From assembly GCA_027487735.1 (NCBI GenBank), contig JAIYDA010000117.1:1-64000 (forward strand): a stretch of DNA of 64,000 nucleotides. Direction: 5' to 3'. A program made the position numbers and the translations under genes. The notes under the pieces are model-generated. The model saw only the letters and a program-made list of their open reading frames with translations. It was not told where the DNA came from and made no database searches. Shown here in pieces: positions 1 through 64,000 of the stretch; within the stretch, counting starts at the first letter, position 1; each line of letters begins with the position of its first letter. The stretch is from Planctomycetaceae bacterium (GTDB lineage Bacteria > Planctomycetota > Phycisphaerae > Phycisphaerales > UBA1924).

Positions 1-2502
1 CGTCCCCGGCTCCTGAAAGTGCCACCCCGGCGCCACCACCCCCACCCCTGGGTCGCTCACCACCGCCATCCCATCCGCACTCACCGTGCCCGTGCCGATC
101 ACCACCCAGCGTCCCGCGTCGTGGTCAAAGCTCCAGATCAGGCTCTTCTCGCCCGGGGCAAGCCCCTCTGTGTTTGGGAAGGTCACGGGGGCGGGCACAT
201 CAAAGTTTGTGCTGCCGCCCGCACGGTTGAAGCCGCGCTCATCGCCAGCCTGGATGCTCACCACAAGGTTGGGCGAGATGCCCGGGGGCAACGGTGCCGG
301 CAGGCGATTCGGGTCGACGGGGATCACCGTCGCACGCGTCGCGGGTTCGCCCCGCTCATTAAACGCCGAGTCCGCCGGATACGTCACCTGCATCCGTGCC
401 AGCATCTCTGGGCTCACACCCGGCAGAATCGCTGCGAGCTGCGAGAGTGCGGCTGGCCCAAAGCCCACGGCGTTGTCCACGCCTGGCGTCAGGGCCACCA
501 CATCGCCCTCCGCCATCGGAGGCAAGAAGATGTCAAACGGCACGCCATCCATCACAAGCTGCTTGCGCTGCCCAGGGATGCTGTGGAAGGGCTTGCCCAG
601 CGTCGCATACTTCGTGCCCGCCGGGGCATTCGTCGCGGTCGAGCCGTCGATCGTGACGAAGAAGTCTGGCGCTGGCACATCGACAAGCTCAAACGTGCCA
701 GTCTCGTCCGTGATCGCAAACACATCGGGCAGCGCGTCGAGCACGATGCGCGCACCCACGACAGGGATGTTCGATCCGTCTGGATTCTTGTTGTAGCTGT
801 CAAACACACGCCCCCACACGCGCGTGCCAGGAATCCTGACAATGGGCAGCGTGTCGAAGTCTGCCCGCGCCGCCCCGCCAGGCTGCGAATCAACATCGCC
901 ATCAACCGCGATGCCATCTTGCCCGATCACACCATCCACCACCACGCGAATCTCGGTCGATGCTGGCAGAGGCGTGTCGTAGAAGTAGGTCGCGGTGCGG
1001 TTGTCGCGCGAGACGCGCACGCGCCCGGGCACCGGGGCTGTTGCAGCGAGCACGCGCACCGTGCTCGTGGTCACTGTCTCGGGCCGTACGGGCTCGCTAA
1101 AGCGAATCACGGTCTCGTTGGTGAGGCTCACCATCGCGGAGCCATCGCTGGGCGTCAGGCTTGTAATCGTCGGCGCCCCCCACTGCGTCTGGGCGTTCTG
1201 CGAGAGCGCAACGGGCTGCCACGTGGTGCCGGTGGGCGTCGTGATGGGCTCCAGCACGCTCACATCGCCGCTCGCACTCGCAAATGCCACCGTCGGCTCA
1301 CCGCCCGATGCGGGCGACGACGCACCGAGGAAGCGTGCGTCCGCCGGGGCACTCCCAATCTCCTGCCTCGTCCACACGCCCGAACCCAAGGCTGCCGGCG
1401 CGACGTACCGCACGATCGTGGCAGGCTCGCCCGGTGCATTTCGTTGCAACCCCACCACCCCTGCCCTGCCCTCGCTCGTGCGGAAGGTGGCATACTCCCC
1501 CGCGCCAAACCGCACGGGCCCAGCGGACGACGCGATCGTCACGTCGGTGGTTGCAGCCACCAGCACGAGGCGACGGCGCGCAACACCAAAGAACCCCCCG
1601 AGCCTCGGGGCGTTGCGAACAGGCGGACGTGCCGCCACGCCACGCCACCCGACGCCAGGATTCGCTGGCGCATTACCCGAAGCGTTCAGCACCTCGAGCA
1701 CGCCATTCTCACCCTGAGCGATCAACGTGAGTGTGCCGTTGGTCTGCTCAATCGTCTCGACTTGCAGCTTGGGCTCGTTACGCGTGCTCCCGCGCGGCAG
1801 CGTCTGACCAGACCATGAAGCCTGCTCATTCGCCGGAGACGTAAACCTCGCGACGCGACCGTCGGTCGTCGGACCGGTCAGCACCACCTGACCATTCGCC
1901 AGCAGCGTGGCGTCAAGCGTGCTCGCCAGGACGTCTGCCGGAGCCGCCTGCCCCGTGCGCGAGGCAAGCGTCGCGTAGTCCCAGGCATCCCCGCGACCAT
2001 CGGCATTCCGGAGCACGCCCCAAGCACCCGACGCCTCGCGCCCGATGACCACCGTCCCGATATTCGCCCCAACAACCACCGCAAGGTTGGACAACGCGGG
2101 AACGCCCGCAAGCACGCGCCGAGTCCACGCGCCATCCGCAGCACTCTCTTGCGCGAGCACGATGCCCGCATCCGTGCCCGTCGCCCCGCCCAGCACGCGC
2201 CGCCGCCCGGACCCGTCCGTCCAGATCTGCGGCTCGCGCAGCGTGCCCACCCCCGCAAAGTTGTTCAGATCGGTCTTGCTCCACGCCCCTGCCGCAGTCC
2301 GCGCGAACAGCACCGGATCATCGCTGTTGTTCTCGACGACGATCGCCCCATCGCGCACATTCGCCTTGCCAGAAAGGTCGAACGTAAATGGCCCTGGCTC
2401 GGCGTCGAGCATGGCCCGCTGTTCAAGCGACTCGATGGCCTGCGCAGCAGAAAACGACGCGAATCGACGGAGAAGCGAACGAACGGCTTGACGTGCTTGC
2501 AT
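1..2502 (-). CDS. Giant exported protein with LEPR-like N-terminus, 3' end outside window
   Basis: The frame is open from an ATG at 2502 to the left edge, giving 834 codons without a stop, so the C-terminus is missing. The ORF track lists only shadows of it. GGGAGGG lies 5 nt before the ATG. Residues 23-34 read IESLEQRAMLDA, resembling the LEPR-XLL region at the start of very large planctomycete surface proteins. A bacterial Ig-like (SbsA/Big_5 type) domain lies near residues 443-525 (PTITSLTPSDG, then a VIRFSEPV stretch), followed by a carboxypeptidase-regulatory-like fold near 560-625 (ETGTFELVDVPAP). No enzyme motif is visible. An extracellular structural or adhesive role is inferred. Confidence 0.85.
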   Translation of the reverse strand, partial: MQARQAVRSLLRRFASFSAAQAIESLEQRAMLDAEPGPFTFDLSGKANVRDGAIVVENNSDDPVLFARTAAGAWSKTDLNNFAGVGTLREPQIWTDGSGRRRVLGGATGTDAGIVLAQESAADGAWTRRVLAGVPALSNLAVVVGANIGTVVIGREASGAWGVLRNADGRGDAWDYATLASRTGQAAPADVLASTLDATLLANGQVVLTGPTTDGRVARFTSPANEQASWSGQTLPRGSTRNEPKLQVETIEQTNGTLTLIAQGENGVLEVLNASGNAPANPGVGWRGVAARPPVRNAPRLGGFFGVARRRLVLVAATTDVTIASSAGPVRFGAGEYATFRTSEGRAGVVGLQRNAPGEPATIVRYVAPAALGSGVWTRQEIGSAPADARFLGASSPASGGEPTVAFASASGDVSVLEPITTPTGTTWQPVALSQNAQTQWGAPTITSLTPSDGSAMVSLTNETVIRFSEPVRPETVTTSTVRVLAATAPVPGRVRVSRDNRTATYFYDTPLPASTEIRVVVDGVIGQDGIAVDGDVDSQPGGAARADFDTLPIVRIPGTRVWGRVFDSYNKNPDGSNIPVVGARIVLDALPDVFAITDETGTFELVDVPAPDFFVTIDGSTATNAPAGTKYATLGKPFHSIPGQRKQLVMDGVPFDIFLPPMAEGDVVALTPGVDNAVGFGPAALSQLAAILPGVSPEMLARMQVTYPADSAFNERGEPATRATVIPVDPNRLPAPLPPGISPNLVVSIQAGDERGFNRAGGSTNFDVPAPVTFPNTEGLAPGEKSLIWSFDHDAGRWVVIGTGTVSADGMAVVSDPGVGVVAPGWHFQEPGT

Positions 2503-2680
2503 GGTGACCCTCCCGTATAACTACCACGAACAGACTATCACGTTTTCTGGGTGATGCAAGGTGGTCAATGCAACATTCATCTCAGTCAAAAAAATCTAAT
2601 GTTATTGCTTTTGTCCTTTGGGTTTTCACCCTGCAACCTCGATGCGCAGAGACCTCGCCCCCGCGCCGCTACGCTCGCCC

Positions 2681-3874
2681 ATGGTTGGTTTCTGTCTGTT
2701 GCTGGTTGCCCTCGCGGGGCTGTGCTCGCTGGTGGGCACACGCGTGCTCATCTCCCTGGGCCATCGCGCGGGCACGCTCGACTCGTCGGGCGTTGCGGGG
2801 CAAGCGAAGGTGCAGCGCAAGGTGCCCAACATCGGCGGCATCGCGATCATGCTTGCGCTGGTGCTGCCCATGCTCGGGGCGGTCGCGCTGAGCTTGCTTT
2901 CGCCCGCGCAGCTCAGCAGCGGACCACTCGCCCCAGCCCTCGAGCAGCTTGCTCCGCACCTGCCTGGGCTCGCGAGCATGCGCGGGGCACTGCTCGTGCT
3001 GCTTGCGTGCATCGTGGGGTTGCACGTGCTTGGGCTCGTCGATGACCGCAAGCCCATGAGGGCCTGGCCCAAGCTGCTGCTCATGACGCTGCCCGCGCTC
3101 GCGATGGCCCTCTCCCCGGGAACGCGCTTGCTCACCGCGCTCGACCCAAACGTGGGCGGGGTGTGGCTTTCCATCGCGCTCACTGTCGTCTGGTTCCTGG
3201 TCATCACGAACGCGCTGAACTTTCTCGACAACATGGATGGGCTGAGCGCGGGCGTCGCTGCCATCGCCAGCGGGTTGTGCATGGTCGGGGCGCTCGCACG
3301 CGGGCAGTGGTTCGTCGCGGGGGCGTGCGCCCTGGTGTGCGGGGCGTGCCTGGGCTTTCTCGTTTGGAACTTTCCTTGGAGGGCTCGCGGCGCACGCATC
3401 TTCATGGGCGATAGTGGCTCGCTGCTGCTGGGCTTCATGCTCGCGCTCGTCAGCGTTCGCGGCACCTATGCCGCCCTGCCCACGGCGGATGCGGCACGGC
3501 TCGCTTCCCAACCCGCAATCGCCGGCACGCCCTGGTATGCCATCCTCGCGCCCCTCGCGATGCTCGCGGTGCCTCTCTACGACTTTGCGAGCGTGTGCAT
3601 CGTGCGGCTGCGCGCGGGCCGCAGCCCGATGATGGGCGACCGCAACCACCTCTCGCACCGCCTCACGCGCCGGGGCCTTTCGCCGCGCAGCGCGGTGCTC
3701 ACAATCTATGCCCTCACAGCCATCACAGGCTGCGCAGGGTTGCTCCTGCCCCACGCCACGCCCAGCGGCGCGCTGCTCATCGCGCTGCAGGTGCTGCTCG
3801 TGCTGCTGGTGGTGGCGATGCTGGAGTTTGGTGGCGCGAGCCCGCTTGCGCCGTATGAGACGAAGGGACGTTGA
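2681..3874 (+). CDS. WecA/MraY-family undecaprenyl-phosphate sugar-1-phosphate transferase
   Basis: A polytopic membrane protein of about 397 aa that should transfer a sugar-1-phosphate from a UDP-sugar to undecaprenyl phosphate, the first step of O-antigen, capsule or teichoic-type polymers. Family motifs appear in order: KVPNIGGIAI near the N-terminus, GLVDDRKPM, NALNFLDNMDGLSAG, FMGDSGSLLLG, and MMGDRNHLSHRL in the cytoplasmic loop. The NMDGL and GDRNH style fits the WecA/TagO branch rather than true MraY. No start has a clear Shine-Dalgarno. ATG 2681 gives the usual family N-terminus; ATG 2642 and TTG 2618 are alternatives. The next gene is an O-antigen-ligase-like protein, which supports an exopolysaccharide role. 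Confidence 0.88.
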   Translation: MVGFCLLLVALAGLCSLVGTRVLISLGHRAGTLDSSGVAGQAKVQRKVPNIGGIAIMLALVLPMLGAVALSLLSPAQLSSGPLAPALEQLAPHLPGLASMRGALLVLLACIVGLHVLGLVDDRKPMRAWPKLLLMTLPALAMALSPGTRLLTALDPNVGGVWLSIALTVVWFLVITNALNFLDNMDGLSAGVAAIASGLCMVGALARGQWFVAGACALVCGACLGFLVWNFPWRARGARIFMGDSGSLLLGFMLALVSVRGTYAALPTADAARLASQPAIAGTPWYAILAPLAMLAVPLYDFASVCIVRLRAGRSPMMGDRNHLSHRLTRRGLSPRSAVLTIYALTAITGCAGLLLPHATPSGALLIALQVLLVLLVVAMLEFGGASPLAPYETKGR

Positions 3875-3923
3875 TGGGGCGGGCGGGAGTGATTCGGACC
3901 GCGGTTCGCGGAGTGACAGAAGG

Positions 3924-3958
3924 GACAGGAGACAGGAGACAGGGCACAGGTGACAAGC
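3924..3958. repeat. Heptamer tandem repeat, GACAGGN type
   Basis: Five successive 7-nt units (GACAGGA twice, GACAGGG, CACAGGT, GACAAGC) lie in the 153-bp gap between the WecA-like gene and the O-antigen-ligase-like gene. The same heptamer occurs three times at 39736-39756 downstream of ffh, so it belongs to a dispersed family. No coding role is visible. Confidence 0.7.
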
Positions 3959-4027
3959 AAGACGGAGCCTCGCGGCTACCCCAATCGAAGATCGCCCACC
4001 ACCACTCCACGCTAGTACAGTCCCCGC

Positions 4028-6565
4028 GTGAGCGACACCCAACCCATCCTGCTTCGCAGCATCGACCGCGTGCTGGTCTGCCTCGTGCTCGGCGCGATGT
4101 TCTGGCGCTGCGTGCAAGGCTTCGACCCCATGCCCTACTGGTCGGGCGATCCCTTCATGGTCGCGAACCCGCCCGTCACCATCTTGCCCAGTGGCAGCCT
4201 CATGCTCTCTGCCCTCAGCGCGTTCGCAGGGCTTGTGCTGCTTGTCCGCGCGTCGCTCGCGGTACCCGCATTCGTGGTTGCGTTCGTTGCCTGCGCTGCG
4301 GCGTTTGTGCCCAGTTCGACGTCGGTCGATGGCGTTCTGCTCAGCGCCGATTGGGGCGCGGCGATCACCGGCGCCGCGGGCGTTGCCGCCACGTTGTCCC
4401 TCGAAGCTCGGCGAGCGCGCGATGCCACGACGCTTGCCGCACAACCTTTGCTGCGCATCACGCTCGCGATGCTGCTCGCCTGCGTCGCGGCTTCGCTCTC
4501 GCGCGGCCTGAGCCAGTACTTCATGGAGCACGCCCGCACGCTCGAGAGCTTTCGCCAAGACAAGCAGGCCTTCTTCGCGAGCCAGGGGTGGACGGAGCAA
4601 TCGCCCATGGCCCTTGCCTTCGAGCGGCGCATCTCGCAGCGCGAGGCGTCGGGGTGGTTTGGCCTTGCCAACGTCTTTGCCACCCTCATGGCGGTCTCGA
4701 CGGTGCTGCTGTGGTCGGTTGCTGCGCTCGCGCGGCGTGATGGCAAGCCCTGGGTGTTGTTCGCGGTGCTGGGCGTGCTTGCAGCATTGGGCGTCGCGCT
4801 CGCGGGCAGCAAGGCGGGGTATGCGGTCGTGCTGATCGGGCTCGCGTGCGTGGGCATCTCGTGCGTCATCCATCGCCTCAGGCCCGCGCTCGCGGCCTCG
4901 CTCGCCGCTCGGCCCGTGCGTTCAGGGTTGGTTGCGGTCGTGCTCGCGTGCTTTGCGGTGTGGGGCGGGCTTGCGGTGCGGGGCTCACTGGGTAAGTCGC
5001 TGGGCGAGCGCAGCCTGCTCTTCCGCGCGCAGTATCACCAAGCCGCGCTGGCGATCGCCTCGGGCCTTGGCAAGCCCATCGATATCGCGGCTCGCGAAGG
5101 CCTGCCCGTCTCGAACGCTCCTGCACGCGTGCTGCAGGGCTCGCTCGCGCTTGGCGTGGGCCCGGAGAACTTCAAAGACCGCGCGATGCTCGTGAAGCCC
5201 CCCACGCTGCCCGAAGATGTCGCAAGCCCGCACAGCTTGCCCATCGATCTGGTGCTGGGCCGAGGCCTGCCCGGGCTGCTGATGCTCGCTGTGTGGACGG
5301 CCCTCGCAGCCGGGTGCGCGGGCGGGCTTTGGGCACTTGCTCGCAGCACCCAAGCAGCGGCGAGCACGTCGTCGACCAACGCACCACCAGAGCCCGCTCC
5401 CGACGCAGCGCTCGACGCGCGCGACCCACTCTGGCTCCTCCCCGTGCTCTGTTGCGTCATCCCGACTGCCTTCGCGAGCTTTGCGGAGGCCCCGATCGCA
5501 ACGCTCGACCAGCGCGGTGTCCGGCTGCTCGCGTGCCTCGCAGCGTGCGCCGCGGCGCTTGCTGCGCTGCATGCGCTGCGAAGGCTGCACGCATCGCACC
5601 TGCGCCCAGCGCTCGCGGCTGCGGGCCTTGCCTGCTGCGTGCACCTGCTGCTGGAGCTCACGGGCGTGACGCCCGGTGCGAATGCGTGGTGCGCGATGCT
5701 GCTTGGTTGCGGCGCGGCGCTCACGCCCTGGAAAGCGGTGCAAAGCACCAACGCGCCCTCGCGCGCAGGCCGTGCGGTGCGTGCGAGCGTGCTCGCTCTC
5801 GTCGTGCTTTGTCTAAGCCTTGCTGCCTATTTCAATTCCTCTGCCGTTGCCAACTGGCAAGCCAGCCTGCACCGGGCGTTCCTTCAGGCACAACCCGTGC
5901 AAGAGCTTCGCATGCGGGCTCGCGCACTCGCCGAGGGCAACCCCTTAGATGGCGACACACCCGCGCTGCTCGCGCGCGAGACGAGCGCAGCCCTCGGCGC
6001 GCCCGTTACGGCAAACCCGCGCGCGATTCTGCAAGCAATCGATGCCCTGCAAGTGCAGGCCTTGCCCCTCGCGCTGAAGGAGCTTGACAAGGCGCAGGTG
6101 CAGCAGCCCCGTCACCTCCCCACCATCCAAGCCCTCACCAAGGTGCAGACACTGTGGGCCGACGCCCAGCGCACCTTTGGCAGCCCCGACCAAGCACCCG
6201 CAGCAAACTCAACCGCCAGCAAAGCCATCGACGCCATGACCGCCTTTGCAAAGGAGGTCGACACCGCCAGCGCGTGGTCGTGGCTCGCGCAGCTGCATCG
6301 CACGCACGCCGCGATGGGGTTTGGCGATGCCCAGGCCCACCGCAAGCTCGCGATCGCGGCCCTGGAGCAAGCCGCCCTGCTGAGCCCCTACGAGTTGCAG
6401 CACCCGCGCCAAATCGTGGCCCTCGCCCAGGAAGTGGGCGACAAGGCGCAAGGAAAAGCCTGGGCACAGCGAGCTTTACTCGTGAACGATCTGTTGCGAT
6501 TGGACCCGATCAAGCAACTGCCTGAGCGGGCGAAGGCCGAACTCCAAGCGATTGCCTCGCAATAA
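4028..6565 (+). CDS. O-antigen ligase-like polytopic membrane protein with C-terminal helical domain
   Basis: 845 aa from a GTG start; no clear Shine-Dalgarno is present. The first ~590 residues contain many hydrophobic segments, with a soluble loop near residues 300-410, as in the Wzy/O-antigen ligase (Wzy_C) group. The region GVGPENFKDRAML resembles the conserved loop of this group that precedes a histidine-containing stretch. The last ~230 residues are soluble, helical and alanine-rich, similar to TPR-type tails on other planctomycete ligase-like proteins. It lies 153 bp after the WecA-like gene on the same strand, so the pair could make and polymerise or ligate a surface glycan. Polymerase and ligase cannot be told apart from sequence alone. 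Confidence 0.72.
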   Translation: MSDTQPILLRSIDRVLVCLVLGAMFWRCVQGFDPMPYWSGDPFMVANPPVTILPSGSLMLSALSAFAGLVLLVRASLAVPAFVVAFVACAAAFVPSSTSVDGVLLSADWGAAITGAAGVAATLSLEARRARDATTLAAQPLLRITLAMLLACVAASLSRGLSQYFMEHARTLESFRQDKQAFFASQGWTEQSPMALAFERRISQREASGWFGLANVFATLMAVSTVLLWSVAALARRDGKPWVLFAVLGVLAALGVALAGSKAGYAVVLIGLACVGISCVIHRLRPALAASLAARPVRSGLVAVVLACFAVWGGLAVRGSLGKSLGERSLLFRAQYHQAALAIASGLGKPIDIAAREGLPVSNAPARVLQGSLALGVGPENFKDRAMLVKPPTLPEDVASPHSLPIDLVLGRGLPGLLMLAVWTALAAGCAGGLWALARSTQAAASTSSTNAPPEPAPDAALDARDPLWLLPVLCCVIPTAFASFAEAPIATLDQRGVRLLACLAACAAALAALHALRRLHASHLRPALAAAGLACCVHLLLELTGVTPGANAWCAMLLGCGAALTPWKAVQSTNAPSRAGRAVRASVLALVVLCLSLAAYFNSSAVANWQASLHRAFLQAQPVQELRMRARALAEGNPLDGDTPALLARETSAALGAPVTANPRAILQAIDALQVQALPLALKELDKAQVQQPRHLPTIQALTKVQTLWADAQRTFGSPDQAPAANSTASKAIDAMTAFAKEVDTASAWSWLAQLHRTHAAMGFGDAQAHRKLAIAALEQAALLSPYELQHPRQIVALAQEVGDKAQGKAWAQRALLVNDLLRLDPIKQLPERAKAELQAIASQ

Positions 6566-6903
6566 CTTATACCTCTCCAGCCGCACAAACGCCTCCCCGG
6601 TGCCCATGCCCGGGCGGGCAGCGCGACTGGCAGCGCTCGCCACTGGCATTGCGTGCGGTGGTTGCATATCCTTGCACCCCTTCACAGGCGCAACTTTGCT
6701 GCCCGTCGGAGGCCCTGGCGTTTCGCAAGCCCTTGATGGACAAGCAGTTGCCTCTTGCTTTGGCAAGTTGCTCCTGCCCGTCCTCGGTGCATGTTCGCTG
6801 TGCGCGCCGTGCGCAGAGCGAGAGACGGCCTGCACGTCGCGTGCCGGGGTATGCATGTTTCGCAACTGCGCGCGTCAGGACGCGCAGGCAAGGATAACGA
6901 CGT
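6566..6903. other. 338-bp gap upstream of fusA without a supported gene
   Basis: Overlapping ORFs exist in several frames (for example 6552-6914 plus and 6476-6865 minus) but none shows a recognisable family, a good ribosome-binding site or neighbour-like codon use. One plus frame from ATG 6606 has a hydrophobic, Cys-containing start, so a decayed lipoprotein-like gene cannot be ruled out. The last 40 bp hold the fusA leader hairpin. Confidence 0.5.
6866..6887 (+). promoter_or_regulatory. Leader hairpin just upstream of the fusA ribosome-binding site
   Basis: CTGCGCG and CGCGCAG form a perfect 7-bp stem around an 8-nt loop. It ends two bases before the AAGGA-like ribosome-binding region and 16 nt before the fusA ATG. 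The position suggests an effect on mRNA stability or translation, but no ligand or protein binding can be assigned. Confidence 0.4.
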
Positions 6904-9042
6904 ATGCCAGCTGATCTGTCCCACATCCGCAACTTCGGCATCTGCGCCCACATCGACGCGGGCAAGACCACGTGCTCCGAGCGCATCCTGTTTTACACGG
7001 GCAAGACGTACAAAATCGGCGAGGTGCACGAGGGCACCGCGGTGATGGACAGCCTGCAGGAAGAGCAGGAGCGCGGCATCACCATCCAGAGCGCCGCGAC
7101 GACCTGTCCGTGGACGTTCAACGGCCGCGAGTACAAGCTGAACCTGATCGACACGCCCGGCCACGTGGACTTCACCATCGAGGTGGAGCGCTCGATGCGC
7201 GTGCTCGACGGCGCGGTCGCGGTGTTTGACGGCAAGGAAGGCGTGGAAGCTCAGTCAGAAACCGTTTGGCGTCAGGCCGACCGCTATAAGGTGCCGCGGT
7301 TCTGCTTCATCAACAAGATGGACAAGATCGGCGCGAGCTTTGAGTTCAGCTACGAGACGATCAAGACGCGCCTGGGCGCGAACGGCATCCCGATTCAGAT
7401 TCCCATCGGCCTGGGGCACAGCCATCGCGGCGTGATCGACCTCATGACCATGAAGGGCTTCCTGTTCGAGGGCAAGCACGGCGAGAACGTCGTGGAGATC
7501 GAGATTCCTGAGGAAGAGAAGGAGATGGCGGCGAAGTATCACGCCATCATGCTCGAGAAGATCTGCGAGCTGGACGAGGCCCTGAGCGACAAGTATCTCG
7601 AGGGCAAGCCCATCAGCGTGCCCGAGCTGCAGGCAGTGCTCCGCAAGGGCACCATCGAGCGGCGCTGCTTCCCCGTGCTCTGCGGCGCGGCACTCAGCAA
7701 CATCGGCGTGCAGCTGCTGATCGACAACATCTGCCGCTACCTGCCCAGCCCCACCGAGAAGCCCGAAGTGACGGGCACCGACCCGCGCGATGCCGACATC
7801 GTCGTCACGCGTCCGCACGACCCCGACGCGCCGTTCGCGGCGCTGGTGTTCAAGGTCGTGAGCGACATCCACGGCGACCTCACGTACATCCGCGTGTACA
7901 GCGGGCGGCTCTCCAAGGGCACGCGCTTGCTGAACCCGGGCAACGGCAAGATCGAGAACGCATCGCGCATCTTCGAGATGCACAGCGCAAACCGCATCCC
8001 GCTCGACGAGGTGACGGCGGGCAACATCGTGGCGGTCGTGGGCATCAAGAACAGCTACACGGGCGACACGCTGTGCGACAGCGAGAAGCCCATCATCCTC
8101 GAGCGCATGCACTTCCCCGAGCCCGTCATTGCGATGAGCATCGAGCCCAAGAGCCAGGACGACAAGCGCAAGCTGAGCGAGGCCCTGGGCGTCATCCGCC
8201 GCGAGGACCCCAGCTTCCGCAGCCAGTTCGACGAAGAAACCGGCCAGACCATTATCATGGGCATGGGCGAGCTGCACCTGGAAATCATCCGCAACAAGCT
8301 CATCCGCGACATGAAGATCAACGTCGAGACGGGCAAGCCCAAGGTGAGCTATCGCGAGGCCATCAGCAAGAAGGCTGCCGACGTCCGCGGCTTGCACAAG
8401 AAGCAGTCGGGCGGTCGCGGTCAGTTTGGTGACTGCATGATCACCATCGAGCCCTTCACCGCTGCCGAGGCCGAGGCCGCGAAGCTCGACTTCACGGACA
8501 ACCTCGCGTTCGACAACCAGATCGTGGGCGGTGTGATTCCGAAGGAATACATCCCCAGCATCGAGTACGGCGTGCGTCAGACGGCGAAGACGGGCGTGAA
8601 GTTTGGCTATCCGCTCATCAACGTGAAGGTCACGCTGACCTACGGCAGCTACCACGACGTGGACAGCAGCCAGGTCGCCTTCGAGCAGGCTGGCACGCTG
8701 GCCATCAAGGAAGCCGTGGATCGCGCCGGGCCCCAGCTGCTGGAGCCCATCATGAAGGTGGTCATCACGGTGCCCAACGACTATCTGGGCAACATCACGG
8801 GCGACGTGAGCAGCCGTCGCGGCATGATCCTCGATACCGAGGACCGTGGCGTCGTGAAGCTGGTGCACTGCGAGATTCCGCTGAGCGAGCTGTTTGGCTA
8901 CACCACCAGCCTGCGTGGCATGAGCCAGGGTCGCGCGAGCGCGACGATGGAGTTCCTCGAGTATCGCCCGATGCCCGCGGGCATCATGAAGGAAGTGGTC
9001 GAGGCGCAGCAGGGCGGCAAGGCTGCGGCTGGCAAGAAGTAA
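6904..9042 (+). CDS. fusA: Translation elongation factor G
   Basis: 712 aa, normal length for EF-G. This GTPase drives ribosomal translocation and, with RRF, ribosome recycling. All G motifs are present: AHIDAGKTT (residues 15-23), switch-1 RGITIQSA, DTPGHVDFT and NKMDK. The later domains include the GMGELHLEI stretch of domain III and the RGM-containing region of domain V (LRGMSQGRASATMEF). AAGGA lies about 10 nt before the ATG, and a strong terminator follows the stop. It is monocistronic here, away from rpsL, rpsG and tuf. Planctomycetes can carry more than one EF-G, so it may not be the only copy. Confidence 0.97.
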   Translation: MPADLSHIRNFGICAHIDAGKTTCSERILFYTGKTYKIGEVHEGTAVMDSLQEEQERGITIQSAATTCPWTFNGREYKLNLIDTPGHVDFTIEVERSMRVLDGAVAVFDGKEGVEAQSETVWRQADRYKVPRFCFINKMDKIGASFEFSYETIKTRLGANGIPIQIPIGLGHSHRGVIDLMTMKGFLFEGKHGENVVEIEIPEEEKEMAAKYHAIMLEKICELDEALSDKYLEGKPISVPELQAVLRKGTIERRCFPVLCGAALSNIGVQLLIDNICRYLPSPTEKPEVTGTDPRDADIVVTRPHDPDAPFAALVFKVVSDIHGDLTYIRVYSGRLSKGTRLLNPGNGKIENASRIFEMHSANRIPLDEVTAGNIVAVVGIKNSYTGDTLCDSEKPIILERMHFPEPVIAMSIEPKSQDDKRKLSEALGVIRREDPSFRSQFDEETGQTIIMGMGELHLEIIRNKLIRDMKINVETGKPKVSYREAISKKAADVRGLHKKQSGGRGQFGDCMITIEPFTAAEAEAAKLDFTDNLAFDNQIVGGVIPKEYIPSIEYGVRQTAKTGVKFGYPLINVKVTLTYGSYHDVDSSQVAFEQAGTLAIKEAVDRAGPQLLEPIMKVVITVPNDYLGNITGDVSSRRGMILDTEDRGVVKLVHCEIPLSELFGYTTSLRGMSQGRASATMEFLEYRPMPAGIMKEVVEAQQGGKAAAGKK

Positions 9043-9078
9043 AGCTCGCGTCTGGCTCCGCGAATCAGGTTGTTTTCA

Positions 9079-9113
9079 GCCCGCGCCGCTCTGCGGCGCG
9101 GGCTTTTTCTTTG
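9079..9113 (+). terminator. Intrinsic terminator of fusA
   Basis: An 11-bp perfect GC-rich stem (GCCCGCGCCGC with GCGGCGCGGGC), a 3-nt loop and then TTTTTCTTT. It begins 36 nt after the fusA stop. Confidence 0.93.
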
Positions 9114-9156
9114 CGTGCATTGCGAGCGCGATCGCGCTCGCGCGTACGCTGCTCGC

Positions 9157-9546
9157 ATGCCCATCGCTGGCATCCATCACATCGCGATCATCGCGAGCGA
9201 CTTTGCACGCTCGCGCGATTTTTATGTCCGCTGCCTGGGGTGCACGGTGCTGCACCATGCATTTCGCGAGCAGCGGCAGTCGCACAAGCTCGACCTCCTG
9301 CTCCCCGGGGGCGGGCAGATTGAGCTGTTTAGCTTTCCGGCTCCGCCCGCTCGCCCAACTCGCCCCGAGGCGTGCGGCTTGCGGCACCTTGCGCTCGCGG
9401 TGCGCGGACTGGATGCGGAGATCGCGAGGCTGGCGGGGCTAGGCGTGGTGTGCGAAGCTGTTCGCACCGATGAGTTTACGGGCAAGCGATTCACGTTCTT
9501 TGCCGATCCGGACGGGCTACCCATCGAGCTGTATGAGCTTGAGTGA
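9157..9546 (+). CDS. VOC-family (glyoxalase/dioxygenase-fold) metalloprotein
   Basis: 129 aa, the size of a single-domain vicinal-oxygen-chelate protein. The N-terminal IHHIAI supplies the usual first metal-binding His. QIELFSF, LRHLAL and the C-terminal GLPIELYE follow the paired beta-alpha-beta-beta-beta modules, with the expected second His and final Glu. The overall pattern is close to the small GloA2/SMU1112c-like subgroup, whose substrate is often unknown. ATG 9157 starts right at the fold. The upstream extension in the ORF track runs through the fusA terminator and is not likely coding. The exact reaction cannot be told from sequence. Confidence 0.85.
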   Translation: MPIAGIHHIAIIASDFARSRDFYVRCLGCTVLHHAFREQRQSHKLDLLLPGGGQIELFSFPAPPARPTRPEACGLRHLALAVRGLDAEIARLAGLGVVCEAVRTDEFTGKRFTFFADPDGLPIELYELE

Positions 9547-9754
9547 CAGGGGGCTCTCGCCTGCGAGCGGCGGTCATGCGCCGCAGTCAACGTCTTATAA
9601 CTTATGGTACCATGTCATCTCACACGCCGATTCTGAGATTCGCCCTGCGTTGCGTGCGGAACTGCTGTATTGTGTGAAGGTTCGCCCACAGTGTGTGGCG
9701 GTTGATTCGTGGTTCGCGCCGTGGAGACGCGGTGCTTTGAGAGAGAGGTTTTTC

Positions 9755-10312
9755 ATGAAGCGTTTCGTTCTTTGCGTCGCTGCGCTCGCAGCGGCAGCCG
9801 GTGCGGCTCAGGCCGACATCACGTTCACGTTCACGAACTTCACGCAGGCTGGCTTCAGCTTTGCTCAGCTGGCTGGCGGCACGCAGCCCCTGATCACGGG
9901 CTCGCTGACCGGCATCAGCATCAACGCAACGCTGAATGCAAGCACGAACTTCACATATGCTGACGACCTCACGGTCTACGTTGATCCGGCTCCTCTGTCG
10001 GGTGGCGGCTTCGTGCAGGCGGGTGGCTTCAGCAACCTGAGTGCAGCGCAACGCTACGCCTGGGCGAACGGTGGCAGCAATGCTGTGGGCACCACGGTGA
10101 TCGACACCATCACGCTCACGAGCCCCGTCGCGTTCGCGGGCACGGTTGCTGACCCGATCGTGTGGCTTGGTAACGGCTACGGCTCTGCGGGCACGAGCGG
10201 CACCTGGACCGGCAGCGTGACGCTGCTGGGCGTGAACGTCATTCCCGCTCCGAGCGCGGCCGCTCTGATGGGCCTGGGCGCGGTGGCTGGTCTGCGTCGT
10301 CGTCGTCGCTAA
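9755..10312 (+). CDS. Exported protein with PEP-CTERM-like C-terminal sorting signal
   Basis: 185 aa. Residues 1-22 form a signal peptide (KRF, then a hydrophobic run ending AAQA). The mature part is rich in Thr, Gly, Asn and Ser. The C-terminus reads IPAPSAAALMGLGAVAGLRR plus a basic tail: a P-A-P motif, a short transmembrane stretch and an Arg cluster, as in PEP-CTERM proteins processed by exosortase-type systems. Planctomycetes often use this PAPSAAAL variant. GAGAGAGG precedes the ATG. The gene is followed by a strong terminator and appears monocistronic. The mature domain is not recognised; a surface or matrix protein is inferred. Confidence 0.82.
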   Translation: MKRFVLCVAALAAAAGAAQADITFTFTNFTQAGFSFAQLAGGTQPLITGSLTGISINATLNASTNFTYADDLTVYVDPAPLSGGGFVQAGGFSNLSAAQRYAWANGGSNAVGTTVIDTITLTSPVAFAGTVADPIVWLGNGYGSAGTSGTWTGSVTLLGVNVIPAPSAAALMGLGAVAGLRRRRR

Positions 10313-10347
10313 TCGCGGCGATTCGTCGCAGCGATTGCTTGAAACAG

Positions 10348-10369
10348 AGGCCACGCGTGCGCGGGTGGC
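10348..10369 (+). other. Hairpin downstream of the PEP-CTERM-like gene
   Basis: GGCCAC and GTGGCC form an inverted repeat around a GC-rich loop, 35 bp after the stop and just before the intrinsic terminator. It may protect the mRNA 3' end. It lacks its own T-run. Confidence 0.4.
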
Positions 10370-10387
10370 CTGAGCGTCAACTTCAAG

Positions 10388-10417
10388 CCGGCAACCTTTA
10401 TGGGTTGCCGGTTTTTT
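10388..10417 (+). terminator. Intrinsic terminator of the PEP-CTERM-like gene
   Basis: A 9-bp perfect stem (CCGGCAACC with GGTTGCCGG), a 6-nt loop and then six Ts. It lies between the convergent PEP-CTERM-like and gamma-glutamyltransferase genes and points along the plus strand. Confidence 0.93.
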
Positions 10418-10435
10418 CATGGCCGCGCGTCGTTC

Positions 10436-12319
10436 TCAATCGCCGTCTGGTGCCCCGCCCTTGCGCGGGTCGCTTGCGGCTTGCCAGTGGCATGCGCCGT
10501 CGACGCTGGCATCGCACTCGCCGTGGTCGCCCCGTGCGGGGACGCGCCGCATGACCTGCACCGCGGCGACGGGTTGACGCCTGCCCACCTCGTGACCCAT
10601 GGCTTCGAGCTGCGTTTGCACGCTCGTCGCGATGAGGCCATCTTCGAGTTGCAGGGTGTGGGGCGACCACTGGTGGTGGAAGCGGGGCCTTTGCACAGCG
10701 TCCCACGCGGGCATCTTCCACACGAGCATGTTGAGCATCGCCTGCAAGGTGCCGCTGATGATGCGCGGGCCACCGCTCGCGCCCGCGAGCAGCGCGGCGC
10801 GAGCGTCGGCGCGATCATCATCGAGGACGATGGTGGGCGTCATGGCGCTCAGAGGCCGCTTGCCGGGCTGTGGGCGGTTGCGCTCGGCGTGGCTGAGGCC
10901 AAAGGCGTTGGCCTCGCCTGCCCGCGTGAGGAAGTCGTCGATGGTGTCGTTGAGGACAAAGCCCATGGGCTCGACGGCGACGAGCGAGCCGAAGACGAGG
11001 TTGATGGTCTCGGTGCACGCGACGGCGTTGCCATCGCGATCGACGACGCAGAGGTGGCTCGTGCCGCCGCCCTTCAGCGCGGGGGGCGGGAGGTGCGAGC
11101 CGTAGGCAGCTTGCGCCTGCGTGCGCGAGAGGTCGATCGCGCGCGCACGGGCGCGAAGGGCTTGCTCATCGAGCAGGCTTGCGAGCTCGACCGCTGCGAA
11201 GTCGGTGTCGCCCAGATAGTGGGCGCGATCGGCGAAGGCGTGCTTACAACATTCGGCGACGAGGTGGATGGCGCGAGCGCTGTTGTGCTGCGAGGGGTCT
11301 GTCGCGAGCGCGAGCAGGTGCGGGGCAAGCTCGTCGAGCATCGTGAAGACCTGCGCAAGCACGATGCCGCCGCTGCTGGGCGGGGGCATGCTCAGGACGC
11401 GCTTGCCCAGGAACTTGGTGACGAAGGGGTCGCGGAGCTTGGGTGCGTAAGCCTTCAGGTCTGCGAGAGTGAGCACGCCTCCATCGCGCGAGGCGGCGTC
11501 GACGATCGCCTGCGCGCAGGGGCCCTCGTAGAACGCGCTATCGCCATCGCGCGCGATGCGGCGTAGCAACTCGCCTTGCTCGGCGAACCGCAGGCGATCT
11601 CCGGGCGCGATGCGGCCCTCGCGCAGCAGGCGCGACCAGAGCCAAGGAAATCGCGCGATGCGCTCGTCGCGAAGCTGGGCTGGCGTGGGCGGGGCTTGCG
11701 TGGGCTGAGGAGGACCATCGGAGGCCTTTCGCGAGGCGAGCCACGCCTTCGTTGCAGCATCGCGGGCTTCGATCCACTCGATGATCTCTTGGCTGCTCTC
11801 GACGTAGTGCTCATCGGCTTCAAAGCCATCAAGGGCGAGGGCGATAGCGCCCGCGAGCACGTCGCTCGGTTCCCTCGTGCCCCAACTGCGGAGGGCTTGC
11901 AGCATGCCGCGCACGTGCCCGGGCACGCCCACTGCAAGGCCGCCGCGCTCGGTGGCAAAGCGATCATGGCGGAGCGCTCCGGACTCAAAGAAGTTTGGAC
12001 CGATCGCTGCGGGGCATGTTTCGCGATAGTCGAGCACCATGGAGTGCTTGCCCTGTGGCTCGCGGGGCAGGCCTTGATGAAAGTGAGCGAGCAAGAAGCC
12101 GCCACCGCCGATGCCGCAGCTGTATGGCCGCACGACGCTGAGGGCGAAGCTGGTGGCGACTGCGGCGTCAACCGCGTTACCGCCATCTCGCAGCACTTGC
12201 GCGCCCACGCGCGAGGCGAGCTTGTGGTCTGCGGCGACGCCGCAGCGCGTGAACAGAGCGGAGAAACGCGGGGGCGTGGGGGCGGCGGCGAAAGTCGTGG
12301 GGTTCGCGTCCTGCGGCAT
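10436..12319 (-). CDS. ggt: Gamma-glutamyltransferase (glutathione hydrolase) family
   Basis: 627 aa from ATG 12319. The enzyme is made as a proenzyme that cleaves itself before a catalytic Thr and then transfers or hydrolyses gamma-glutamyl groups. The N-terminal large-subunit motif GGNAVDAAVATSFAL is present. The small subunit should begin at Thr420 in GGTSHLCVVDRDGNAV, with NLVFGS and GGASGGPRIISGTLQ after it, and the C-terminus has AASDPRKGGAPDG. No signal peptide is visible from ATG 12319, unusual for a family that is often periplasmic. The longer frame upstream runs through a 12-nt repeat array and is probably not coding. Confidence 0.9.
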   Translation of the reverse strand: MPQDANPTTFAAAPTPPRFSALFTRCGVAADHKLASRVGAQVLRDGGNAVDAAVATSFALSVVRPYSCGIGGGGFLLAHFHQGLPREPQGKHSMVLDYRETCPAAIGPNFFESGALRHDRFATERGGLAVGVPGHVRGMLQALRSWGTREPSDVLAGAIALALDGFEADEHYVESSQEIIEWIEARDAATKAWLASRKASDGPPQPTQAPPTPAQLRDERIARFPWLWSRLLREGRIAPGDRLRFAEQGELLRRIARDGDSAFYEGPCAQAIVDAASRDGGVLTLADLKAYAPKLRDPFVTKFLGKRVLSMPPPSSGGIVLAQVFTMLDELAPHLLALATDPSQHNSARAIHLVAECCKHAFADRAHYLGDTDFAAVELASLLDEQALRARARAIDLSRTQAQAAYGSHLPPPALKGGGTSHLCVVDRDGNAVACTETINLVFGSLVAVEPMGFVLNDTIDDFLTRAGEANAFGLSHAERNRPQPGKRPLSAMTPTIVLDDDRADARAALLAGASGGPRIISGTLQAMLNMLVWKMPAWDAVQRPRFHHQWSPHTLQLEDGLIATSVQTQLEAMGHEVGRRQPVAAVQVMRRVPARGDHGECDASVDGACHWQAASDPRKGGAPDGD

Positions 12320-12405
12320 GGGGCAGGATACGAGGGGCGTCGGCGAGTGCGCGGGCAGGTGCGCGGCGAGCGCGGCGGAAGCCGAGCATCGCCTGCGGCC
12401 GGTTC

Positions 12406-12453
12406 GTTGGCGAGTGAGTTGGCGAGTTAGTTCGCGAGTTAGTTCGCGAGGAG
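12406..12453 (-). repeat. 12-nt tandem repeat spanning the stop codon of the anti-sigma-like gene
   Basis: Four units (plus strand GTTGGCGAGTGA, GTTGGCGAGTTA, GTTCGCGAGTTA, GTTCGCGAGGAG). On the coding strand the array repeats Leu-Ala-Asn followed by TAA, so the stop codon itself has been duplicated and the copies continue into the 3' flank. Confidence 0.85.
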
Positions 12454-13362
12454 CGTCGCGCTCACGGCGAGCCCTGCGGGCACGCACGCGCCCGCAAGCT
12501 CGGCACACTTGGTCAGCACGAGTGAAGCATCGTCACTCTCTCGCACCTCGACAGAATCTCCGAGGCACGCGGCGAGGGCGTGGGCGTCGTCATCGTGGAA
12601 GGGGAGCAGCACGCGCGGGCCCTGCACTTCAAAGAGGACGACCTTTCGCGCGTCGCTTGCTTCTGCGGGTGCCTCGTCGGCAACGCAGGCCGCGACTTTG
12701 CTGGCGATCATCGCGGCGGCATCATCGGCGGAGACGATCGCGTCGAGTGCGCGCACTTCGGCGTCGGGCTCGGCAGCGAGGACGCTCCAATCGACGCATG
12801 CGCTTCGCGCGGCAGCCGCTTCACGCGAGGCGACGGAGGAGAACCGCACGGGCACGGCGATGACCATGCGGCGTTCGTCGCTGAGGCTGGGAAGGCCAAA
12901 CTCGGCTTCGGGATCGATCGAGGCGACGAGGGACATGTCGACGGCAGAGAAGTCGCTGACAGTGACGGCAGCTTGCCGCGTGCTGGCGGCCGTGATGGGC
13001 GAAGGGGCATTGGCGATCAGCGCGGGCGCTTGAGTGTTGCTCGCGAGCGGAACGCTGGGGGAGGGGCGCGTGACCACCACCCAGCCCAAGAACGCGACGG
13101 CAGCGGCGGCGGCGGCGACGGGAGCACCGGCGCGACGCATCATGGCGAGCAGCGAGGGCTTGCCAGCGGAAACACCAAGCTGGCTGCCAACGAGACGTGG
13201 CAACGGGCGCGAAGCATCGTGCTCGCTGCTCAGCGCGACGCGCTCGAGCAGTTCGGCGTCGCGGGCGTGCTGCAGCAGGTCGAGCATGTCGTGCTGCTGC
13301 GCTTCATCGGCGAAGCGAAGCTCGGGCGATGCGCGGTTGGGGCTGCTTGGAGTCATGCTCAT
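12439..13362 (-). CDS. Single-pass membrane protein paired with the sigma factor, putative anti-sigma factor
   Basis: 307 aa, start ATG 13362 (ATG 13356 possible). Residues 1-78 are cytoplasmic and acidic. Residues 79-97 form a membrane span (VAAAAAAVAFLGWVVV), and about 200 residues lie outside. It follows the sigma-factor gene by 124 bp on the same strand, the usual arrangement for an ECF sigma factor and its membrane regulator. No zinc-binding HxxxCxxC anti-sigma motif is seen, so the role is inferred from topology and position. The longer 507-aa ORF track entry overlaps the sigma gene and is mostly a shadow. Confidence 0.68.
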   Translation of the reverse strand: MSMTPSSPNRASPELRFADEAQQHDMLDLLQHARDAELLERVALSSEHDASRPLPRLVGSQLGVSAGKPSLLAMMRRAGAPVAAAAAAVAFLGWVVVTRPSPSVPLASNTQAPALIANAPSPITAASTRQAAVTVSDFSAVDMSLVASIDPEAEFGLPSLSDERRMVIAVPVRFSSVASREAAAARSACVDWSVLAAEPDAEVRALDAIVSADDAAAMIASKVAACVADEAPAEASDARKVVLFEVQGPRVLLPFHDDDAHALAACLGDSVEVRESDDASLVLTKCAELAGACVPAGLAVSATLLAN

Positions 13363-13486
13363 GAAACCCGTCCTTGCTCGGCGCCACACGACGCCTTCGC
13401 TGCTTTGTTTGCCGGTGGAAACGCGGTGTTCTGTGCGGTTTTCGGCTGCTGGGGCTGCCCACACCGCATAGATGTCAGGGGTGGAA

Positions 13487-14182
13487 TCAGGACTTGGACC
13501 CCTGGGGCGGATCAATAGCCAACAGGCCCAACCCTTGCAGCCAGGTGCGGAGCTTGCGGTAGGCGACTTGTTTGCGGCCGTTGACATTGCTGGCAGCGAT
13601 GCCCATGCGCTTGCCCAGGTCGCGGTCGGAGATGCCGCCTGCCCAGCTTCGCAGCAGCCAGCGTTCATCTTCGGACAGGCCCGCGCCGTCGTCGCTCGCA
13701 AGGGCGCTGCGCACGCGCTCGAGCAGTGCGGCGTCGTCCATCTCGGTGGGCTGCGTTTTCGTGGCGCTTTGCGAGGGGAGGACGGTGCCCAGGGTGTATC
13801 GCTCGATCGCGGCGAGGCGGCGTTTGTCGGCACGTGCGTATTGCAGCCAGACTTTGTGCGCGATGGCGTAGGTAAACGTCGTGACCGCGCTGCGCGAGGC
13901 GTCGTAGCGACCGGCTCGCAGAGCCTGCCACAAGCCCAGCATGGTGCGCTGGGCGAGGTCATCGGCGAGGTCGTGCCGCTTGCCGGTTCGTTCCAGCAGC
14001 ACAGCGCGCACGCCCGGCACGAGGCGGGCTTGCAACGCGGCGAAGGCCTGCTCGTCGCCTTGTGCGCTCGCGACGGCGGCTTCGTTCAGCGCAGCGATGG
14101 ACGTGAGCGACTGGGCACTCCAGCGAGCGGAGGCCGCGCCCTGTGGCTCGTCGGCGGCTTGGTGCCCAGGAACAACCTGCAT
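13487..14182 (-). CDS. ECF-like RNA polymerase sigma factor
   Basis: 231 aa from ATG 14182, with GGAG about 12 nt upstream. A GTG at 14290 would give 267 aa, but the extra part is Ser-rich and unlike the family. Sigma region 2 is visible (RHDLADDLAQRTMLGLWQAL, then TFTYAIAHKVWLQYARADKR). Region 4 is LSEDERWLLRSWAGGISDRD followed by an NVNGRKQVAYRKLRTWL recognition helix. The product should redirect RNA polymerase to a small regulon, probably controlled by the membrane protein encoded downstream. The target promoters cannot be read from this window. Confidence 0.85.
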   Translation of the reverse strand: MQVVPGHQAADEPQGAASARWSAQSLTSIAALNEAAVASAQGDEQAFAALQARLVPGVRAVLLERTGKRHDLADDLAQRTMLGLWQALRAGRYDASRSAVTTFTYAIAHKVWLQYARADKRRLAAIERYTLGTVLPSQSATKTQPTEMDDAALLERVRSALASDDGAGLSEDERWLLRSWAGGISDRDLGKRMGIAASNVNGRKQVAYRKLRTWLQGLGLLAIDPPQGSKS

Positions 14183-14375
14183 GCTGGCACGGTACTCCGG
14201 TTGTGGGCTGGTTCGTGACGACGAGCCAACGCCGCGCGCCGAGAGGGCCGCGCTGCCAACGAGCTGCGTCTGGGCGGACAGGGATGACACGCGGCGGTTC
14301 GACCTCCGCTGGTTGTTCGCCGGAGGGCGCGGTTTGTTCTCTGGGGTTTGCCCAGCGGCTCGCGCCGGGGCGTTT

Positions 14376-15215
14376 TCAGACGTTCTTGACGAGCGTGACG
14401 GGCACGGGGGGCGCGAGGCCTGCCTGCCCGATCGCGGCGTTGCATGCGATGAGCAGGCGCTCGCGCACCGCGTCGACGTCGGTGGTTTTGCACCAGACGC
14501 TCACGTTCCAGGCGTTGGTTGCGCCCATGGCGGTGAGGGCGACGCCTGGTGCACGGTCGGCGAGGCGACCGGGCGCGGCTTGGGCAACGGCGAGAAGTGT
14601 GGCACGCTCGCGCTCGATGTCGCCACCTGCGTCGGCGTGCACCGTGACGTCGACGAGGCGCTGCTCGTAGGCGGTGGCGTTCGTGATGACGCCGCTGACG
14701 ATCGCGCCGTTGGGCACGATGATCTTGCGGTTGTCGAGCGTGTTGATGATGGTGGAGAAGAGGCTGATCTCGTCGACCACGCCCGTCTGCCCGCCCGCGG
14801 TCACGAAGTCTCCGACTTTGAAGGGCCGGAAGATGAGCAGCATGACGCCCGCTGCGATGTGGCTGAGCGACCCTTGCAAGGCAAGACCGATCGCGACGCC
14901 GATGGAGCCCAGGATCGCAACGAAGCTGGTGACCTGCACCCCAAAGCTCGAGAGGCACATGATGACCACGGCTGCGAAGATGGCCCACTTTGCGATCGCG
15001 CCCAGGAAGCGTCCGAGGGTGATATCGAGCTTGGCTTTGTCGCACGCTTTGCGGACGAGGCCCGCAACCCAACCCGCGATGATGAGGCCCACGACGAGGA
15101 GCACGATCGCCTTGACGGCGGGCAAGCCGTACTTCTCGAAGAGCGCGACGGTGTTGCTAATCTCGGCGGTGACGTTCGCAGGGTTGGCAGCTTGGGCGAG
15201 CAGGGTGAGTGGCAT
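14376..15215 (-). CDS. mscS: Small-conductance mechanosensitive ion channel, MscS family
   Basis: 279 aa, close to E. coli MscS. It opens under membrane tension to release solutes during hypo-osmotic shock. Three membrane helices are visible: residues ~28-52, ~70-90, and the pore helix with GSIGVAIGLALQGSLSHIAA. The beta domain starts with RPFKVGDFV and ends with NGAIVSGVITNAT, and an alpha/beta C-terminal domain follows. The start is ATG 15215; the 518-aa frame in the ORF track is extended through gmhA on the opposite strand. It shares a short upstream region with the divergent gmhA. Confidence 0.93.
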   Translation of the reverse strand: MPLTLLAQAANPANVTAEISNTVALFEKYGLPAVKAIVLLVVGLIIAGWVAGLVRKACDKAKLDITLGRFLGAIAKWAIFAAVVIMCLSSFGVQVTSFVAILGSIGVAIGLALQGSLSHIAAGVMLLIFRPFKVGDFVTAGGQTGVVDEISLFSTIINTLDNRKIIVPNGAIVSGVITNATAYEQRLVDVTVHADAGGDIERERATLLAVAQAAPGRLADRAPGVALTAMGATNAWNVSVWCKTTDVDAVRERLLIACNAAIGQAGLAPPVPVTLVKNV

Positions 15216-15374
15216 GGCGGGGTCGTCCTGGTGCGGGTGCGGGAGGCAGGTGAGGGAAACGCCCTCGCGCACCATTGTCGCGTGCCGAAGGCAGGGGGCA
15301 AGCACAGATCGTGCAAATGTGCGAACCGCGAACGTGCATAGGCGAGACGCGGTGAGCCCGATACGCTCGTTGCG

Positions 15375-15953
15375 ATGACCTTCGACCCCACTGCTTCGTT
15401 GCGCGATGCGCACGCGCTGGCCCAGGCATTTGCTGCCGACACGCGTGTGCACACATTCCTCACCACAAGCATCGACGCGCTTGCCCAGGCGTTCTCTCGT
15501 GGGAACAAGCTGCTGGTGATCGGTAATGGCGGCAGCCTGTGCGATGCGTCGCACATCGTCGAGGAGTTCACGGGGAGGTTTCGCAAGGATCGACCGCCGC
15601 TGCCCGCGATTGCGTGCGATGGTGCGGGGCACCTCACGTGCGTGGGCAATGACTATGGCTTTGAGCAGGTGTTTGCACGCTGGGTGACGGCGCTTGCGAG
15701 GCCTGGCGATGTCGTGATGCTGATGAGCACGAGCGGCAACAGCCCCAACGTGCTGCTTGCTGCGGCGGCAGCGCGGAAGGCCGGTGCGCTGTCGCTCGCG
15801 CTGACGGGCAAGGGCGGGGGCAAGCTGGCGAGCGCCGTGGAGCACGCGCTCATCGCCCCGGGAGAGACGGCGGACCGGATTCAAGAGCTGCACATGCTCG
15901 CGCTGCACACGATCGTGGAGGGCGTGGAGCATGCGATGGGGATGGTGAAGTGA
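15375..15953 (+). CDS. gmhA: Phosphoheptose isomerase (SIS domain)
   Basis: 192 aa, the normal size. It converts sedoheptulose 7-phosphate into D-glycero-manno-heptose 7-phosphate for LPS core heptose. The motif VIGNGGSLCDASHIVEEF provides the sugar-phosphate loop and the His and Glu zinc ligands. LTCVGNDYGFEQVFARWV, STSGNSPNV and the C-terminal RIQELHMLALH, with the remaining Gln and His ligands, match GmhA rather than other SIS proteins. Other heptose genes (hldE, gmhB) are not in the window. Together with the O-antigen-like genes at 2.7-6.6 kb it points to an LPS-bearing outer membrane. Confidence 0.92.
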   Translation: MTFDPTASLRDAHALAQAFAADTRVHTFLTTSIDALAQAFSRGNKLLVIGNGGSLCDASHIVEEFTGRFRKDRPPLPAIACDGAGHLTCVGNDYGFEQVFARWVTALARPGDVVMLMSTSGNSPNVLLAAAAARKAGALSLALTGKGGGKLASAVEHALIAPGETADRIQELHMLALHTIVEGVEHAMGMVK

Positions 15954-15973
15954 GCGGGCTTGGGTGCTGAGCT

Positions 15974-16207
15974 TCAGTCGTCGTCGCGCGGCGTGTCCAG
16001 GCGCTCTTCCATCCAGTAGCGCTGGATCTCTTCGAGGATGCGTTCGTTGCAGGGGTGCCCGGGCTGTTCGACAAAGCCGGGCAGCGCGAGGACGAGTTTC
16101 TTCAGCTCGACAAAGCCCACCCGTGCGGGGTCGCGCTGGGGGTGGTGCTCGTGCAGCAGCTCGCCGATGAGGTCGACGTCGAGCCAGTGGAAGGTGTCGT
16201 TTGGCAT
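15974..16207 (-). CDS. iscX: Fe-S assembly protein IscX
   Basis: 77 aa, start ATG 16207. IscX is a small acidic protein that binds IscS and iron and tunes cysteine desulfurase activity during Fe-S cluster assembly. The features HWLDVDLIGELLHEHHP, PARVGFVELKKLV and CNERILEEIQRYWMEE follow the E. coli IscX pattern. It starts 17 nt after the ferredoxin stop on the same strand, reproducing the fdx-iscX end of the proteobacterial isc operon. The rest of isc is absent here, so the pair has been separated from it or its partners sit elsewhere. Confidence 0.9.
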   Translation of the reverse strand: MPNDTFHWLDVDLIGELLHEHHPQRDPARVGFVELKKLVLALPGFVEQPGHPCNERILEEIQRYWMEERLDTPRDDD

Positions 16208-16224
16208 GGGCCCTCCACCTCCGC

Positions 16225-16623
16225 CTAGTGCGGAATCTCCTTCACCGCATTGCGATTCCACGCCGGCACGCGCACGACTATCGGGCCTTCCTTCTGAATC
16301 ACGCACTGGCAGCTCAGGCGGCTGTTGCGTTGCAGGCCTGGGGCTTCTTCCACGCGGTCTTCCTCGGCTTCGGTGCTTTCGCTCAGGTTCTCCATGCCCT
16401 TCTCGACGTAGATGTGGCACGTGCTGCACGCGCAGACGCCACCGCAGGCGTGCTCGATGTTGATGCCGTGCTCCATCGCGAGTTCGAGCAGGCTCTCGCC
16501 CGTGGCCCCTTTCATCGCGTAGAGGTTCTGCGTCTTGCCCGTCAGCCCCTCGGGGTCTTCGAGGTGAAAGGTCACGGGAACAACGTCTGGGCCGTGGGGG
16601 CGGTCGGAGTGCTTCAAGTGCAT
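16225..16623 (-). CDS. fdx: Isc-type [2Fe-2S] ferredoxin
   Basis: 132 aa from ATG 16623. Adrenodoxin-type ferredoxin that supplies electrons for Fe-S cluster assembly. The cluster ligands are Cys residues in HACGGVCACSTCHIYV (C-x5-C-x2-C), plus a later Cys in LSCQCVIQ. ESLLELAMEHGINIEHACGG is typical of the Isc branch. There is a short, slightly longer N-terminus than in E. coli Fdx. It is co-transcribed with iscX. The 206-aa ORF track entry extends upstream into non-coding sequence. Confidence 0.93.
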   Translation of the reverse strand: MHLKHSDRPHGPDVVPVTFHLEDPEGLTGKTQNLYAMKGATGESLLELAMEHGINIEHACGGVCACSTCHIYVEKGMENLSESTEAEEDRVEEAPGLQRNSRLSCQCVIQKEGPIVVRVPAWNRNAVKEIPH

Positions 16624-16733
16624 GGGGCATTGTTCGCTGCATCGCCAGCGGATGCGAGCAGCAAGCGGGCGTGGTCGCGGATTTGTTGCGAGTCGCGCGT
16701 GCTTGCGACGCCCCTTGCGGACAGCAGGATGCG

Positions 16734-17651
16734 TTACTCGCAGTCTCCCCCCGCGAGCACCCGCAGGAAAGCCAGCAGGTCGCTGTCGTCGGGAAAGAGG
16801 CTGTCGTTGTTGAAGTCGATGTCGTTGCAGGTTTGCGTGCTGCACGCACCGCCCGCGAGGACGCTCAGGAAGTCGACGAGGTCGCTGTCATCGGGAAACA
16901 GGCCGTCGCCATTGAAGTCGATGCTGTCGCACGCGAGCGGCGGCGTGCCGAGCACGAGCGTTGCTTCGAAGCTGCCGCTCTCGGTGAAGAAGCCCGTTGG
17001 GCCAACGCCTTGGCTCCCCACCACCGCGAGCACGTTGCAGTTGCTGTTGAACGTGTAGGTGCCTGGGTTGAGCGTACCGCTGAAACTAAAGGGGCCATTC
17101 TGACCGACGAAGACGGAGCGGATCGCGAGGCCCAGCGCGGTGCTGAGGCGGACGGAGCCGCTGACATCCTCATTGTCAAACGCGGCGATGCCGGAGAGGG
17201 TGTAGGGCGTGGCGACGGTGAGGGTGAAGGTGGAGCGTGCGACGCTGTTGGCACCCGCCGAGCCCACGCAGTTGTCCATGTCGATGAATGCGTTCGAAAC
17301 ACCAGCTTGCTGCACGACCCGCAGCCACGTTCCGCCGCCCACAAACTCCTGGCGCACGGTGCCGTTAGCTCGCACCTGCGCGGTCGTGCCGGGGAGGGTG
17401 GGCAGGTCTCCTGGGGCCACGGGGCCGCCTGCAATGCCAGCAGAGAGCGTGAGCACGCCGCTGGTGCCGTTGAGTTGTGCGGGGTCGTCCTGCAGAGGCC
17501 CGGTGCTGCTGCCCTGCTTGCCGACGCTGCCTTGAGCAGCGACGTCGACGTTGGCGGCAGTGACGGTGATCTGGGCAGAGGCGTGGGTTGCCGCAGCAAC
17601 GCCAACAAGACCAACGACCAGAGCAAGCGACGAACGTGTGGGTTGAGACAT
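16734..17651 (-). CDS. Secreted protein with paired C-terminal dockerin-like (GC-type) repeats
   Basis: 305 aa, start ATG 17651. Signal peptide residues 1-26, cleavage after THASA. The middle ~200 residues are beta-rich, with no known enzyme motif. The last 65 residues hold two Ca-binding-like repeats, DFNGDGLFPDDSDLVDFL and DFNNDSLFPDDSDLLAFL, each followed by a Leu-Ala-Gly-Gly stretch and a Cys. The same tail ends the lipase-like protein at 19951, so it acts as an interchangeable module. In planctomycetes such dockerin-like ends are thought to anchor or sort secreted proteins. The function of the main domain is not recognised. Confidence 0.82.
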   Translation of the reverse strand: MSQPTRSSLALVVGLVGVAAATHASAQITVTAANVDVAAQGSVGKQGSSTGPLQDDPAQLNGTSGVLTLSAGIAGGPVAPGDLPTLPGTTAQVRANGTVRQEFVGGGTWLRVVQQAGVSNAFIDMDNCVGSAGANSVARSTFTLTVATPYTLSGIAAFDNEDVSGSVRLSTALGLAIRSVFVGQNGPFSFSGTLNPGTYTFNSNCNVLAVVGSQGVGPTGFFTESGSFEATLVLGTPPLACDSIDFNGDGLFPDDSDLVDFLSVLAGGACSTQTCNDIDFNNDSLFPDDSDLLAFLRVLAGGDCE

Positions 17652-17915
17652 GGCAGGGCCTTTCTTCAAGCTAAGGAGGGCGCGGGGACTGGTCACGCTA
17701 ACGCAGCGCGTGCCTTTCGGCAAGCGTTTTTTCGTGCTCACGAGCAAATCCGCGCCATCCACACAAAATCCTCACACAATCACCACGCTTCCCTGCGCAT
17801 TGCCTCCGCCCCACTTTCCAACCCCCGCCTTCCCGTCTATCCTTGCCCCCCGCGCCTCCGCGCGGGCCTTTGGCTGTTTTCTCCCCCGGTTCGCACTCCG
17901 TAAGGAACCCACCCC

Positions 17916-19493
<1,578 letters not shown>

Positions 19494-19500
19494 CGGGTAC

Positions 19501-19519
19501 CCCGGCTCTCCGAGCCGGG
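19501..19519 (+). other. Perfect GC hairpin just after atpA
   Basis: CCCGGCTC and GAGCCGGG form an 8-bp perfect stem with a 3-nt loop (TCC), 8 nt after the atpA stop. There is no T-run. With the second hairpin at 19552 it forms a REP-like pair. Confidence 0.7.
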
Positions 19520-19530
19520 AGCGGCTGCGG

Positions 19531-19570
19531 TTGGTGGGGCAGGTTTGGTGGGGCAGGCGTCTCGCCTGCC
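19531..19570. repeat. Left inverted repeat flanking the lipase cassette
   Basis: Contains GGTGGGGCAG twice, the second copy running into GGCGTCTCGC. The end GGCAGGCG-TCT-CGCCTGCC is itself a perfect hairpin. An inverted partner with the same doubled 10-mer and GCGTCTCGC core lies at 22314-22350. The pair brackets the two-gene lipase cassette. Confidence 0.7.
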
Positions 19571-19628
19571 TTCGGCGCATCCAGCCCCGAACAACCACGC
19601 GGCGCGGCCTGCCCAAAAGTTCATGAAG

Positions 19629-19660
19629 AAAAAGCCCGGCGGCAACGTCGGGCTTTCTCA
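19629..19660 (+). terminator. Probable terminator between atpA and the lipase cassette
   Basis: AAAGCCCG pairs with CGGGCTTT around a 10-nt loop, followed by a mixed T-rich tract. It lies about 140 nt after the atpA stop and before the promoter region of the next gene. The stem is good but the T-run is weak. Confidence 0.6.
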
Positions 19661-19701
19661 CTTTTGAGATGGGGCTATAGTTCTTGCAAGGAGCGTGAAA
19701 G

Positions 19702-19947
19702 ATGACCTTTGATACCTTGCGAGATGTGATTCACAGCCGACCGTTCAGCCCATTTGTGCTTAGGCTCGCCGATGGCCGCTCGCTGCGCGTGAAGCACCCC
19801 GAGTTTGTCGGCTTCGTGGGCGAAAAGCGCACGCTGATGGTGTCGTTTGAAGGGAGCGGGAGTTTTGAGTTGGTGGATTTGATATTGATCAACGCGGTGG
19901 AAGTAGGGCGCGGGAAGGGTGAGGGGAAGAGGAAGAAGGCGGGGTGA
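19702..19947 (+). CDS. Small conserved hypothetical protein
   Basis: 81 aa with a strong start signal: AAGGAG ends 8 nt before the ATG. The sequence MTFDTLRDVIHSRPFSPFVL with LADGRSLRVKHPEF resembles a family of ~80-aa planctomycete proteins of unknown role. It has a small beta-rich core and a basic Lys/Gly tail. It ends 3 nt before the lipase-like gene, so the two are probably translated from one message. A possible -10 (TATAGT at 19676) precedes it. Function is unknown. Confidence 0.75.
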   Translation: MTFDTLRDVIHSRPFSPFVLRLADGRSLRVKHPEFVGFVGEKRTLMVSFEGSGSFELVDLILINAVEVGRGKGEGKRKKAG

Positions 19948-19950
19948 CGA

Positions 19951-22143
19951 ATGAGCAAGTTGCTAACCAAAACTCTTGTGCTGACTGCAGCCTGCTGCTG
20001 CGCCGAGAGCGCCGTTTATGCACAATCAGATTGCTCCTTTCAGTTCAATGAGCAACGCAACATTCCTAATCAAAGTGGACGCGCGCAGTGGGCCCTGACC
20101 GTCACCGCTTTGGGAAACGCTCAAGGGTGGGTTCAGGAATGGAGTAATTCCTCCGGTTGGATAGATGCTTATCAATGGCACCCTTCAAACGGCTATGTTC
20201 GCGCGTTTGTCAGCGCAAGCTATGGCGGCTTTTCGCTCCGCGGCTACGAGGGACCTTGCCAAGGTACCTACGGCATTCGCGTGATTCCCACTAGTAATTG
20301 GGCCCAATGTCAGCTCTCGCCAGCTAGTCGGATGTTGTACGTGCAAGACGCCGACGATTGCCCTAGTCCATACATTTATCGCGCCGCCAACCTCCGCGAC
20401 TGCCCCTCCAACCAACTCCCCACCTCACCATCAAACATCTGGAAGGTTTACCGCGTCATCGGTGGTGTCGGCCAACTCGTGCCGATGTGCTCAGACCCTG
20501 CAAACCCCAGCTGCGTTCGCGGCGATCGCCCGCTCGCGATCGTCGCGCATGGATGGAAGAGCAGCCCGAATGAACCTTGGGTTCAGCGCATCGCCAGCGG
20601 GTTGGCGGCGGATGTTTCTCGCTTTGGCGCGGGTGCGGACGGCCTCGCGAACGTGGATGTGCTCGTCGCCGATACCTCGCAGTGGATGAATCCGCCAGTC
20701 GTCACGACGTTGCCTGGCTTGGTTGCCGACCTTGCCGCGAACGAGGGCTTTGGACTGCTCCAAGCGCGAACACAAATCCCGCAGGCGTCGCAAAGGCTCG
20801 TCGAAGAACTGCGTTGTCGCATCCCGCGGGCGGATGGGCAGCGATTGCAGATTCCGCTGATCATCGGGCACAGCTTCGGTGGTGCCATGGCGGCACGGCT
20901 GCTGCCCGATATGTATGCGGTCGCCAACATCGGGACGCTTGTTACAGTCGACACTCCATGGGACATGGTTTGGCCTTACGCAGATCTCTTCAATGAGCAG
21001 GCATATGCCGGACTGTCGGCGCGGTGGGTCAACATCTATTCCGACGACCTGCTTGCCGGTTTTGGTTTTGGCAGCAGAGCCGATCTGGCGTTGCAACAGC
21101 GTGCGCTGAATCTCTATATCGACCGCGACGCTTCGCGGCAAGTGCGGCGTTGCTTTAGCGATCACAGCTGTCTCGTGCAGGACTTCTCGTACTGGCTTTT
21201 CTCGCCGCAGGGTCGGGCTCTCACAACGACGGCCGCACCTCTTCCGGGCGAAGCCCGCAGCTATCGCGAGAACATTCAAGGCGGGTTCTTCAACTTCCAA
21301 CCAACCGACGGCGGCACGCTGCCATCCATGCCTTCGACAGCCTCGCTCGTTCTTGATAGCATCGTGACGGGCGCTCGCAGCCCGCTCGCCAGCGACATTA
21401 CAACCCAGCTGCGCGCAAGCAGCGCGGGGGCGATGACGCTACCTGATGGCAGCACACGCGTCACGGCGCAAACGCAAAGTGTTGGTGGCTACAGCTTGGG
21501 CGATGTGCCTTTGCCGCCTGACGCTGGGTACCTGGTATTTGAGTACCAAACCAACGGGCTCATTCCTTGCTGCGAGAGCACGCCAGCCTTGCCCAATGAC
21601 GCCTGGAACGTGCAAGTTGCCTCGCTATGGGCGAATGACAGACTGCTGTTTACGACGAATCGCAACACGCCGCCAAACACTTGGGCGGTGGGCGTCGCGA
21701 GCGTTGCAGAGTTTGCGGGCTCAGGCACGCGAATCGCGGCCGCGATATCGAGGCAATCCTCGGCGACGTCAAGTGGTCAGTTCACTTTCCGCAATGTCCG
21801 AACGGTGCCCGCGCGAGCGGTGTACGACTTTGGAAACTACGCGCCTGACTGCAATACCAATGGCGTGTACGACTGGATCGATATCGCTGGCAATCCATCA
21901 CTTGATAGCAATGCGAACTTCGTGATCGATAGTTGTCAAGCCTGCAAATCCATCGACTTCAACCAAAACTCCCTCTTCCCCGAGGACCAAGACCTCATCG
22001 ACTTCCTCTCCGTGCTCGCGGGCGGCCCGTGCAGCGAGGGCAACACCTGCAACGACATCGACTTCAACAACGACGGGCTCTTTCCGGCTGATGATGATCT
22101 GGTTGCCTTCCTCCGCGTGCTCGCGGGGGGAAGCTGCAACTGA
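19951..22143 (+). CDS. Secreted alpha/beta-hydrolase (lipase-like) with dockerin-like C-terminus
   Basis: 730 aa. Signal peptide residues 1-24, cleavage after SAVYA. A PLAIVAHGWKSS strand-turn fits the oxyanion region. IIGHSFGGAMAARLL gives nucleophile Ser308; D334 in VTVDTPWD and His405 in SDHSC are candidate triad partners. About 240 residues of beta-rich sequence follow, and the C-terminus carries two dockerin-like repeats (SIDFNQNSLFPEDQDLIDF and DIDFNNDGLFPADDDLVAF), closely related to those at 16734. The substrate is unknown: lipase, esterase or another hydrolase. The first half is about 50-55% GC over sampled lines, clearly below its neighbours, which suggests recent acquisition. Confidence 0.8.
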   Translation: MSKLLTKTLVLTAACCCAESAVYAQSDCSFQFNEQRNIPNQSGRAQWALTVTALGNAQGWVQEWSNSSGWIDAYQWHPSNGYVRAFVSASYGGFSLRGYEGPCQGTYGIRVIPTSNWAQCQLSPASRMLYVQDADDCPSPYIYRAANLRDCPSNQLPTSPSNIWKVYRVIGGVGQLVPMCSDPANPSCVRGDRPLAIVAHGWKSSPNEPWVQRIASGLAADVSRFGAGADGLANVDVLVADTSQWMNPPVVTTLPGLVADLAANEGFGLLQARTQIPQASQRLVEELRCRIPRADGQRLQIPLIIGHSFGGAMAARLLPDMYAVANIGTLVTVDTPWDMVWPYADLFNEQAYAGLSARWVNIYSDDLLAGFGFGSRADLALQQRALNLYIDRDASRQVRRCFSDHSCLVQDFSYWLFSPQGRALTTTAAPLPGEARSYRENIQGGFFNFQPTDGGTLPSMPSTASLVLDSIVTGARSPLASDITTQLRASSAGAMTLPDGSTRVTAQTQSVGGYSLGDVPLPPDAGYLVFEYQTNGLIPCCESTPALPNDAWNVQVASLWANDRLLFTTNRNTPPNTWAVGVASVAEFAGSGTRIAAAISRQSSATSSGQFTFRNVRTVPARAVYDFGNYAPDCNTNGVYDWIDIAGNPSLDSNANFVIDSCQACKSIDFNQNSLFPEDQDLIDFLSVLAGGPCSEGNTCNDIDFNNDGLFPADDDLVAFLRVLAGGSCN

Positions 22144-22313
22144 GCGGCGGGCAAGCAGTGTGCGCGGGTTGAATCGTGCCCTGTTCGGCTCGTGCCCCGG
22201 TTGAATCTCGCTCGGGTCGGGCGGGGTGTGCTCGGAGCTGAAAGCTCGTGCTACGGGCACGGCGCGGCTCGGGCGCGAGGGGTGTGGCAACACACCGGGT
22301 GCCGAGAGCACAA

Positions 22314-22350
22314 GCGAGACGCCTGTTCCACCAGCCAGCTGTTCCACCGG
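22314..22350. repeat. Right inverted repeat flanking the lipase cassette
   Basis: Read on the minus strand it has GGTGGAACAG twice, the second copy running into GCGTCTCGC. This is the inverted form of the left repeat at 19531-19570, with two substitutions in each 10-mer. Confidence 0.65.
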
Positions 22351-22390
22351 CTACCTAAGTGACCAACCCGCGTCCGCCCCCACTCCCGCG

Positions 22391-23908
22391 TCACGGCTTC
22401 TTGATTGCCTCTTCCACCTTTGCTGCATCGGGGTCTACTTTCGCGTTGACCGCCTCCAGCTTCGCAAGTTCACCCTCGACGAGCTTGGTGAGCGTCGCTT
22501 CGAGATACTCCACGCTCTGCCTGGGCGTGGCACGCGTCACGCCCGGGGGTGGCATGAGGCCTGTGCCGCCCCACACCACTTTGCCGTCGGCACCGACGAC
22601 GTAGAACGTCGGAAAGCCGCCAACCTTGAACGCGTCGACGTATGGGCCGGCTTCGAGCAGCAGGTCATAGGTGTAGTTGTTCTGCTTCTTGAATGCCACC
22701 GGATCGGCGTTGGGGGCACGCTCATAGTTAAAGCCCACCACCGCGACGGGCTTGCCCTTGAACTTGTCGTGCACGCGCTGCAGCGCGGGCATCGCAGCTC
22801 GGCATGGTGGGCACCACGTGCCCCACACGTCCACCACCATCACCTTGCCCTCGTAGGTCTTGTTCGTCACCACGTCGCCCTTGGGGTTTTTGAGGCTGAA
22901 CTCGGGCAGGGGTGTGCCCGCCGTGAGCGTGCCGGGCTCGTGGGGCCACGTGACGCCGTGGGGCTTGCTGCCCGCGCGGCCTGCCTGGCCGCCACCCTCG
23001 CCGCCCTCATCTTCCGCGCCTTTCGTGCCGCCGCCCAGTTTGCCGCCCTTCTCGCGGCCCGAGCCGCCCGATGCGCTGCCTCCGCGGGTGCGGACGGCGT
23101 AGCCATCGGGCGTGGCGGGGGAGAAGTCCATCGCAGTGGCTTCGTCGTTGATCTTCAGGCCCTCGAGCGTGAGCACGCGCGTGAAGCGCTTGCCCCCCGG
23201 TGCCTCCTGCACGCGCTCGATGCGGCGGACGAGGGCGCCCTGATCTTGCACCGCGAGCACCACGATCTCGCGCGGGCGGCCATCGTCCTTCTCGCCCGCT
23301 TTCAGCGGGGGCGTCTGCACGAGCTCGAGCAGCGTGCACTCAGCACCATCGATCGTCACCTTGCCCAGCACGCGCGTGCCGCGCGGTGCATCGAGCTCAT
23401 CGCTGCCCAGCACCTCCCACGGCACAAACTGCCCGGCATCTTGCTGCACAAAGAAGCTGCGAACATCGCTCACCTTCACCAGCGTGCGCTGCGCCACGGC
23501 TTTCTCCTTGTGCCGCAGGCTGCGGGCACTTGCGCCGTCATAGGCGATGTCCACGCCCCGCTTCGCACCCTCGCCCTCGCCCTGGCCTTCCTCGCGCACG
23601 GCGATTTTCCAGTCGCCCACCTGGGCTCGCACGCCCGCGAACGAGGCAGCACGATCCTTCGTGCTCTCGCTGTAGCCTTCGCTGCGCACCACGGCGCGCG
23701 CGCTCATCGCTCGCAGATTGGCGTACGTCGCGCGGACCTTCTCGAGCAGAGCCTTCGCCTCGGCATCGGGCTCGCTCGCTTGCGGGGCTGGCGCGCCCGC
23801 CTCTTGAGCGAACGACGCGCCAACAAGGGCCCCGCCCTCGCGCGCACCACCGCCCACCAAACCACCGCCGAGCACAACCAGCAAGGCCATTGGCCTGAGT
23901 CTTTGCAT
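22391..23908 (-). CDS. Exported TlpA-like thioredoxin with N-terminal LolA-like region
   Basis: 505 aa from ATG 23908. The N-terminus is hydrophobic (LLVVLGGGLVGG), so the protein is probably exported. Residues ~60-290 resemble the LolA/outer-membrane lipoprotein-sorting or DUF2092-like beta fold often placed before thioredoxins in planctomycetes. A Gly-rich linker follows (residues ~285-330). The C-terminal ~170 residues are a TlpA/ResA-type thioredoxin with WGTWCPPCR (WCPPC active site) and the cis-Pro in GGFPTFYVV. The likely role is disulfide reduction in the periplasm, perhaps during cytochrome or lipoprotein maturation. It is transcribed alone, divergent from the B12/MeaB gene. Confidence 0.82.
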   Translation of the reverse strand: MQRLRPMALLVVLGGGLVGGGAREGGALVGASFAQEAGAPAPQASEPDAEAKALLEKVRATYANLRAMSARAVVRSEGYSESTKDRAASFAGVRAQVGDWKIAVREEGQGEGEGAKRGVDIAYDGASARSLRHKEKAVAQRTLVKVSDVRSFFVQQDAGQFVPWEVLGSDELDAPRGTRVLGKVTIDGAECTLLELVQTPPLKAGEKDDGRPREIVVLAVQDQGALVRRIERVQEAPGGKRFTRVLTLEGLKINDEATAMDFSPATPDGYAVRTRGGSASGGSGREKGGKLGGGTKGAEDEGGEGGGQAGRAGSKPHGVTWPHEPGTLTAGTPLPEFSLKNPKGDVVTNKTYEGKVMVVDVWGTWCPPCRAAMPALQRVHDKFKGKPVAVVGFNYERAPNADPVAFKKQNNYTYDLLLEAGPYVDAFKVGGFPTFYVVGADGKVVWGGTGLMPPPGVTRATPRQSVEYLEATLTKLVEGELAKLEAVNAKVDPDAAKVEEAIKKP

Positions 23909-24018
23909 GTGGCACCTGCCGTCACCGAGCACAAGAACCCGTCCGAGGCAGCACCGCCCCAGAACCAACCAATTCTAACGCCCCTCAGGGCCCGAAGTTA
24001 CCGTATCCTTGCTCTAGC

Positions 24019-25185
24019 ATGCCTCAAACGCTTTCTGTCGCTACTACCGAGTTTGAACGCCTCGACCGCTGCGCAAGCCTGCCGCACCGCCCGCGTGTGC
24101 TGCTGGGCAAAATGGGGCTCGATGGGCACGATCGCGGGGTGAAGGTGATCGCCCGCGCCCTGCGCGACAGCGGCGTGCACGTGATCTACTCGGGCCTGTG
24201 GCAGACGCCCCGGAGCCTTGCCGTGAGTGCCCGCGATGAAGACTGCGATGTCATCTGTGCGAGCATGATGAGCAACAGCCACCTGGTGCTCGGGCCCAAG
24301 CTGGTGACCGACCTTGCCACGCTGGGCAGGCCCGACCTGCCCGTATACATGGGCGGCATTCTGCCGCAAGAGGACATCCCCAAGCTGCTGCAGGCGGGCG
24401 TGGCGAAGTGCTTCACGACGGGCACGGGCCTGCTCGATATCGTCGAGGCGGTGAAGGGTGCGACCAAGCTCAGGGCGCACACCCTGGGCCAAGGCACCAC
24501 CCCAGCAGCCCAGCTCGCCCGCGACATCAGCCTGATGCACGACAACCAGCCCCTCCGAGCCGGGGTGCGCAAGCGCCGCCCGCGGCGCGTCATTGGCGTC
24601 ACCGGCAGCCCGGGAGCAGGCAAGAGCACGCTCGTGGCGCAGATGGCCAGCGAGTTCACGCGGCTGAGCAAGTCGGGCGCGGTGGGTTACAGCGGTCGCT
24701 GCGGTGTCGTTGCCTTCGACCCGATGAGCCCCATCACGAGCGGAGCCCTGCTGGGCGACCGCCTGCGGCTGGACATCAACGCCCTGGACGAGAGCGTCTT
24801 CTATCGCAGCCTTAGCATTCGCGGCGAGGACTACCACAGCCTGCCCGAGATCATCGAGCTCGTGGGCGGCGCCTTTGATGGGCCCGACACCATCGACCTG
24901 CTGTTCGTCGAAACCGTCGGCGCAGGGCAGAACGAGACGCTCATCCGCAACTTTGTCGACAAGACCGCGGTGGTGCTGACGCCCGGCATGGGCGATGCCG
25001 TGCAGATGGACAAGGCGGGCATCTTGGAGATCGCCGACCTGTTCGTGTGCAACAAGGCCGACCATCCTGGCGAGCACGAGCTTGTGCGCGATCTGAAGGA
25101 TGTCGCGGGGCGTCGGCAGATTCTGGAGACAATTGCCACGAAGGGCCAGGGCATTCCGGAGTTGCTGGGGACGCTGCTGGCCTAG
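24019..25185 (+). CDS. Cobalamin-binding domain fused to a MeaB/ArgK-type GTPase
   Basis: 388 aa. Residues ~25-155 form a methylmalonyl-CoA-mutase-type B12-binding domain with the DGHDRG (DxHxxG) motif at 35-40, whose His replaces the lower axial ligand of cobalamin. Residues ~190-385 are a MeaB G-protein: P-loop GVTGSPGAGKSTL, VVAFDPMSPITSGALLGDR, LLFVETVGAGQNE and CNKAD. This order matches the first two parts of IcmF-type fused mutases, but the substrate-binding mutase barrel is missing, as is the C-terminal dimerisation arm of MeaB. It could load or repair B12 on a mutase encoded elsewhere. The architecture is clear; the partner is unknown. Confidence 0.88.
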   Translation: MPQTLSVATTEFERLDRCASLPHRPRVLLGKMGLDGHDRGVKVIARALRDSGVHVIYSGLWQTPRSLAVSARDEDCDVICASMMSNSHLVLGPKLVTDLATLGRPDLPVYMGGILPQEDIPKLLQAGVAKCFTTGTGLLDIVEAVKGATKLRAHTLGQGTTPAAQLARDISLMHDNQPLRAGVRKRRPRRVIGVTGSPGAGKSTLVAQMASEFTRLSKSGAVGYSGRCGVVAFDPMSPITSGALLGDRLRLDINALDESVFYRSLSIRGEDYHSLPEIIELVGGAFDGPDTIDLLFVETVGAGQNETLIRNFVDKTAVVLTPGMGDAVQMDKAGILEIADLFVCNKADHPGEHELVRDLKDVAGRRQILETIATKGQGIPELLGTLLA

Positions 25186-25263
25186 CCTCATCTTGCAGAA
25201 AGAGGGGACAGGGGCTGTTCGAGCCGGAGGCTCGACGCGAAGGCACGCACGGAGGACGTTTGC

Positions 25264-26136
25264 ATGGAAGCACAACACGCCGCGGGCGATGTCGCGCAGG
25301 CAAGGCTGCCGCAGCGCGACAGCGACACGCCAGACCATCCCGCTCCCGCGCAGCCCATCGAAGTGCTTGCGCCAGAGGGCTCCGACCAGTCTTCGCAAGC
25401 AACCGCGACGGGGCAGCATGAGCCCGCGCCGAACGAGCCCGCTACGCAAGATGCCGCGCCGCATGAGGAGCCGGGCGACGCTCCTGCAGCCGTGAACAAG
25501 CGCAAACGCCGCTCGCGCAGCGTGCCCGTGGAAGTGGACATTGAAGCCGCTCGCGCGCTGGTGCCCAAGCTCGAGGCTGTGCTCATCTCATGCGATCGGC
25601 CCGTGCAGGCAACACGCATCGCGCAGTTGCTCGGGCTGCTGCCCATGGAGCACGGAGCCGAGGCCGCTGCGAGCGCGGACGTCGCGCTGAGCCAAGCAAG
25701 GGAAGAGCACGCGTGCGCGACGGTTGCCGCCAGCGTGCGCGAGCTGAACCAGCAGCTTGGGGCGAGCGGACGTGCCTTCCGCGTCGAACTTCTGGGCGGG
25801 GGCTATCGCGTCATGACGCTGCCCGAACATGCAGACGTCGTGAGCAAGCTGCACAAGGCACGCGCGCAAACCAAGCTCAGCCGAGCGGCGGTTGAGACGC
25901 TCGCGGTGATCGCCTATCGCCAGCCCATGACGCGTGCGGAGCTCGAGAGCATCCGCGGCGTGTCGTGCGGCGAGGTGCTGCGCACGCTGGTGGAGCGTCG
26001 GCTCGTCACCGTCAAGGGTCGCGCGGAAGAGCTGGGCAGGCCGCTGATCTATGGCACGACGCCGCAGTTTTTGGAGCACTTCGGGCTCACCAGCATCAAG
26101 GACTTGCCCACGGCAACCGAGGGGCTGACGTCGTAA
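25264..26136 (+). CDS. scpB: Chromosome segregation and condensation protein ScpB
   Basis: 290 aa, start ATG with GGAGGA about 8 nt upstream. ScpB binds the kleisin ScpA in the SMC condensin complex. The N-terminal ~75 residues are a charged, Ala/Pro-rich extension (ending RKRRSRSVPVEV) not found in typical ScpB. The two winged-helix domains follow, with the family region KLSRAAVETLAVIAYRQPMT then RAELESIRGVSCGEVLRTL and GRPLIYGTTPQFLEHFGL. It lies directly before smc on the same strand, so the two subunits are probably co-expressed. scpA is not in the window. Confidence 0.94.
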   Translation: MEAQHAAGDVAQARLPQRDSDTPDHPAPAQPIEVLAPEGSDQSSQATATGQHEPAPNEPATQDAAPHEEPGDAPAAVNKRKRRSRSVPVEVDIEAARALVPKLEAVLISCDRPVQATRIAQLLGLLPMEHGAEAAASADVALSQAREEHACATVAASVRELNQQLGASGRAFRVELLGGGYRVMTLPEHADVVSKLHKARAQTKLSRAAVETLAVIAYRQPMTRAELESIRGVSCGEVLRTLVERRLVTVKGRAEELGRPLIYGTTPQFLEHFGLTSIKDLPTATEGLTS

Positions 26137-26220
26137 CGCGAAGTGACGGCAGCGGGCGAACAGGGCAGACGAAACAACGTGCGCGGGCGGATGGCAACGC
26201 ACAGCAAGCAAGAGAGACCT

Positions 26221-29200
26221 ATGCGACTGACAAAACTCACGCTGGCAGGGTTCAAGAGCTTCGCGGACGAGACCGCGTTCGAGTTCGCGCACCCCATCAC
26301 GGGCGTGGTGGGCCCCAACGGCTGCGGCAAGAGCAACGTCGTCGATGCCATCAAGTGGGTGCTGGGCGAGCGCAGCAGCAAGAGCCTACGCGGCACCGAG
26401 ATGACCGACGTGATCTTCGCTGGCAGCGCAGGCCGCAAGCCCATGGGCATGGCGAGCGTGAAGCTGACGTTCGACAACCCGGTGTACGAGGCACCAGAAA
26501 CACCCAGCCCTGCGCCAGAAGCCTCGACGGAAGCTGGGGCAGAAGGCACGCCCGCACAGCAGCCCCAGCCCTCGCTGGGCACCGTGGGCAAGCGCGGGCT
26601 CGCGTATGACGCGGACGTTGTGGAGATTGAGCGAAGGCTCTATCGCAACGGTGGCAGCGAGTATCTCATCAACGGCAAGCAGGCCCGCCTGAAGGACATC
26701 CGCGAGATGTTCATGGACACGGGCGTGGGCGCCGACGCCTACTCGATCATCGAGCAGGGCAAGGTCGATGCGATGCTGCTCGCCAGCCCGCAAGAGCGTC
26801 GCACCATCTTTGAAGAAGCGGCGGGCATCGCGAAGTACAAGCAGCGCCGCATCGAAGCGAGCCGGCGGATGGACCGCGCGGATGCGAACCTGAAGATCAG
26901 CAAAGAGCAGCTTGAAAGCACCGAGCGGCGACTGAAGCTCGTGAAGGGGCAAGCCGCGAAGGCACGCAAGTATCAGGAGCTGTCGAGCGAGCTGCGTGCG
27001 TGGCGCCTCGCGCTCGCGTTCGGGCAGTATGACGAACTCGTCACGCGCATCGAGGGGCTCACGAGCCAGCAGCAGGCAGCGAGCGAAGCCCGCGACGCCG
27101 CGCACTCGCACCTCGCGCAGGTGGAGGCGCAGCGCGAGGCGATCGATCAGGATCGCACGGAGAAGACATCGCAGGTGGACGGGGCTGAGCGGGCTCGCAT
27201 GGCCGCTGAGCACGCGCGGCAGCAGTCGGCCCAGCGTCGCAGCATGCTGCAGCGCAGTGTGGATGACGCAGCCCGTGAGCTTGGTTCGCTCGCCGCCTCG
27301 CTCGATCGCAGCCAGCAGGCGAGCGAGGATGGCGAGGTTGCGCTCGTCAGCACGCGCGAACAGATCGCGGCACTGTCGGAACGACTGCAGGATGGCGAGC
27401 GGGACCTCGCGGCGAAGAGCGCGGCCCGATCTGCCGCTGCGAGCGAGCTGGAAGAGAAGCGGCGCACCGCCCAGGAGAAGTTCTCGGCTGCAAGCCGCAT
27501 CGACCGCGAACGGGCGCAGCTGACGGCGACGGTGCAGAGCGAGACGCGGCGCGCGGCAAACGTGCGCGAGAACCTGCAGGCCCTCTCACAGCGGCGCGAT
27601 CGCTTTTCGAGCGACCAGCGCACGACGAGTGAGCAGCTCTCAACGATGCGCGACGCAGCGGGAACCGCAAACGCGAGCGTGGGCGAGCTGGAAGGCACGC
27701 TCGCATCGCTCGAAGGGCAACTCAGCGAGCTGAGCAGCGATCGGCGTGCGCAGGCCCAGCGCATGAGCGAGCTGGACCAAGAGCGGGTGCGCGTCGAGAG
27801 CCGGTTGCACGCGCTCCGCGAGCTTGTTGAGAATCGTGCGGGGTTTGCGGAGAGCGTGCGCGAGCTGCTTCGCCGCAAGGATGCTGCGCAGAAGTCTGGC
27901 GATGCGACCTTTGCCTCCGTGCGCGGTGCACTGGCGGATGTCATCCGCGTCGCGGGCTCGGGGGATGGGCAAGCGACTGATGCCACGAGCATTGACCCTC
28001 GGCTTGCAGGGCTTGTCGAGCTGGCACTGGGGCCAGACCTCGACGCGCTGCTGGTGGAGAGCACCGGGGACGTGCCCACGCAGGAGGCACTATCGAGCCT
28101 GCCCGGTCGCGTGGTGTTCTTGCCGCTGCGCGATGAACATGCGGCGGCACGAGCAACGCACACGCAACTGCTTGCGGTGCTTGCAGAGCATGGGCTGCTC
28201 GCGAGCGACGCGAACCCTGCGGGCGTCGTGCCAATGCGCGGGTTAGTGCAGCCAAAGCGGGATGCCAGCGGGGCTGAACGGGCGGGAGATGAAGCGCTGA
28301 ATCACGCGATTGATCACCAGCTTGATCACCAGCTTGATCACCAGCTTGATCACTTGCTCGACCGCCTGCTGGGTGGCACGCTGCTGGTGCAAGACCTCGC
28401 GACGGCGCAGCTGCTTATTGCGGGCCCGCTCGCGGGCCTCGCGAGCTCGCACTCGCTGCGGTTCATCACGGCGGCGGGCGAGGTGGTGGACAATGCGGGC
28501 AGGATCGTGACGGGACCAACAAGCAAGGGCGAACTCGCGCCGGGCCTTCTGCGCCGGCAGAGCGAAGTGGAAGAGCTCGCTCGCTCGCTCGCAACCACGA
28601 CGCTGCTAGCAGGCAAGCAGCGCACGCTGCTTCAAGCGGCAGATGCCGAGAGCGCAGCGCTCTCCGCCCGCATCGCCGAGGCCCGCACGAAGCTTGTGCA
28701 GCAGCAGCGGGCTGCGCAGAGCGCGTCGAGCAATGTCGAACGGCTGGAGCTCGACCTCGCGCGGGTGGGGCGAGAGCTTGCGAGCCTGTCGCAAGATCAG
28801 ATGCGCCTGGAGCAGACGCTCGCTGGCATCGAGGGTGAGCTTGCAAAGAACCAGCAGACGATCGAGAGCCTGAGCCGGTTGCACCAGGACCAGATGGAGC
28901 AGGCCCGCTCCGCCGAGAGCGGCTTGCAGGAGCTTGCCCGCAAGAGCGACGGGCTGAACGAGCTTGTGGCAACCGCCCGCGTGCTCGTGGGAACCCTGAC
29001 GCAGGAACAGGCGGGCGCTAAGCGCGAGCTCGCGCGCCTGGAGCAGCAGCGCGAGGAAGCCATGCGCCGAATGCGCGATGATCGCGCACGCATCGACCAC
29101 TTGCAGGCCAGGCAGGCTGAGCAAGGCGGCGCGATCGCAGCGGCCGAAGCAGAAATCGCAGCCGCAGCAGCGGCAATTGCCGCGAGCAGCGAGCAACTGA

Positions 29201-30735
29201 GCATCGCGGCGGCTGCGCTCGAAGGCGTAAGCGCCCGCGCGACGGAGCTGGCAGCGAGCGTGCAAGCGGCGCGGCAGAAGGCCGCTTCGCTGGAGCGCGA
29301 TGTGCACAGCCTTGAGGTGAGCCGGCGTGAGCTGGAGGTGAAGCGCGAAGGGCTGGAAGAGCGCACGATGGCCGACCTGAGCGTGGACATTCGCAGCGAG
29401 CTGATGGAGTATCGCGCGACGCTTGGCCCGATGGAACGGCAGGTGAGCGACGCGATGTTGCTCGGCTTGGGCGACGATGTGCCCGAGGCAGCGAATGAGA
29501 GCGAGATGCTCGCTGTGATCGAAGTGGAAGCGCAGGTGGCATCCGCTTCGACTGACACTCCAACGTCGGTGCCCGCGTCCGTCCTTGCATCGCTCGATGA
29601 GGGCGTGAGCGAGGAAGACGCACCACGTGCCGAGGAAACCGATGCGGCTGCACCCGCTACGCAGACGGTTCTCCAACGCTGGCTCGTGCAGACGCAAGCC
29701 GTGCTCGCCACCGCCGTGCCCGTGGCGCACGCACCCGCGCAGCAGCAGATCGACGATCTGCGCAGCGCGATCACCAAGCTGGGCAACGTGAACATGGAAG
29801 CCCTTGAGGAAGAGCAAACGCTTGAAGGTCAGAACCAGGAGCTCGTGCGGCAAGTGGCAGACCTGGAGGCTGCACGCGAGCAGCTCAGCACGCTCATCGA
29901 GCAGCTCAACGCGGCCTCGCGCGAGCGGTTTGGCGATGTGTTTGGCAAGATCCAGGCTCAGTTTGGTGGCGAGCACGGGATGTATCGCAAGCTGTTTGGT
30001 GGCGGACGCGCAGAGGTGCGGCTCATGCCGCTCGTGAAGGAAGTCGAGCAGCCCGATGGCAGCATCGTGAAGGTCGAGACCGACGAAACCGACCTGCTGG
30101 AGAGCGGCATCGAGGTCATCGCCAAGCCGCCGGGCAAGGAGCCACGCAGCATCAGCCAGCTCTCGGGCGGCGAGAAGACGCTGACCGCGGTCGCGTTGCT
30201 CATGAGCATTTTCCGCAGCAAGCCCAGTTGCTTCTGCGTGCTGGACGAAGTGGACGCAGCCCTCGACGAGGGCAACGTCGGCCGCTTCAACGCGTGCGTG
30301 CGAGACTTCACCGACCTCAGCCGGTTCATCATCATCACGCACAACAAGCGCACGATGCAGAATGCCGACCACCTCTACGGCGTGACGCAGCAAGAGAAGG
30401 GCGTGAGCACGCGCGTGAGCGTGAAGTTTGAGCAGGTGGGCAAGGACGGTCGCGTCGACGTGAGCCTCAAGCAGCCCTCGGCAATCGCACCGCCCCGCAC
30501 GCACAGCGAACACGAGGAGCGCGACCTTGCAAAGACAGAGGGCGGCGAGGTGGTGGTGTTGCCTCCGGCGAAGGGACGGCGGGCAGCAAAGGCGAAGGGG
30601 AAGCAGGCCGTGGAGGTTGGTGTGACAGCGGGCGAAGCGGAGGGCTCGATCGCGGCTGGCGGCAGCGGGGGCGAGGGAGCAACGAGCGCGACGGGCGTGG
30701 CGGCGGCGATGGCGAAGCTACGCGAGTTGCAGTGA
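26221..30735 (+). CDS. smc: Chromosome partition protein SMC, unusually long
   Basis: 1504 aa from ATG 26221; most bacterial SMC proteins are about 1150-1200. The N-terminal head has MRLTKLTLAGFKSF and Walker A VGPNGCGKSN (31-39). Long coiled coils surround a hinge near residues 560-770. The C-terminal head has the signature LSGGEKTLTAVALLMS and Walker B CFCVLDEVDAALDEGN. Extra length comes from a His-Gln-Leu-Asp repeat array inside the hinge, an Ala/Glu-rich insert near residues 1100-1150, and a ~100-residue basic tail after the ATPase domain. Upstream in-frame codons back to 26143 are unlikely to be used. It forms a condensin with ScpB. Confidence 0.96.
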   Translation: MRLTKLTLAGFKSFADETAFEFAHPITGVVGPNGCGKSNVVDAIKWVLGERSSKSLRGTEMTDVIFAGSAGRKPMGMASVKLTFDNPVYEAPETPSPAPEASTEAGAEGTPAQQPQPSLGTVGKRGLAYDADVVEIERRLYRNGGSEYLINGKQARLKDIREMFMDTGVGADAYSIIEQGKVDAMLLASPQERRTIFEEAAGIAKYKQRRIEASRRMDRADANLKISKEQLESTERRLKLVKGQAAKARKYQELSSELRAWRLALAFGQYDELVTRIEGLTSQQQAASEARDAAHSHLAQVEAQREAIDQDRTEKTSQVDGAERARMAAEHARQQSAQRRSMLQRSVDDAARELGSLAASLDRSQQASEDGEVALVSTREQIAALSERLQDGERDLAAKSAARSAAASELEEKRRTAQEKFSAASRIDRERAQLTATVQSETRRAANVRENLQALSQRRDRFSSDQRTTSEQLSTMRDAAGTANASVGELEGTLASLEGQLSELSSDRRAQAQRMSELDQERVRVESRLHALRELVENRAGFAESVRELLRRKDAAQKSGDATFASVRGALADVIRVAGSGDGQATDATSIDPRLAGLVELALGPDLDALLVESTGDVPTQEALSSLPGRVVFLPLRDEHAAARATHTQLLAVLAEHGLLASDANPAGVVPMRGLVQPKRDASGAERAGDEALNHAIDHQLDHQLDHQLDHLLDRLLGGTLLVQDLATAQLLIAGPLAGLASSHSLRFITAAGEVVDNAGRIVTGPTSKGELAPGLLRRQSEVEELARSLATTTLLAGKQRTLLQAADAESAALSARIAEARTKLVQQQRAAQSASSNVERLELDLARVGRELASLSQDQMRLEQTLAGIEGELAKNQQTIESLSRLHQDQMEQARSAESGLQELARKSDGLNELVATARVLVGTLTQEQAGAKRELARLEQQREEAMRRMRDDRARIDHLQARQAEQGGAIAAAEAEIAAAAAAIAASSEQLSIAAAALEGVSARATELAASVQAARQKAASLERDVHSLEVSRRELEVKREGLEERTMADLSVDIRSELMEYRATLGPMERQVSDAMLLGLGDDVPEAANESEMLAVIEVEAQVASASTDTPTSVPASVLASLDEGVSEEDAPRAEETDAAAPATQTVLQRWLVQTQAVLATAVPVAHAPAQQQIDDLRSAITKLGNVNMEALEEEQTLEGQNQELVRQVADLEAAREQLSTLIEQLNAASRERFGDVFGKIQAQFGGEHGMYRKLFGGGRAEVRLMPLVKEVEQPDGSIVKVETDETDLLESGIEVIAKPPGKEPRSISQLSGGEKTLTAVALLMSIFRSKPSCFCVLDEVDAALDEGNVGRFNACVRDFTDLSRFIIITHNKRTMQNADHLYGVTQQEKGVSTRVSVKFEQVGKDGRVDVSLKQPSAIAPPRTHSEHEERDLAKTEGGEVVVLPPAKGRRAAKAKGKQAVEVGVTAGEAEGSIAAGGSGGEGATSATGVAAAMAKLRELQ
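28309..28368 (+). repeat. 12-nt in-frame tandem repeat in the SMC hinge
   Basis: Five units of 12 nt: ATTGATCACCAG, CTTGATCACCAG twice, CTTGATCACTTG and CTCGACCGCCTG. They encode (Ile/Leu)-Asp-His-Gln steps. Each of the first four contains the palindrome TGATCA. The array lies just before the conserved hinge strands (GTLLVQDLATAQ). Confidence 0.9.
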
Positions 30736-30762
30736 GCTCGCTCGGTCGCCTACGTTGAGATC

Positions 30763-31353
30763 ATGATGCAGCGTGTCTTTGCGGCTTTGTCTGTCGGGTT
30801 GGCTGTCGGGTTGGCTGTCGCGGGCCTGACGGCGTGCGCGGGCAGCGGTGCTGGCTCGGCGGGCGCGCCGCACTCGGTGGCGAAGCCATTTCTCACGCAG
30901 TCGTTTGACATGCTGACAGGCCCGACGTGGAAGGGGACGCTGACGTATCGCAACTACAGCGATGGGCAGTGGGTGACGATTCCGTGCAACGTCCGCATCG
31001 CAGCCGAGCACTCGCCCCAGACGCGTGCGCAGTACACATGGAGCACGAGCTACACGGATGAGCCGCACGCAGATGGCGCGACGTTGGTGACTGTGGACGC
31101 AGCGGAGCGGACGATCAGCATGGGTGATACGACAGAGCGGATCGTCGCGATGGCGAGCACCCCCGAGAGTTCGGGCTCGCAAACGCAGGTGCTGGTGACG
31201 GAGTTTGCGGGCGAGGACGACGCGCGTCCAGCGACGATTCGCAAGGTATACACCATGGGTGCGAAGGTGCTGAGCGTGCAGAAGCTCGTGCGGTGGGATG
31301 GGAGCTCGCGCGACTTCATCGAACGGCATGTGTATCGCTGGCATCGCGAGTGA
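30763..31353 (+). CDS. Predicted lipoprotein of unknown function
   Basis: 196 aa, ATG 30763 (or 30766). The signal peptide ends in the lipobox LTAC with Cys25, so it is probably lipid-anchored. The hydrophobic core is built from a short tandem repeat (VGLAVGLAVAGL). The mature part has a compact beta pattern (WKGTLTYRNYSDGQWVTIPC) and resembles small planctomycete proteins that pair with exported beta-sandwich folds, but I do not recognise the family. It follows smc by 27 nt on the same strand and may be its last co-transcribed gene. Confidence 0.7.
   Translation: MMQRVFAALSVGLAVGLAVAGLTACAGSGAGSAGAPHSVAKPFLTQSFDMLTGPTWKGTLTYRNYSDGQWVTIPCNVRIAAEHSPQTRAQYTWSTSYTDEPHADGATLVTVDAAERTISMGDTTERIVAMASTPESSGSQTQVLVTEFAGEDDARPATIRKVYTMGAKVLSVQKLVRWDGSSRDFIERHVYRWHRE
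30790..30825 (+). repeat. 12-nt in-frame tandem repeat in a signal peptide
   Basis: Three units (TCTGTCGGGTTG, GCTGTCGGGTTG, GCTGTCGCGGGC) encode the hydrophobic core of the lipoprotein signal peptide. Confidence 0.8.
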
Positions 31354-31358
31354 GTTGC

Positions 31359-31721
31359 CTACGGCAGACCCAGGCGGGTGCGTGCGATGCTCGCGGAGAT
31401 GCCTTGCACGCGAATGAGCTTGTGGGCGCTTGCGTGCCCTGACACAATCTCGATGTCCCCCACTGCGACGTTGAGAGCGTGTGCGAGCAGTTCGCACACG
31501 CGCGCGTTGGCGGCTCCGGCTTCGGGCGGCGCGCTCACGCGGATTTTCAGGCTATCGCCCAGCGGGCCTGCGATGACATCTTGGCGGCTGCCCGGGACGA
31601 CCTTGAGGCGAATGCGGCATGCGGCCACGGCTGCGAGCCCAGATAATCGGACGTTCGCCATCCGTGCGGTTGATGCCGATGGTGCGGGCTCTTCGTCTTG
31701 CACGATGTGCGTGGGGGGCAT
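31359..31721 (-). CDS. yggU: YggU/DUF167-family protein
   Basis: 120 aa from ATG 31721; ATG 31661 would give 100 aa, closer to the family norm. The core RIRLKVVPGSRQDVIAG, DSLKIRVSAPPEAGAANARV and VSGHASAHKLIRVQG matches the DUF167 (YggU) fold, a small alpha/beta protein found in bacteria and archaea whose role is unknown. Its stop is 5 bp from the convergent lipoprotein stop. The promoter probably lies in the region shared with the divergent TIGR03790-like gene. Confidence 0.88.
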   Translation of the reverse strand: MPPTHIVQDEEPAPSASTARMANVRLSGLAAVAACRIRLKVVPGSRQDVIAGPLGDSLKIRVSAPPEAGAANARVCELLAHALNVAVGDIEIVSGHASAHKLIRVQGISASIARTRLGLP

Positions 31722-31828
31722 GGGTGCAGCTTTCGGCGGGCAGGGGCATATCGTGTTGCAACGCCCCGCTGGTGATTGCCGACGGTAGCGAGCAACGGGC
31801 GGACATGGATCACGAGGACGTGTTGCAG

Positions 31829-33448
31829 ATGCGCATGCTGACGAAAGCATTCATGGCCGGCGTGTGCGCTGCGGCAGCCGTGCAGGCGGCGCACGCGCAG
31901 CTTGCCGAGCCGCAGGTGCTCGTGGTGTTCGACAGCCGGGTGAGCGACAGTGTTGCGGTTGCGGAGTATTACGCCGGGAGCGCGAAGGTGCCGGGGCCGC
32001 TCTCAGCCGCAAACACGCCCACGCTGGGCAAACGCCCTGGCGTGTATGTGTTTGACCTCGCGAGTGCCGGCGCGGGCATCGCAACCGCTGGCAACATCAG
32101 CTACGCCGACTTTGTCAGCCGACTGCGCGACCCCATCCGGGCGCACCTGCAGTCGCGCAACCTCGCAACGCGCGTGCGCTGCATCGTGACGACCAAGGGC
32201 CTCGCGCACCGCATCACCGACACCGACAACGCCCCGGTAGGAGACCTGCCCAGCAACAACCCGGGCAGCTTCATTCCGGAGCTGCTGGCCAACGACGTGA
32301 CGTGCGCGAGCGTTGAGAGCGAGCTCACGCTGCTCTTCCAGGACCTGAGCAATGGCGAAGCGGGCAACAGCAACGACAGCAGAGCCGACGGCCTGATCGT
32401 GAACCCGCTCTGGAATCTCTCGGCGGGCGCTGGCTCATTCAGCAGCAACTTTGCCACCAGCCCCAAGAGCTTCTCGGCTTCGGGAACTGGGCCTTTGTGG
32501 AATCTCTCGGGCAGCACGGGCACCGCGCAGCGGCTCAACCCGGGCGATGTCTATCTCACGGCACGCCTTGATGGGCCCACCGTGAGCGACGTGCGCGCCA
32601 TGCTCGATCGTTCGCAGGGCTTCATCTACAACGGCGGCACGCAAGCCTTCGTGTTCGACAGCGACCCCAACGCGCTCGACGCGATCTCGTCGGTGTTTCC
32701 TTCGCTTGGCGGCGGCAGCGACTACGCGCTCTCGGTTGCGGCGCTGAACAACGACGGGCGGTTTCCAGCGTCGTCGCAGCGCGTCAACACGCTCGCGAGC
32801 GCAGCCCAGTTCTTCGTGGGCCCGCGCCTCAGCTTCGCCGCTGGGCAGGGCGTGCTCGTGAATGAACCGCTGATCCTGCTCGCGAGCTATGGCGCGAATC
32901 ACGATGGCGTGCCGAGCCTGCTCGCTGGTGGCAGCGCGGGCACGGTGTATGCCACGAGCTTTAACCTCGCGCCGGGCGCGATCTTCAACACCATCGAGAG
33001 CTTCAACTGCCGCGACTTTGGCGGGCTGGGGAACCTCAGCTTCGCAGCGCAGCAGCAGGCAAGCACCTACATCGCCGCGGGCGGCACCTTTGCCGTAGGC
33101 AACGTGTGGGAACCCCTTGCCGACACGATTCCCGACAACGCGCTGCTCGTGCGAAACTTCGTGCTGGGCAACCAGAGCTGGGGCGAAGCCGCGTGGAGCA
33201 GCATCCCAGCCCTCAGTTGGATGCAGACCGTGATCGGCGACCCGCTCGCTCGCGCCCAACGCCGCAGCGAGGACATCACGGGCAACAACCGCATCACGCT
33301 GAACGACTTGCACCTGTGGGAGGCCCTCCCCACCACCGACGCACGCAAGGACGTGAATCGCAACGGTGCGGCGGACAACGCCGATCGCCTCTTCGTCACG
33401 CAGACGCTGCGTGCGAGCGAGCGCGTGGGGCTTTTGCTTGGTCGCTGA
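31829..33448 (+). CDS. TIGR03790-family exported protein with dockerin-like C-terminus
   Basis: 539 aa from ATG 31829 (31805 or 31835 also possible). GAGGACG lies about 10 nt before the chosen start. Signal peptide residues 1-23, with AHAQ at the cleavage site. LVVFDSRVSDSVAVAEYYAG and RVRCIVTTKGLAHRITD follow the TIGR03790 pattern known from planctomycetes, Geobacter and others, for which no activity is established. The C-terminal ~60 residues (DITGNNRITLNDLHLWEAL, then DVNRNGAADNADRLFV) look like a type-I dockerin-like Ca-binding pair, different in sequence from the GC-type tails elsewhere in the window. Confidence 0.8.
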   Translation: MRMLTKAFMAGVCAAAAVQAAHAQLAEPQVLVVFDSRVSDSVAVAEYYAGSAKVPGPLSAANTPTLGKRPGVYVFDLASAGAGIATAGNISYADFVSRLRDPIRAHLQSRNLATRVRCIVTTKGLAHRITDTDNAPVGDLPSNNPGSFIPELLANDVTCASVESELTLLFQDLSNGEAGNSNDSRADGLIVNPLWNLSAGAGSFSSNFATSPKSFSASGTGPLWNLSGSTGTAQRLNPGDVYLTARLDGPTVSDVRAMLDRSQGFIYNGGTQAFVFDSDPNALDAISSVFPSLGGGSDYALSVAALNNDGRFPASSQRVNTLASAAQFFVGPRLSFAAGQGVLVNEPLILLASYGANHDGVPSLLAGGSAGTVYATSFNLAPGAIFNTIESFNCRDFGGLGNLSFAAQQQASTYIAAGGTFAVGNVWEPLADTIPDNALLVRNFVLGNQSWGEAAWSSIPALSWMQTVIGDPLARAQRRSEDITGNNRITLNDLHLWEALPTTDARKDVNRNGAADNADRLFVTQTLRASERVGLLLGR

Positions 33449-33730
33449 TCTCCCTGCCCAAGGCCAATGCCAACCCACCAAACGCAACCCAACCACTCGC
33501 GCTGATTCTGCGTTGCGTGGGACGCACCGCGTGAAATCGCACGCTCCGGAGGCACCGTCACCGCTCGGCGGTCTGTGGCAAGACGATACTTGCCTCTGTC
33601 AGGCTGTGCGATCGCGCACGGCGTTGGTAGCATTGGGCGCGGCGTCCGTTTCAGGGGCCGCTGTCGGCGCAGGGTTGAACTGGGGCTGCCACCACGCCGC
33701 GAGCATCGCGGTGCGTGCCGAGCCCCTTGC

Positions 33731-36097
33731 ATGAGCAGAAACGACTCCAACTCCGACTGGAACGTCAGCGGTCGCCTGTCGCGAACGCAGGCGGTGGCGA
33801 AGTCGTTGCAAGAGCGTCAGCGTGCACTGAATGCCGAGCGGTTGGGGCTCGCGTGGCTGGGGCGGCTCGGGCGGGCGTTGCTCCAGCCGCACGCGGGGCT
33901 CAGCCTCGTGGTGGTCGTGTGCTTCGCGCTCGCCGCGATGGTGCTGTCTTGGTGGACGCGCTCGCAGACGATCGTGCCCGTCGGGCGCGTCGTGGATGAG
34001 ACCAAGCTCGTGCGCGTCGACACGATGGTGCTCGACGACCCGGACCAGACACGTAGACTGCGGAACCAAGCACGAGACGCGACCCCCCGCGTCTTCGTGC
34101 TCGATCCAAGCGTGCTCGAGTCGCTCACGAGCGCCATCGCCACGCTGCCTCAGCTCGTCCGCGGTCAGCCCGACCCTGCATCGCTCGATCCGCTGCTCAT
34201 CGAGCAGTTTGGGCTCACGCCCGAGTTGCTGCGCGAGCTGGATGACATCGCCAAGGCCGAAGCGACCATCGACGAAGGTGCCGACCAGCAAGGCCCGTGG
34301 GACCAGGCAGTGGAGCGTCTTCGCACCATGCTGCTGCAAAGGCCGCTGGTGGACAGCGCAACCTATCAGCGCGGCGTGCAGGATGGCACCAGCAAGTTCG
34401 TGCGACTCGTGGACCCTCGAGATGCAACCCCACGCCCCAGGCTCGTGCTGCGATCCGAGCTCATCAGCGTGACGGACGCAGAGGCCATGAACCAGCTCGC
34501 GCGCGTGCTCGCGCGCGACGCGGGCGTGCCCACCGCGGTGCGCGATGCGGTGGCGCGACGCATCGCCACCTTCGGAAAAGCCATCTACAGCTTCGACCAG
34601 GCAACCACGGTGCGCGACGAGAACGCCGCGGCACAAAGCGTCGAGCCCGCCACCATCACCAGCCCGCGCCGGCAGGTGATCGTCGAGCGGGGCGAGGTGC
34701 TGACGCCCGCGCAGGCCAGCCTGCTGCGAGCCGAGCACGCCGCATTCCTGGCTAGCCTCGATGCGTGGAAGAAGGCCCTGCTCATGGGGGCCCTCGGCGC
34801 GGCGTGCGGACTCATCGTGCTGGGCATGAGCGGATACGGCGTGCTGTTCGCCCCGCGCATCCACCGGCGCTGGACGCGCACGCTGGGCGTTGCGCTGCTC
34901 ATGCTGCTCACGCTCGCGGGAGCATGCATCGGCAGCGTGCTGCGACCGGAGTTTGCGGGCGTTGTCAGCGTGCTGCCCAGCGCGCTGGTGGCGATGCTGT
35001 TCTGCATTGGGTATGACAGGCGAAGCGCCCTGGCCTTTGGGCTGCTGCACGGGCTTTTGGTCTGCGTCTGCCTTGGTGCGGGCGTCACGACGTTTGCGAT
35101 CATCGCGACGGGCGTTGCGTGCGTGGTTGCGAGCCTGAAGGAAGTGCGCGATCGCAAGAGCCTCGTCCGCGTCAGCCTCGCGAGCGGCGTGGGCCTCGCG
35201 CTCGCGACCATCGTGTTCGGCGTGCTGCAGCGCCCGCTCACGCGCGAGGCCTTCATCGAGCTCCTCACCGATGCGGGGCTCGCGCTGCTGGGCATGCTGC
35301 TGCTGGGCGGACTGACGCTGTTTGTGCTGCCGCTCATCGAGCGGGTGTTCGGCGTGGTCACTGGCCTGACGCTGGGCGAGCTGCGCGACCCCAAGCAGCC
35401 CCTGCTGCGCGAGCTGCAGATGCGGGCCCCGGGCACGTACACGCACTCGCTGAATGTCGCGAGCATCGCCGAACAGGCTGCGGAGGCAGTGGGCTGTGAT
35501 GGCTTGCTCACGTATGTGGGGTGCCTCTATCACGACGTGGGGAAGATGAACAAGCCCGAGTACTTCGTCGAGAACCAGCAGGCGGGCATCAACAAGCACG
35601 ACAAGCTCAGCCCCGCGATGAGCCTGCTCGTGGTCGTGGGCCACGTGAAGGACGGAGCGGAGCTCGCACGCGAGTTCAAGCTGCCCGCGCGACTGCTGCA
35701 CTTTATTGAGGCCCACCACGGCACGACACTCGTCGAGTATTTCTATCACCGCGCCCGCAAGCAGGCCTTCGCGGCCGACGGCGACGAAGCGCAGATGCCC
35801 GACGAGTTTGAGTATCGCTACCCGGGCCCCAAGCCCCGCACGAAGGAGGTCGCGATCCTCATGGTGTGCGACGCTGCGGAGAGCGCCGCCCGCGCCCTGG
35901 GTGAGCCCACGCCCGCTAAGATCGAGAGTCTCGTGCGCGACATCGCCGACAAGCGCCTGCGCGATGGCCAGTTTGACGAGTGCGACCTCACGCTCAAGGA
36001 GCTGTCGATCATCTGCGACAGCATCGCCCGCAGCGTCACGAGCATGTATCACAGCCGCGTGGCATATCCCGGTGGGCGAGAAACCGCGGGGAGATAA
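33731..36097 (+). CDS. pgpH: PgpH-like 7TM-HD phosphohydrolase, putative c-di-AMP phosphodiesterase
   Basis: 788 aa from ATG 33731. Layout: a cytoplasmic N-terminus, a membrane helix near residues 50-70, an extracytoplasmic 7TMR-HDED domain (~80-345), seven membrane helices (~350-540) and a cytoplasmic HD domain (~550-770). The HD motif region is MRAPGTYTHSLNVASIAEQA, then CLYHDVGKMNKPEYF and IEAHHGTTLVEYFYHRA. PgpH enzymes cut c-di-AMP to pApA and control osmolyte and potassium homeostasis. A c-di-AMP synthase (DacA) is not in the window, so activity is inferred. Convergent with the NDUFA9-like gene, only 33 bp away. Confidence 0.93.
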   Translation: MSRNDSNSDWNVSGRLSRTQAVAKSLQERQRALNAERLGLAWLGRLGRALLQPHAGLSLVVVVCFALAAMVLSWWTRSQTIVPVGRVVDETKLVRVDTMVLDDPDQTRRLRNQARDATPRVFVLDPSVLESLTSAIATLPQLVRGQPDPASLDPLLIEQFGLTPELLRELDDIAKAEATIDEGADQQGPWDQAVERLRTMLLQRPLVDSATYQRGVQDGTSKFVRLVDPRDATPRPRLVLRSELISVTDAEAMNQLARVLARDAGVPTAVRDAVARRIATFGKAIYSFDQATTVRDENAAAQSVEPATITSPRRQVIVERGEVLTPAQASLLRAEHAAFLASLDAWKKALLMGALGAACGLIVLGMSGYGVLFAPRIHRRWTRTLGVALLMLLTLAGACIGSVLRPEFAGVVSVLPSALVAMLFCIGYDRRSALAFGLLHGLLVCVCLGAGVTTFAIIATGVACVVASLKEVRDRKSLVRVSLASGVGLALATIVFGVLQRPLTREAFIELLTDAGLALLGMLLLGGLTLFVLPLIERVFGVVTGLTLGELRDPKQPLLRELQMRAPGTYTHSLNVASIAEQAAEAVGCDGLLTYVGCLYHDVGKMNKPEYFVENQQAGINKHDKLSPAMSLLVVVGHVKDGAELAREFKLPARLLHFIEAHHGTTLVEYFYHRARKQAFAADGDEAQMPDEFEYRYPGPKPRTKEVAILMVCDAAESAARALGEPTPAKIESLVRDIADKRLRDGQFDECDLTLKELSIICDSIARSVTSMYHSRVAYPGGRETAGR

Positions 36098-36130
36098 GGG
36101 CAGCGTCAATCGCTCGCCAACGAGCCGTCC

Positions 36131-37156
36131 TTACGCCGTCACCGCCGGCGCATACGCCGGATACGTCTTGCGGAAGCCCTTCCACGCGATGCCAAGGTCT
36201 TCGGTCGCTTTCGTCATGTCCGCAACGCTGTCCTCGGCTGCCATGCGGGCCATGCCAGCATCAAACGGCAAAAAGTTTCCCAGCCCCACAAAGCCCGCGA
36301 CGGTCGCGATCCACGCGTTGGGCTCACTGGGTGCGCCAAAGGGGTGCAGCGGCAGGGCGCCGGGCGTGTTGTCTCGCATGAAGCGCAGCATCTGGGGCCA
36401 CGTGAGCGTCTCGCTCCCCACGAGGCTATAGGTCTCGCCGATCGAACGCGGGTTCGTCAGGCATCCCACAAACGCCGCGGCAACATCCTCGACGGCGATG
36501 GGAGCGATCCGCGGGTCGCGCTCGTTCGTGCCGCCCAGGGGCACGCGGGTGTCGTCGTCGCCGCCCGTGAAGTAGGGCAAGAACACGAACGGAGCCTTCT
36601 CGCCCTTCATCCACTGGAACGCCATCTTCACAAACTCGCTGTCCTTGCCGTGGATGAGCCCAGGACGCATGATGGTCCAATCCAGGCTGCTGCGGCGGAC
36701 CGCAGTCTCGGCCTCCCACTTCGTGCGCTGGTACTCGCACACAAAGTCGCTGCGCACGCCCAGCGCGCTCATCTGCACGAAGCGGCGCACGTTGCCATGC
36801 TCACAGGCCTGCACCAGCACGCGTGCCGCGTCGGTGTGCAAGCGCTGGAACGTTTGGCCCAGGCGACGCAACTCGCGGATGATGCCCACGAGATTGATCG
36901 CGGCCTGGCACCCAGCCACGAGCTCGTTCGCGACGTCTTGATGCGCGACTTCCCCCACCACCAGGCTCAGCTTCGTGCTGCTGGGCAGCACCGCACGGGC
37001 CTTCGCCGTGTCTCGCACCAGGGCACGCACGCTGTAGCCGCGGCTGAGCAGCTCCGCGACGACGCTGCGACCCACAAAGCCCGTCGCGCCGGTGACGGCG
37101 ACAACGGCGATGGGCGAAGATGAACGACTGCTACCTGGCTGAGTGCTGCTGGTCAT
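36131..37156 (-). CDS. NAD(P)-binding epimerase-like protein, NDUFA9-like
   Basis: 341 aa from ATG 37156. Extended short-chain dehydrogenase fold with the nucleotide-binding loop VTGATGFVGRSV near residue 22. QMSALGVRSD and EYQRTKWEAETAVRRSSLDW (Tyr-x3-Lys) follow. The pattern places it with the 'atypical' SDRs related to the complex I assembly/structural subunit NDUFA9, which bind NADPH and are common in bacteria as stand-alone genes. The C-terminal ~50 residues (WKGFRKTYPAYAPAV) are less typical. It is divergent from the ABC ATPase with 31 bp between start codons. A dehydrogenase or a structural role are both possible. Confidence 0.84.
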   Translation of the reverse strand: MTSSTQPGSSRSSSPIAVVAVTGATGFVGRSVVAELLSRGYSVRALVRDTAKARAVLPSSTKLSLVVGEVAHQDVANELVAGCQAAINLVGIIRELRRLGQTFQRLHTDAARVLVQACEHGNVRRFVQMSALGVRSDFVCEYQRTKWEAETAVRRSSLDWTIMRPGLIHGKDSEFVKMAFQWMKGEKAPFVFLPYFTGGDDDTRVPLGGTNERDPRIAPIAVEDVAAAFVGCLTNPRSIGETYSLVGSETLTWPQMLRFMRDNTPGALPLHPFGAPSEPNAWIATVAGFVGLGNFLPFDAGMARMAAEDSVADMTKATEDLGIAWKGFRKTYPAYAPAVTA

Positions 37157-37187
37157 TGCGGGGCTAGCGTAGGAAGCATTTTCCAGC

Positions 37188-38129
37188 GTGCCACCCACAC
37201 TCGCCAACCCCGCTATGCCTGAAGGGCCCCCGCCCGCCCTTCGTGTGCCGCCTCTCGGGCTTCGCACGCCCCTTGGCGGCGAAGCCGCAAGCGGCGCAAG
37301 CCTCGACGTGCCCGCCTGCACGTTCTTCGCCCGTCGCATCACCGCGATTTTGGGTGCCAACGGCAGCGGCAAGACGACGCTGCTGCGAACCCTCGCGGGC
37401 CTGGTTCGTCCCACCCAAGGCACGGTCGAGCTTGCGTCCCTCAGCGGTTTGCAGGCCTCCTCCGTGCATGCGCTGCCCGCTCAAGACCGGGCCAAGGCCA
37501 TCGCGTTTATCAGCCAGCGCAGCGAGGCGAGCGAGGCCTTCTCGTCGCAAGAGATCGTTGCCCTTGGGCTACATGCCCAGGGCGTTGGCACGCAGCATGC
37601 CATGGAGCGTGCCCGAGCAGGGCTCGCGCAGGTCGATGCCCTGCACCTCGCGACGCAGCCCTTTGCAACCCTGAGCGGTGGCGAGCGCCAACGCGTCTCG
37701 CTGGCCCGCGCGCTTGTGCAGCTTGGGCTGGAGCGCGATGCGAACGGATCGCCTGCCCCGCGCGTACTGCTCGCAGACGAGCCCACGAGCGCGATGGACG
37801 TGCGACACGCGCTGCGCTCGCTCGACATACTGCGATGTGCCGCATCCTCCGGTGCCGCCGTGGTCCTGGCGATGCACGACGTAGCCCTGGCCCTGCGCAC
37901 CTGCGACGACTGCCTGCTCCTCACTCGGCCCGACCAAGGCAATGCCCGCGTGCTATTTGCGGGCCCCGTGGCAGACCTGCCCGACGCAGCTCTTGATGAG
38001 GCGTTCGGCGTCCGCTTCTCCCCCACCACCATCGCGAGCGGCGCGCAGGCTGGAAGCACACTGCGGGCAGGGTTCGCGCACCAGCAAGTGCGCAGCGACC
38101 AGACGCCCGGGGAGCCCGGGCCAACCTAG
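37188..38129 (+). CDS. ABC transporter ATP-binding protein, heme/cobalamin/siderophore type
   Basis: 313 aa from GTG 37188 (AGGA about 13 nt upstream); ATG 37215 is an alternative without a ribosome-binding site. Walker A GANGSGKTT, Q-loop FISQRSEASEAFSSQEIVAL, signature TLSGGERQRVSLARAL, Walker B VLLADEPTSAMD and the switch His in VLAMHDVAL are intact. The FSSQEIVALG stretch and the long insert before Walker B fit the HmuV/BtuD/FecE import group. No permease or binding protein sits next to it; a cobalamin-binding protein lies 19 kb away at 57062. The two could work together, but this is not shown. Confidence 0.87.
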   Translation: MPPTLANPAMPEGPPPALRVPPLGLRTPLGGEAASGASLDVPACTFFARRITAILGANGSGKTTLLRTLAGLVRPTQGTVELASLSGLQASSVHALPAQDRAKAIAFISQRSEASEAFSSQEIVALGLHAQGVGTQHAMERARAGLAQVDALHLATQPFATLSGGERQRVSLARALVQLGLERDANGSPAPRVLLADEPTSAMDVRHALRSLDILRCAASSGAAVVLAMHDVALALRTCDDCLLLTRPDQGNARVLFAGPVADLPDAALDEAFGVRFSPTTIASGAQAGSTLRAGFAHQQVRSDQTPGEPGPT

Positions 38130-38140
38130 AATCTCCGCTT

Positions 38141-39694
38141 ATGTTCGACAAACTCACCGACACCTTTGGCGGCTTGTTTCGCAAGCTCAGCGGCACAGAC
38201 AAAATCAGCGAGAGCAACGTCTCCGACGCGATGGCCGACGTGCGCACCGCGCTGCTCGATGCCGACGTGCACCTCGATGTCGTGAACGAGTTCTGCGATG
38301 TCGTGCTCGCCGATGCCAAGGGGCAGAAGGTGCACGAAAAGCTCGAGCCGGGCCAGCAGATGATCGGCATTGTGCACAAGCGGCTCGTCGAGCTGCTGGG
38401 CGGCACCGTGGAGGCAACCCCCGAGGACGAACGCACGGGCCTGCCCATCCCGCTGCCCAAGCCCCAGCAAGAGAGCGTCGCGATCGCCCGCAGCGCGAGC
38501 GGTCCCACCATCATCATGATGGCGGGTTTGCAAGGCAGCGGCAAGACCACCACCTGCGGCAAGCTCGCAGGATTCCTCAAGAAGCAAGGGCGCAGCGTGC
38601 TCCTCGCAGCGTGCGACCTGCAGCGTCCCGCCGCCGTCGAGCAGCTTCAGACGATCGCGACGCAAGTGGGCGAGATGTCGGGCGGTGCCCGTGTGGGGTT
38701 CTATGGCGAGGCGGACAAGACCGCGGAGTATGGCAAGGCCGTGGGCGTCGCGGTCGACGTCGCGAAGCGCGCCGTGCAGCACGCCCGGGCGCAAGGCTTC
38801 GACACCGTGATCCTCGACACCGCCGGTCGCCTGCACATCAACGACCAGCTCATGGGTGAGCTCGAGAGCGTGAAGACCGCGACCAGCCCGCACGAGGTCT
38901 TCCTCGTCGTCGACGCGATGAGCGGGCAGGACGCGGTGAACAGCGCCAAGGCCTTCCACAACCGCCTCGCCGTCAGCGGCGTGATCCTCGCGAAGTATGA
39001 CAGCGACACGCGGGGCGGAGCAGCGATCAGCGTGCGCAAGGTGACGGGTGCTCCAATCAAGTTCGTAGGCGTGGGCGAGAAGCTGGGCGCACTCGAAGAG
39101 TTCTTGCCCGACCGCGTCGCAGGGCGCATCCTGGGCATGGGCGACGTGGTGAGCCTTGTCGAGAAAGCCCAGCGCGAGGTGAGCGAGGACGACGCCAAGA
39201 GCCTGCAAGAGAAGATGATGCGGGGCGAGATGACGATGGAAGACTTCATCAAGCAGATGAAGCTCATCCGTCGCATGGGCCCGCTCAAGCAACTGCTGGG
39301 CTTGCTGCCAGGCGTCGGGAGCATGCTCAAGCAGGTCGATATCGACGACAAGCACCTCGACCGCATCGAGGCGATCGTGGGCAGCATGACCAAAGCCGAG
39401 CGCCAGAATGGCGTCGAGATGAGCTTCTCGCGCAGGCGGCGCATCGCCGCGGGCTCGGGCGTCAAGCTCGAGGAAGTTAGCCAGCTCATCAAGCAGTTTG
39501 AGATGGTGGGCAAGGTAAGCAAGCAGCTCGCGGGCATGAGCACCCGCGACCGCGCCGCCGCGATGCGCGAGATGGGCCCCGCCGCCACAGGCGACCTCCC
39601 CCGCGGCATGCAGGGCATCGGCAACAGCATGTTTGCCAAAGGCAGCACCGTGAGCGCAAGCGTGAAGGACCGGTTTAAGAAGAGGAAGAGGTAG
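38141..39694 (+). CDS. ffh: Signal recognition particle protein Ffh
   Basis: 517 aa. The N domain begins MFDKLTDTFGGLFRKLSGTD. The G domain has GLQGSGKTTTCGKLAGFL, DTAGRLHINDQLM, AKYDSDTRGGAAISVRKVTG and GVGEKLGALEEFLPDR. The M domain (~330-460) binds 4.5S RNA and signal peptides and carries the FSRRRRIAAGSGVKLEEV helix. With FtsY it delivers nascent membrane proteins to SecYEG. The tail of ~55 residues is longer than in many Ffh and ends Lys/Arg-rich. It starts 11 nt after the ABC ATPase stop on the same strand. An ffs RNA gene was not seen in the window. Confidence 0.96.
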   Translation: MFDKLTDTFGGLFRKLSGTDKISESNVSDAMADVRTALLDADVHLDVVNEFCDVVLADAKGQKVHEKLEPGQQMIGIVHKRLVELLGGTVEATPEDERTGLPIPLPKPQQESVAIARSASGPTIIMMAGLQGSGKTTTCGKLAGFLKKQGRSVLLAACDLQRPAAVEQLQTIATQVGEMSGGARVGFYGEADKTAEYGKAVGVAVDVAKRAVQHARAQGFDTVILDTAGRLHINDQLMGELESVKTATSPHEVFLVVDAMSGQDAVNSAKAFHNRLAVSGVILAKYDSDTRGGAAISVRKVTGAPIKFVGVGEKLGALEEFLPDRVAGRILGMGDVVSLVEKAQREVSEDDAKSLQEKMMRGEMTMEDFIKQMKLIRRMGPLKQLLGLLPGVGSMLKQVDIDDKHLDRIEAIVGSMTKAERQNGVEMSFSRRRRIAAGSGVKLEEVSQLIKQFEMVGKVSKQLAGMSTRDRAAAMREMGPAATGDLPRGMQGIGNSMFAKGSTVSASVKDRFKKRKR

Positions 39695-39703
39695 TCGGGC
39701 GAC

Positions 39704-39726
39704 GGGAACGGGGAGCGGGGAACGGG
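39704..39726. repeat. Heptamer repeat, GGGGARC type, left arm of an inverted repeat
   Basis: GGGAACGGGGAGCGGGGAACGGG, built of 7-nt steps, lies 9 bp after the ffh stop. Its inverted partner is at 39901-39924 with one mismatch. The same unit recurs at 47798-47821. Confidence 0.75.
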
Positions 39727-39735
39727 AAGAAGAGG

Positions 39736-39756
39736 GACAGGTGACAGGTGACAGGA
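39736..39756. repeat. Heptamer repeat, GACAGGN type
   Basis: Three 7-nt units (GACAGGT twice, then GACAGGA) lie 10 bp after the GGGGARC array. The same unit is repeated at 3924-3958. Confidence 0.7.
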
Positions 39757-39789
39757 GGGTAAAGGCCAGTGAACAGACCGTTCCGACCC

Positions 39790-39845
39790 GACACCTCGAC
39801 ACCTCGACACCTCGACACCTCGACACCTCGACACCTCGACACCTC
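39790..39845. repeat. Seven perfect copies of the octamer GACACCTC
   Basis: The 8-nt unit is repeated without a single change over 56 bp in the gap between convergent ffh and the redoxin gene. Perfect identity implies recent expansion. Confidence 0.92.
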
Positions 39846-39850
39846 TTGCC

Positions 39851-39886
39851 AAAAAAGAAAACGCCCAGGCTCATCACCCAGGCGTT
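39851..39886 (-). terminator. Intrinsic terminator of the redoxin gene
   Basis: Read on the minus strand: AACGCCTGGG and CCTGGGCGTT form a 10-bp stem with two G-T pairs and a 7-nt loop, followed by TTTTCTTTTTT. It lies 45 bp beyond the redoxin stop. Confidence 0.88.
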
Positions 39887-39900
39887 CTGACTTCACAGAT

Positions 39901-39924
39901 CCCGTTCCCCGTTCCCCGTTCCCC
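39901..39924. repeat. Heptamer repeat, right arm of an inverted repeat
   Basis: CCCGTTCCCCGTTCCCCGTT plus CCCC, the reverse complement of the array at 39704-39726 with one mismatch. It ends 7 bp before the redoxin stop codon. Confidence 0.75.
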
Positions 39925-39930
39925 TCCTCC

Positions 39931-40689
39931 TCAATCCTTCTTGTACTTCACGCTGCACCCATACGCGGGCGTCTTGTTCGTCGACACCGTCTCGCCCTTG
40001 AGCATCTCGTCCAGGGCCTTGCTCACGTAGTTCACCTTGCCCAGCGTGTCCGCCGAGCGGTTGTCGTCGATCGCGCCGTGATACGCGATCGTGCCATCCT
40101 TCGCGATGATGAACATCTCGGGCGTGCGCTTCGCGCCGTAGGTCTTGCCCACCGTGCCGCTCTCGTCGATGAGCACTGGGTATCCGATGCTGTAGTCCGT
40201 CACTGCTCGCTGGTTGCGCTCCAGCCCGTGGCCCTGCTCACCCTTCGCGCCGCTGTTGATGGCGACGAACTTCACGCCCTTGTCCTTGTACTTCTCAAAC
40301 AGGTCCTTGAAGGTCGTGTTGTTCTTGTGGTGCTTCACGACGAACGGGCAATCAGGGTTGAACCACTCGAGCACAACGATGGTGTTGCCATCCACGAGCG
40401 TGCTCAGTTGCACGTCGTTGCCCGCGGTGTCCTTGAGCGTGAAGTTGGCGTACGTGTCGCCCGTCGTCAGGCCCGAGGACTCTGCCTTCTTCTCTTCCTT
40501 TTTCTCGTCCTTCTTCTCATCCTTGGGCTTTTCAGCCGCAGGCTTGGTTTCAGCAGGCTTCGCCTGCGTGGGCTTGTCATCCGCGAAAGCGCGCCCCGTG
40601 AGCGTGCCCGCCAAGGCCGCCGCCACGATCACGCCACCAGCAACCAACGCCAACATCTTGCCACCTGAGCGACACAGAAGCGTGCACAT
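39931..40689 (-). CDS. Exported redoxin (AhpC/TSA-fold thioredoxin family)
   Basis: 252 aa from ATG 40689, with GAGGAG just upstream. The N-terminus has a membrane span or signal peptide (MLALVAGGVIVAAALAG) followed by a Lys/Glu/Pro-rich linker (residues ~45-75). The redoxin fold follows with WFNPDCPFVVKHHKNN, the DCPF peroxidatic-type Cys of the 'HDCPFV' subgroup, and YGAKRTPEMFIIAKDG. A second Cys at the end (YGCSVKYKKD) could resolve the disulfide. Likely a periplasmic thiol peroxidase or thiol reductase. It is downstream of the DsbD-alpha-like gene on the same strand. Confidence 0.86.
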   Translation of the reverse strand: MCTLLCRSGGKMLALVAGGVIVAAALAGTLTGRAFADDKPTQAKPAETKPAAEKPKDEKKDEKKEEKKAESSGLTTGDTYANFTLKDTAGNDVQLSTLVDGNTIVVLEWFNPDCPFVVKHHKNNTTFKDLFEKYKDKGVKFVAINSGAKGEQGHGLERNQRAVTDYSIGYPVLIDESGTVGKTYGAKRTPEMFIIAKDGTIAYHGAIDDNRSADTLGKVNYVSKALDEMLKGETVSTNKTPAYGCSVKYKKD

Positions 40690-40804
40690 AGAGAACTCCT
40701 CATGCAATCCTGATCCGACGCGAGCAGAGCCTCCACGCGAGGCACGCTTCGCACCCGTCACCATACACCAGCCCAACCCCGCAAAGCGCATTCCACGGGT
40801 TCTT

Positions 40805-42013
40805 TCACCGTGCCGGCGCAACCTCGCTCGCAGCCGCTGGCAGCGAAAGCCAGTAGCTCTTGCGAACCCCATCCTCCCCCACAACCTGCACAACGCCCTC
40901 GACCTTGCCTTGCTGCACAGGGTCAACGCTTTCTGCAATGCCAAGCTGCGCCCGCATGCCGTTCGCGAGGTCGGCATCGATCTGCAAGCTCAGTTTCAGG
41001 CCCGGCTCGCTCGCGCCCGCGTCGCTCCCGACCGCCTCTCTTTTCACTTCGCCCGTGCCCAGCAAATCCGCAAACGGCAGGCTCGCATCGCTGGGCAAAA
41101 ATGCCAAGCTCCGCGCGCTGCGCACCTCGATGCTCACCTCGCTCCCCACGCGTCGAGCGACGATACCCGCCGCTTCCTGCACCTGCGGCCCCAGCACCAC
41201 AGGCCGCAGCGATATCGAGCGGCTCGCCAACTGGGCAGCCACCTCGCTCGCTCGCCCCCGCGCGTGCCCAGCATCACCACCCTGCTCGCCCTCACGCTCC
41301 TTCGCACTCTCCTCCGCCGCCAGCACATGCACGCGCACCTCCGCGCTGCCATCCTCGGGTATGCACGCATCATCGCACACCAGCCACCCCGCGTCGATGG
41401 TCAAGGCATACTCACCCGCCGCCAGCCCCGCCGGCACAGCCACCGAATGCACCAGCACCAGCTCATCGAAGTACGCCGCATCGACAGTGTCCGCCGAGCT
41501 CACATACCGCGTCGGCGCGGGCCACAACTCGGGCTCCAGCGCACCCGCCAGCTTGCCTTTGCTCGCCTCGGGCACGAGCGCCGCCCACGCCTTGGGCAGC
41601 GAGACCGTCCACGTGGGCGGCAAGCCCGTGTCGTTGAATCCGCGCCAATAAATGTGCCACTTCGCTGGCATCCGAAACCGCAGCACCAGCTCGAGCGTGC
41701 CACCCGGACGCACCGCCGTTTGCGTTGCCAACGCCTCAAACTGGACCTTGGTCTTCGAAGCTGCGAAAAGCGCGGCCGCCTGCTTCGCACGCGTCGTCAT
41801 GGGCTGCCCATCGTCACGCTGGTCGTTCCCACTAGGCTGTCCAGTTGGCTGTCCAGCCGGCTGCCCACTGGATTGCCCCCACGCAAGGCTTGGTGCCCCT
41901 GCACCGCTCAACCCCGCCGCCATCCACGCTGCCACCACGCCCACATGCCAAGCGTGACGGGCACGCTCAGCACTCAGCCTTTGCCGACGATCGGGATGGT
42001 CTGGAGACGTCAT
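40805..42013 (-). CDS. Exported DsbD-alpha-like domain protein
   Basis: 402 aa from ATG 42013. Signal peptide near residues 12-36. Linker with a 4-residue repeat (GQPAGQPTGQPSG). The core KWHIYWRGFNDTGLPPTWTV, LWPAPTRYVSS and WLVCDDACIPEDG match the N-terminal alpha domain of DsbD, including a Cys pair (C-x3-C) that would receive electrons. The DsbD membrane (beta) and gamma domains are missing, so it must accept electrons from a separate membrane protein or act in another way. The next gene on the strand is the redoxin, which suggests a pathway of thiol reduction in the periplasm. Confidence 0.82.
   Translation of the reverse strand: MTSPDHPDRRQRLSAERARHAWHVGVVAAWMAAGLSGAGAPSLAWGQSSGQPAGQPTGQPSGNDQRDDGQPMTTRAKQAAALFAASKTKVQFEALATQTAVRPGGTLELVLRFRMPAKWHIYWRGFNDTGLPPTWTVSLPKAWAALVPEASKGKLAGALEPELWPAPTRYVSSADTVDAAYFDELVLVHSVAVPAGLAAGEYALTIDAGWLVCDDACIPEDGSAEVRVHVLAAEESAKEREGEQGGDAGHARGRASEVAAQLASRSISLRPVVLGPQVQEAAGIVARRVGSEVSIEVRSARSLAFLPSDASLPFADLLGTGEVKREAVGSDAGASEPGLKLSLQIDADLANGMRAQLGIAESVDPVQQGKVEGVVQVVGEDGVRKSYWLSLPAAASEVAPAR
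41835..41882 (-). repeat. 12-nt in-frame tandem repeat in the DsbD-alpha linker
   Basis: Four 12-nt units (plus strand GGCTGTCCAGTT, GGCTGTCCAGCC, GGCTGCCCACTG, GATTGCCCCCAC). On the coding strand they give Gly-Gln-Pro-X steps right after the signal peptide. Confidence 0.8.
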
Positions 42014-42081
42014 GCAGCGACTGACAACAGTGGACCTTTGAGCAAACTCGTACGCTCCGCAGGCTCTATTGTTCGTCGCCC

Positions 42082-42666
42082 ATGCCCAACCCGTGTCACG
42101 CGATCTGCCGAAACCCCCGCTCATTTCGCATCCTTGCGTGCATTTTTTCGCTGCATTCGCGCTCGGCCCATGCCGTGCTCGCTGGCCTTGCCTTTCTGCT
42201 CTCACTGGGCGGCTGCCAGCCCGCAGTCAGCGATAGCGACCTCGTGCCCATCAGCGTGCTGGAGGCCAAGAACCTCTGGAATCAAGCCCAGACCAACCCC
42301 AAAGCCACGCTGTTTCTCGACCCGCGTGCCTCCGAGGCGTACGCGTCTGAGCACATCCCAGGTGCTCGCAACATCGAGATCGCCGACGCCGCCCAGCGTG
42401 CCCGCGTCGCAGAGGCGGCGTACAGCCGCCCCTTCTGGGAGCGTGCCCGCCTTGCCCGCATCGATGCGACGCTGGCAGACTACGACGCACTCGTCGTCTA
42501 CGCCGACAACGCGGGGAGCGCGAGCGCCCGCGTCCTCAGCAAACTCCTCATTCGCCAGCGATTCCGCAACGTCTACCTCTTTGAAGGGGGCCTGCTGGAG
42601 TGGAAACAGCGAGGCGGCGAAACCCAAGGAACCGGTCTGACCGACGCGTCCAGCAACGCCCCGTGA
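42082..42666 (+). CDS. Rhodanese-like lipoprotein without the active-site cysteine
   Basis: 194 aa. The signal peptide ends in the lipobox LGGC near residue 45; a later start within the long N-terminus may be used. The rhodanese domain has LFLDPRASEAYASEHIPGA, where the second half of the fold begins normally. The active-site loop YADNAGSAS has Ala where the catalytic Cys should follow the Tyr, so sulfur transfer is unlikely. It may bind a substrate or be a regulatory relic. It is divergent from the DsbD-alpha gene, 68 bp away, and upstream of nuoC. Confidence 0.82.
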   Translation: MPNPCHAICRNPRSFRILACIFSLHSRSAHAVLAGLAFLLSLGGCQPAVSDSDLVPISVLEAKNLWNQAQTNPKATLFLDPRASEAYASEHIPGARNIEIADAAQRARVAEAAYSRPFWERARLARIDATLADYDALVVYADNAGSASARVLSKLLIRQRFRNVYLFEGGLLEWKQRGGETQGTGLTDASSNAP

Positions 42667-42737
42667 CCGAAGCAGCACCGCACGGCCTCCGCCACCCCTC
42701 GCCCACGCATCATCTGCATTCCTACCCTCCACCGCCT

Positions 42738-43286
42738 ATGCCCACACTCGATCACCCCGCCTTCGCCCTCGTCAAGCAAGCCTTCCCTGCGAAGAAGTTT
42801 CGCGGCACCGAGTTTCGCGGGCAGAGCACCCTCCTCGTCGACGTTGCCGACCTGCACGCCGTTCTCGCCTTCCTGAAGACCCCCGCAGGTGGCGACTACT
42901 GCTTCCTCAGTGACATTGCAGGCATCGACTACCTGAACTACCCGGCCAAGATGCCCGGGCGGTTTGGCGTTGTCTACAACCTCCTGAGCTTCGCGAAGGA
43001 TGATCGCTTCTTCGTCAAGGTGTTTCTCGATCCCTCGCTGCCCACCGATGGCACCGCCGAGGACCCCGCCCTGCTACTGCCCAGCGTGACGAACCTGTGG
43101 GCGGGCGCCGAGTGGATGGAGCGCGAGATCTACGACATGCTGGGCATTCGCTTCAGCAATCACCCCGACATGCGCCGCATTCTGCTGTGGGAGAGCTACC
43201 CCGGGCACCCGCTGCGCAAGGACTACCCCGTGCGCGGGCGGGGCGAGCGCGAGGCCTACCGCATCGTCGATCGCCACTCGTCGTAA
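42738..43286 (+). CDS. nuoC: NADH-quinone oxidoreductase subunit C, orphan
   Basis: 182 aa from ATG 42738, typical for the 30-kDa subunit of complex I, which sits in the peripheral arm between NuoB and NuoD. EWMEREIYDMLGIRFSNHPD with RRILLWESYPGHPLRKDYPV is the conserved C-terminal signature. The neighbours are a rhodanese-like lipoprotein and a zinc-ribbon membrane protein, not other nuo genes. nuoA, nuoB and nuoD should be elsewhere. The longer ORF track start at 42600 runs back into the rhodanese gene and is not supported. Confidence 0.95.
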   Translation: MPTLDHPAFALVKQAFPAKKFRGTEFRGQSTLLVDVADLHAVLAFLKTPAGGDYCFLSDIAGIDYLNYPAKMPGRFGVVYNLLSFAKDDRFFVKVFLDPSLPTDGTAEDPALLLPSVTNLWAGAEWMEREIYDMLGIRFSNHPDMRRILLWESYPGHPLRKDYPVRGRGEREAYRIVDRHSS

Positions 43287-43328
43287 GCGATGCTGGTCTG
43301 CGGGCGTATGAGCGAGCGGGCAACCCAC

Positions 43329-44288
43329 TCACGCAAACACAGCATACAGCCCAATGCTCACCCCAAAGATGAGCAACCGCGTGACGATGCCCATCACGAT
43401 CGCCTCGTGCAGCTCAAGCTCGAGCACTTTCATGTAGAGCAGCCAGAGCAGGCCGAGGCCCAAAATGCCGAAGGCTCGAATGCCAACCGCTGTACCAAGT
43501 GCTGTGGGCACCTGCACAGCCGCATAAATGCCCGCCAGCCGCAACGCGGTTGCGTGCCACGGAGCGTCATACTCGATGTAGAACAAGCTGCACACCCAGA
43601 ACGCCGCCATCGCAATCGGCACAATAACCAACCACCCCAGGAACGCGATGAGGATCGCTTCTGGTGCCGCGCTCCCGAGGGTGGCAAGCAACCCGATCGT
43701 GAGCACCCACCCGACAATCATTAAAATGATGGGCGGTCGATACAGCTCCCGGCGAGCCTGCTTCTCTGAGTCGAGCATCGACTGGTTTTTGGGCATGCGC
43801 AGCTTCTTGCCGCACTCCGGGCAAACATCGCTCGGCGCGCCCCGCATGTCATAGCCGCAGCCCTGGCAGGTCGTCTGCGCCGGCACGTTCAGTTGGCCCT
43901 TCATGCGGGCGGCAAGGTCCTTGGGCACTTTGTTCAGTCGCAGCGAGCTCAGGTCGTGCCCGCAGCTCTTGCAGATGCGCCCGGCATACTGCATCTCCGC
44001 CTCGCACGCCGGGCAGCGACGCACCGACGTGTCGGCCAAGCCCCCCTCAAGCCCGAGTGGCTTGTCAAAGGTCCTCGCATCCTGCTGCACAAACTGGCGG
44101 TCGCCCGATCGCTTCGCAACGGCCGGAGCACTCGGCGCAGCTTCTGCCGCAGGCTGCGCCTCCAGCTTCGCTTGCAGCTTCTGCACGCACGTCTCGCAGA
44201 CGTACCTCCCCTGCGCATCCTTCGTGCGCGGGCGCTTGCTGCAATCCTCTTTGCACACCACGCACACCTTGGCAGCCACTTGCGACAT
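43329..44288 (-). CDS. Zinc-ribbon membrane protein of unknown function
   Basis: 319 aa from ATG 44288, with GGAGGGG upstream. The first ~170 residues hold three Cys-pair zinc-binding units: CVVCKEDCSKRP with a later CETC, CPACEAEM with CKSCGHDL, and CQGCGYDMRG with CPECGKKL. The rest has about five membrane helices (for example IILMIVGWVLTIGLLATLG). Planctomycetes have many proteins with a zinc-ribbon head and Yip1-like membrane tail, but no function is established. It is convergent with nuoC. Confidence 0.75.
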   Translation of the reverse strand: MSQVAAKVCVVCKEDCSKRPRTKDAQGRYVCETCVQKLQAKLEAQPAAEAAPSAPAVAKRSGDRQFVQQDARTFDKPLGLEGGLADTSVRRCPACEAEMQYAGRICKSCGHDLSSLRLNKVPKDLAARMKGQLNVPAQTTCQGCGYDMRGAPSDVCPECGKKLRMPKNQSMLDSEKQARRELYRPPIILMIVGWVLTIGLLATLGSAAPEAILIAFLGWLVIVPIAMAAFWVCSLFYIEYDAPWHATALRLAGIYAAVQVPTALGTAVGIRAFGILGLGLLWLLYMKVLELELHEAIVMGIVTRLLIFGVSIGLYAVFA

Positions 44289-44414
44289 GACCCCTCCGAT
44301 TCGGGCAGCCGCGTGCCACCCCTGAACAACACCATAACGCATGTGCCGTGGGACTGCAACCCGAACTTCGCACATATCTGTGCAGTTTTTGCCCTGCACG
44401 CCTTCGACGCGTCT

Positions 44415-45665
44415 TCACACAGATTCACGCCGCGCAAAGCCACGCAGCAGCACCAACGCCGTCAGCTGCGCCCGCTGCACCAGGCTGGGCAGCTCGATCC
44501 ACTCCACGTTCGTGTGCAGCCCGCCGCCCCGCACGCCCAGGGTGTCGATCACGGGCAGCCCCGCAGCTTGCAGGTTGTTGCCGTCGCACACGCCTCCCGT
44601 CGTGCCAAGCGGCAGTTGCTGCCCAAGGTCGCCCGCGCACTGCTGGGCCAGCGTCGCCAGCTGCCGCACCGCAGGTGTGGCAGGCTTGCGCGGGCGATTG
44701 ACCAGCGAACGCACCCGCACGCTGGGCAGGCCCTGTCCATCTGTCGCGAGCTCGCGCAGTCGCGCCTCGATGATGTGCTGAGCATCGTCGCTCATGAAGC
44801 GCATGTTGCCCCAGGCCCGCGCATGATCGGGCACGATGTTGCTCGCGCTGCCGCCTTGCAAGGGCCCCACGCTCACGATCCGGCCGCTGTCCACATCCGC
44901 GATGTCCGCAGCGCCGAGCACTGCCCTCGCGAGCGCATTGACCGCCGACACGCCCTTGGCAAAGTCTCTCCCCACATGCGCCGCCTTGCCCGTCGCCTCG
45001 ATGACAAACTGCCCGCTCCCCGGGCGCTCAATCACCAGCGAGCCATCGGGCAGCGCAGGCTCAAAGATCAGCCCCGCGCGATACCCCTCGCGCGCCTCCG
45101 CTTGCAACGCCGCGTTGCCCGCGAATGTCCCCGTCTCCTCATCGCTCACGAGCGCGAACCCCCAGCTGAGCACAACCCCCGCCTCCGCCAGCGCCTCCAA
45201 GGCCGCGATCGCAACGAGCAACCCCCCCTTCATATCCGCACACCCCGGGCCCGTCGCGCGAGTGCCATCGACGCGCAGGCGATCAAAGGGCTCGCCGCTC
45301 GGAGTTCGCACGCTCGGCGCGTGCACCGTGTCGATGTGTCCGCACAGCAGCACCGTGGGCTCGGCGTGCCAGTGCCTCGCAATCGCGAGGGGCGGGGGCT
45401 GCTGAGGCGTTGGGTGCGGGCTGCTTGGGGTGCCCTCGCGAAGCCAATCCGGGCGCGTGTCGCCAGGCACGAGCGAGATCGTGGCCCCAAGGTCCTCCAA
45501 CCTCGCGAGCACGCTGGCACGCTGGGCATCGAGTGCGCGGAGCGTGTCCTCGTGCGCTGCGTGCGGGCCCGTGGACATGCCCACCCACTCGCTCAGCGTG
45601 ACGAGCAGATTGTCTTCGCGCGAAGCGATCGCGTCGCACACGTGGCGCTCGAGGGTCGTCAGCAT
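44415..45665 (-). CDS. M20-family metallopeptidase, carboxypeptidase G2-like
   Basis: 416 aa. Two-zinc amidohydrolase fold. Metal and catalytic motifs are VLLCGHIDTVHAP (His and Asp), ATGPGCADMKGGLL (Asp), VSDEETGTFAG (the catalytic Glu pair) and the C-terminal GGGLHTNVEWIELPS (His). The dimerisation domain insert contains TGKAAHVGRDFAKGVSAVNA. This pattern fits glutamate carboxypeptidase/acetylornithine-deacetylase-like enzymes; the substrate is not known. The N-terminal region has an extra ~25-residue loop around SSPHPTPQQPP. It is divergent from the MoeB/ThiF gene, 82 bp away. Confidence 0.88.
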   Translation of the reverse strand: MLTTLERHVCDAIASREDNLLVTLSEWVGMSTGPHAAHEDTLRALDAQRASVLARLEDLGATISLVPGDTRPDWLREGTPSSPHPTPQQPPPLAIARHWHAEPTVLLCGHIDTVHAPSVRTPSGEPFDRLRVDGTRATGPGCADMKGGLLVAIAALEALAEAGVVLSWGFALVSDEETGTFAGNAALQAEAREGYRAGLIFEPALPDGSLVIERPGSGQFVIEATGKAAHVGRDFAKGVSAVNALARAVLGAADIADVDSGRIVSVGPLQGGSASNIVPDHARAWGNMRFMSDDAQHIIEARLRELATDGQGLPSVRVRSLVNRPRKPATPAVRQLATLAQQCAGDLGQQLPLGTTGGVCDGNNLQAAGLPVIDTLGVRGGGLHTNVEWIELPSLVQRAQLTALVLLRGFARRESV

Positions 45666-45747
45666 CGCCCATGATAGTGATCGCCCCCAGGCTGCCTGAC
45701 CGCCCTGCCTGCCTCACCACTCCTCGCCCGCGAACTACCCTCTGGGC

Positions 45748-46944
45748 TTGCACGACGCACCAAGCCAACGACCCGCGCCGGACCAAGACCAAGACCAGGC
45801 CCAGGCCCAAGCCCAGCCCCAAGACCAAGACCTCGCCCGCTATCAGCGGCAGACGCTGCTGCCGGGCGTGGGCGAGCGCGGGCAGCGAGCTCTGCTCGCG
45901 TCGCACGTCGCCATCGTGGGCGTCGGCGCGCTGGGGTGCCACGCGGCCGACATGCTCTGCCGCGCTGGCGTCGGTCGCATCACCCTCATCGATCGCGACG
46001 TCGTCGAACTGACGAACCTGCAGCGCCAGACGCTGTTTACGACGCTCGACGCACGCAGCGGCTTGCCCAAAGTCGAGGCCGCCGCCGTGCGCCTGCGCGA
46101 AGTCAACCCCGACGTCGCGCTGCGTCCGCTCGCGATCGACCTCACCCGCAGCAACGCTCTGCACGCCCTCGCGCTGGGCCCCAGCAGCGACGTCCCCGCG
46201 TGCAGCGTCATCATTGACGGCACCGACAACTTCGAGACGCGATACTTGCTGAACGACATCGCCGTCAAGCACGGCATACCGCTCAGCTACGGCGGCGTCG
46301 TGGGCACGCGCGGCATGAGCTTTCTCGCGCACGCGCACGCCGACGCGCCGTGCCTGCGCTGCCTGTTTCCTGCGATGCCCGCCCCGGGCAGCACGCCCAC
46401 GTGCGACACTGCGGGCGTGCTGGGATCTGCGGTGGCCATCGTCGCGGCAACGCAAGCAACAGAGGTGCTCAAGCTGCTGCTGGGCGAGGATGATCGCCTC
46501 GCGGGCACGCTGCTGGAGTTTGACTTGTGGAGCAACGCACGGCGGCGCATCACGCCCGTGCGCAGCGACGATTGCCCCTGCTGCGTGCACCGCGAGTTCG
46601 CGTGGCTCGATGGCCCAGGCCTTGCGAGCGAGCCCGCCGCGTTGTGTGGGCAGGATGCGATGCAGATCTCGCCCGGCGCGACTGCAAGCGAATCGTCCCA
46701 AAGCGGCGAGACGCCCGGCATCTCGCAAACTCGCACAGAACTCGACCTCGCCTCGCTCGCCGCCCGCCTCGCCCCCCTGGGCGACGTGCGGCAAAGCAAG
46801 CTCATGCTCCGCTTCACGCCCCATACGCTGCTGCACGACACCCCCATCCGCCTCACGATCTTTGCCGATGGCCGCGCGATCGTGCACGGCACAACGCGTG
46901 CCGACGTCGCGCGATCGCTCTACGCGCGGTACGTCGGGTCGTAA
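45748..46944 (+). CDS. MoeB/ThiF/HesA-family E1-like adenylyltransferase
   Basis: 398 aa from a TTG start; no upstream ATG is in frame. The core LARYQRQTLLPGVGERGQ is the normal beginning of MoeB. VAIVGVGALGCHAADMLCRA gives the nucleotide-binding loop, and RDVVELTNLQRQTLF the adenylation segment. CLRCLF and CPCC are zinc ligand pairs. CDTAGVLGSAVAIVAATQA is the family signature. The enzyme adenylates a ubiquitin-like sulfur carrier (MoaD or ThiS type), which is not in the window. The last ~110 residues form an extra domain, common in planctomycete homologues. The N-terminus carries a 6-nt Asp/Ala-Gln repeat. Confidence 0.88.
   Translation: MHDAPSQRPAPDQDQDQAQAQAQPQDQDLARYQRQTLLPGVGERGQRALLASHVAIVGVGALGCHAADMLCRAGVGRITLIDRDVVELTNLQRQTLFTTLDARSGLPKVEAAAVRLREVNPDVALRPLAIDLTRSNALHALALGPSSDVPACSVIIDGTDNFETRYLLNDIAVKHGIPLSYGGVVGTRGMSFLAHAHADAPCLRCLFPAMPAPGSTPTCDTAGVLGSAVAIVAATQATEVLKLLLGEDDRLAGTLLEFDLWSNARRRITPVRSDDCPCCVHREFAWLDGPGLASEPAALCGQDAMQISPGATASESSQSGETPGISQTRTELDLASLAARLAPLGDVRQSKLMLRFTPHTLLHDTPIRLTIFADGRAIVHGTTRADVARSLYARYVGS
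45781..45834 (+). repeat. Hexanucleotide in-frame repeat at the start of the E1-like gene
   Basis: Nine 6-nt units (GACCAA, GACCAG, GCCCAG, GCCCAA and variants) encode Asp-Gln, Ala-Gln and Pro-Gln steps directly before the conserved domain. Confidence 0.8.
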
Positions 46945-46959
46945 CAAGTCACATCGACC

Positions 46960-47610
46960 TCACCCCACCTTGCGTGCATCGCCCCGCTTGGCTTTCTGAT
47001 GCACCGTGGGCGTGAGATGAAACGTCGCGACACATCGCCCCACGCGCCGCTCTTTCGCAGCGAGCTTGGCAAGCAGGCGGTCTTGCTTCTTCACCTTCGC
47101 CAGCACCGCGGGCACGAGGGGCTGCTGAATCACCTCAAGCTCCAGGGTGAGGTTGAACTCTTTCCGGGTTGCCATGAGCGTGCGCAAGTCTTCGCTGGGC
47201 GTCACGCGATACACCGCAGGCCCGAAGCACGGACGCAGAAACTTGTACTCCAGCTGCTTGCACACCAGCGTGTAGTCGCCCCCGGTAATGCCGAAGATGT
47301 ACATGCCCCCAGCGATCTCGCTGTTGGCGAGCAAAGCCGCGCCCGCCATCGCGTTGTACCAGTTGCGATTGAACCGCCGGAAGGGGAGCACCGCAGCGAA
47401 CGAGTTGCCGTCCAGCCGCTTCATGTGGATGCCGCTCTTAAACGCGTAGGGCAGCCAGATGAGTGAGCAGACGCGATGCCAAAAGTTGTTGCGCGTGCTC
47501 AGCCGCGCGACAAACGCCTCGACTCGCTCACGCAGCGTGAGCGTGACGGCAGGCACCACCACGGGCTCGGAGCGACTGAGAATGCCCTCCTCGGCTTGTT
47601 CGTCGGTCAT
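46960..47610 (-). CDS. DUF4442-like hotdog-fold (thioesterase) protein
   Basis: 216 aa from ATG 47610; GTG codons further upstream could extend it into a Pro-rich stretch, so the start is uncertain. NFWHRVCSLIWLPYAFKSGI, then RFNRNWYNAMAGAALLANSE and a GGDYTLVCKQLEYKFLRPC segment follow the DUF4442/PaaI-like hotdog pattern, where an Asn and an acidic residue lie near the acyl-thioester site. The C-terminal part with two Lys-rich helices (AKVKKQDRLLAKLAAKERR) is atypical. The substrate is unknown. It is convergent with the E1-like gene, 15 bp away. Confidence 0.75.
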   Translation of the reverse strand: MTDEQAEEGILSRSEPVVVPAVTLTLRERVEAFVARLSTRNNFWHRVCSLIWLPYAFKSGIHMKRLDGNSFAAVLPFRRFNRNWYNAMAGAALLANSEIAGGMYIFGITGGDYTLVCKQLEYKFLRPCFGPAVYRVTPSEDLRTLMATRKEFNLTLELEVIQQPLVPAVLAKVKKQDRLLAKLAAKERRVGRCVATFHLTPTVHQKAKRGDARKVG

Positions 47611-47797
47611 CGCGTCCACCTGCGCGTCGCTCAACTCGCCCGTGGGCGCACCTGTGCCCCCCGCTGGCGGCTGATCGGGCAGCGAGTCCGAAGGCGATGC
47701 TTGTGGTTGGGGCCGGGCAATCTGCGACACTTCGAAAGCGTAAGCAAGCACAGGCTGGGGTGCGGGCCTGGCAGGTCGTGATTGGGCGGGAAGAGAA

Positions 47798-47821
47798 GGG
47801 AGCGGGGAGCGGGGAGCGGGG
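47798..47821. repeat. Heptamer repeat, GGGGARC type
   Basis: GGGAGCGGGGAGCGGGGAGC plus GGGG: three 7-nt steps. The same unit is found on both sides of the ffh-redoxin gap at 39.7-39.9 kb. It abuts the first, degenerate copy of the 100-bp array. Confidence 0.75.
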
Positions 47822-48002
47822 AAACCCGACGCTGCTTGTCGACCGCATCGCTTGCGACTCACTCTGGTTGCTCGGGTCGCTCTGGGGGGGCCAGCTCTCA
47901 AAAACACACTCAGCCACGCGTTTCCGCCCGTGGCTGAGCAAAGGAGGAGAGAGAGACAAGACACCAGCAGAAGTGGCAGGCTCGTGCAGCCGCCCCTTCC
48001 TG
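47821..48002. repeat. Degenerate copy of the 100-bp repeat with an insertion
   Basis: Starts with GAAACCCGAC exactly as the intact units do. It shares GAGAGAGAGAC-like and GCCGCCCCTTCCT-like segments at the expected end, but is 182 nt long. The extra part includes a perfect 10-bp hairpin at 47909-47938. Confidence 0.6.
47909..47938 (-). terminator. Strong hairpin followed by a T-run, minus strand
   Basis: CTCAGCCACG and CGTGGCTGAG form a perfect 10-bp stem with a 10-nt loop. On the minus strand it is followed by TGTGTTTTTG. This looks like an intrinsic terminator or attenuator for a transcript that would run through the 100-bp array toward the DUF4442 gene. Confidence 0.6.
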
Positions 48003-48262
48003 AAACCCGACTGAGAGGTGTTTCACTCTCGGTCGAGCCGTTTGGAGAGAGAGAGAAAAGACGCTTGAAGGACCCTTGATAGTGAGAGAGGGCCCTTCGC
48101 GAAACCCGACAGGGAGATGTTTCACTCGCCGTCGAGCCGTTTGGAGAGAGAGAGAAAAGACGCCCGAAGGACCCTTGATTGTGAGAGAGAGGGCCCTTCT
48201 GGAAACCCGACAGAGAGATGTTTCACTCGCCGTCGAGCCGTTTGGAGAGAGAGAGAAAAGAC
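48003..48262. repeat. Tandem array of about 100-bp units (two full, one partial)
   Basis: Units start at 48003, 48102 and 48202, each with GAAACCCGAC. They share a TTTCACTC segment, then GTCGAGCCGTTTGGAGAGAG and AGAAAAGAC. The first two continue with GAAGGACCC, a loop, and GGGCCCTTC; the third ends after AAAAGAC. Units are 99 and 100 nt, so any reading frame would shift between copies, which argues against a repeated protein domain. The GAAGGACCC/GGGCCCTTC stem has one A-C mismatch on the plus strand but a G-U pair on the minus strand. No gene is supported inside. Confidence 0.88.
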
Positions 48263-48439
48263 AACGACAACATGCACGCGCCTGACGAAGATGCCAGCAA
48301 AATGGTCAGAATTTCTTGCCTTGAATGAAGATTTTTGAATAGTCCAATAAAACATATCTTGATTCGGCGATAGGAGCGGTTGCTAGGACCGTCCGTCTCT
48401 GTGTTCACCCCGCTCGCGCAGCGTGTCAAAAATGCTGGC
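48263..48439. other. AT-rich upstream region of the FG-GAP gene
   Basis: About 180 bp with clearly lower GC than the surroundings (for example GAAGATTTTTGAATAG and AATAAAACATATC). It probably contains the promoter of the next gene, but no -35/-10 pair is good enough to call. Confidence 0.5.
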
Positions 48440-49816
48440 ATGAACACGCAACTCACCGCGTCGCTCTGCCTCGTTCTCGGTGCCTCGCTTGCGCAGGCAC
48501 AGGTCGCCGTCGAGTTTGTGGAGGGGTCTGGTTTCGTGACAGGCTTCGGCTCGCCGCTACCTGCGGAGTACGAAACTGTGCCGATCGGGAGGCGCGGTGC
48601 CGAAGGCGGCGGTTCGACAGGCTCGGGGTTTGTCGGAAGCAGCAGGCTGGAACTGGCCATCGTCGACGTCGTCGGGACAAGTCGCACGAATCTAATCGCA
48701 AGCGGAAACAGCTCGCACTTTTCGACGAGTGGCGGCAGCACGACAAGCACGGGCGACGGCACGATCCGCCTCGCGTCGCCAGTTCGTGTACAGCTTACCG
48801 ACCTCTCGCGTCGCGTCGTGCGATACAGCGATTCATCCAGTGTGACCGAGCCAATCGGTGGGGAAGTCACGCTCGCCCCCGCTGAGTCGGCGGGTCGACT
48901 GATCGGCAGCCTCGCAAATGGCATTCTCTTCCCGGGCGATTATGTCCTTTCCGCGCAGGTGACGGCGAATGGGACAAACGTCGGCTTCCCAAACACTCGT
49001 TCGAGCACGCTCTCGTGGACGCTCGCGATGAGCCCCCTCACGCCCCGCCTGCTCGCAAGCACCGATGCCACGAGCGACGGCAGCGACGACATCTTCTTCC
49101 ATCACACGCTCACGGGCGTCTGCGTCGCGTGGACACGCACTGTGACCAATCAAACGACCTTCTCCATCCTCGGTGGCGCGGCGCCCAACTGGGAGATTCG
49201 CGGCACGGGCGACCTCTCGCTCGATGGCGTTGCGGACATCGTGTGGCAGAACGTCGACTCGGGCGAGGTGGGCTTGTGGATCACGCGTGCCGGGCAGTTT
49301 GCTGAGTGGCGGAGCCTCGGTGTGCCGCCCGCAGGCTTCCGCGTCGAGGCTGTGGGCGACTTCGATGGTGACTTTCAGAACGACCTCATCTTCCGCAACA
49401 CCCAGACGGGCGTGCTCGTCGTCTGGCTCATGAACGCAACATCGCTGCGCACATGGCAAGTCATCGCCGCGATCCCGACCGATTGGCAGATCGTGACGGC
49501 GGGCGACTGGACGGGCGATGGCGAGAGCGACCTGCTCTGCTACCGCGCCTCCACGGGCGACGTGGGCGTGCTGGGGATGAACGACACACAGATCATCTCG
49601 TGGAGCGGCATCGGGTTCGCCGACCCCGCGATCTTCCGCCCCTTTGGCCGGATGGACACCGACGGGAACGGCACCCAGGAACTGCTCTGGCAAGACCAGA
49701 ACACCGGGCGGTTTGCAATCTGGACGATCCAGCGCCTCGGCACCACCGCAGCGTTTGACTCATGGTCGCCCTTCTTCAACCCGCTCGTCGACTCGACGTG
49801 GCGGGCCCGCAACTAA
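48440..49816 (+). CDS. Exported FG-GAP/VCBS repeat protein
   Basis: 458 aa from ATG 48440. Signal peptide residues 1-20, ending SLAQAQ. Residues ~20-205 are a Gly/Ser-rich beta domain. The C-terminal half has five repeats of ~47 residues with Ca-binding-like loops (DATSDGSDDIFFHH, GDLSLDGVADIVWQN, GDFDGDFQNDLIFRN, GDWTGDGESDLLCYR, MDTDGNGTQELLWQD), each followed by a W/V-rich strand. This is the FG-GAP/VCBS beta-propeller type, found in secreted planctomycete proteins and usually involved in binding. No enzyme motif is seen. The 100-bp array lies just upstream. Confidence 0.82.
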   Translation: MNTQLTASLCLVLGASLAQAQVAVEFVEGSGFVTGFGSPLPAEYETVPIGRRGAEGGGSTGSGFVGSSRLELAIVDVVGTSRTNLIASGNSSHFSTSGGSTTSTGDGTIRLASPVRVQLTDLSRRVVRYSDSSSVTEPIGGEVTLAPAESAGRLIGSLANGILFPGDYVLSAQVTANGTNVGFPNTRSSTLSWTLAMSPLTPRLLASTDATSDGSDDIFFHHTLTGVCVAWTRTVTNQTTFSILGGAAPNWEIRGTGDLSLDGVADIVWQNVDSGEVGLWITRAGQFAEWRSLGVPPAGFRVEAVGDFDGDFQNDLIFRNTQTGVLVVWLMNATSLRTWQVIAAIPTDWQIVTAGDWTGDGESDLLCYRASTGDVGVLGMNDTQIISWSGIGFADPAIFRPFGRMDTDGNGTQELLWQDQNTGRFAIWTIQRLGTTAAFDSWSPFFNPLVDSTWRARN

Positions 49817-49848
49817 GCGAAAAAGCCAGCGCGGCACGACGCAGCCCT

Positions 49849-51204
49849 TTAGCCCCCAGCCGCGCGGCGTTCTTTCTCCGCGGCTGCGTCGAGCGCAGCC
49901 TGGGCCTGCACGCGAACGCTCGAAAGTGCTTCTCGCGCGGGCGTGCGCACCTGCCAGATGTCCGTCTCCCACGCGCGGCGGAAGAGCGCTTCGTACTCGT
50001 TCCAGGCTCGCGTCGCGGGCGTGCCGAAGCCACGCGGGCTGCGGGCGATTGCTTCGTGCACGCCGATGAAGGGGCTGGGATGGCGGGCGTAATAGTCGGG
50101 CGTGCTGCTGGCGAGGGGCGTGGGCTTCGCATGGTCGATGCAAAGCTGCTCTTGCACGCGCTGCTGCTGCACGAAGGCGATGAACGCGAACGCCTCCTTC
50201 GGGTGCTTGCACCCGCGCGGAATCGTCAGCACGTCCGCCTCCACGAGGCCCACCGGGTTCACGCTCGCATCGCCCGCCTCCGTCGGAAACGGCGCAACCG
50301 CGAAGCGAAACTCGGGCTTGTATTGCTTGATGACGTTGACGAGGAACGGGCCATGCAAACACATCGCCACGCGCCCCGCAAGCAGCGGCTGCTCGGCGCT
50401 GGCATAGCTGCCCAGCCCGCTCTGAAAGTTCATCATGCGCTGCACGCCCAGCGCTGTCGCGGTGCGCTGCGCCCACGCATACGCGCGCACGTTCGCGTCG
50501 CTGTCGGTCGTCGCTTGGTTGGTTGCCTCGTCGTAGAGACTGCCCCCAAAGTACGCGCCCCAGGTGTAAGGCCACCACCCAGGCTCGCTCTGCACGAAGC
50601 CCAGCCGCTCGAAGCGATCGCCCGCGCGCCGCGTTGCCTGCTGCGACCACGCATCCAGCTGCGCGATCGAGGTTGGCGGCACCGAGGCATCCAGCCCCGC
50701 ATCCGCGAGCGCGTCCACGCCCATGTACAGCGCCATCGTCGAGCAAGTGTTCGGCAGACCAAACAGCGAGCCATGGGGCGTGCGCACATTGCACAGCCGC
50801 CAGATGGCATCGGCGTACGTCGCTTGCGAGAGCCCGGCGCGGGCCGCGAGCTCGTCGAGCGGCTCGATCGCCTTCGCCCTCGCAAACAGCGGCAGCAGCT
50901 TGCTATACAGCCCGATGACATCGGGCGGGTTCTTGCCCGCGATCGCGAGCATGGCGCGTTGCTCGATGAGCGTCATGCTGATGAGGCGGACAAAGATGCT
51001 TGATTGCGACGCGTTGAAGGCATCGACCACGCGCTGCATCGCCAGCGCCTCGTGCCCGGTCCACTTTTCCCAGTACGTGATCGTCGTGCGCCCCGCCGCT
51101 CGCGGATCTCGCACGCCCTTGGGGCCAAACGCGGCATACCCCACCGCTCCTGCGGCAAGCACGCCCAGCGCGGCGCGACGAGAGATGGACGAAGAGGGTG
51201 CCAC
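49849..51204 (-). CDS. Extracellular solute-binding protein with Tat-type signal
   Basis: 451 aa from GTG 51204. The N-terminus ISRRAALGVLAAGAVGYAAF has the twin-arginine and hydrophobic core of a Tat signal. The mature part matches ABC-type sugar-binding proteins (family 1): TITYWEKWTGHEALAMQRVV, an FNASQ motif, PPDVIGLYS, and LLAGRVAMCLHGPFLVNVIK near the hinge. Import of sugars or polyols is likely. No permease or ATPase genes are adjacent, so its membrane partners are elsewhere or missing. It is the last gene in a minus-strand run after gspD, gspE and the pseudouridine synthase. Confidence 0.85.
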   Translation of the reverse strand: MAPSSSISRRAALGVLAAGAVGYAAFGPKGVRDPRAAGRTTITYWEKWTGHEALAMQRVVDAFNASQSSIFVRLISMTLIEQRAMLAIAGKNPPDVIGLYSKLLPLFARAKAIEPLDELAARAGLSQATYADAIWRLCNVRTPHGSLFGLPNTCSTMALYMGVDALADAGLDASVPPTSIAQLDAWSQQATRRAGDRFERLGFVQSEPGWWPYTWGAYFGGSLYDEATNQATTDSDANVRAYAWAQRTATALGVQRMMNFQSGLGSYASAEQPLLAGRVAMCLHGPFLVNVIKQYKPEFRFAVAPFPTEAGDASVNPVGLVEADVLTIPRGCKHPKEAFAFIAFVQQQRVQEQLCIDHAKPTPLASSTPDYYARHPSPFIGVHEAIARSPRGFGTPATRAWNEYEALFRRAWETDIWQVRTPAREALSSVRVQAQAALDAAAEKERRAAGG

Positions 51205-51273
51205 GGGCGTGAGCTTTCTGGGCGTGAGTCTTCGGGATTCGTGCCGTCTTCGAGCGTGGTATCGGGGGAAGTG

Positions 51274-52068
51274 CTACTTCGTTGCGGGGCTTTCGAGCGT
51301 CAGTCGGTGGCGGCGGAGCATCGCCTGCAGGTCCTTGGGCAGCGGGGCTCGCACGTCCACGGTCTCGCCCGTCATCGGATGGCGGAACGCGAGGCGATGC
51401 GCGTGCAGCGCGAGGCGCTTGTTGCTCTTGGCAACCGCGTCGGGTGCATACACGCTGTCGCCCAGAATCGGGCAGCGGATCGCCGCGAGGTGGATGCGCA
51501 CCTGGTGCAGGCGCCCGGTGATCGCCCGGCACTCCAGCAGCGAGGCGGTGCTGCTCGTGGAGATCAGGCGATACGCCGTGCGGCTGGCCTTGCCCGCGGG
51601 GTGAATCTTCGCGAGCTTCATGGTGGTGCCGAAGGGCCCGGACTTCTCATACTCAAGGATCGGCTTGTTGATGATGCCCTCGGCCTTGGGCGGCGCATGG
51701 CTGACGCACGCGTAGTAGAACTTCGCGAGGCTTCGCCCCTCAAACAGCTCACGGGTCGCGTCGTAGCTCGCGATGCTCTTGGCGATGATGAGCAAGCCAC
51801 TCGTGTCTTTGTCCAGGCGGTGCAGCATGCCGAAGTCGCGCGTGCGTCCAATCTTCTGCAGCTGCGTGCCCAGGGTCGCGAACAGCGCGTTGAGCAGCGT
51901 GTCGTTCTCGTGGCCCTTGCCCGGCATGCTCACCACGCCCGCGGGCTTGCTGACAACGATGAGGTGCTCGTCTTCAAAGCAGCGTTTGAAGGTAACGTCG
52001 GGATTGGGCGTGATAGAGAGCAAGGCGAAACCATAGGGCTGCGGGGGTTGCTGCCCGAGGCACGGCAC
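51274..52068 (-). CDS. RluA-family RNA pseudouridine synthase
   Basis: 264 aa from a GTG start. It isomerises uridines in rRNA or tRNA. GMLHRLDKDTSGLLIIAKS carries the catalytic Asp (HRLDKDTSG), preceded by VVSKPAGVVSMPG. ITGRLHQVRIHLAAIRCPILGD is the second conserved segment. No N-terminal S4 domain is visible, so it is closer to RluA or the short YlyB-type members than to RluD. It starts 27 nt after the gspE stop, so it may be co-transcribed with it. Confidence 0.92.
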   Translation of the reverse strand: MPCLGQQPPQPYGFALLSITPNPDVTFKRCFEDEHLIVVSKPAGVVSMPGKGHENDTLLNALFATLGTQLQKIGRTRDFGMLHRLDKDTSGLLIIAKSIASYDATRELFEGRSLAKFYYACVSHAPPKAEGIINKPILEYEKSGPFGTTMKLAKIHPAGKASRTAYRLISTSSTASLLECRAITGRLHQVRIHLAAIRCPILGDSVYAPDAVAKSNKRLALHAHRLAFRHPMTGETVDVRAPLPKDLQAMLRRHRLTLESPATK

Positions 52069-52095
52069 GCAAGACCTGCAACAGCCAAGGCCCGA

Positions 52096-53826
52096 TCAGT
52101 GCAGCACGCGGAAGACCTCTTGCTCGTCGGTCAGGCCCAGGCGAATCTTCTCCAGCGCATCCTCGCGCATGCTGCGGAAGCCGCTCGCCTTTGCAGCGGC
52201 GTGCAGCTGCACCGCATCCGCCCGCTGCTGCGTCAGGGTGCGAAGCTGGTCGTTCATGGTCATGATCTCATACACCGCGAGACGACCGCGATAGCCCAGC
52301 CCGAAGCACCGCTCACAGCGCCCGCCCGTTGCCCCCTGCCCCTTGCCCTGGCACGCGCTGCAGACGCGCCGCACGAGGCGCTGCGCAATCGTCGCGAGCA
52401 GGCTGCTCGTGATGAGGTAGGGCTCGATGCCCATGTCGACCAGGCGCGGGATGGCGCTCGGCGCGTCGTTCGTGTGCAGCGTCGCGAGCACAAGGTGGCC
52501 CGTGAGGCTCGCCTGCACAGCAAGCTGGCTCGTCTCCTTGTCGCGAATCTCGCCCACCAGAATCACGTCGGGGTCTTGTCGCAGCAGCGCACGCAGGCCC
52601 GCAGCAAACGTCACGCCCCGCTTCACGTTCACCTGCATCTGGCTGATGCCATCGAGGTGATACTCCACAGGGTCTTCGATGGTCATCACGTTGCGGCTGC
52701 CCCGATCGATGTTGCCGAGCGCGGCATACAGCGTCGTCGTCTTGCCGCTGCCCGTGGGCCCCGTCACGAGCAGAATGCCCGTGGGATGGTCGATGAGGTC
52801 CATGAGCTGGGCCTGCATCGTGCGCGTCATGCCGATCTCATCCAGGCTCAGCTGCGTGCTGGATTGATCAAGCAGACGCAGCACCAGCCGCTCTCCATAC
52901 ACCGTGGGAATGCAGCTGAAGCGAATGTCGACCTTGCGGCTGCCCACGCGCACGCTGGTGTGCCCGTCTTGCGGCGTGTGGCGATTCGCGATGTCGAGCT
53001 CGGTCATCACCTTCAGTCGCGAGCTGATGGCGGGCGCAAGGCTGGGGGGCGGGCTGAAGGCATCGATCAGCATGCCATCCACGCGAAAGCGAATGACCAG
53101 CTTGTTCTCCATCGGGTGCACGTGCACGTCGCTCGCGCGCCGGCGCAGCGCCTCGAACAGAATCATGTTCACGAGGCGAATGACCGGGCCCTGCCGCGCG
53201 AGTTGCAGCAGATCGGTGCTCTGGCCCGCGCCCGCAGCGGCAGCCGCGGCGATGGCGCGATCGTCAAGGGGCATCTCCTCGATGATCTCGGTGACGAGGT
53301 CTTGGCGCTGCTCGTAGCCACGGTTGATGAGGTTCGCAACGCCCGCGCGCGGCGCGAGCACGAGCCGCATGGGCATGCCCAGCAGCTCTTGCAGCATCGT
53401 GAGCGAGGCGGGCTGCATGGGCTGCGCCATCGCCACGGTCATCACCTCGCCGTCGCTCTCTAGGCCCGCGACTAGGCGAGCACGGGCAAAGTCTGGCGGC
53501 ACCGTCTCGTAGAAGCGGCTTGCGCTCTCGCTCAGGCGGGGCTCCACGTCAAAGGGCATGCCCGTGCGCTGGCTCAGCAGGTTCAGCGCCTGGTGCTCGT
53601 CGAGCGCGAGCATGCTCAACAGCACATCCCAGGGCTCTTCGTCGCTGCCCTCGGTGCGGGCAAACTGCCGCAGCTTGTCGGGCGAGAGGGGCAGGGGCTC
53701 AAAGAGGCGGGCAAGCCTCGCGAGCTCTGCACTCGGTGCTGCCGGGCTAGCAGGCAGCGGCCCGCGCGCCAGCGAGCTTGCTCGCGCGGGTGGTCGCTGG
53801 GTGGAGTTGTCGCTTCGGGCGTGCAT
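52096..53826 (-). CDS. gspE: Type II secretion/type IV pilus assembly ATPase GspE
   Basis: 576 aa from ATG 53826. The cytoplasmic ATPase that drives pseudopilus assembly. The N-terminal GspE_N domain (~60-165) is followed by the ATPase domain: GPVIRLVNMILFEALRRRAS, Walker A LLVTGPTGSGKTTTL, MTIEDPVEY, the Asp box LLRQDPDVILVGEIRDKET and the His box TGHLVLATLHTNDA. A zinc-finger CSACQGKG-to-CERC stretch (C-x2-C, C-x2-C) is present, as in GspE rather than PilT. It follows gspD by 91 nt on the same strand. GspF, GspG and other components are not in the window. Confidence 0.95.
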   Translation of the reverse strand: MHARSDNSTQRPPARASSLARGPLPASPAAPSAELARLARLFEPLPLSPDKLRQFARTEGSDEEPWDVLLSMLALDEHQALNLLSQRTGMPFDVEPRLSESASRFYETVPPDFARARLVAGLESDGEVMTVAMAQPMQPASLTMLQELLGMPMRLVLAPRAGVANLINRGYEQRQDLVTEIIEEMPLDDRAIAAAAAAGAGQSTDLLQLARQGPVIRLVNMILFEALRRRASDVHVHPMENKLVIRFRVDGMLIDAFSPPPSLAPAISSRLKVMTELDIANRHTPQDGHTSVRVGSRKVDIRFSCIPTVYGERLVLRLLDQSSTQLSLDEIGMTRTMQAQLMDLIDHPTGILLVTGPTGSGKTTTLYAALGNIDRGSRNVMTIEDPVEYHLDGISQMQVNVKRGVTFAAGLRALLRQDPDVILVGEIRDKETSQLAVQASLTGHLVLATLHTNDAPSAIPRLVDMGIEPYLITSSLLATIAQRLVRRVCSACQGKGQGATGGRCERCFGLGYRGRLAVYEIMTMNDQLRTLTQQRADAVQLHAAAKASGFRSMREDALEKIRLGLTDEQEVFRVLH

Positions 53827-53917
53827 GCGAGGAAAGAGAACGAGAACAACACAGGCAAAGGCCACACGGGCACAAACAACGAGCCATCACGCCGCAGCGC
53901 GATGCACTCGCAGAAAC

Positions 53918-56707
53918 TCAATCCGGGTTCGGCTCATCCACGGGCTCAGTCGCGCGGCGGATCGTCTCGCCCGGCCCGCGAGTCTCACTGCGAGGGGCAC
54001 TCTGCGGAGCAACCGTCGCTGGGGCAGGCACGCCCGAATCTTCGGACGAGCGATCATCGGAAGAGATAGGCATAGGCCCAGGCACCCGCGCGGGCTGCAT
54101 CATGCTCGTGCCGGCTTGGTTCGAGATGATCTCCATCATGCGCGGCGTGAGCGGGGGCAACCCCTCTGGGTCCTCCAGGTCCGCACGCTTCGTGGGCCCG
54201 CGCGTGAGCAACCGAAGGTCGGCAAAGTTCGGATCGCGCAGGATGCGGGGCGTGAGAAAGACGTAGAGCACCGTCTGACGGTCGCCCTTGTTCGTGTCGC
54301 CAAACAGTGCGCCGATGAGCGGGATCTTCCCGAGCAGCGGGATGCGTGCCGTGGTGCGGTTGTTCGCATCAAGCACCAGCCCCCCCACCACCACCGTCGA
54401 GTCGTCGGGCACCGTGATGCTCTCGCTCGCGAGCGTGTTCACCTGGCTGCTCGGGGGCTGCGTCGCGCTCCCCTCGCTCGTAAAGCTGCTCAGCTCAAGC
54501 TCATACTCAAGCCGCAAGTAGCCCGCGTCGGCGATCTGAGGCTTCACCGTCAGCGTCGTGCCCGCCTCTTCGCTGCGATCGAACGTGATCGTGTCGCGAT
54601 CGGCGTTGTCGCCCCGCGAGATGCTCTGCACCGGAATCTTGTCGATGCTCGCGACCGTCGCCTCGGTGTTGTCGTCCACCAGCAACTGCGGCGTGCTGAT
54701 GATGCGGCTGTCGGTCTCGCTCGCCAGCGCACGCATCACGATCGGCACCTGGTCGCTGCGAATGACCGCCGCCGTGAAGCCGCTCAGCCCGCCCGAGACC
54801 AGCTTCTGCCCCAGCAAGGGCTGTCCCGTCGTGGGCAGGCTGCCCAGCCCAAAGTTGCTGTTCAGCACGCCCCCGGTGCCGTTGGCGTTGATGAGCTGGT
54901 TCTCAAAGCTCAGTCGCAGGCGATCGTCCGCAGTCACGGCAACGATGCGGGCCTCGATGTACACCTGCGGGCGGCGAACATCCAGCTGCTGGATGAGGCG
55001 CTCAAAGTCCTCCTGCTGGCCCGCGCGAGCCTTTACCACGATCTGATTCTGCGCTTCGTTCGCGATCACAAACGCGGTGCTGTCGATCGACGTGCCGTCG
55101 CCCTCGCCGCCCTCTTGCTGGGGCTGGTTTGTCCCGGGCCTGCGCGTGCCCCGCCGCTGCACGCTGTTCTGCTGGCCCCCGGGCAGCAGTGGCGCGCTGC
55201 CCACCGCTCCGGTCTCGCTGATGAGGCCCTGGATGAGCTCGGCGACCTCGAGCGCGTTGCTGTTGCGAAGCTTGTAGACGCGGATCGTCACCTGCTCGCT
55301 CTGCGTGTCGAGCTCGGTAATCAGCGTGCCCAGACTCTCTTGCTGCTCGGGCGTGCCGTAGTACAGAATCGTGCCGCGGCCTTCGTCCACGACCATCACG
55401 GGCCCACCAATCGAGCTGCCCTGCTGCTGCTGCACCTGCCCAAACTGGTTGGGCTGCCCCTGAAAGGGCTGGAACCCCTGCGTGATCGAGCCATCCGCAG
55501 AAATCGTCGAGACCTCACCCAGCCCGCGCTGCCGCGCGAGGTCGGCAATCTGCCGCGCCGCGCTGCCCGCGAAATACTGCTTGGGCAGCAGCGTGTTGCG
55601 CACGTCGATGATCGTGAGCACCTGCTGCACGCGTGCGATCTCCTCGGGCAACCCGCGGAAGATCAGGGCGTTGCCCTGGGGGTCGGTCGTCAGGCGCTCG
55701 CCCAGGTTGTTGAAGGGACCCCCGCCACCTGCCTGCTGAGGCAGCCCCTGCATCTGCGCCGCAATGTTGATGGCGTTGTTGCCCGGGTTCTGCGCAAGCT
55801 GCCCGATGAGCTGCAGCGCCCGCTCGCGCGCCACCGCCGCCGAGATGTACGTCAGCGGCAGGCGAATGAACTGCCTCTCGCCAAACTCCTTGAGGAGCAG
55901 CTCGATGAGATCGCCCGTCGCCTGCAAACGCCGGGGCGTGTCGGTCACGACGATCAGCCCGAGTTCATCCAGATACGTGTAGCGCGTCGCCCCGCCCTGC
56001 GCCCCCGCAAGCTGCTGGTCAATCGCCGCCTTCAGTGCAGTCGGCCGCACGTTGGGCGTGCTAAACACCCGCGTCGTGGGGCTCTCGGTCTTGGAGTTGA
56101 ACTTGATCTCGGTGCCCGGCGCAACAACATAAATCCCGAAGCGGTCCTGGCTGATGGACCACCCCTGCTGCTCCAGCAGCATGTCGAGCAGTTGCAGCAG
56201 CTCGCTCTTCTTCACCGGCACCGGAGCCTGAAACACCACCGTCCCGGGCACGTCGCCCTTCACCGTCACGTTGATGTTCAGCGTCGTCGCGACCATCTGC
56301 ACCATCGCCGACAGTTGCACAGGCTCGGTAAACGCCGCGAGCGTCACGAGCTCGTCGCTCCCCACGTTGCTCTGCGTCGAGCTGCCGGGCGTGGCGGGTT
56401 GAAACTGCGTGCCGGGCTGGACGGCTTGCGGCTGCGCACCGGGCTGGCCCGGCTGAGCCAACTGTGCTGGCTGATCTGGCTGATCTGGCTGATCACCCGG
56501 CTGCACTTCCTGCTGTGCCCCCACGTCGGTCGCAGGACGAATGGGCCGCGCAACCGCAGTGTCCTGCGCCAGCGCCACGCCCCCAGCGCATAGCACCAGC
56601 ACCGCGGGCACCAGCGCAGCAACAACCCCCCGTCGCGCAGCGCGAGGCCCTACCCGCAGTGCGAAGGCGGTGCGTGCGAGAGGCTGCTGGGTGATGCGTG
56701 TGCTCAT
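53918..56707 (-). CDS. gspD: Type II secretion outer-membrane secretin GspD
   Basis: 929 aa from ATG 56707. Signal peptide near residues 25-46 (VVAALVPAVLVLCAGGVALA). A Gln/Pro linker follows (~58-95), then N-terminal secretin modules N0-N3 (for example TLNINVTVKGDVPGTVVFQA and VDEGRGTILYYGTPEQQESL). The secretin barrel domain is in the C-terminal third, with SLVPVIMR-like and TLTVKPQIADAGYLRLEYEL strands and GGLVLDANNRTTARIPLLGK. The product forms the outer-membrane pore for folded proteins. The C-terminal ~100 residues are an extra Ser/Pro-rich tail. It is first in the gspD-gspE run. Confidence 0.95.
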   Translation of the reverse strand: MSTRITQQPLARTAFALRVGPRAARRGVVAALVPAVLVLCAGGVALAQDTAVARPIRPATDVGAQQEVQPGDQPDQPDQPAQLAQPGQPGAQPQAVQPGTQFQPATPGSSTQSNVGSDELVTLAAFTEPVQLSAMVQMVATTLNINVTVKGDVPGTVVFQAPVPVKKSELLQLLDMLLEQQGWSISQDRFGIYVVAPGTEIKFNSKTESPTTRVFSTPNVRPTALKAAIDQQLAGAQGGATRYTYLDELGLIVVTDTPRRLQATGDLIELLLKEFGERQFIRLPLTYISAAVARERALQLIGQLAQNPGNNAINIAAQMQGLPQQAGGGGPFNNLGERLTTDPQGNALIFRGLPEEIARVQQVLTIIDVRNTLLPKQYFAGSAARQIADLARQRGLGEVSTISADGSITQGFQPFQGQPNQFGQVQQQQGSSIGGPVMVVDEGRGTILYYGTPEQQESLGTLITELDTQSEQVTIRVYKLRNSNALEVAELIQGLISETGAVGSAPLLPGGQQNSVQRRGTRRPGTNQPQQEGGEGDGTSIDSTAFVIANEAQNQIVVKARAGQQEDFERLIQQLDVRRPQVYIEARIVAVTADDRLRLSFENQLINANGTGGVLNSNFGLGSLPTTGQPLLGQKLVSGGLSGFTAAVIRSDQVPIVMRALASETDSRIISTPQLLVDDNTEATVASIDKIPVQSISRGDNADRDTITFDRSEEAGTTLTVKPQIADAGYLRLEYELELSSFTSEGSATQPPSSQVNTLASESITVPDDSTVVVGGLVLDANNRTTARIPLLGKIPLIGALFGDTNKGDRQTVLYVFLTPRILRDPNFADLRLLTRGPTKRADLEDPEGLPPLTPRMMEIISNQAGTSMMQPARVPGPMPISSDDRSSEDSGVPAPATVAPQSAPRSETRGPGETIRRATEPVDEPNPD
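56467..56493 (-). repeat. 9-nt in-frame repeat in the GspD linker
   Basis: Three perfect copies of CTGGCTGAT (plus strand), encoding Asp-Gln-Pro steps on the minus strand in the low-complexity linker after the signal peptide. Confidence 0.8.
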
Positions 56708-57061
56708 GCTGCCGCGTCCTGCTTCTCGCTCGGGCGCGATTGCTCTGCGCCGCAAGCTGCCGAGTGTCTGTTCGCCTGCCCTGCCACAAACGACCCGGGC
56801 ATTGCCCCGGGGCAGGCAGGGCAAGGTGCCCAAGGCCATCCGTGGCCTTGCCCACGAAACGGCCTGCGGGGCCATTGTTGGCACCCCAGCCTACGCCGCC
56901 CGCACCAGCGAACCCAAACAACCGACAGCGAACCGCCCACAAACCCGAAAGCAAAGCAGCGGGCAATGCCCAGGCTCTGGTTTGCCTGCCAGCCCCCCGC
57001 GCTCAGGCTCGCACGCTCGTTCACAGCGCAGCGTCCCGCTTCCGCAAGCTACGCTCCGTGC
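56708..57061. other. 354-bp gap between gspD and the cobalamin-binding gene
   Basis: No gene is supported; the several ORFs in it are low-complexity or antisense. It must hold the promoters of the two divergent genes, although none is clear. It contains the hairpin at 56831-56850 and short GGGCAATGCCC-type inverted sequences. Confidence 0.5.
56831..56850. other. Perfect 8-bp hairpin with a TCCG tetraloop
   Basis: CAAGGCCA-TCCG-TGGCCTTG. On the plus strand the loop is of the UNCG class, which is highly stable in RNA. It lies in the divergent region between gspD and the cobalamin-binding gene. No T-run follows. Confidence 0.6.
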
Positions 57062-58066
57062 ATGTCCACGTCGCCCAAGGCCCTCCCGCGCGTCATCAGC
57101 CTGCTTCCGAGCGCGACGGAGCTGCTCGCCGCAGCCGCGCCGAGCACCTGGCAACGCATGCTGGTGGGCAAGAGCCACGAGTGCGACTTTCCGCACGGGC
57201 TTGCGAGCACGCCCGTGCTGACAGCCTCGCGTGTACACGCCTCCACAGCCGCTGCCAAGCCCTGGGCAGACATCGATGCGCAAGTCTCCGCGGCTGCCAC
57301 TGCGGGCACCGCCCTGTTCTCCATCGATGAGGCTCTGCTCGCCTCGCTCGCGCCCGATGTCATCCTCACGCAGGACGTGTGCGAGGTCTGCGCAATCGAC
57401 CTCGCACTCGTGCACCGCATCGCGAAACAGCTACCCCACCACTGCGAGGTGCTGAGCCTGAGTGCCACCACCATCGAGGGCATTTTCGACGACCTACTTC
57501 GCGTGGGCGCAGCCGTAGGGTGTGAGGCCAGCGCGTCCACCGCTGTCGTGCGTCTGCGCGAGCGGATGTTTGAGGCCAGCGAGTTCGTCAACCCCTACGC
57601 CGATGCCCCGCCCGTCGCGCTCCTGGAATGGACCGACCCGCTCTTCTGCGCTGGGCACTGGAGCGTGCAGCTTTTAGAGCGTGCCGGCGCGAGCCACCCC
57701 TGGAACCCCACGCACATCCGCGACACCGCCGGCGCTGCGATGGGCCCACAGCAAGGCGAGCGCATCGCGGGCAAGAGCACGCGCATCACGCCCGAGCAGC
57801 TCGCGCAGCACGACCCGCAGTGGATCATCATCGCCCCTTGCGGGCTCTCGCTGTCGCAAACGCAAGCCGCCGCGCGCGAGCTGCTGGCGCAGCCTTGGTT
57901 CCAAGCGCTCTCTGCGGTGCAGCACAAGCGGGTGGCCCTGGTGGATGGCAACCAGTGGTTCAATCGCCCGGGCCCGCGCGTGGTCGATGCGTTCGAGTGG
58001 CTCGTCTCGCTGCTGCAAGGCGTCAAGCTCGGTCAGTCGCAGGGCATCGTGGAGTTGCTGCAATAG
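57062..58066 (+). CDS. Cobalamin-binding protein, BtuF-like, without signal peptide
   Basis: 334 aa from ATG 57062. RVISLLPSATELLAAA, LVGKSHECDFP, TQDVCEVCAID and PLFCAGHWSVQLLERAGASH are characteristic of the stand-alone 'cobalamin-binding protein' branch of the BtuF/helical-backbone periplasmic-binding family, often annotated as an ABC substrate-binding protein. No signal peptide is visible from the chosen start, so it may be cytoplasmic or exported in another way. With the ATPase at 37188 and the B12/MeaB fusion at 24019 it points to B12 use. It is divergent from gspD across 354 bp. Confidence 0.85.
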   Translation: MSTSPKALPRVISLLPSATELLAAAAPSTWQRMLVGKSHECDFPHGLASTPVLTASRVHASTAAAKPWADIDAQVSAAATAGTALFSIDEALLASLAPDVILTQDVCEVCAIDLALVHRIAKQLPHHCEVLSLSATTIEGIFDDLLRVGAAVGCEASASTAVVRLRERMFEASEFVNPYADAPPVALLEWTDPLFCAGHWSVQLLERAGASHPWNPTHIRDTAGAAMGPQQGERIAGKSTRITPEQLAQHDPQWIIIAPCGLSLSQTQAAARELLAQPWFQALSAVQHKRVALVDGNQWFNRPGPRVVDAFEWLVSLLQGVKLGQSQGIVELLQ

Positions 58067-58136
58067 GTCGCAGCGTCGACGACGCGCGAACGACGACCAG
58101 CCACCAACCCAGGCAAACCGCACCGCCCACACAGCC

Positions 58137-59057
58137 TCACGCAATCCGCCCGCCCGCATCCGCAAGCAGTTGCCGCGCGCGGTCCGCATCCGCCCCGCTC
58201 CGCACCATCACGATCGCGACCTTCGCCTCCCCATCCGCTTGCTCCAGCAGTTCCAGCGCTCGCTCGCGATCCACCTGCGTGACGCTGCTCACGATCCGCG
58301 CAGCCCGGTCGCGCAGCTTGTCGTTGGTCGCCCGCACATCGACCATCAGGTTGTCAAACACCTTCCCCGCACGCACCATGAGCGTCGTCGAGATCGTGTT
58401 GAGGGCGATCTTGGTTGCCGTCCCCGCTTTCAGGCGCGTGCTGCCCGTCAGCACCTCGGGCCCGGTCTTGATCGCGACGAGATGGTCGCAGTGCTCGGGC
58501 TTCTCGGGCAGTGTGGTGCACGTCAGCAGAGCCGTCAGCGGGCGCTGCTCGGGCTTCTTGATCTTGGTCTTGGCAAACGCGAGCGCGCCGAGCGCATAAG
58601 GCGTCGTGCCCCCCGCCGCGATCGCAATCAGCGTGTCCTCCCGCGTCAGCTTCAGCTTCTCCAGCTCTTCCCACGCACCCTTCGCGTCATCCTCCGCCCC
58701 CTCGCTGCTCTTGCGGAGCGCACCATCGCCCCCCGCGATGATGCCGACGATTCTCGTGGGCGGCACGCAGAACGTGGGCGGTGCCTCGCTCGCGTCGAGC
58801 ACGCCCAGCCGCCCGCTCGTGCCTGCCCCCACATACACCAGCCGCCCGCCCGCGACAAATCCTGGCTCAGCGGCTTCAATCAGTGCCGTCAATCGCGAGC
58901 TCGCCCGCTTGAGCGCGAGCAGCACCTGGCGGTCCTCCCGTTGCATGAGTTCCACGCACTCCGCCGCCGAAAGCTCGTGCAGCCCACGACTGCGGGGGTT
59001 GCGCTTCTCGGTGTCGATGTGGCTTCGGTCGGGCACTGCCTTGGGCGTAGGGGTCAT
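58137..59057 (-). CDS. murQ: N-acetylmuramic acid 6-phosphate etherase
   Basis: 306 aa. It removes the D-lactyl ether from MurNAc-6-phosphate to give GlcNAc-6-phosphate in peptidoglycan recycling. SIS-domain motifs are LVYVGAGTSGRLGVLDASEA (including the catalytic Glu), VGIIAGGDGALRKSSEGAED, LIAIAAGGTTPYALGAL and STRLKAGTATKIALNTIST. The ribosome-binding site is weak. Its stop faces that of the cobalamin-binding gene. This supports the presence of peptidoglycan metabolism in the host, a point once debated for planctomycetes. No transporter or kinase for the pathway is adjacent. Confidence 0.95.
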   Translation of the reverse strand: MTPTPKAVPDRSHIDTEKRNPRSRGLHELSAAECVELMQREDRQVLLALKRASSRLTALIEAAEPGFVAGGRLVYVGAGTSGRLGVLDASEAPPTFCVPPTRIVGIIAGGDGALRKSSEGAEDDAKGAWEELEKLKLTREDTLIAIAAGGTTPYALGALAFAKTKIKKPEQRPLTALLTCTTLPEKPEHCDHLVAIKTGPEVLTGSTRLKAGTATKIALNTISTTLMVRAGKVFDNLMVDVRATNDKLRDRAARIVSSVTQVDRERALELLEQADGEAKVAIVMVRSGADADRARQLLADAGGRIA

Positions 59058-59136
59058 GCGTCGAGGATAAGCCCAAAGGCCCGGGCCTTGGCATCTTTCC
59101 GCGCGGACAGGAAAAACAAAGACCCGAAAAACAAGG

Positions 59137-59165
59137 TTGGCATCGGGGCGGTTTTCCGATATCTT
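59137..59165 (+). promoter_or_regulatory. Sigma70-type promoter upstream of the DUF481 gene
   Basis: TTGGCA, a 17-nt spacer, then TATCTT. The spacing is ideal and both boxes match the consensus at four of six positions or better. It lies 108 bp before the ATG at 59273, between the divergent murQ and DUF481 genes. Confidence 0.6.
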
Positions 59166-59272
59166 CCGAAGAAGTCCGTCGTAAACTTGCGCGTTCGCTG
59201 CATACGCCGCCCCCGGGGTGTGCGTATGCCTTGGCAGCCCGCGACGACACGGACGGAGTTGTGGCTCTTCTC

Positions 59273-60553
59273 ATGGAGGTGCGTGTGCAGCATGAAGGCT
59301 CGACACCGCGTGAAGTGCTCGCCGCGTCGCCATCGGCTCGGGCGCGCGTCCACGCACGTCGCACCGCTGCGATCGCCGCCCTGCTTGCCGCCAGCGTCAT
59401 GCCGCTCGCCGCCGCGCAGGTTGCCCCGCCACCCATCCCCACGCCCACCGCTCCGCCCCCCGCGAACCCGCCCTCGCCCGATCGTGGCGGGCCCGTCGTC
59501 ACCATCACGCTCACCAGCGGCGAAACCCTCCGAGGCGTGCTGAAGGCTGTGGATGGCCAGCGCGTGGTGCTCACGCATCCGGTGCTGGGCGATGTCACGA
59601 TGCCTCGCACCGGCATCGCAAGCAGCGAACCCCCCATCGACAACGTGCTCGCGCCGCCGCCGCCACCCCAGCCAGAACCAAAGCCTGAACCAAAGCCAGA
59701 ACCAAAGCCCGAGCCAAAGCCAGAAGCCCCCAAGCCCGAAGCTCCAAAAGCTGAGCCTGCAAAGCCCCAGCCTGCACCCGCCCCAGCCCCCCCCAAGCCC
59801 GCCGAGGCTGCCAAGCCCGTCCCGCCTACCAACCCCATCGCCGCAATCTTCGCCGAAGACCAGAAGCACTTTCTCGAAGGCTGGAAGCGCCAGGTCGAGT
59901 TTGGCATCAACGGCGCAACCGGGCCCAGCGACACGCAGAACTACCGCGTCGTCGTGAACCTCAACCGCAGCACCACGAAGATGAACACCACCGCCCAGTT
60001 CAGCTATGCCTATGGGCAAGGCAACGCGGGCACGACGCAAAACCGCGGCGAGTTCAGCGGGCGCAACGACTGGAATCTTGGTGCCACCCCCTGGACCCTC
60101 TGGGCAAGCACGCGAGGCGAGGTGGACGAGCGGGCACGCTGGGATTCCCGCGTCTCGCTCGCCACAGGCGTGGGCTACACCATCTGGAAGGACACCGACA
60201 AAGACCCCTTCCCGCGCATCACCCTCATCGCGCGAGGCGGCGTGGGCGGGGCCCGCGAGTTTGGCGGCACGCGCAACGAGATCGTCCCCGAGGTGGGCAT
60301 CGTGGGCGTGACGGCGGACGCGAAGTTCTCGGACAAAGTCTCGGCCTATGCCAGCACCGAGTACTTCCCCAGCGGACGCAGGTGGGACTGGGACAACTTC
60401 CGCTCCGTCTCGCGCGCGGGCCTGAACTTCAGCATCGACCCTGAGCTGAATATGAACCTGCGCATGGGCATTGAGCACCGCCACGACAGCGAGGCGCGGG
60501 GCGACTTTGCCAACATCGTCGAGTACTTCGTCGTGCTGGGCTTTGCCTTCTGA
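59273..60553 (+). CDS. DUF481-family outer-membrane protein with Pro/Glu-rich linker
   Basis: 426 aa from ATG 59273. Signal peptide about residues 30-49 (IAALLAASVMPLAAAQ). Residues ~70-110 look like a small SH3-like or Sm-like fold (VTITLTSGETLRGVLKAVDG). A long Pro-Glu-Pro-Lys linker follows (~122-185). The C-terminal ~230 residues are DUF481: repeated amphipathic strands such as RSTTKMNTTAQFSYAYGQ and DKVSAYASTEYFPS, ending in FVVLGFAF, typical of a barrel inserted into the outer membrane. The terminal Phe is consistent with that. Function is unknown beyond outer-membrane location. Confidence 0.85.
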   Translation: MEVRVQHEGSTPREVLAASPSARARVHARRTAAIAALLAASVMPLAAAQVAPPPIPTPTAPPPANPPSPDRGGPVVTITLTSGETLRGVLKAVDGQRVVLTHPVLGDVTMPRTGIASSEPPIDNVLAPPPPPQPEPKPEPKPEPKPEPKPEAPKPEAPKAEPAKPQPAPAPAPPKPAEAAKPVPPTNPIAAIFAEDQKHFLEGWKRQVEFGINGATGPSDTQNYRVVVNLNRSTTKMNTTAQFSYAYGQGNAGTTQNRGEFSGRNDWNLGATPWTLWASTRGEVDERARWDSRVSLATGVGYTIWKDTDKDPFPRITLIARGGVGGAREFGGTRNEIVPEVGIVGVTADAKFSDKVSAYASTEYFPSGRRWDWDNFRSVSRAGLNFSIDPELNMNLRMGIEHRHDSEARGDFANIVEYFVVLGFAF

Positions 60554-60615
60554 AGTCGCGGCCCCTTCCGCCAGCGCACACCCCCGCACGCCGATCGCTC
60601 ATATCCTGCTGCCCC

Positions 60616-61665
60616 TTGCCCCGATACGCACTCACGCTGGCTTACGACGGCACCGACTTCTCTGGCTGGCAGAAGCAAGAGCCCCTGCGGACTGCCACGC
60701 TCGTCGATGCCTCGCGCTTGCTCCCCCCAGCCCCCACCGACACCACCGAAACCGGGCGCGTGCAGCTTCGCACCGTGCAGGCGGTGCTCGAGCGAGCCGT
60801 GCGCGAGGCGGTGCGCGAGCCCGTGCTGGTCGTGGGCGCCAGCCGCACAGACGCGGGCGTGCACGCGTTGGGGCAGGTCGCTGCGTTTAGTTGCTCGGGC
60901 GATGCGCTGCCCTCGGGCGATGAGGCCAGCACGCCCGCGAGCGCTGCGGGCGAAGCACCGAGCCAAAGCACTGGTCGGGGCACTGGTCTGGGCACTGGTA
61001 TAGGCACTGGTCGGGGCACGGGCTGGCCCGCCTCGCGCGGGCCCGGGCGGCTCATCAAGGCCATCAACAGCCGCCTGCCCGCGGACGTGACGGTGCTCGA
61101 TGCCCGCCTCGTGCCCGACGACTTTGACCCCGTGCGCTGGGCCCTGCGCAAGCAGTACGTCTACAGCTTCCGCATCAGTCGGCACCTGGCGATGTTTGAT
61201 CGCGACCGCGTCTACTGCGTGCACGATGAGCTGGACGTGGACCGCATGCGCAGCGCCGCCCAGCACCTGCTGGGCACGCACGACTGCCTGGGCCTCACGA
61301 GCGCCCAGCACGGCAGAATGACCACGGTGCGCACCATCGAGGCCTGCGACGTGCGCTGCTACGCCTCCCCCGCAGAAGGCGCCCTGCCAGACATCGACCC
61401 CAGCGCGATGCTCGTGCAAGTACACGTGCGCGGCACGGGCTTTTTGTACAACATGGTGCGCATCATCGCGGGCACGCTGCTGGATGTCGGTCGCGGCAGG
61501 CTGAGCGACGACGTCTTCGCCCGCGTCTATCAAACGCTCGACCGCCGCCTCGCAGGCCCCACCCTTCCTGCCAACGGCCTGTGCCTGGAGTGGATCGAAC
61601 ACGCCCTGACCAAGCCCGCCACGCTCGACGCTGACACGCCGGATGCGGCGACCGAAGAGCAATGA
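60616..61665 (+). CDS. truA: tRNA pseudouridine synthase A with a repeat insertion
   Basis: 349 aa, starting at TTG 60616 directly on the domain (YALTLAYDGTDFSGWQKQ). TruA makes pseudouridine at tRNA positions 38-40. VGASRTDAGVHALGQVAAF contains the catalytic Asp, and FLYNMVRIIAGTLLDVGRGR is the C-terminal signature. Usual length is ~250-270 aa. The surplus comes from inserts after QKQEPLRT and after the catalytic segment, the latter including a Gly-Thr-Gly repeat, near residues 118-138. It follows the DUF481 gene by 62 nt on the same strand. Confidence 0.94.
   Translation: MPRYALTLAYDGTDFSGWQKQEPLRTATLVDASRLLPPAPTDTTETGRVQLRTVQAVLERAVREAVREPVLVVGASRTDAGVHALGQVAAFSCSGDALPSGDEASTPASAAGEAPSQSTGRGTGLGTGIGTGRGTGWPASRGPGRLIKAINSRLPADVTVLDARLVPDDFDPVRWALRKQYVYSFRISRHLAMFDRDRVYCVHDELDVDRMRSAAQHLLGTHDCLGLTSAQHGRMTTVRTIEACDVRCYASPAEGALPDIDPSAMLVQVHVRGTGFLYNMVRIIAGTLLDVGRGRLSDDVFARVYQTLDRRLAGPTLPANGLCLEWIEHALTKPATLDADTPDAATEEQ
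60967..61026 (+). repeat. 12-nt in-frame tandem repeat in truA
   Basis: Five 12-nt units: AGCACTGGTCGG, GGCACTGGTCTG, GGCACTGGTATA, GGCACTGGTCGG, GGCACGGGCTGG. They encode (Ser/Gly)-Thr-Gly-X steps between the catalytic segment and the next conserved region. Confidence 0.9.
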
Positions 61666-61763
61666 GCGCGGAGGCTGGGCTTGCGCAGGGGGGACGCAAG
61701 GGACTCGGCACCCGCCAACGACGAAACCGCAACGACAGACCTTCCGCAGGCAAGACCGAGCAC

Positions 61764-61800
61764 CCAAAGAAAACACCCCGCCGCAGATGCGACGGGGTGT
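61764..61800 (-). terminator. Intrinsic terminator of the collagen-like gene
   Basis: On the minus strand ACACCCCG and CGGGGTGT form an 8-bp stem with a 12-nt loop, followed by TTTTCTTT. It begins 36 nt after the collagen-like gene's stop. Confidence 0.88.
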
Positions 61801-61835
61801 GATGCTTGCTGTCAGACGGTGATGGTCAGGGTTGT

Positions 61836-64000
61836 TTACTGGTCGGCTTCGTAATCAAAGGAGACGGAGAGAACGCCAGTACGGGCGCTGTTTGGGTCTT
61901 CTGCCGAACTAGCGTTGCGAGCGATCGTCAGTACGATCACGTCACCTGGTGCCCAAGCCGTATTTGCACCCTCGCCGGTCGCCCAGTTGTCGCCAACTTC
62001 TGGGATAACTTGCGTCGCCACCTGAACGTTGCTCGGGTCGGCCGACTCCGCCGCATTCACCTCAGACACACCCACTCCGCTGCGCAGGTTGTAGCGGAAG
62101 CGCGTCGCGCCGATCGCAGTGAACTCGGTGTCCTTGGTGAAGCTGATATCCATATTCACCTTGCGGCTGCCGTTCGCCTGGGTCGAGTCGGTCGCCCACT
62201 TCAACGTCAGCCGCGGGGTCACAAGGCTCGGAATCGCAGCCAAGTCGCCCGAGGAAGGCCCGACGTAGTCCGCCGGAACCACAAAGCTCACTGTCATGTA
62301 CCCGTTGCTGTTTGCGCTGCCGAATGACGTCAAGCGCATTGTGCGATTGGCGGCCGTTGTTCCGTTGCCAAAGTCAAACGTACTGGTGCTGCTCGGGGAG
62401 AACATATTGCCGCTGAGCGACATGCGCCGCGTCCGGTTCGCAATCTTCGCCGCCGTCACCTGGCTGTCGCCAATGTCGGCCGTCGCGATGCTGCCGTTCG
62501 CGATCTTGCTGCTGTCCACCGCGTCGCCCGCGAGCATCGCGTTGGTCACGCCGCCAGCGTTGATGCTCACCTGGTTGCCACCAAGCGAGATGCCTGCACC
62601 CGCCGTGTAGGTCGGGCCCACGGCATCGCCATCTGCGATGTCCGCCGGAATGCCCGTGATGTTGGCCCACAGTGCCGCAACGTCATCATCGACGCCATCG
62701 GCAAATCCGCTCGGCACGCCCGTGAGACCCGACCACAGCGTGGTCCCAGCAGGACCAGCCGGGCCCTGCGGGCCTTGTGCGCCCGGCGCACCATCGCTAC
62801 CAGCCGGGCCCTGCGGACCAGGCAGACCCTGCGGGCCTTGTGCGCCCGTTGCGCCATCGCTACCAGCCGGGCCAGCGGGACCCGTCGCGCCAGCAGCACC
62901 AGCCGGGCCCTGAGCACCAGGCAGACCCTGCGGGCCTTGTGCGCCCGTTGCGCCATCGTTACCAGTCGGCCCAGCGGGGCCCGTCGCGCCAGCAGGACCA
63001 GCCGGTCCCACAGGCCCCTGCGGCCCAGCCGGACCCGTCGGCCCGCTGCCAGGCAGCAAGAAGGTGCTCGCGGGCATGCTCTGCCCAGGCAGCGTGTAGG
63101 TCAGCTGCGAATAGGCAAACGTGCCCGAGCCATTGCTCGACACGACGTTGCCCGCGACCACGGTGTTGAAGCCCGTGTCGGCAACCAAGATGCCACCCGA
63201 GGTGTTGTCGATGACGCCCACCTGGTTGCCCGAGCGAATCTCGCTGTTGGCAACGCTGAAGCTGCTGGAGTCATTGGCCACGATCTGCCCGAAGACGCTT
63301 GCGGTGTTCAGCCACGTCGTGCCCGTGCCGCTGAGGGCTATGGCGGGCGTAGCTGGCAAGGTGGGCCAGAAGGTGCTGTTGCTTGCCGACAGCACGCCAG
63401 CGCTGATCGTCACGGGCGTGCCCGTGCCGCCGCCGACGGTGCGGAAGTTGATGTTGTCCGCGAACACGCGGCTGCCCGAGTCGCCGTTGCTCATCGCCAG
63501 CGCGCTGCTGCTGCCGCCCGCGTACGCGACGCTGTCGGCAAAGTAGAGCTGCTGGAACGACGAGCCGCCGAACGTGATCGCGTCGCCCGAGGCGGGGGCG
63601 ATGTCGATGGCTTGCATCGACACGACGCCGCCCGAGTTGAACGTCACGTTGCCCGTGATCTGCGTGCTGAAGCTCTTGCCAGCAACGCCACCCTGCAGGT
63701 GGATGCCGCCCACAAGGTTCACGCTCTCGGTGTAGTTGCCCGGACGGACGAGGATGGTGACCTGGTTGCTGCTGCCAAAGCCATCGCTCACGGCTGCGTT
63801 GATCGCAGACTGAATGCTGGTGTGCGTGCCCGCACCGCTGCCATCGACGATGTATCGAGCGGCGTTGAGACCGTTGGTCCCGTTCGTGCCGTTGCTACCT
63901 GCGGGGCCTGCGGGGCCTTGCGGGCCTGCAGGACCAGCTGCGCCGACAGCACCGTCAAGACCGTTGGCACCTGCGGGACCAGCCGGGCCTTGCGGGCCTG
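61836..64000 (-). CDS. Collagen-like surface protein, 5' end outside window
   Basis: The frame is open to the right edge; the ORF track starts it at an internal GTG (63791), but the upstream codons continue a Gly-X-Y collagen pattern ([20 protein letters not shown]). Order, N to C: collagen stretch, a beta-helix-like part ([31 protein letters not shown]), a second collagen stretch of ~100 residues, then phage-fibre-like '[12 protein letters not shown]' and [19 protein letters not shown] repeats, and a C-terminal beta domain of ~170 residues. At least 721 residues are visible. A trimeric extracellular fibre is inferred. The start, and any signal peptide, is beyond the window. Confidence 0.9.
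62745..63045 (-). repeat. Collagen-type Gly-X-Y coding repeat
   Basis: About 100 codons of uninterrupted Gly-X-Y, mostly Gly-Pro-Ala, Gly-Pro-Gln and Gly-Ala-Thr. Longer DNA duplications, such as blocks encoding [14 protein letters not shown] twice, are visible within it. A second stretch begins near 63890 and continues past the edge. Confidence 0.9.

Follow-up and report, generated by a model that had tools for sequence, protein, structure and literature searches.

The window, as we call the whole 64,000-nt stretch of DNA analysed, includes a tandem repeat array located between a gene coding for a DUF4442-like protein and a gene coding for an FG-GAP-repeat protein. Tandem Repeats Finder placed the array at nucleotides 47994-48262, with a period of 99, 2.7 copies, 91% matches and a score of 438, and a repeat search of the window found in-register copies starting at 47994, 48093, and 48194, so the contiguous ~100-bp array reported in the preliminary description is real. 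A heptamer repeat, (GGGAGCG)n, is found at 47798-47824 and at ~50 places in the same genome, often as 2-4 tandem copies; it resembles the dispersed short tandem heptamer repeats known from other bacteria. The FG-GAP-repeat protein (query window 48440-49816) has 20 matches in its own genome and almost none in the sister species, where no clear orthologue was found. A large protein encoded at 61836-63791 (minus strand) includes long collagen-like Gly-X-Y repeats, for which 63-99 bp tandem DNA repeats code.

A covariance model was trained on 25 units of relatives, the window sequence being excluded, and applied to the window as a blind test. Exactly four significant units were obtained, all of them on the minus strand and with spacings of 101, 99, and 100 nt. 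Units 1 (48200-48263; 35.2 bits, E 2.9e-7), 2 (48099-48162; 31.7 bits, E 2.1e-6), and 3 (48000-48063; 35.5 bits, E 2.3e-7) are diverged, and CCUCCU (CCTCCT in the DNA) is absent from these three of the four units. Unit 1 consists of the tract GTCTTTTCTCTCTCTCTCC followed by a hairpin, and the three units are near identical in the tract, the common altered version of which is CUCUCUCUCUCCAAAC (also given as GUCUUUUCUCUCUCUCUCCAAACGG). Unit 4 (47903-47963; 72.2 bits, E 1.8e-16) is canonical and consists of GTCTTGTCTCTCTCTCCTCCTTTG and a perfect hairpin with the loop GGGCGGAAAC. No other match to the model was found in the rest of the genome at E<=0.01. The preliminary description had recognized the repeats correctly but counted about two and a half copies where the model gives four, and the degenerate copy that it placed at 47821 has only the 10-mer GAAACCCGAC in common with the array, out of register; the true fourth unit is the one at 47903-47963.

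A DNA search with the raw 311-nt array yielded weak scattered matches in relatives, none of them convincing. The family was first revealed by BLAST with a word size of 7 and a 407-nt stretch that includes the last hairpin. A relative that belongs to the same family but to a different genus (G005, L010:1514-1672) has two copies of GTCTTGTCTCTCTCTCCTCCTATGACTCGGCTGTGAGCGGAAACGCACAGGCGAGTC with a 97-nt spacing, a core to which the three window copies and a fourth stretch at 47903-47963 can all be aligned. A search with the core gave clear matches in many genomes, and the pattern TCTCTCTCCTCCTATGACTCGG, with up to three mismatches, was found in 61 of 163 genomes of the family, while its reversed control was found in 0 of 163. 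A covariance search of 400 genomes of the order at E<=0.01 resulted in matches in 103, of which 97 belong to the GTDB family of the window (Phycisphaerales); the matches in the other six are weak, the best two having E values of 6e-7 and 1e-4. Among 392 genomes spread over the phylum the matches at E<=1e-4 were confined to the same family. The copies in related genomes that the preliminary description had proposed to look for are therefore present, in ~97 genomes. Many species of the family carry a single module, tandem arrays are also common, and arrays of up to five units were found (L128, L129, L130). Some arrays, including those of G178 and G180, are cut at contig ends, and the true copy numbers may consequently exceed the counts. 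The core had an exact match in 36 contigs of public named genomes, 33 of which are named Phycisphaerales, Phycisphaeraceae, Phycisphaerae or Planctomycetota. Two others, L169 and L189, carry cyanobacterial names (Cyanobacteria bacterium CYA N2_1 and Leptolyngbya sp. PLA1); since these contigs match contigs of the window's family, the names of the metagenome-assembled genomes are probably wrong, and the unit pair of L189 is identical to that of L156. The last of the 36, a single match in Bacillus (L204), has neither the promoter-like motif described below nor a T-run and was discarded as a chance occurrence.

Each unit is a 62-nt module consisting of GUCUUGUCUCUCUCUCCUCCUAUG, an anti-Shine-Dalgarno-like tract, and a 10-bp hairpin. 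In an alignment of 77 distinct units the stem pairs in 94.3% of the cells versus 28-42% in slid controls, eight of the ten stem pairs show double compensatory changes, and the number of cells with double changes is 75, compared to 18.4 +/- 4.3 in shuffles. This alignment was fitted to the covariance model and leans toward the structure; in an independent MAFFT alignment of 25 units, seven of the ten pairs already show double changes. The pyrimidine tract, on the 5' side of the stem, stays unpaired when single units are folded as minus-strand RNA; when the whole 372-nt RNA is folded, the tract of unit 1 is in part engaged with the 3' end. CCTCC occurs in 71 of the 77 units, a figure biased upward, since some of the units had been retrieved with a pattern that includes the tract. 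The loop, GGCGGAAAC, includes GGA in 61 of the 77 units.

The units are separated by spacers that form hairpins of their own. In the window, on the minus strand, these are located at 48166-48199 (arms GAAGGGCCC/GGGTCCTTC; fold z -3.7), 48067-48098 (z -4.8), and 47964-47999 (z -1.4), the last one with a sequence different from the others. The spacers of relatives fold as well, with unrelated sequences. All 22 spacers examined fold better than dinucleotide shuffles, with a mean z of -2.3; some of them, being from closely related genomes, are not independent. The hairpin stressed in the preliminary description, with arms GAAGGACCC and GGGCCCTTC, exists at 48067-48098 and 48166-48199, and the odd pair reported in it was likewise confirmed (plus strand, A-C; minus strand, G-U). 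These arms are those of the spacer hairpins, however, and the conserved part that covaries is the other hairpin; the pairing expected to be kept in relatives is thus kept by compensatory changes in the unit hairpin and not in the arms initially singled out. The better pairing as minus-strand RNA was borne out, with z -3.9 on the minus strand versus -2.4 on the plus strand for the unit 48003-48101 and -2.8 versus -1.1 for the unit 48102-48201, and the minus-strand fold was the better one in every array unit tested.

The array also has what appear to be a start and an end. In relatives the sequence TGGCA-N13-GTGGCA(T/C)NTT is found ahead of first or single units, its end being usually 7 nt away from the unit. 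Of 42 first or single units, 37 have this promoter-like motif with a score of 11 or more out of 13; the corresponding figures are 0 of 19 for later units and 0.27% for random stretches. In the window the motif, TGGCA-N13-CGTGCATGTT (48296-48269, minus strand), has a lower score than in relatives, 10/13, and the same position and spacing, 6-7 nt ahead of unit 1. At the other end, T-runs of at least five were found after 14 of 16 last units, after 19 of 26 single units, and after none of 19 first or middle units. Both placement rules hold in the window, where the motif occurs only ahead of unit 1 and the T-run (47904-47900; hairpin fold z -3.8), the predicted end of an intrinsic terminator, occurs only after unit 4. 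The perfect hairpin at 47909-47938 followed by TTTTT on the minus strand had already been proposed as a terminator, and the U-run is indeed placed as in relatives; what had escaped attention is that the hairpin belongs to unit 4. A Sigma-70 promoter scan and a simple terminator scan gave no match. As the motif stands only before the first unit and the U-run only after the last one, the array is most likely transcribed as a single RNA, and the sequences are most simply read as a single promoter, a single multi-module RNA, and a single terminator. A promoter of its own, a conserved structure, and a terminator with a U-run, the features generally expected of a small RNA gene with an intrinsic terminator, can all be predicted here. 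As a regulon marker the motif has few further sites, which are upstream of predicted exported proteins: TGGCA-N13-GTGGCAYNTT is found ~80-125 nt upstream of such proteins in L218, L219 (G001), and L211 (G092). The motif may therefore be the signature of a larger set of genes controlled by an alternative sigma factor or a regulator.

Tandem copies with purine/pyrimidine runs, three of which are near identical in the tract in the window, could also be the product of recent slippage duplication of an intergenic hairpin, i.e., a minisatellite without function. The compensatory changes, the fixed spacing of the promoter-like motif, the restriction of the terminator to the last unit, and the persistence of the module across many genera make this explanation highly improbable. 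The most likely interpretation is instead that the array is a minus-strand gene for a small RNA of a family without earlier description, with 1-5 linked copies of the module per gene. The repeated small RNA read from the minus strand that the preliminary description had contemplated is supported by the copies in ~97 genomes of the family, the compensated stem, and the position of the U-run.

The genes next to the RNA gene were compared in a set of 46 loci, several of which have flanks too short to judge. The recurrent upstream genes (ORFs of at least 90 amino acids) are sod and tsf: rpsB was found at 13 loci, tsf at 16, and sod at 20, always upstream and on the same strand. A Fe/Mn superoxide dismutase gene, checked with Pfam, lies 109-254 nt upstream of the RNA gene and on the same strand at 24 of 53 loci, and RNA genes without sod also occur. 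The location in the window is a different one. The neighbors there are the DUF4442-like and FG-GAP-repeat genes and the two sod homologues of the same genome are on contigs other than that of the RNA gene; the locus has therefore moved in this lineage. Orthologues of the DUF4442-like gene in relatives have no array beside them, and as a result a conserved leader of that gene was ruled out. Hairpin repeats with a location that differs between the window and relatives might be thought to represent a mobile or dispersed element of the REP type; with only four matches in the genome and 1-2 loci in each relative, often with conserved synteny, we consider such an origin extremely improbable.

Another possibility is that the array acts in cis, as a leader whose successive attenuator hairpins control the gene that comes next on the same strand. 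At 14 of the 46 loci a gene for an SSF symporter is found downstream on the same strand, at a distance of 57-290 nt in 13 of them and of 1.4 kb in one more. On the other hand, no SSF gene was found at 32 of the 46 loci (some with short downstream flanks), the genes on the upstream side vary less than those on the downstream side, the next gene in the window is the unrelated DUF4442-like gene, and the last module ends in a U-run. A leader function is therefore quite unlikely. For the separate small RNA that we favor, the ancestral location downstream of rpsB-tsf-sod suggests that it acts in oxidative stress or translation control.

We propose that the locus is transcribed as a single minus-strand non-coding RNA of ~365 nt, from ~48263 to ~47900, which would consist of four 62-nt modules and their spacer hairpins, the last module forming the intrinsic terminator. 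Each module would expose a single-stranded CU-rich tract beside a stable hairpin. The canonical tract holds UCUCCUCCU, which is complementary to Shine-Dalgarno sequences, and the modules, either on the precursor or after cutting between them, would bind several mRNAs by base pairing at their ribosome-binding sites and so prevent translation; the altered tract of three of the window modules possibly serves other targets. Taken as a whole, this reading, one minus-strand multi-module small RNA with modules pairing at ribosome-binding sites, has in our estimation a probability of roughly 0.6. A search for targets with near-full complementarity found mostly the RNA genes themselves and, in one species, two candidate ribosome-binding sites. 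These sites, GAGGAGAGAGAGACATG, at L256 and L260 (G143), have ~15 nt of perfect complementarity to the tract and are next to an ATG. The proteins encoded after them are signal-peptide-like.

Multi-module RNAs such as CsrB act as protein sponges, and since 61 of the 77 loops carry GGA (GGCGGAAAC) and the modules are repeated, we retained as a rival an RNA that titrates a CsrA/RsmA-like protein through the loop GGA, or another CU-binding protein. This explanation is unlikely: the loop GGA is missing in 16 of the 77 units, among them three of the four in the window, the tract being better kept, and many species have a single module. Against the pairing of modules with mRNAs counts the fact that the usual chaperone, Hfq, does not seem to be at hand; no match to Hfq over the cut-off was found in 41 genomes, while five control genomes were positive. 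An Hfq-dependent small RNA was for this reason rejected, and the RNA probably works without Hfq. Further points on the negative side are the small number of candidate target sites (two, in one species), the loss of CCUCCU from units 1-3 of the window, the partial pairing of the unit 1 tract in the whole-RNA fold, and the lower motif score of the window. The changed tract common to units 1-3 suggests duplication of a diverged module. A broader and more tentative idea, which we regard as possible rather than probable, is that of a modular riboregulator of Phycisphaerales independent of Hfq, in which a single transcript has several anti-Shine-Dalgarno modules with intervening hairpins kept in shape and not in sequence, and in which modules duplicate within the array and their tracts then change set by set, as in the window, to reach new mRNA targets.

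In agreement with the preliminary description, which could not match the element to a known class, Rfam 15 gave no family match: the window scores far below the gathering cut-offs, and six relatives have no match at E<=2. No earlier description of the family and no small RNA described in Phycisphaerales were found in the literature searched, the scope of which leaves out most subscription papers. Few small RNAs are catalogued in the PVC group, with eight in the table of one review (PMC9029176). With its well-defined borders, conserved neighbors, promoter motif, covariance model, and natural series of 1-5 modules, the family allows riboregulation in planctomycetes that lack detectable Hfq to be tested directly.

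Several known systems share features with the planctomycete RNA. s-SodF of Streptomyces is located directly downstream of a Fe-SOD gene on the same strand (PMC3919588), but it arises by cleavage of the sodF 3' UTR and has no promoter in its vicinity. In the planctomycete loci sod can be missing, and a conserved promoter-like motif separates sod from the RNA gene, which rules out a 3' UTR-derived RNA of that type. The alpha-R8 siblings SisA-D of Caulobacter are multi-copy small RNAs with an anti-Shine-Dalgarno core (PMC12559287); unlike the planctomycete arrays, they have dispersed loci, unrelated promoters, and Hfq-mediated pairing with a sponge RNA. NmsRA and NmsRB of Neisseria are tandem siblings with UC-rich anti-Shine-Dalgarno regions, one of them single-stranded, that repress translation (PMC5362039); both have three stem-loops and are transcribed from start sites of their own, whereas here the later modules have no promoter motif. 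Similar RNAs are also found in Alphaproteobacteria: CcsR1-4, four homologous co-transcribed small RNAs with a link to oxidative stress, which are co-transcribed with ccaF1 and bind Hfq (PMC8307010), and SmelA075 and SmelA099, in which anti-Shine-Dalgarno motifs CCUCCUCCC are repeated in hairpin loops of one RNA (PMC3927594). The tandem copies belong here to one predicted transcription unit, and the neighbor is sod. In contrast to CcsR and the other cuckoo RNAs, the motif is a single-stranded tract 5' of the stem and the loop is GGCGGAAAC, Hfq was not detected (41 genomes), and there is no Rfam match. With at least one tested or published feature differing from each, the RNA was placed in none of the CcsR/cuckoo, NmsR, alpha-R8, and s-SodF groups. 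By analogy with CcsR1-4, the rhizobial anti-Shine-Dalgarno RNAs, and NmsR, the RNA most likely pairs at ribosome-binding sites and thereby represses translation, and it most likely represents a new family working in the known manner of anti-Shine-Dalgarno small RNAs. It may function like the CcsR/cuckoo and NmsR RNAs while not being homologous to them. The family also provides an example of modules that were duplicated repeatedly and diverged in their tracts, and it could be a parallel to the oxidative-stress small RNAs of Alphaproteobacteria.
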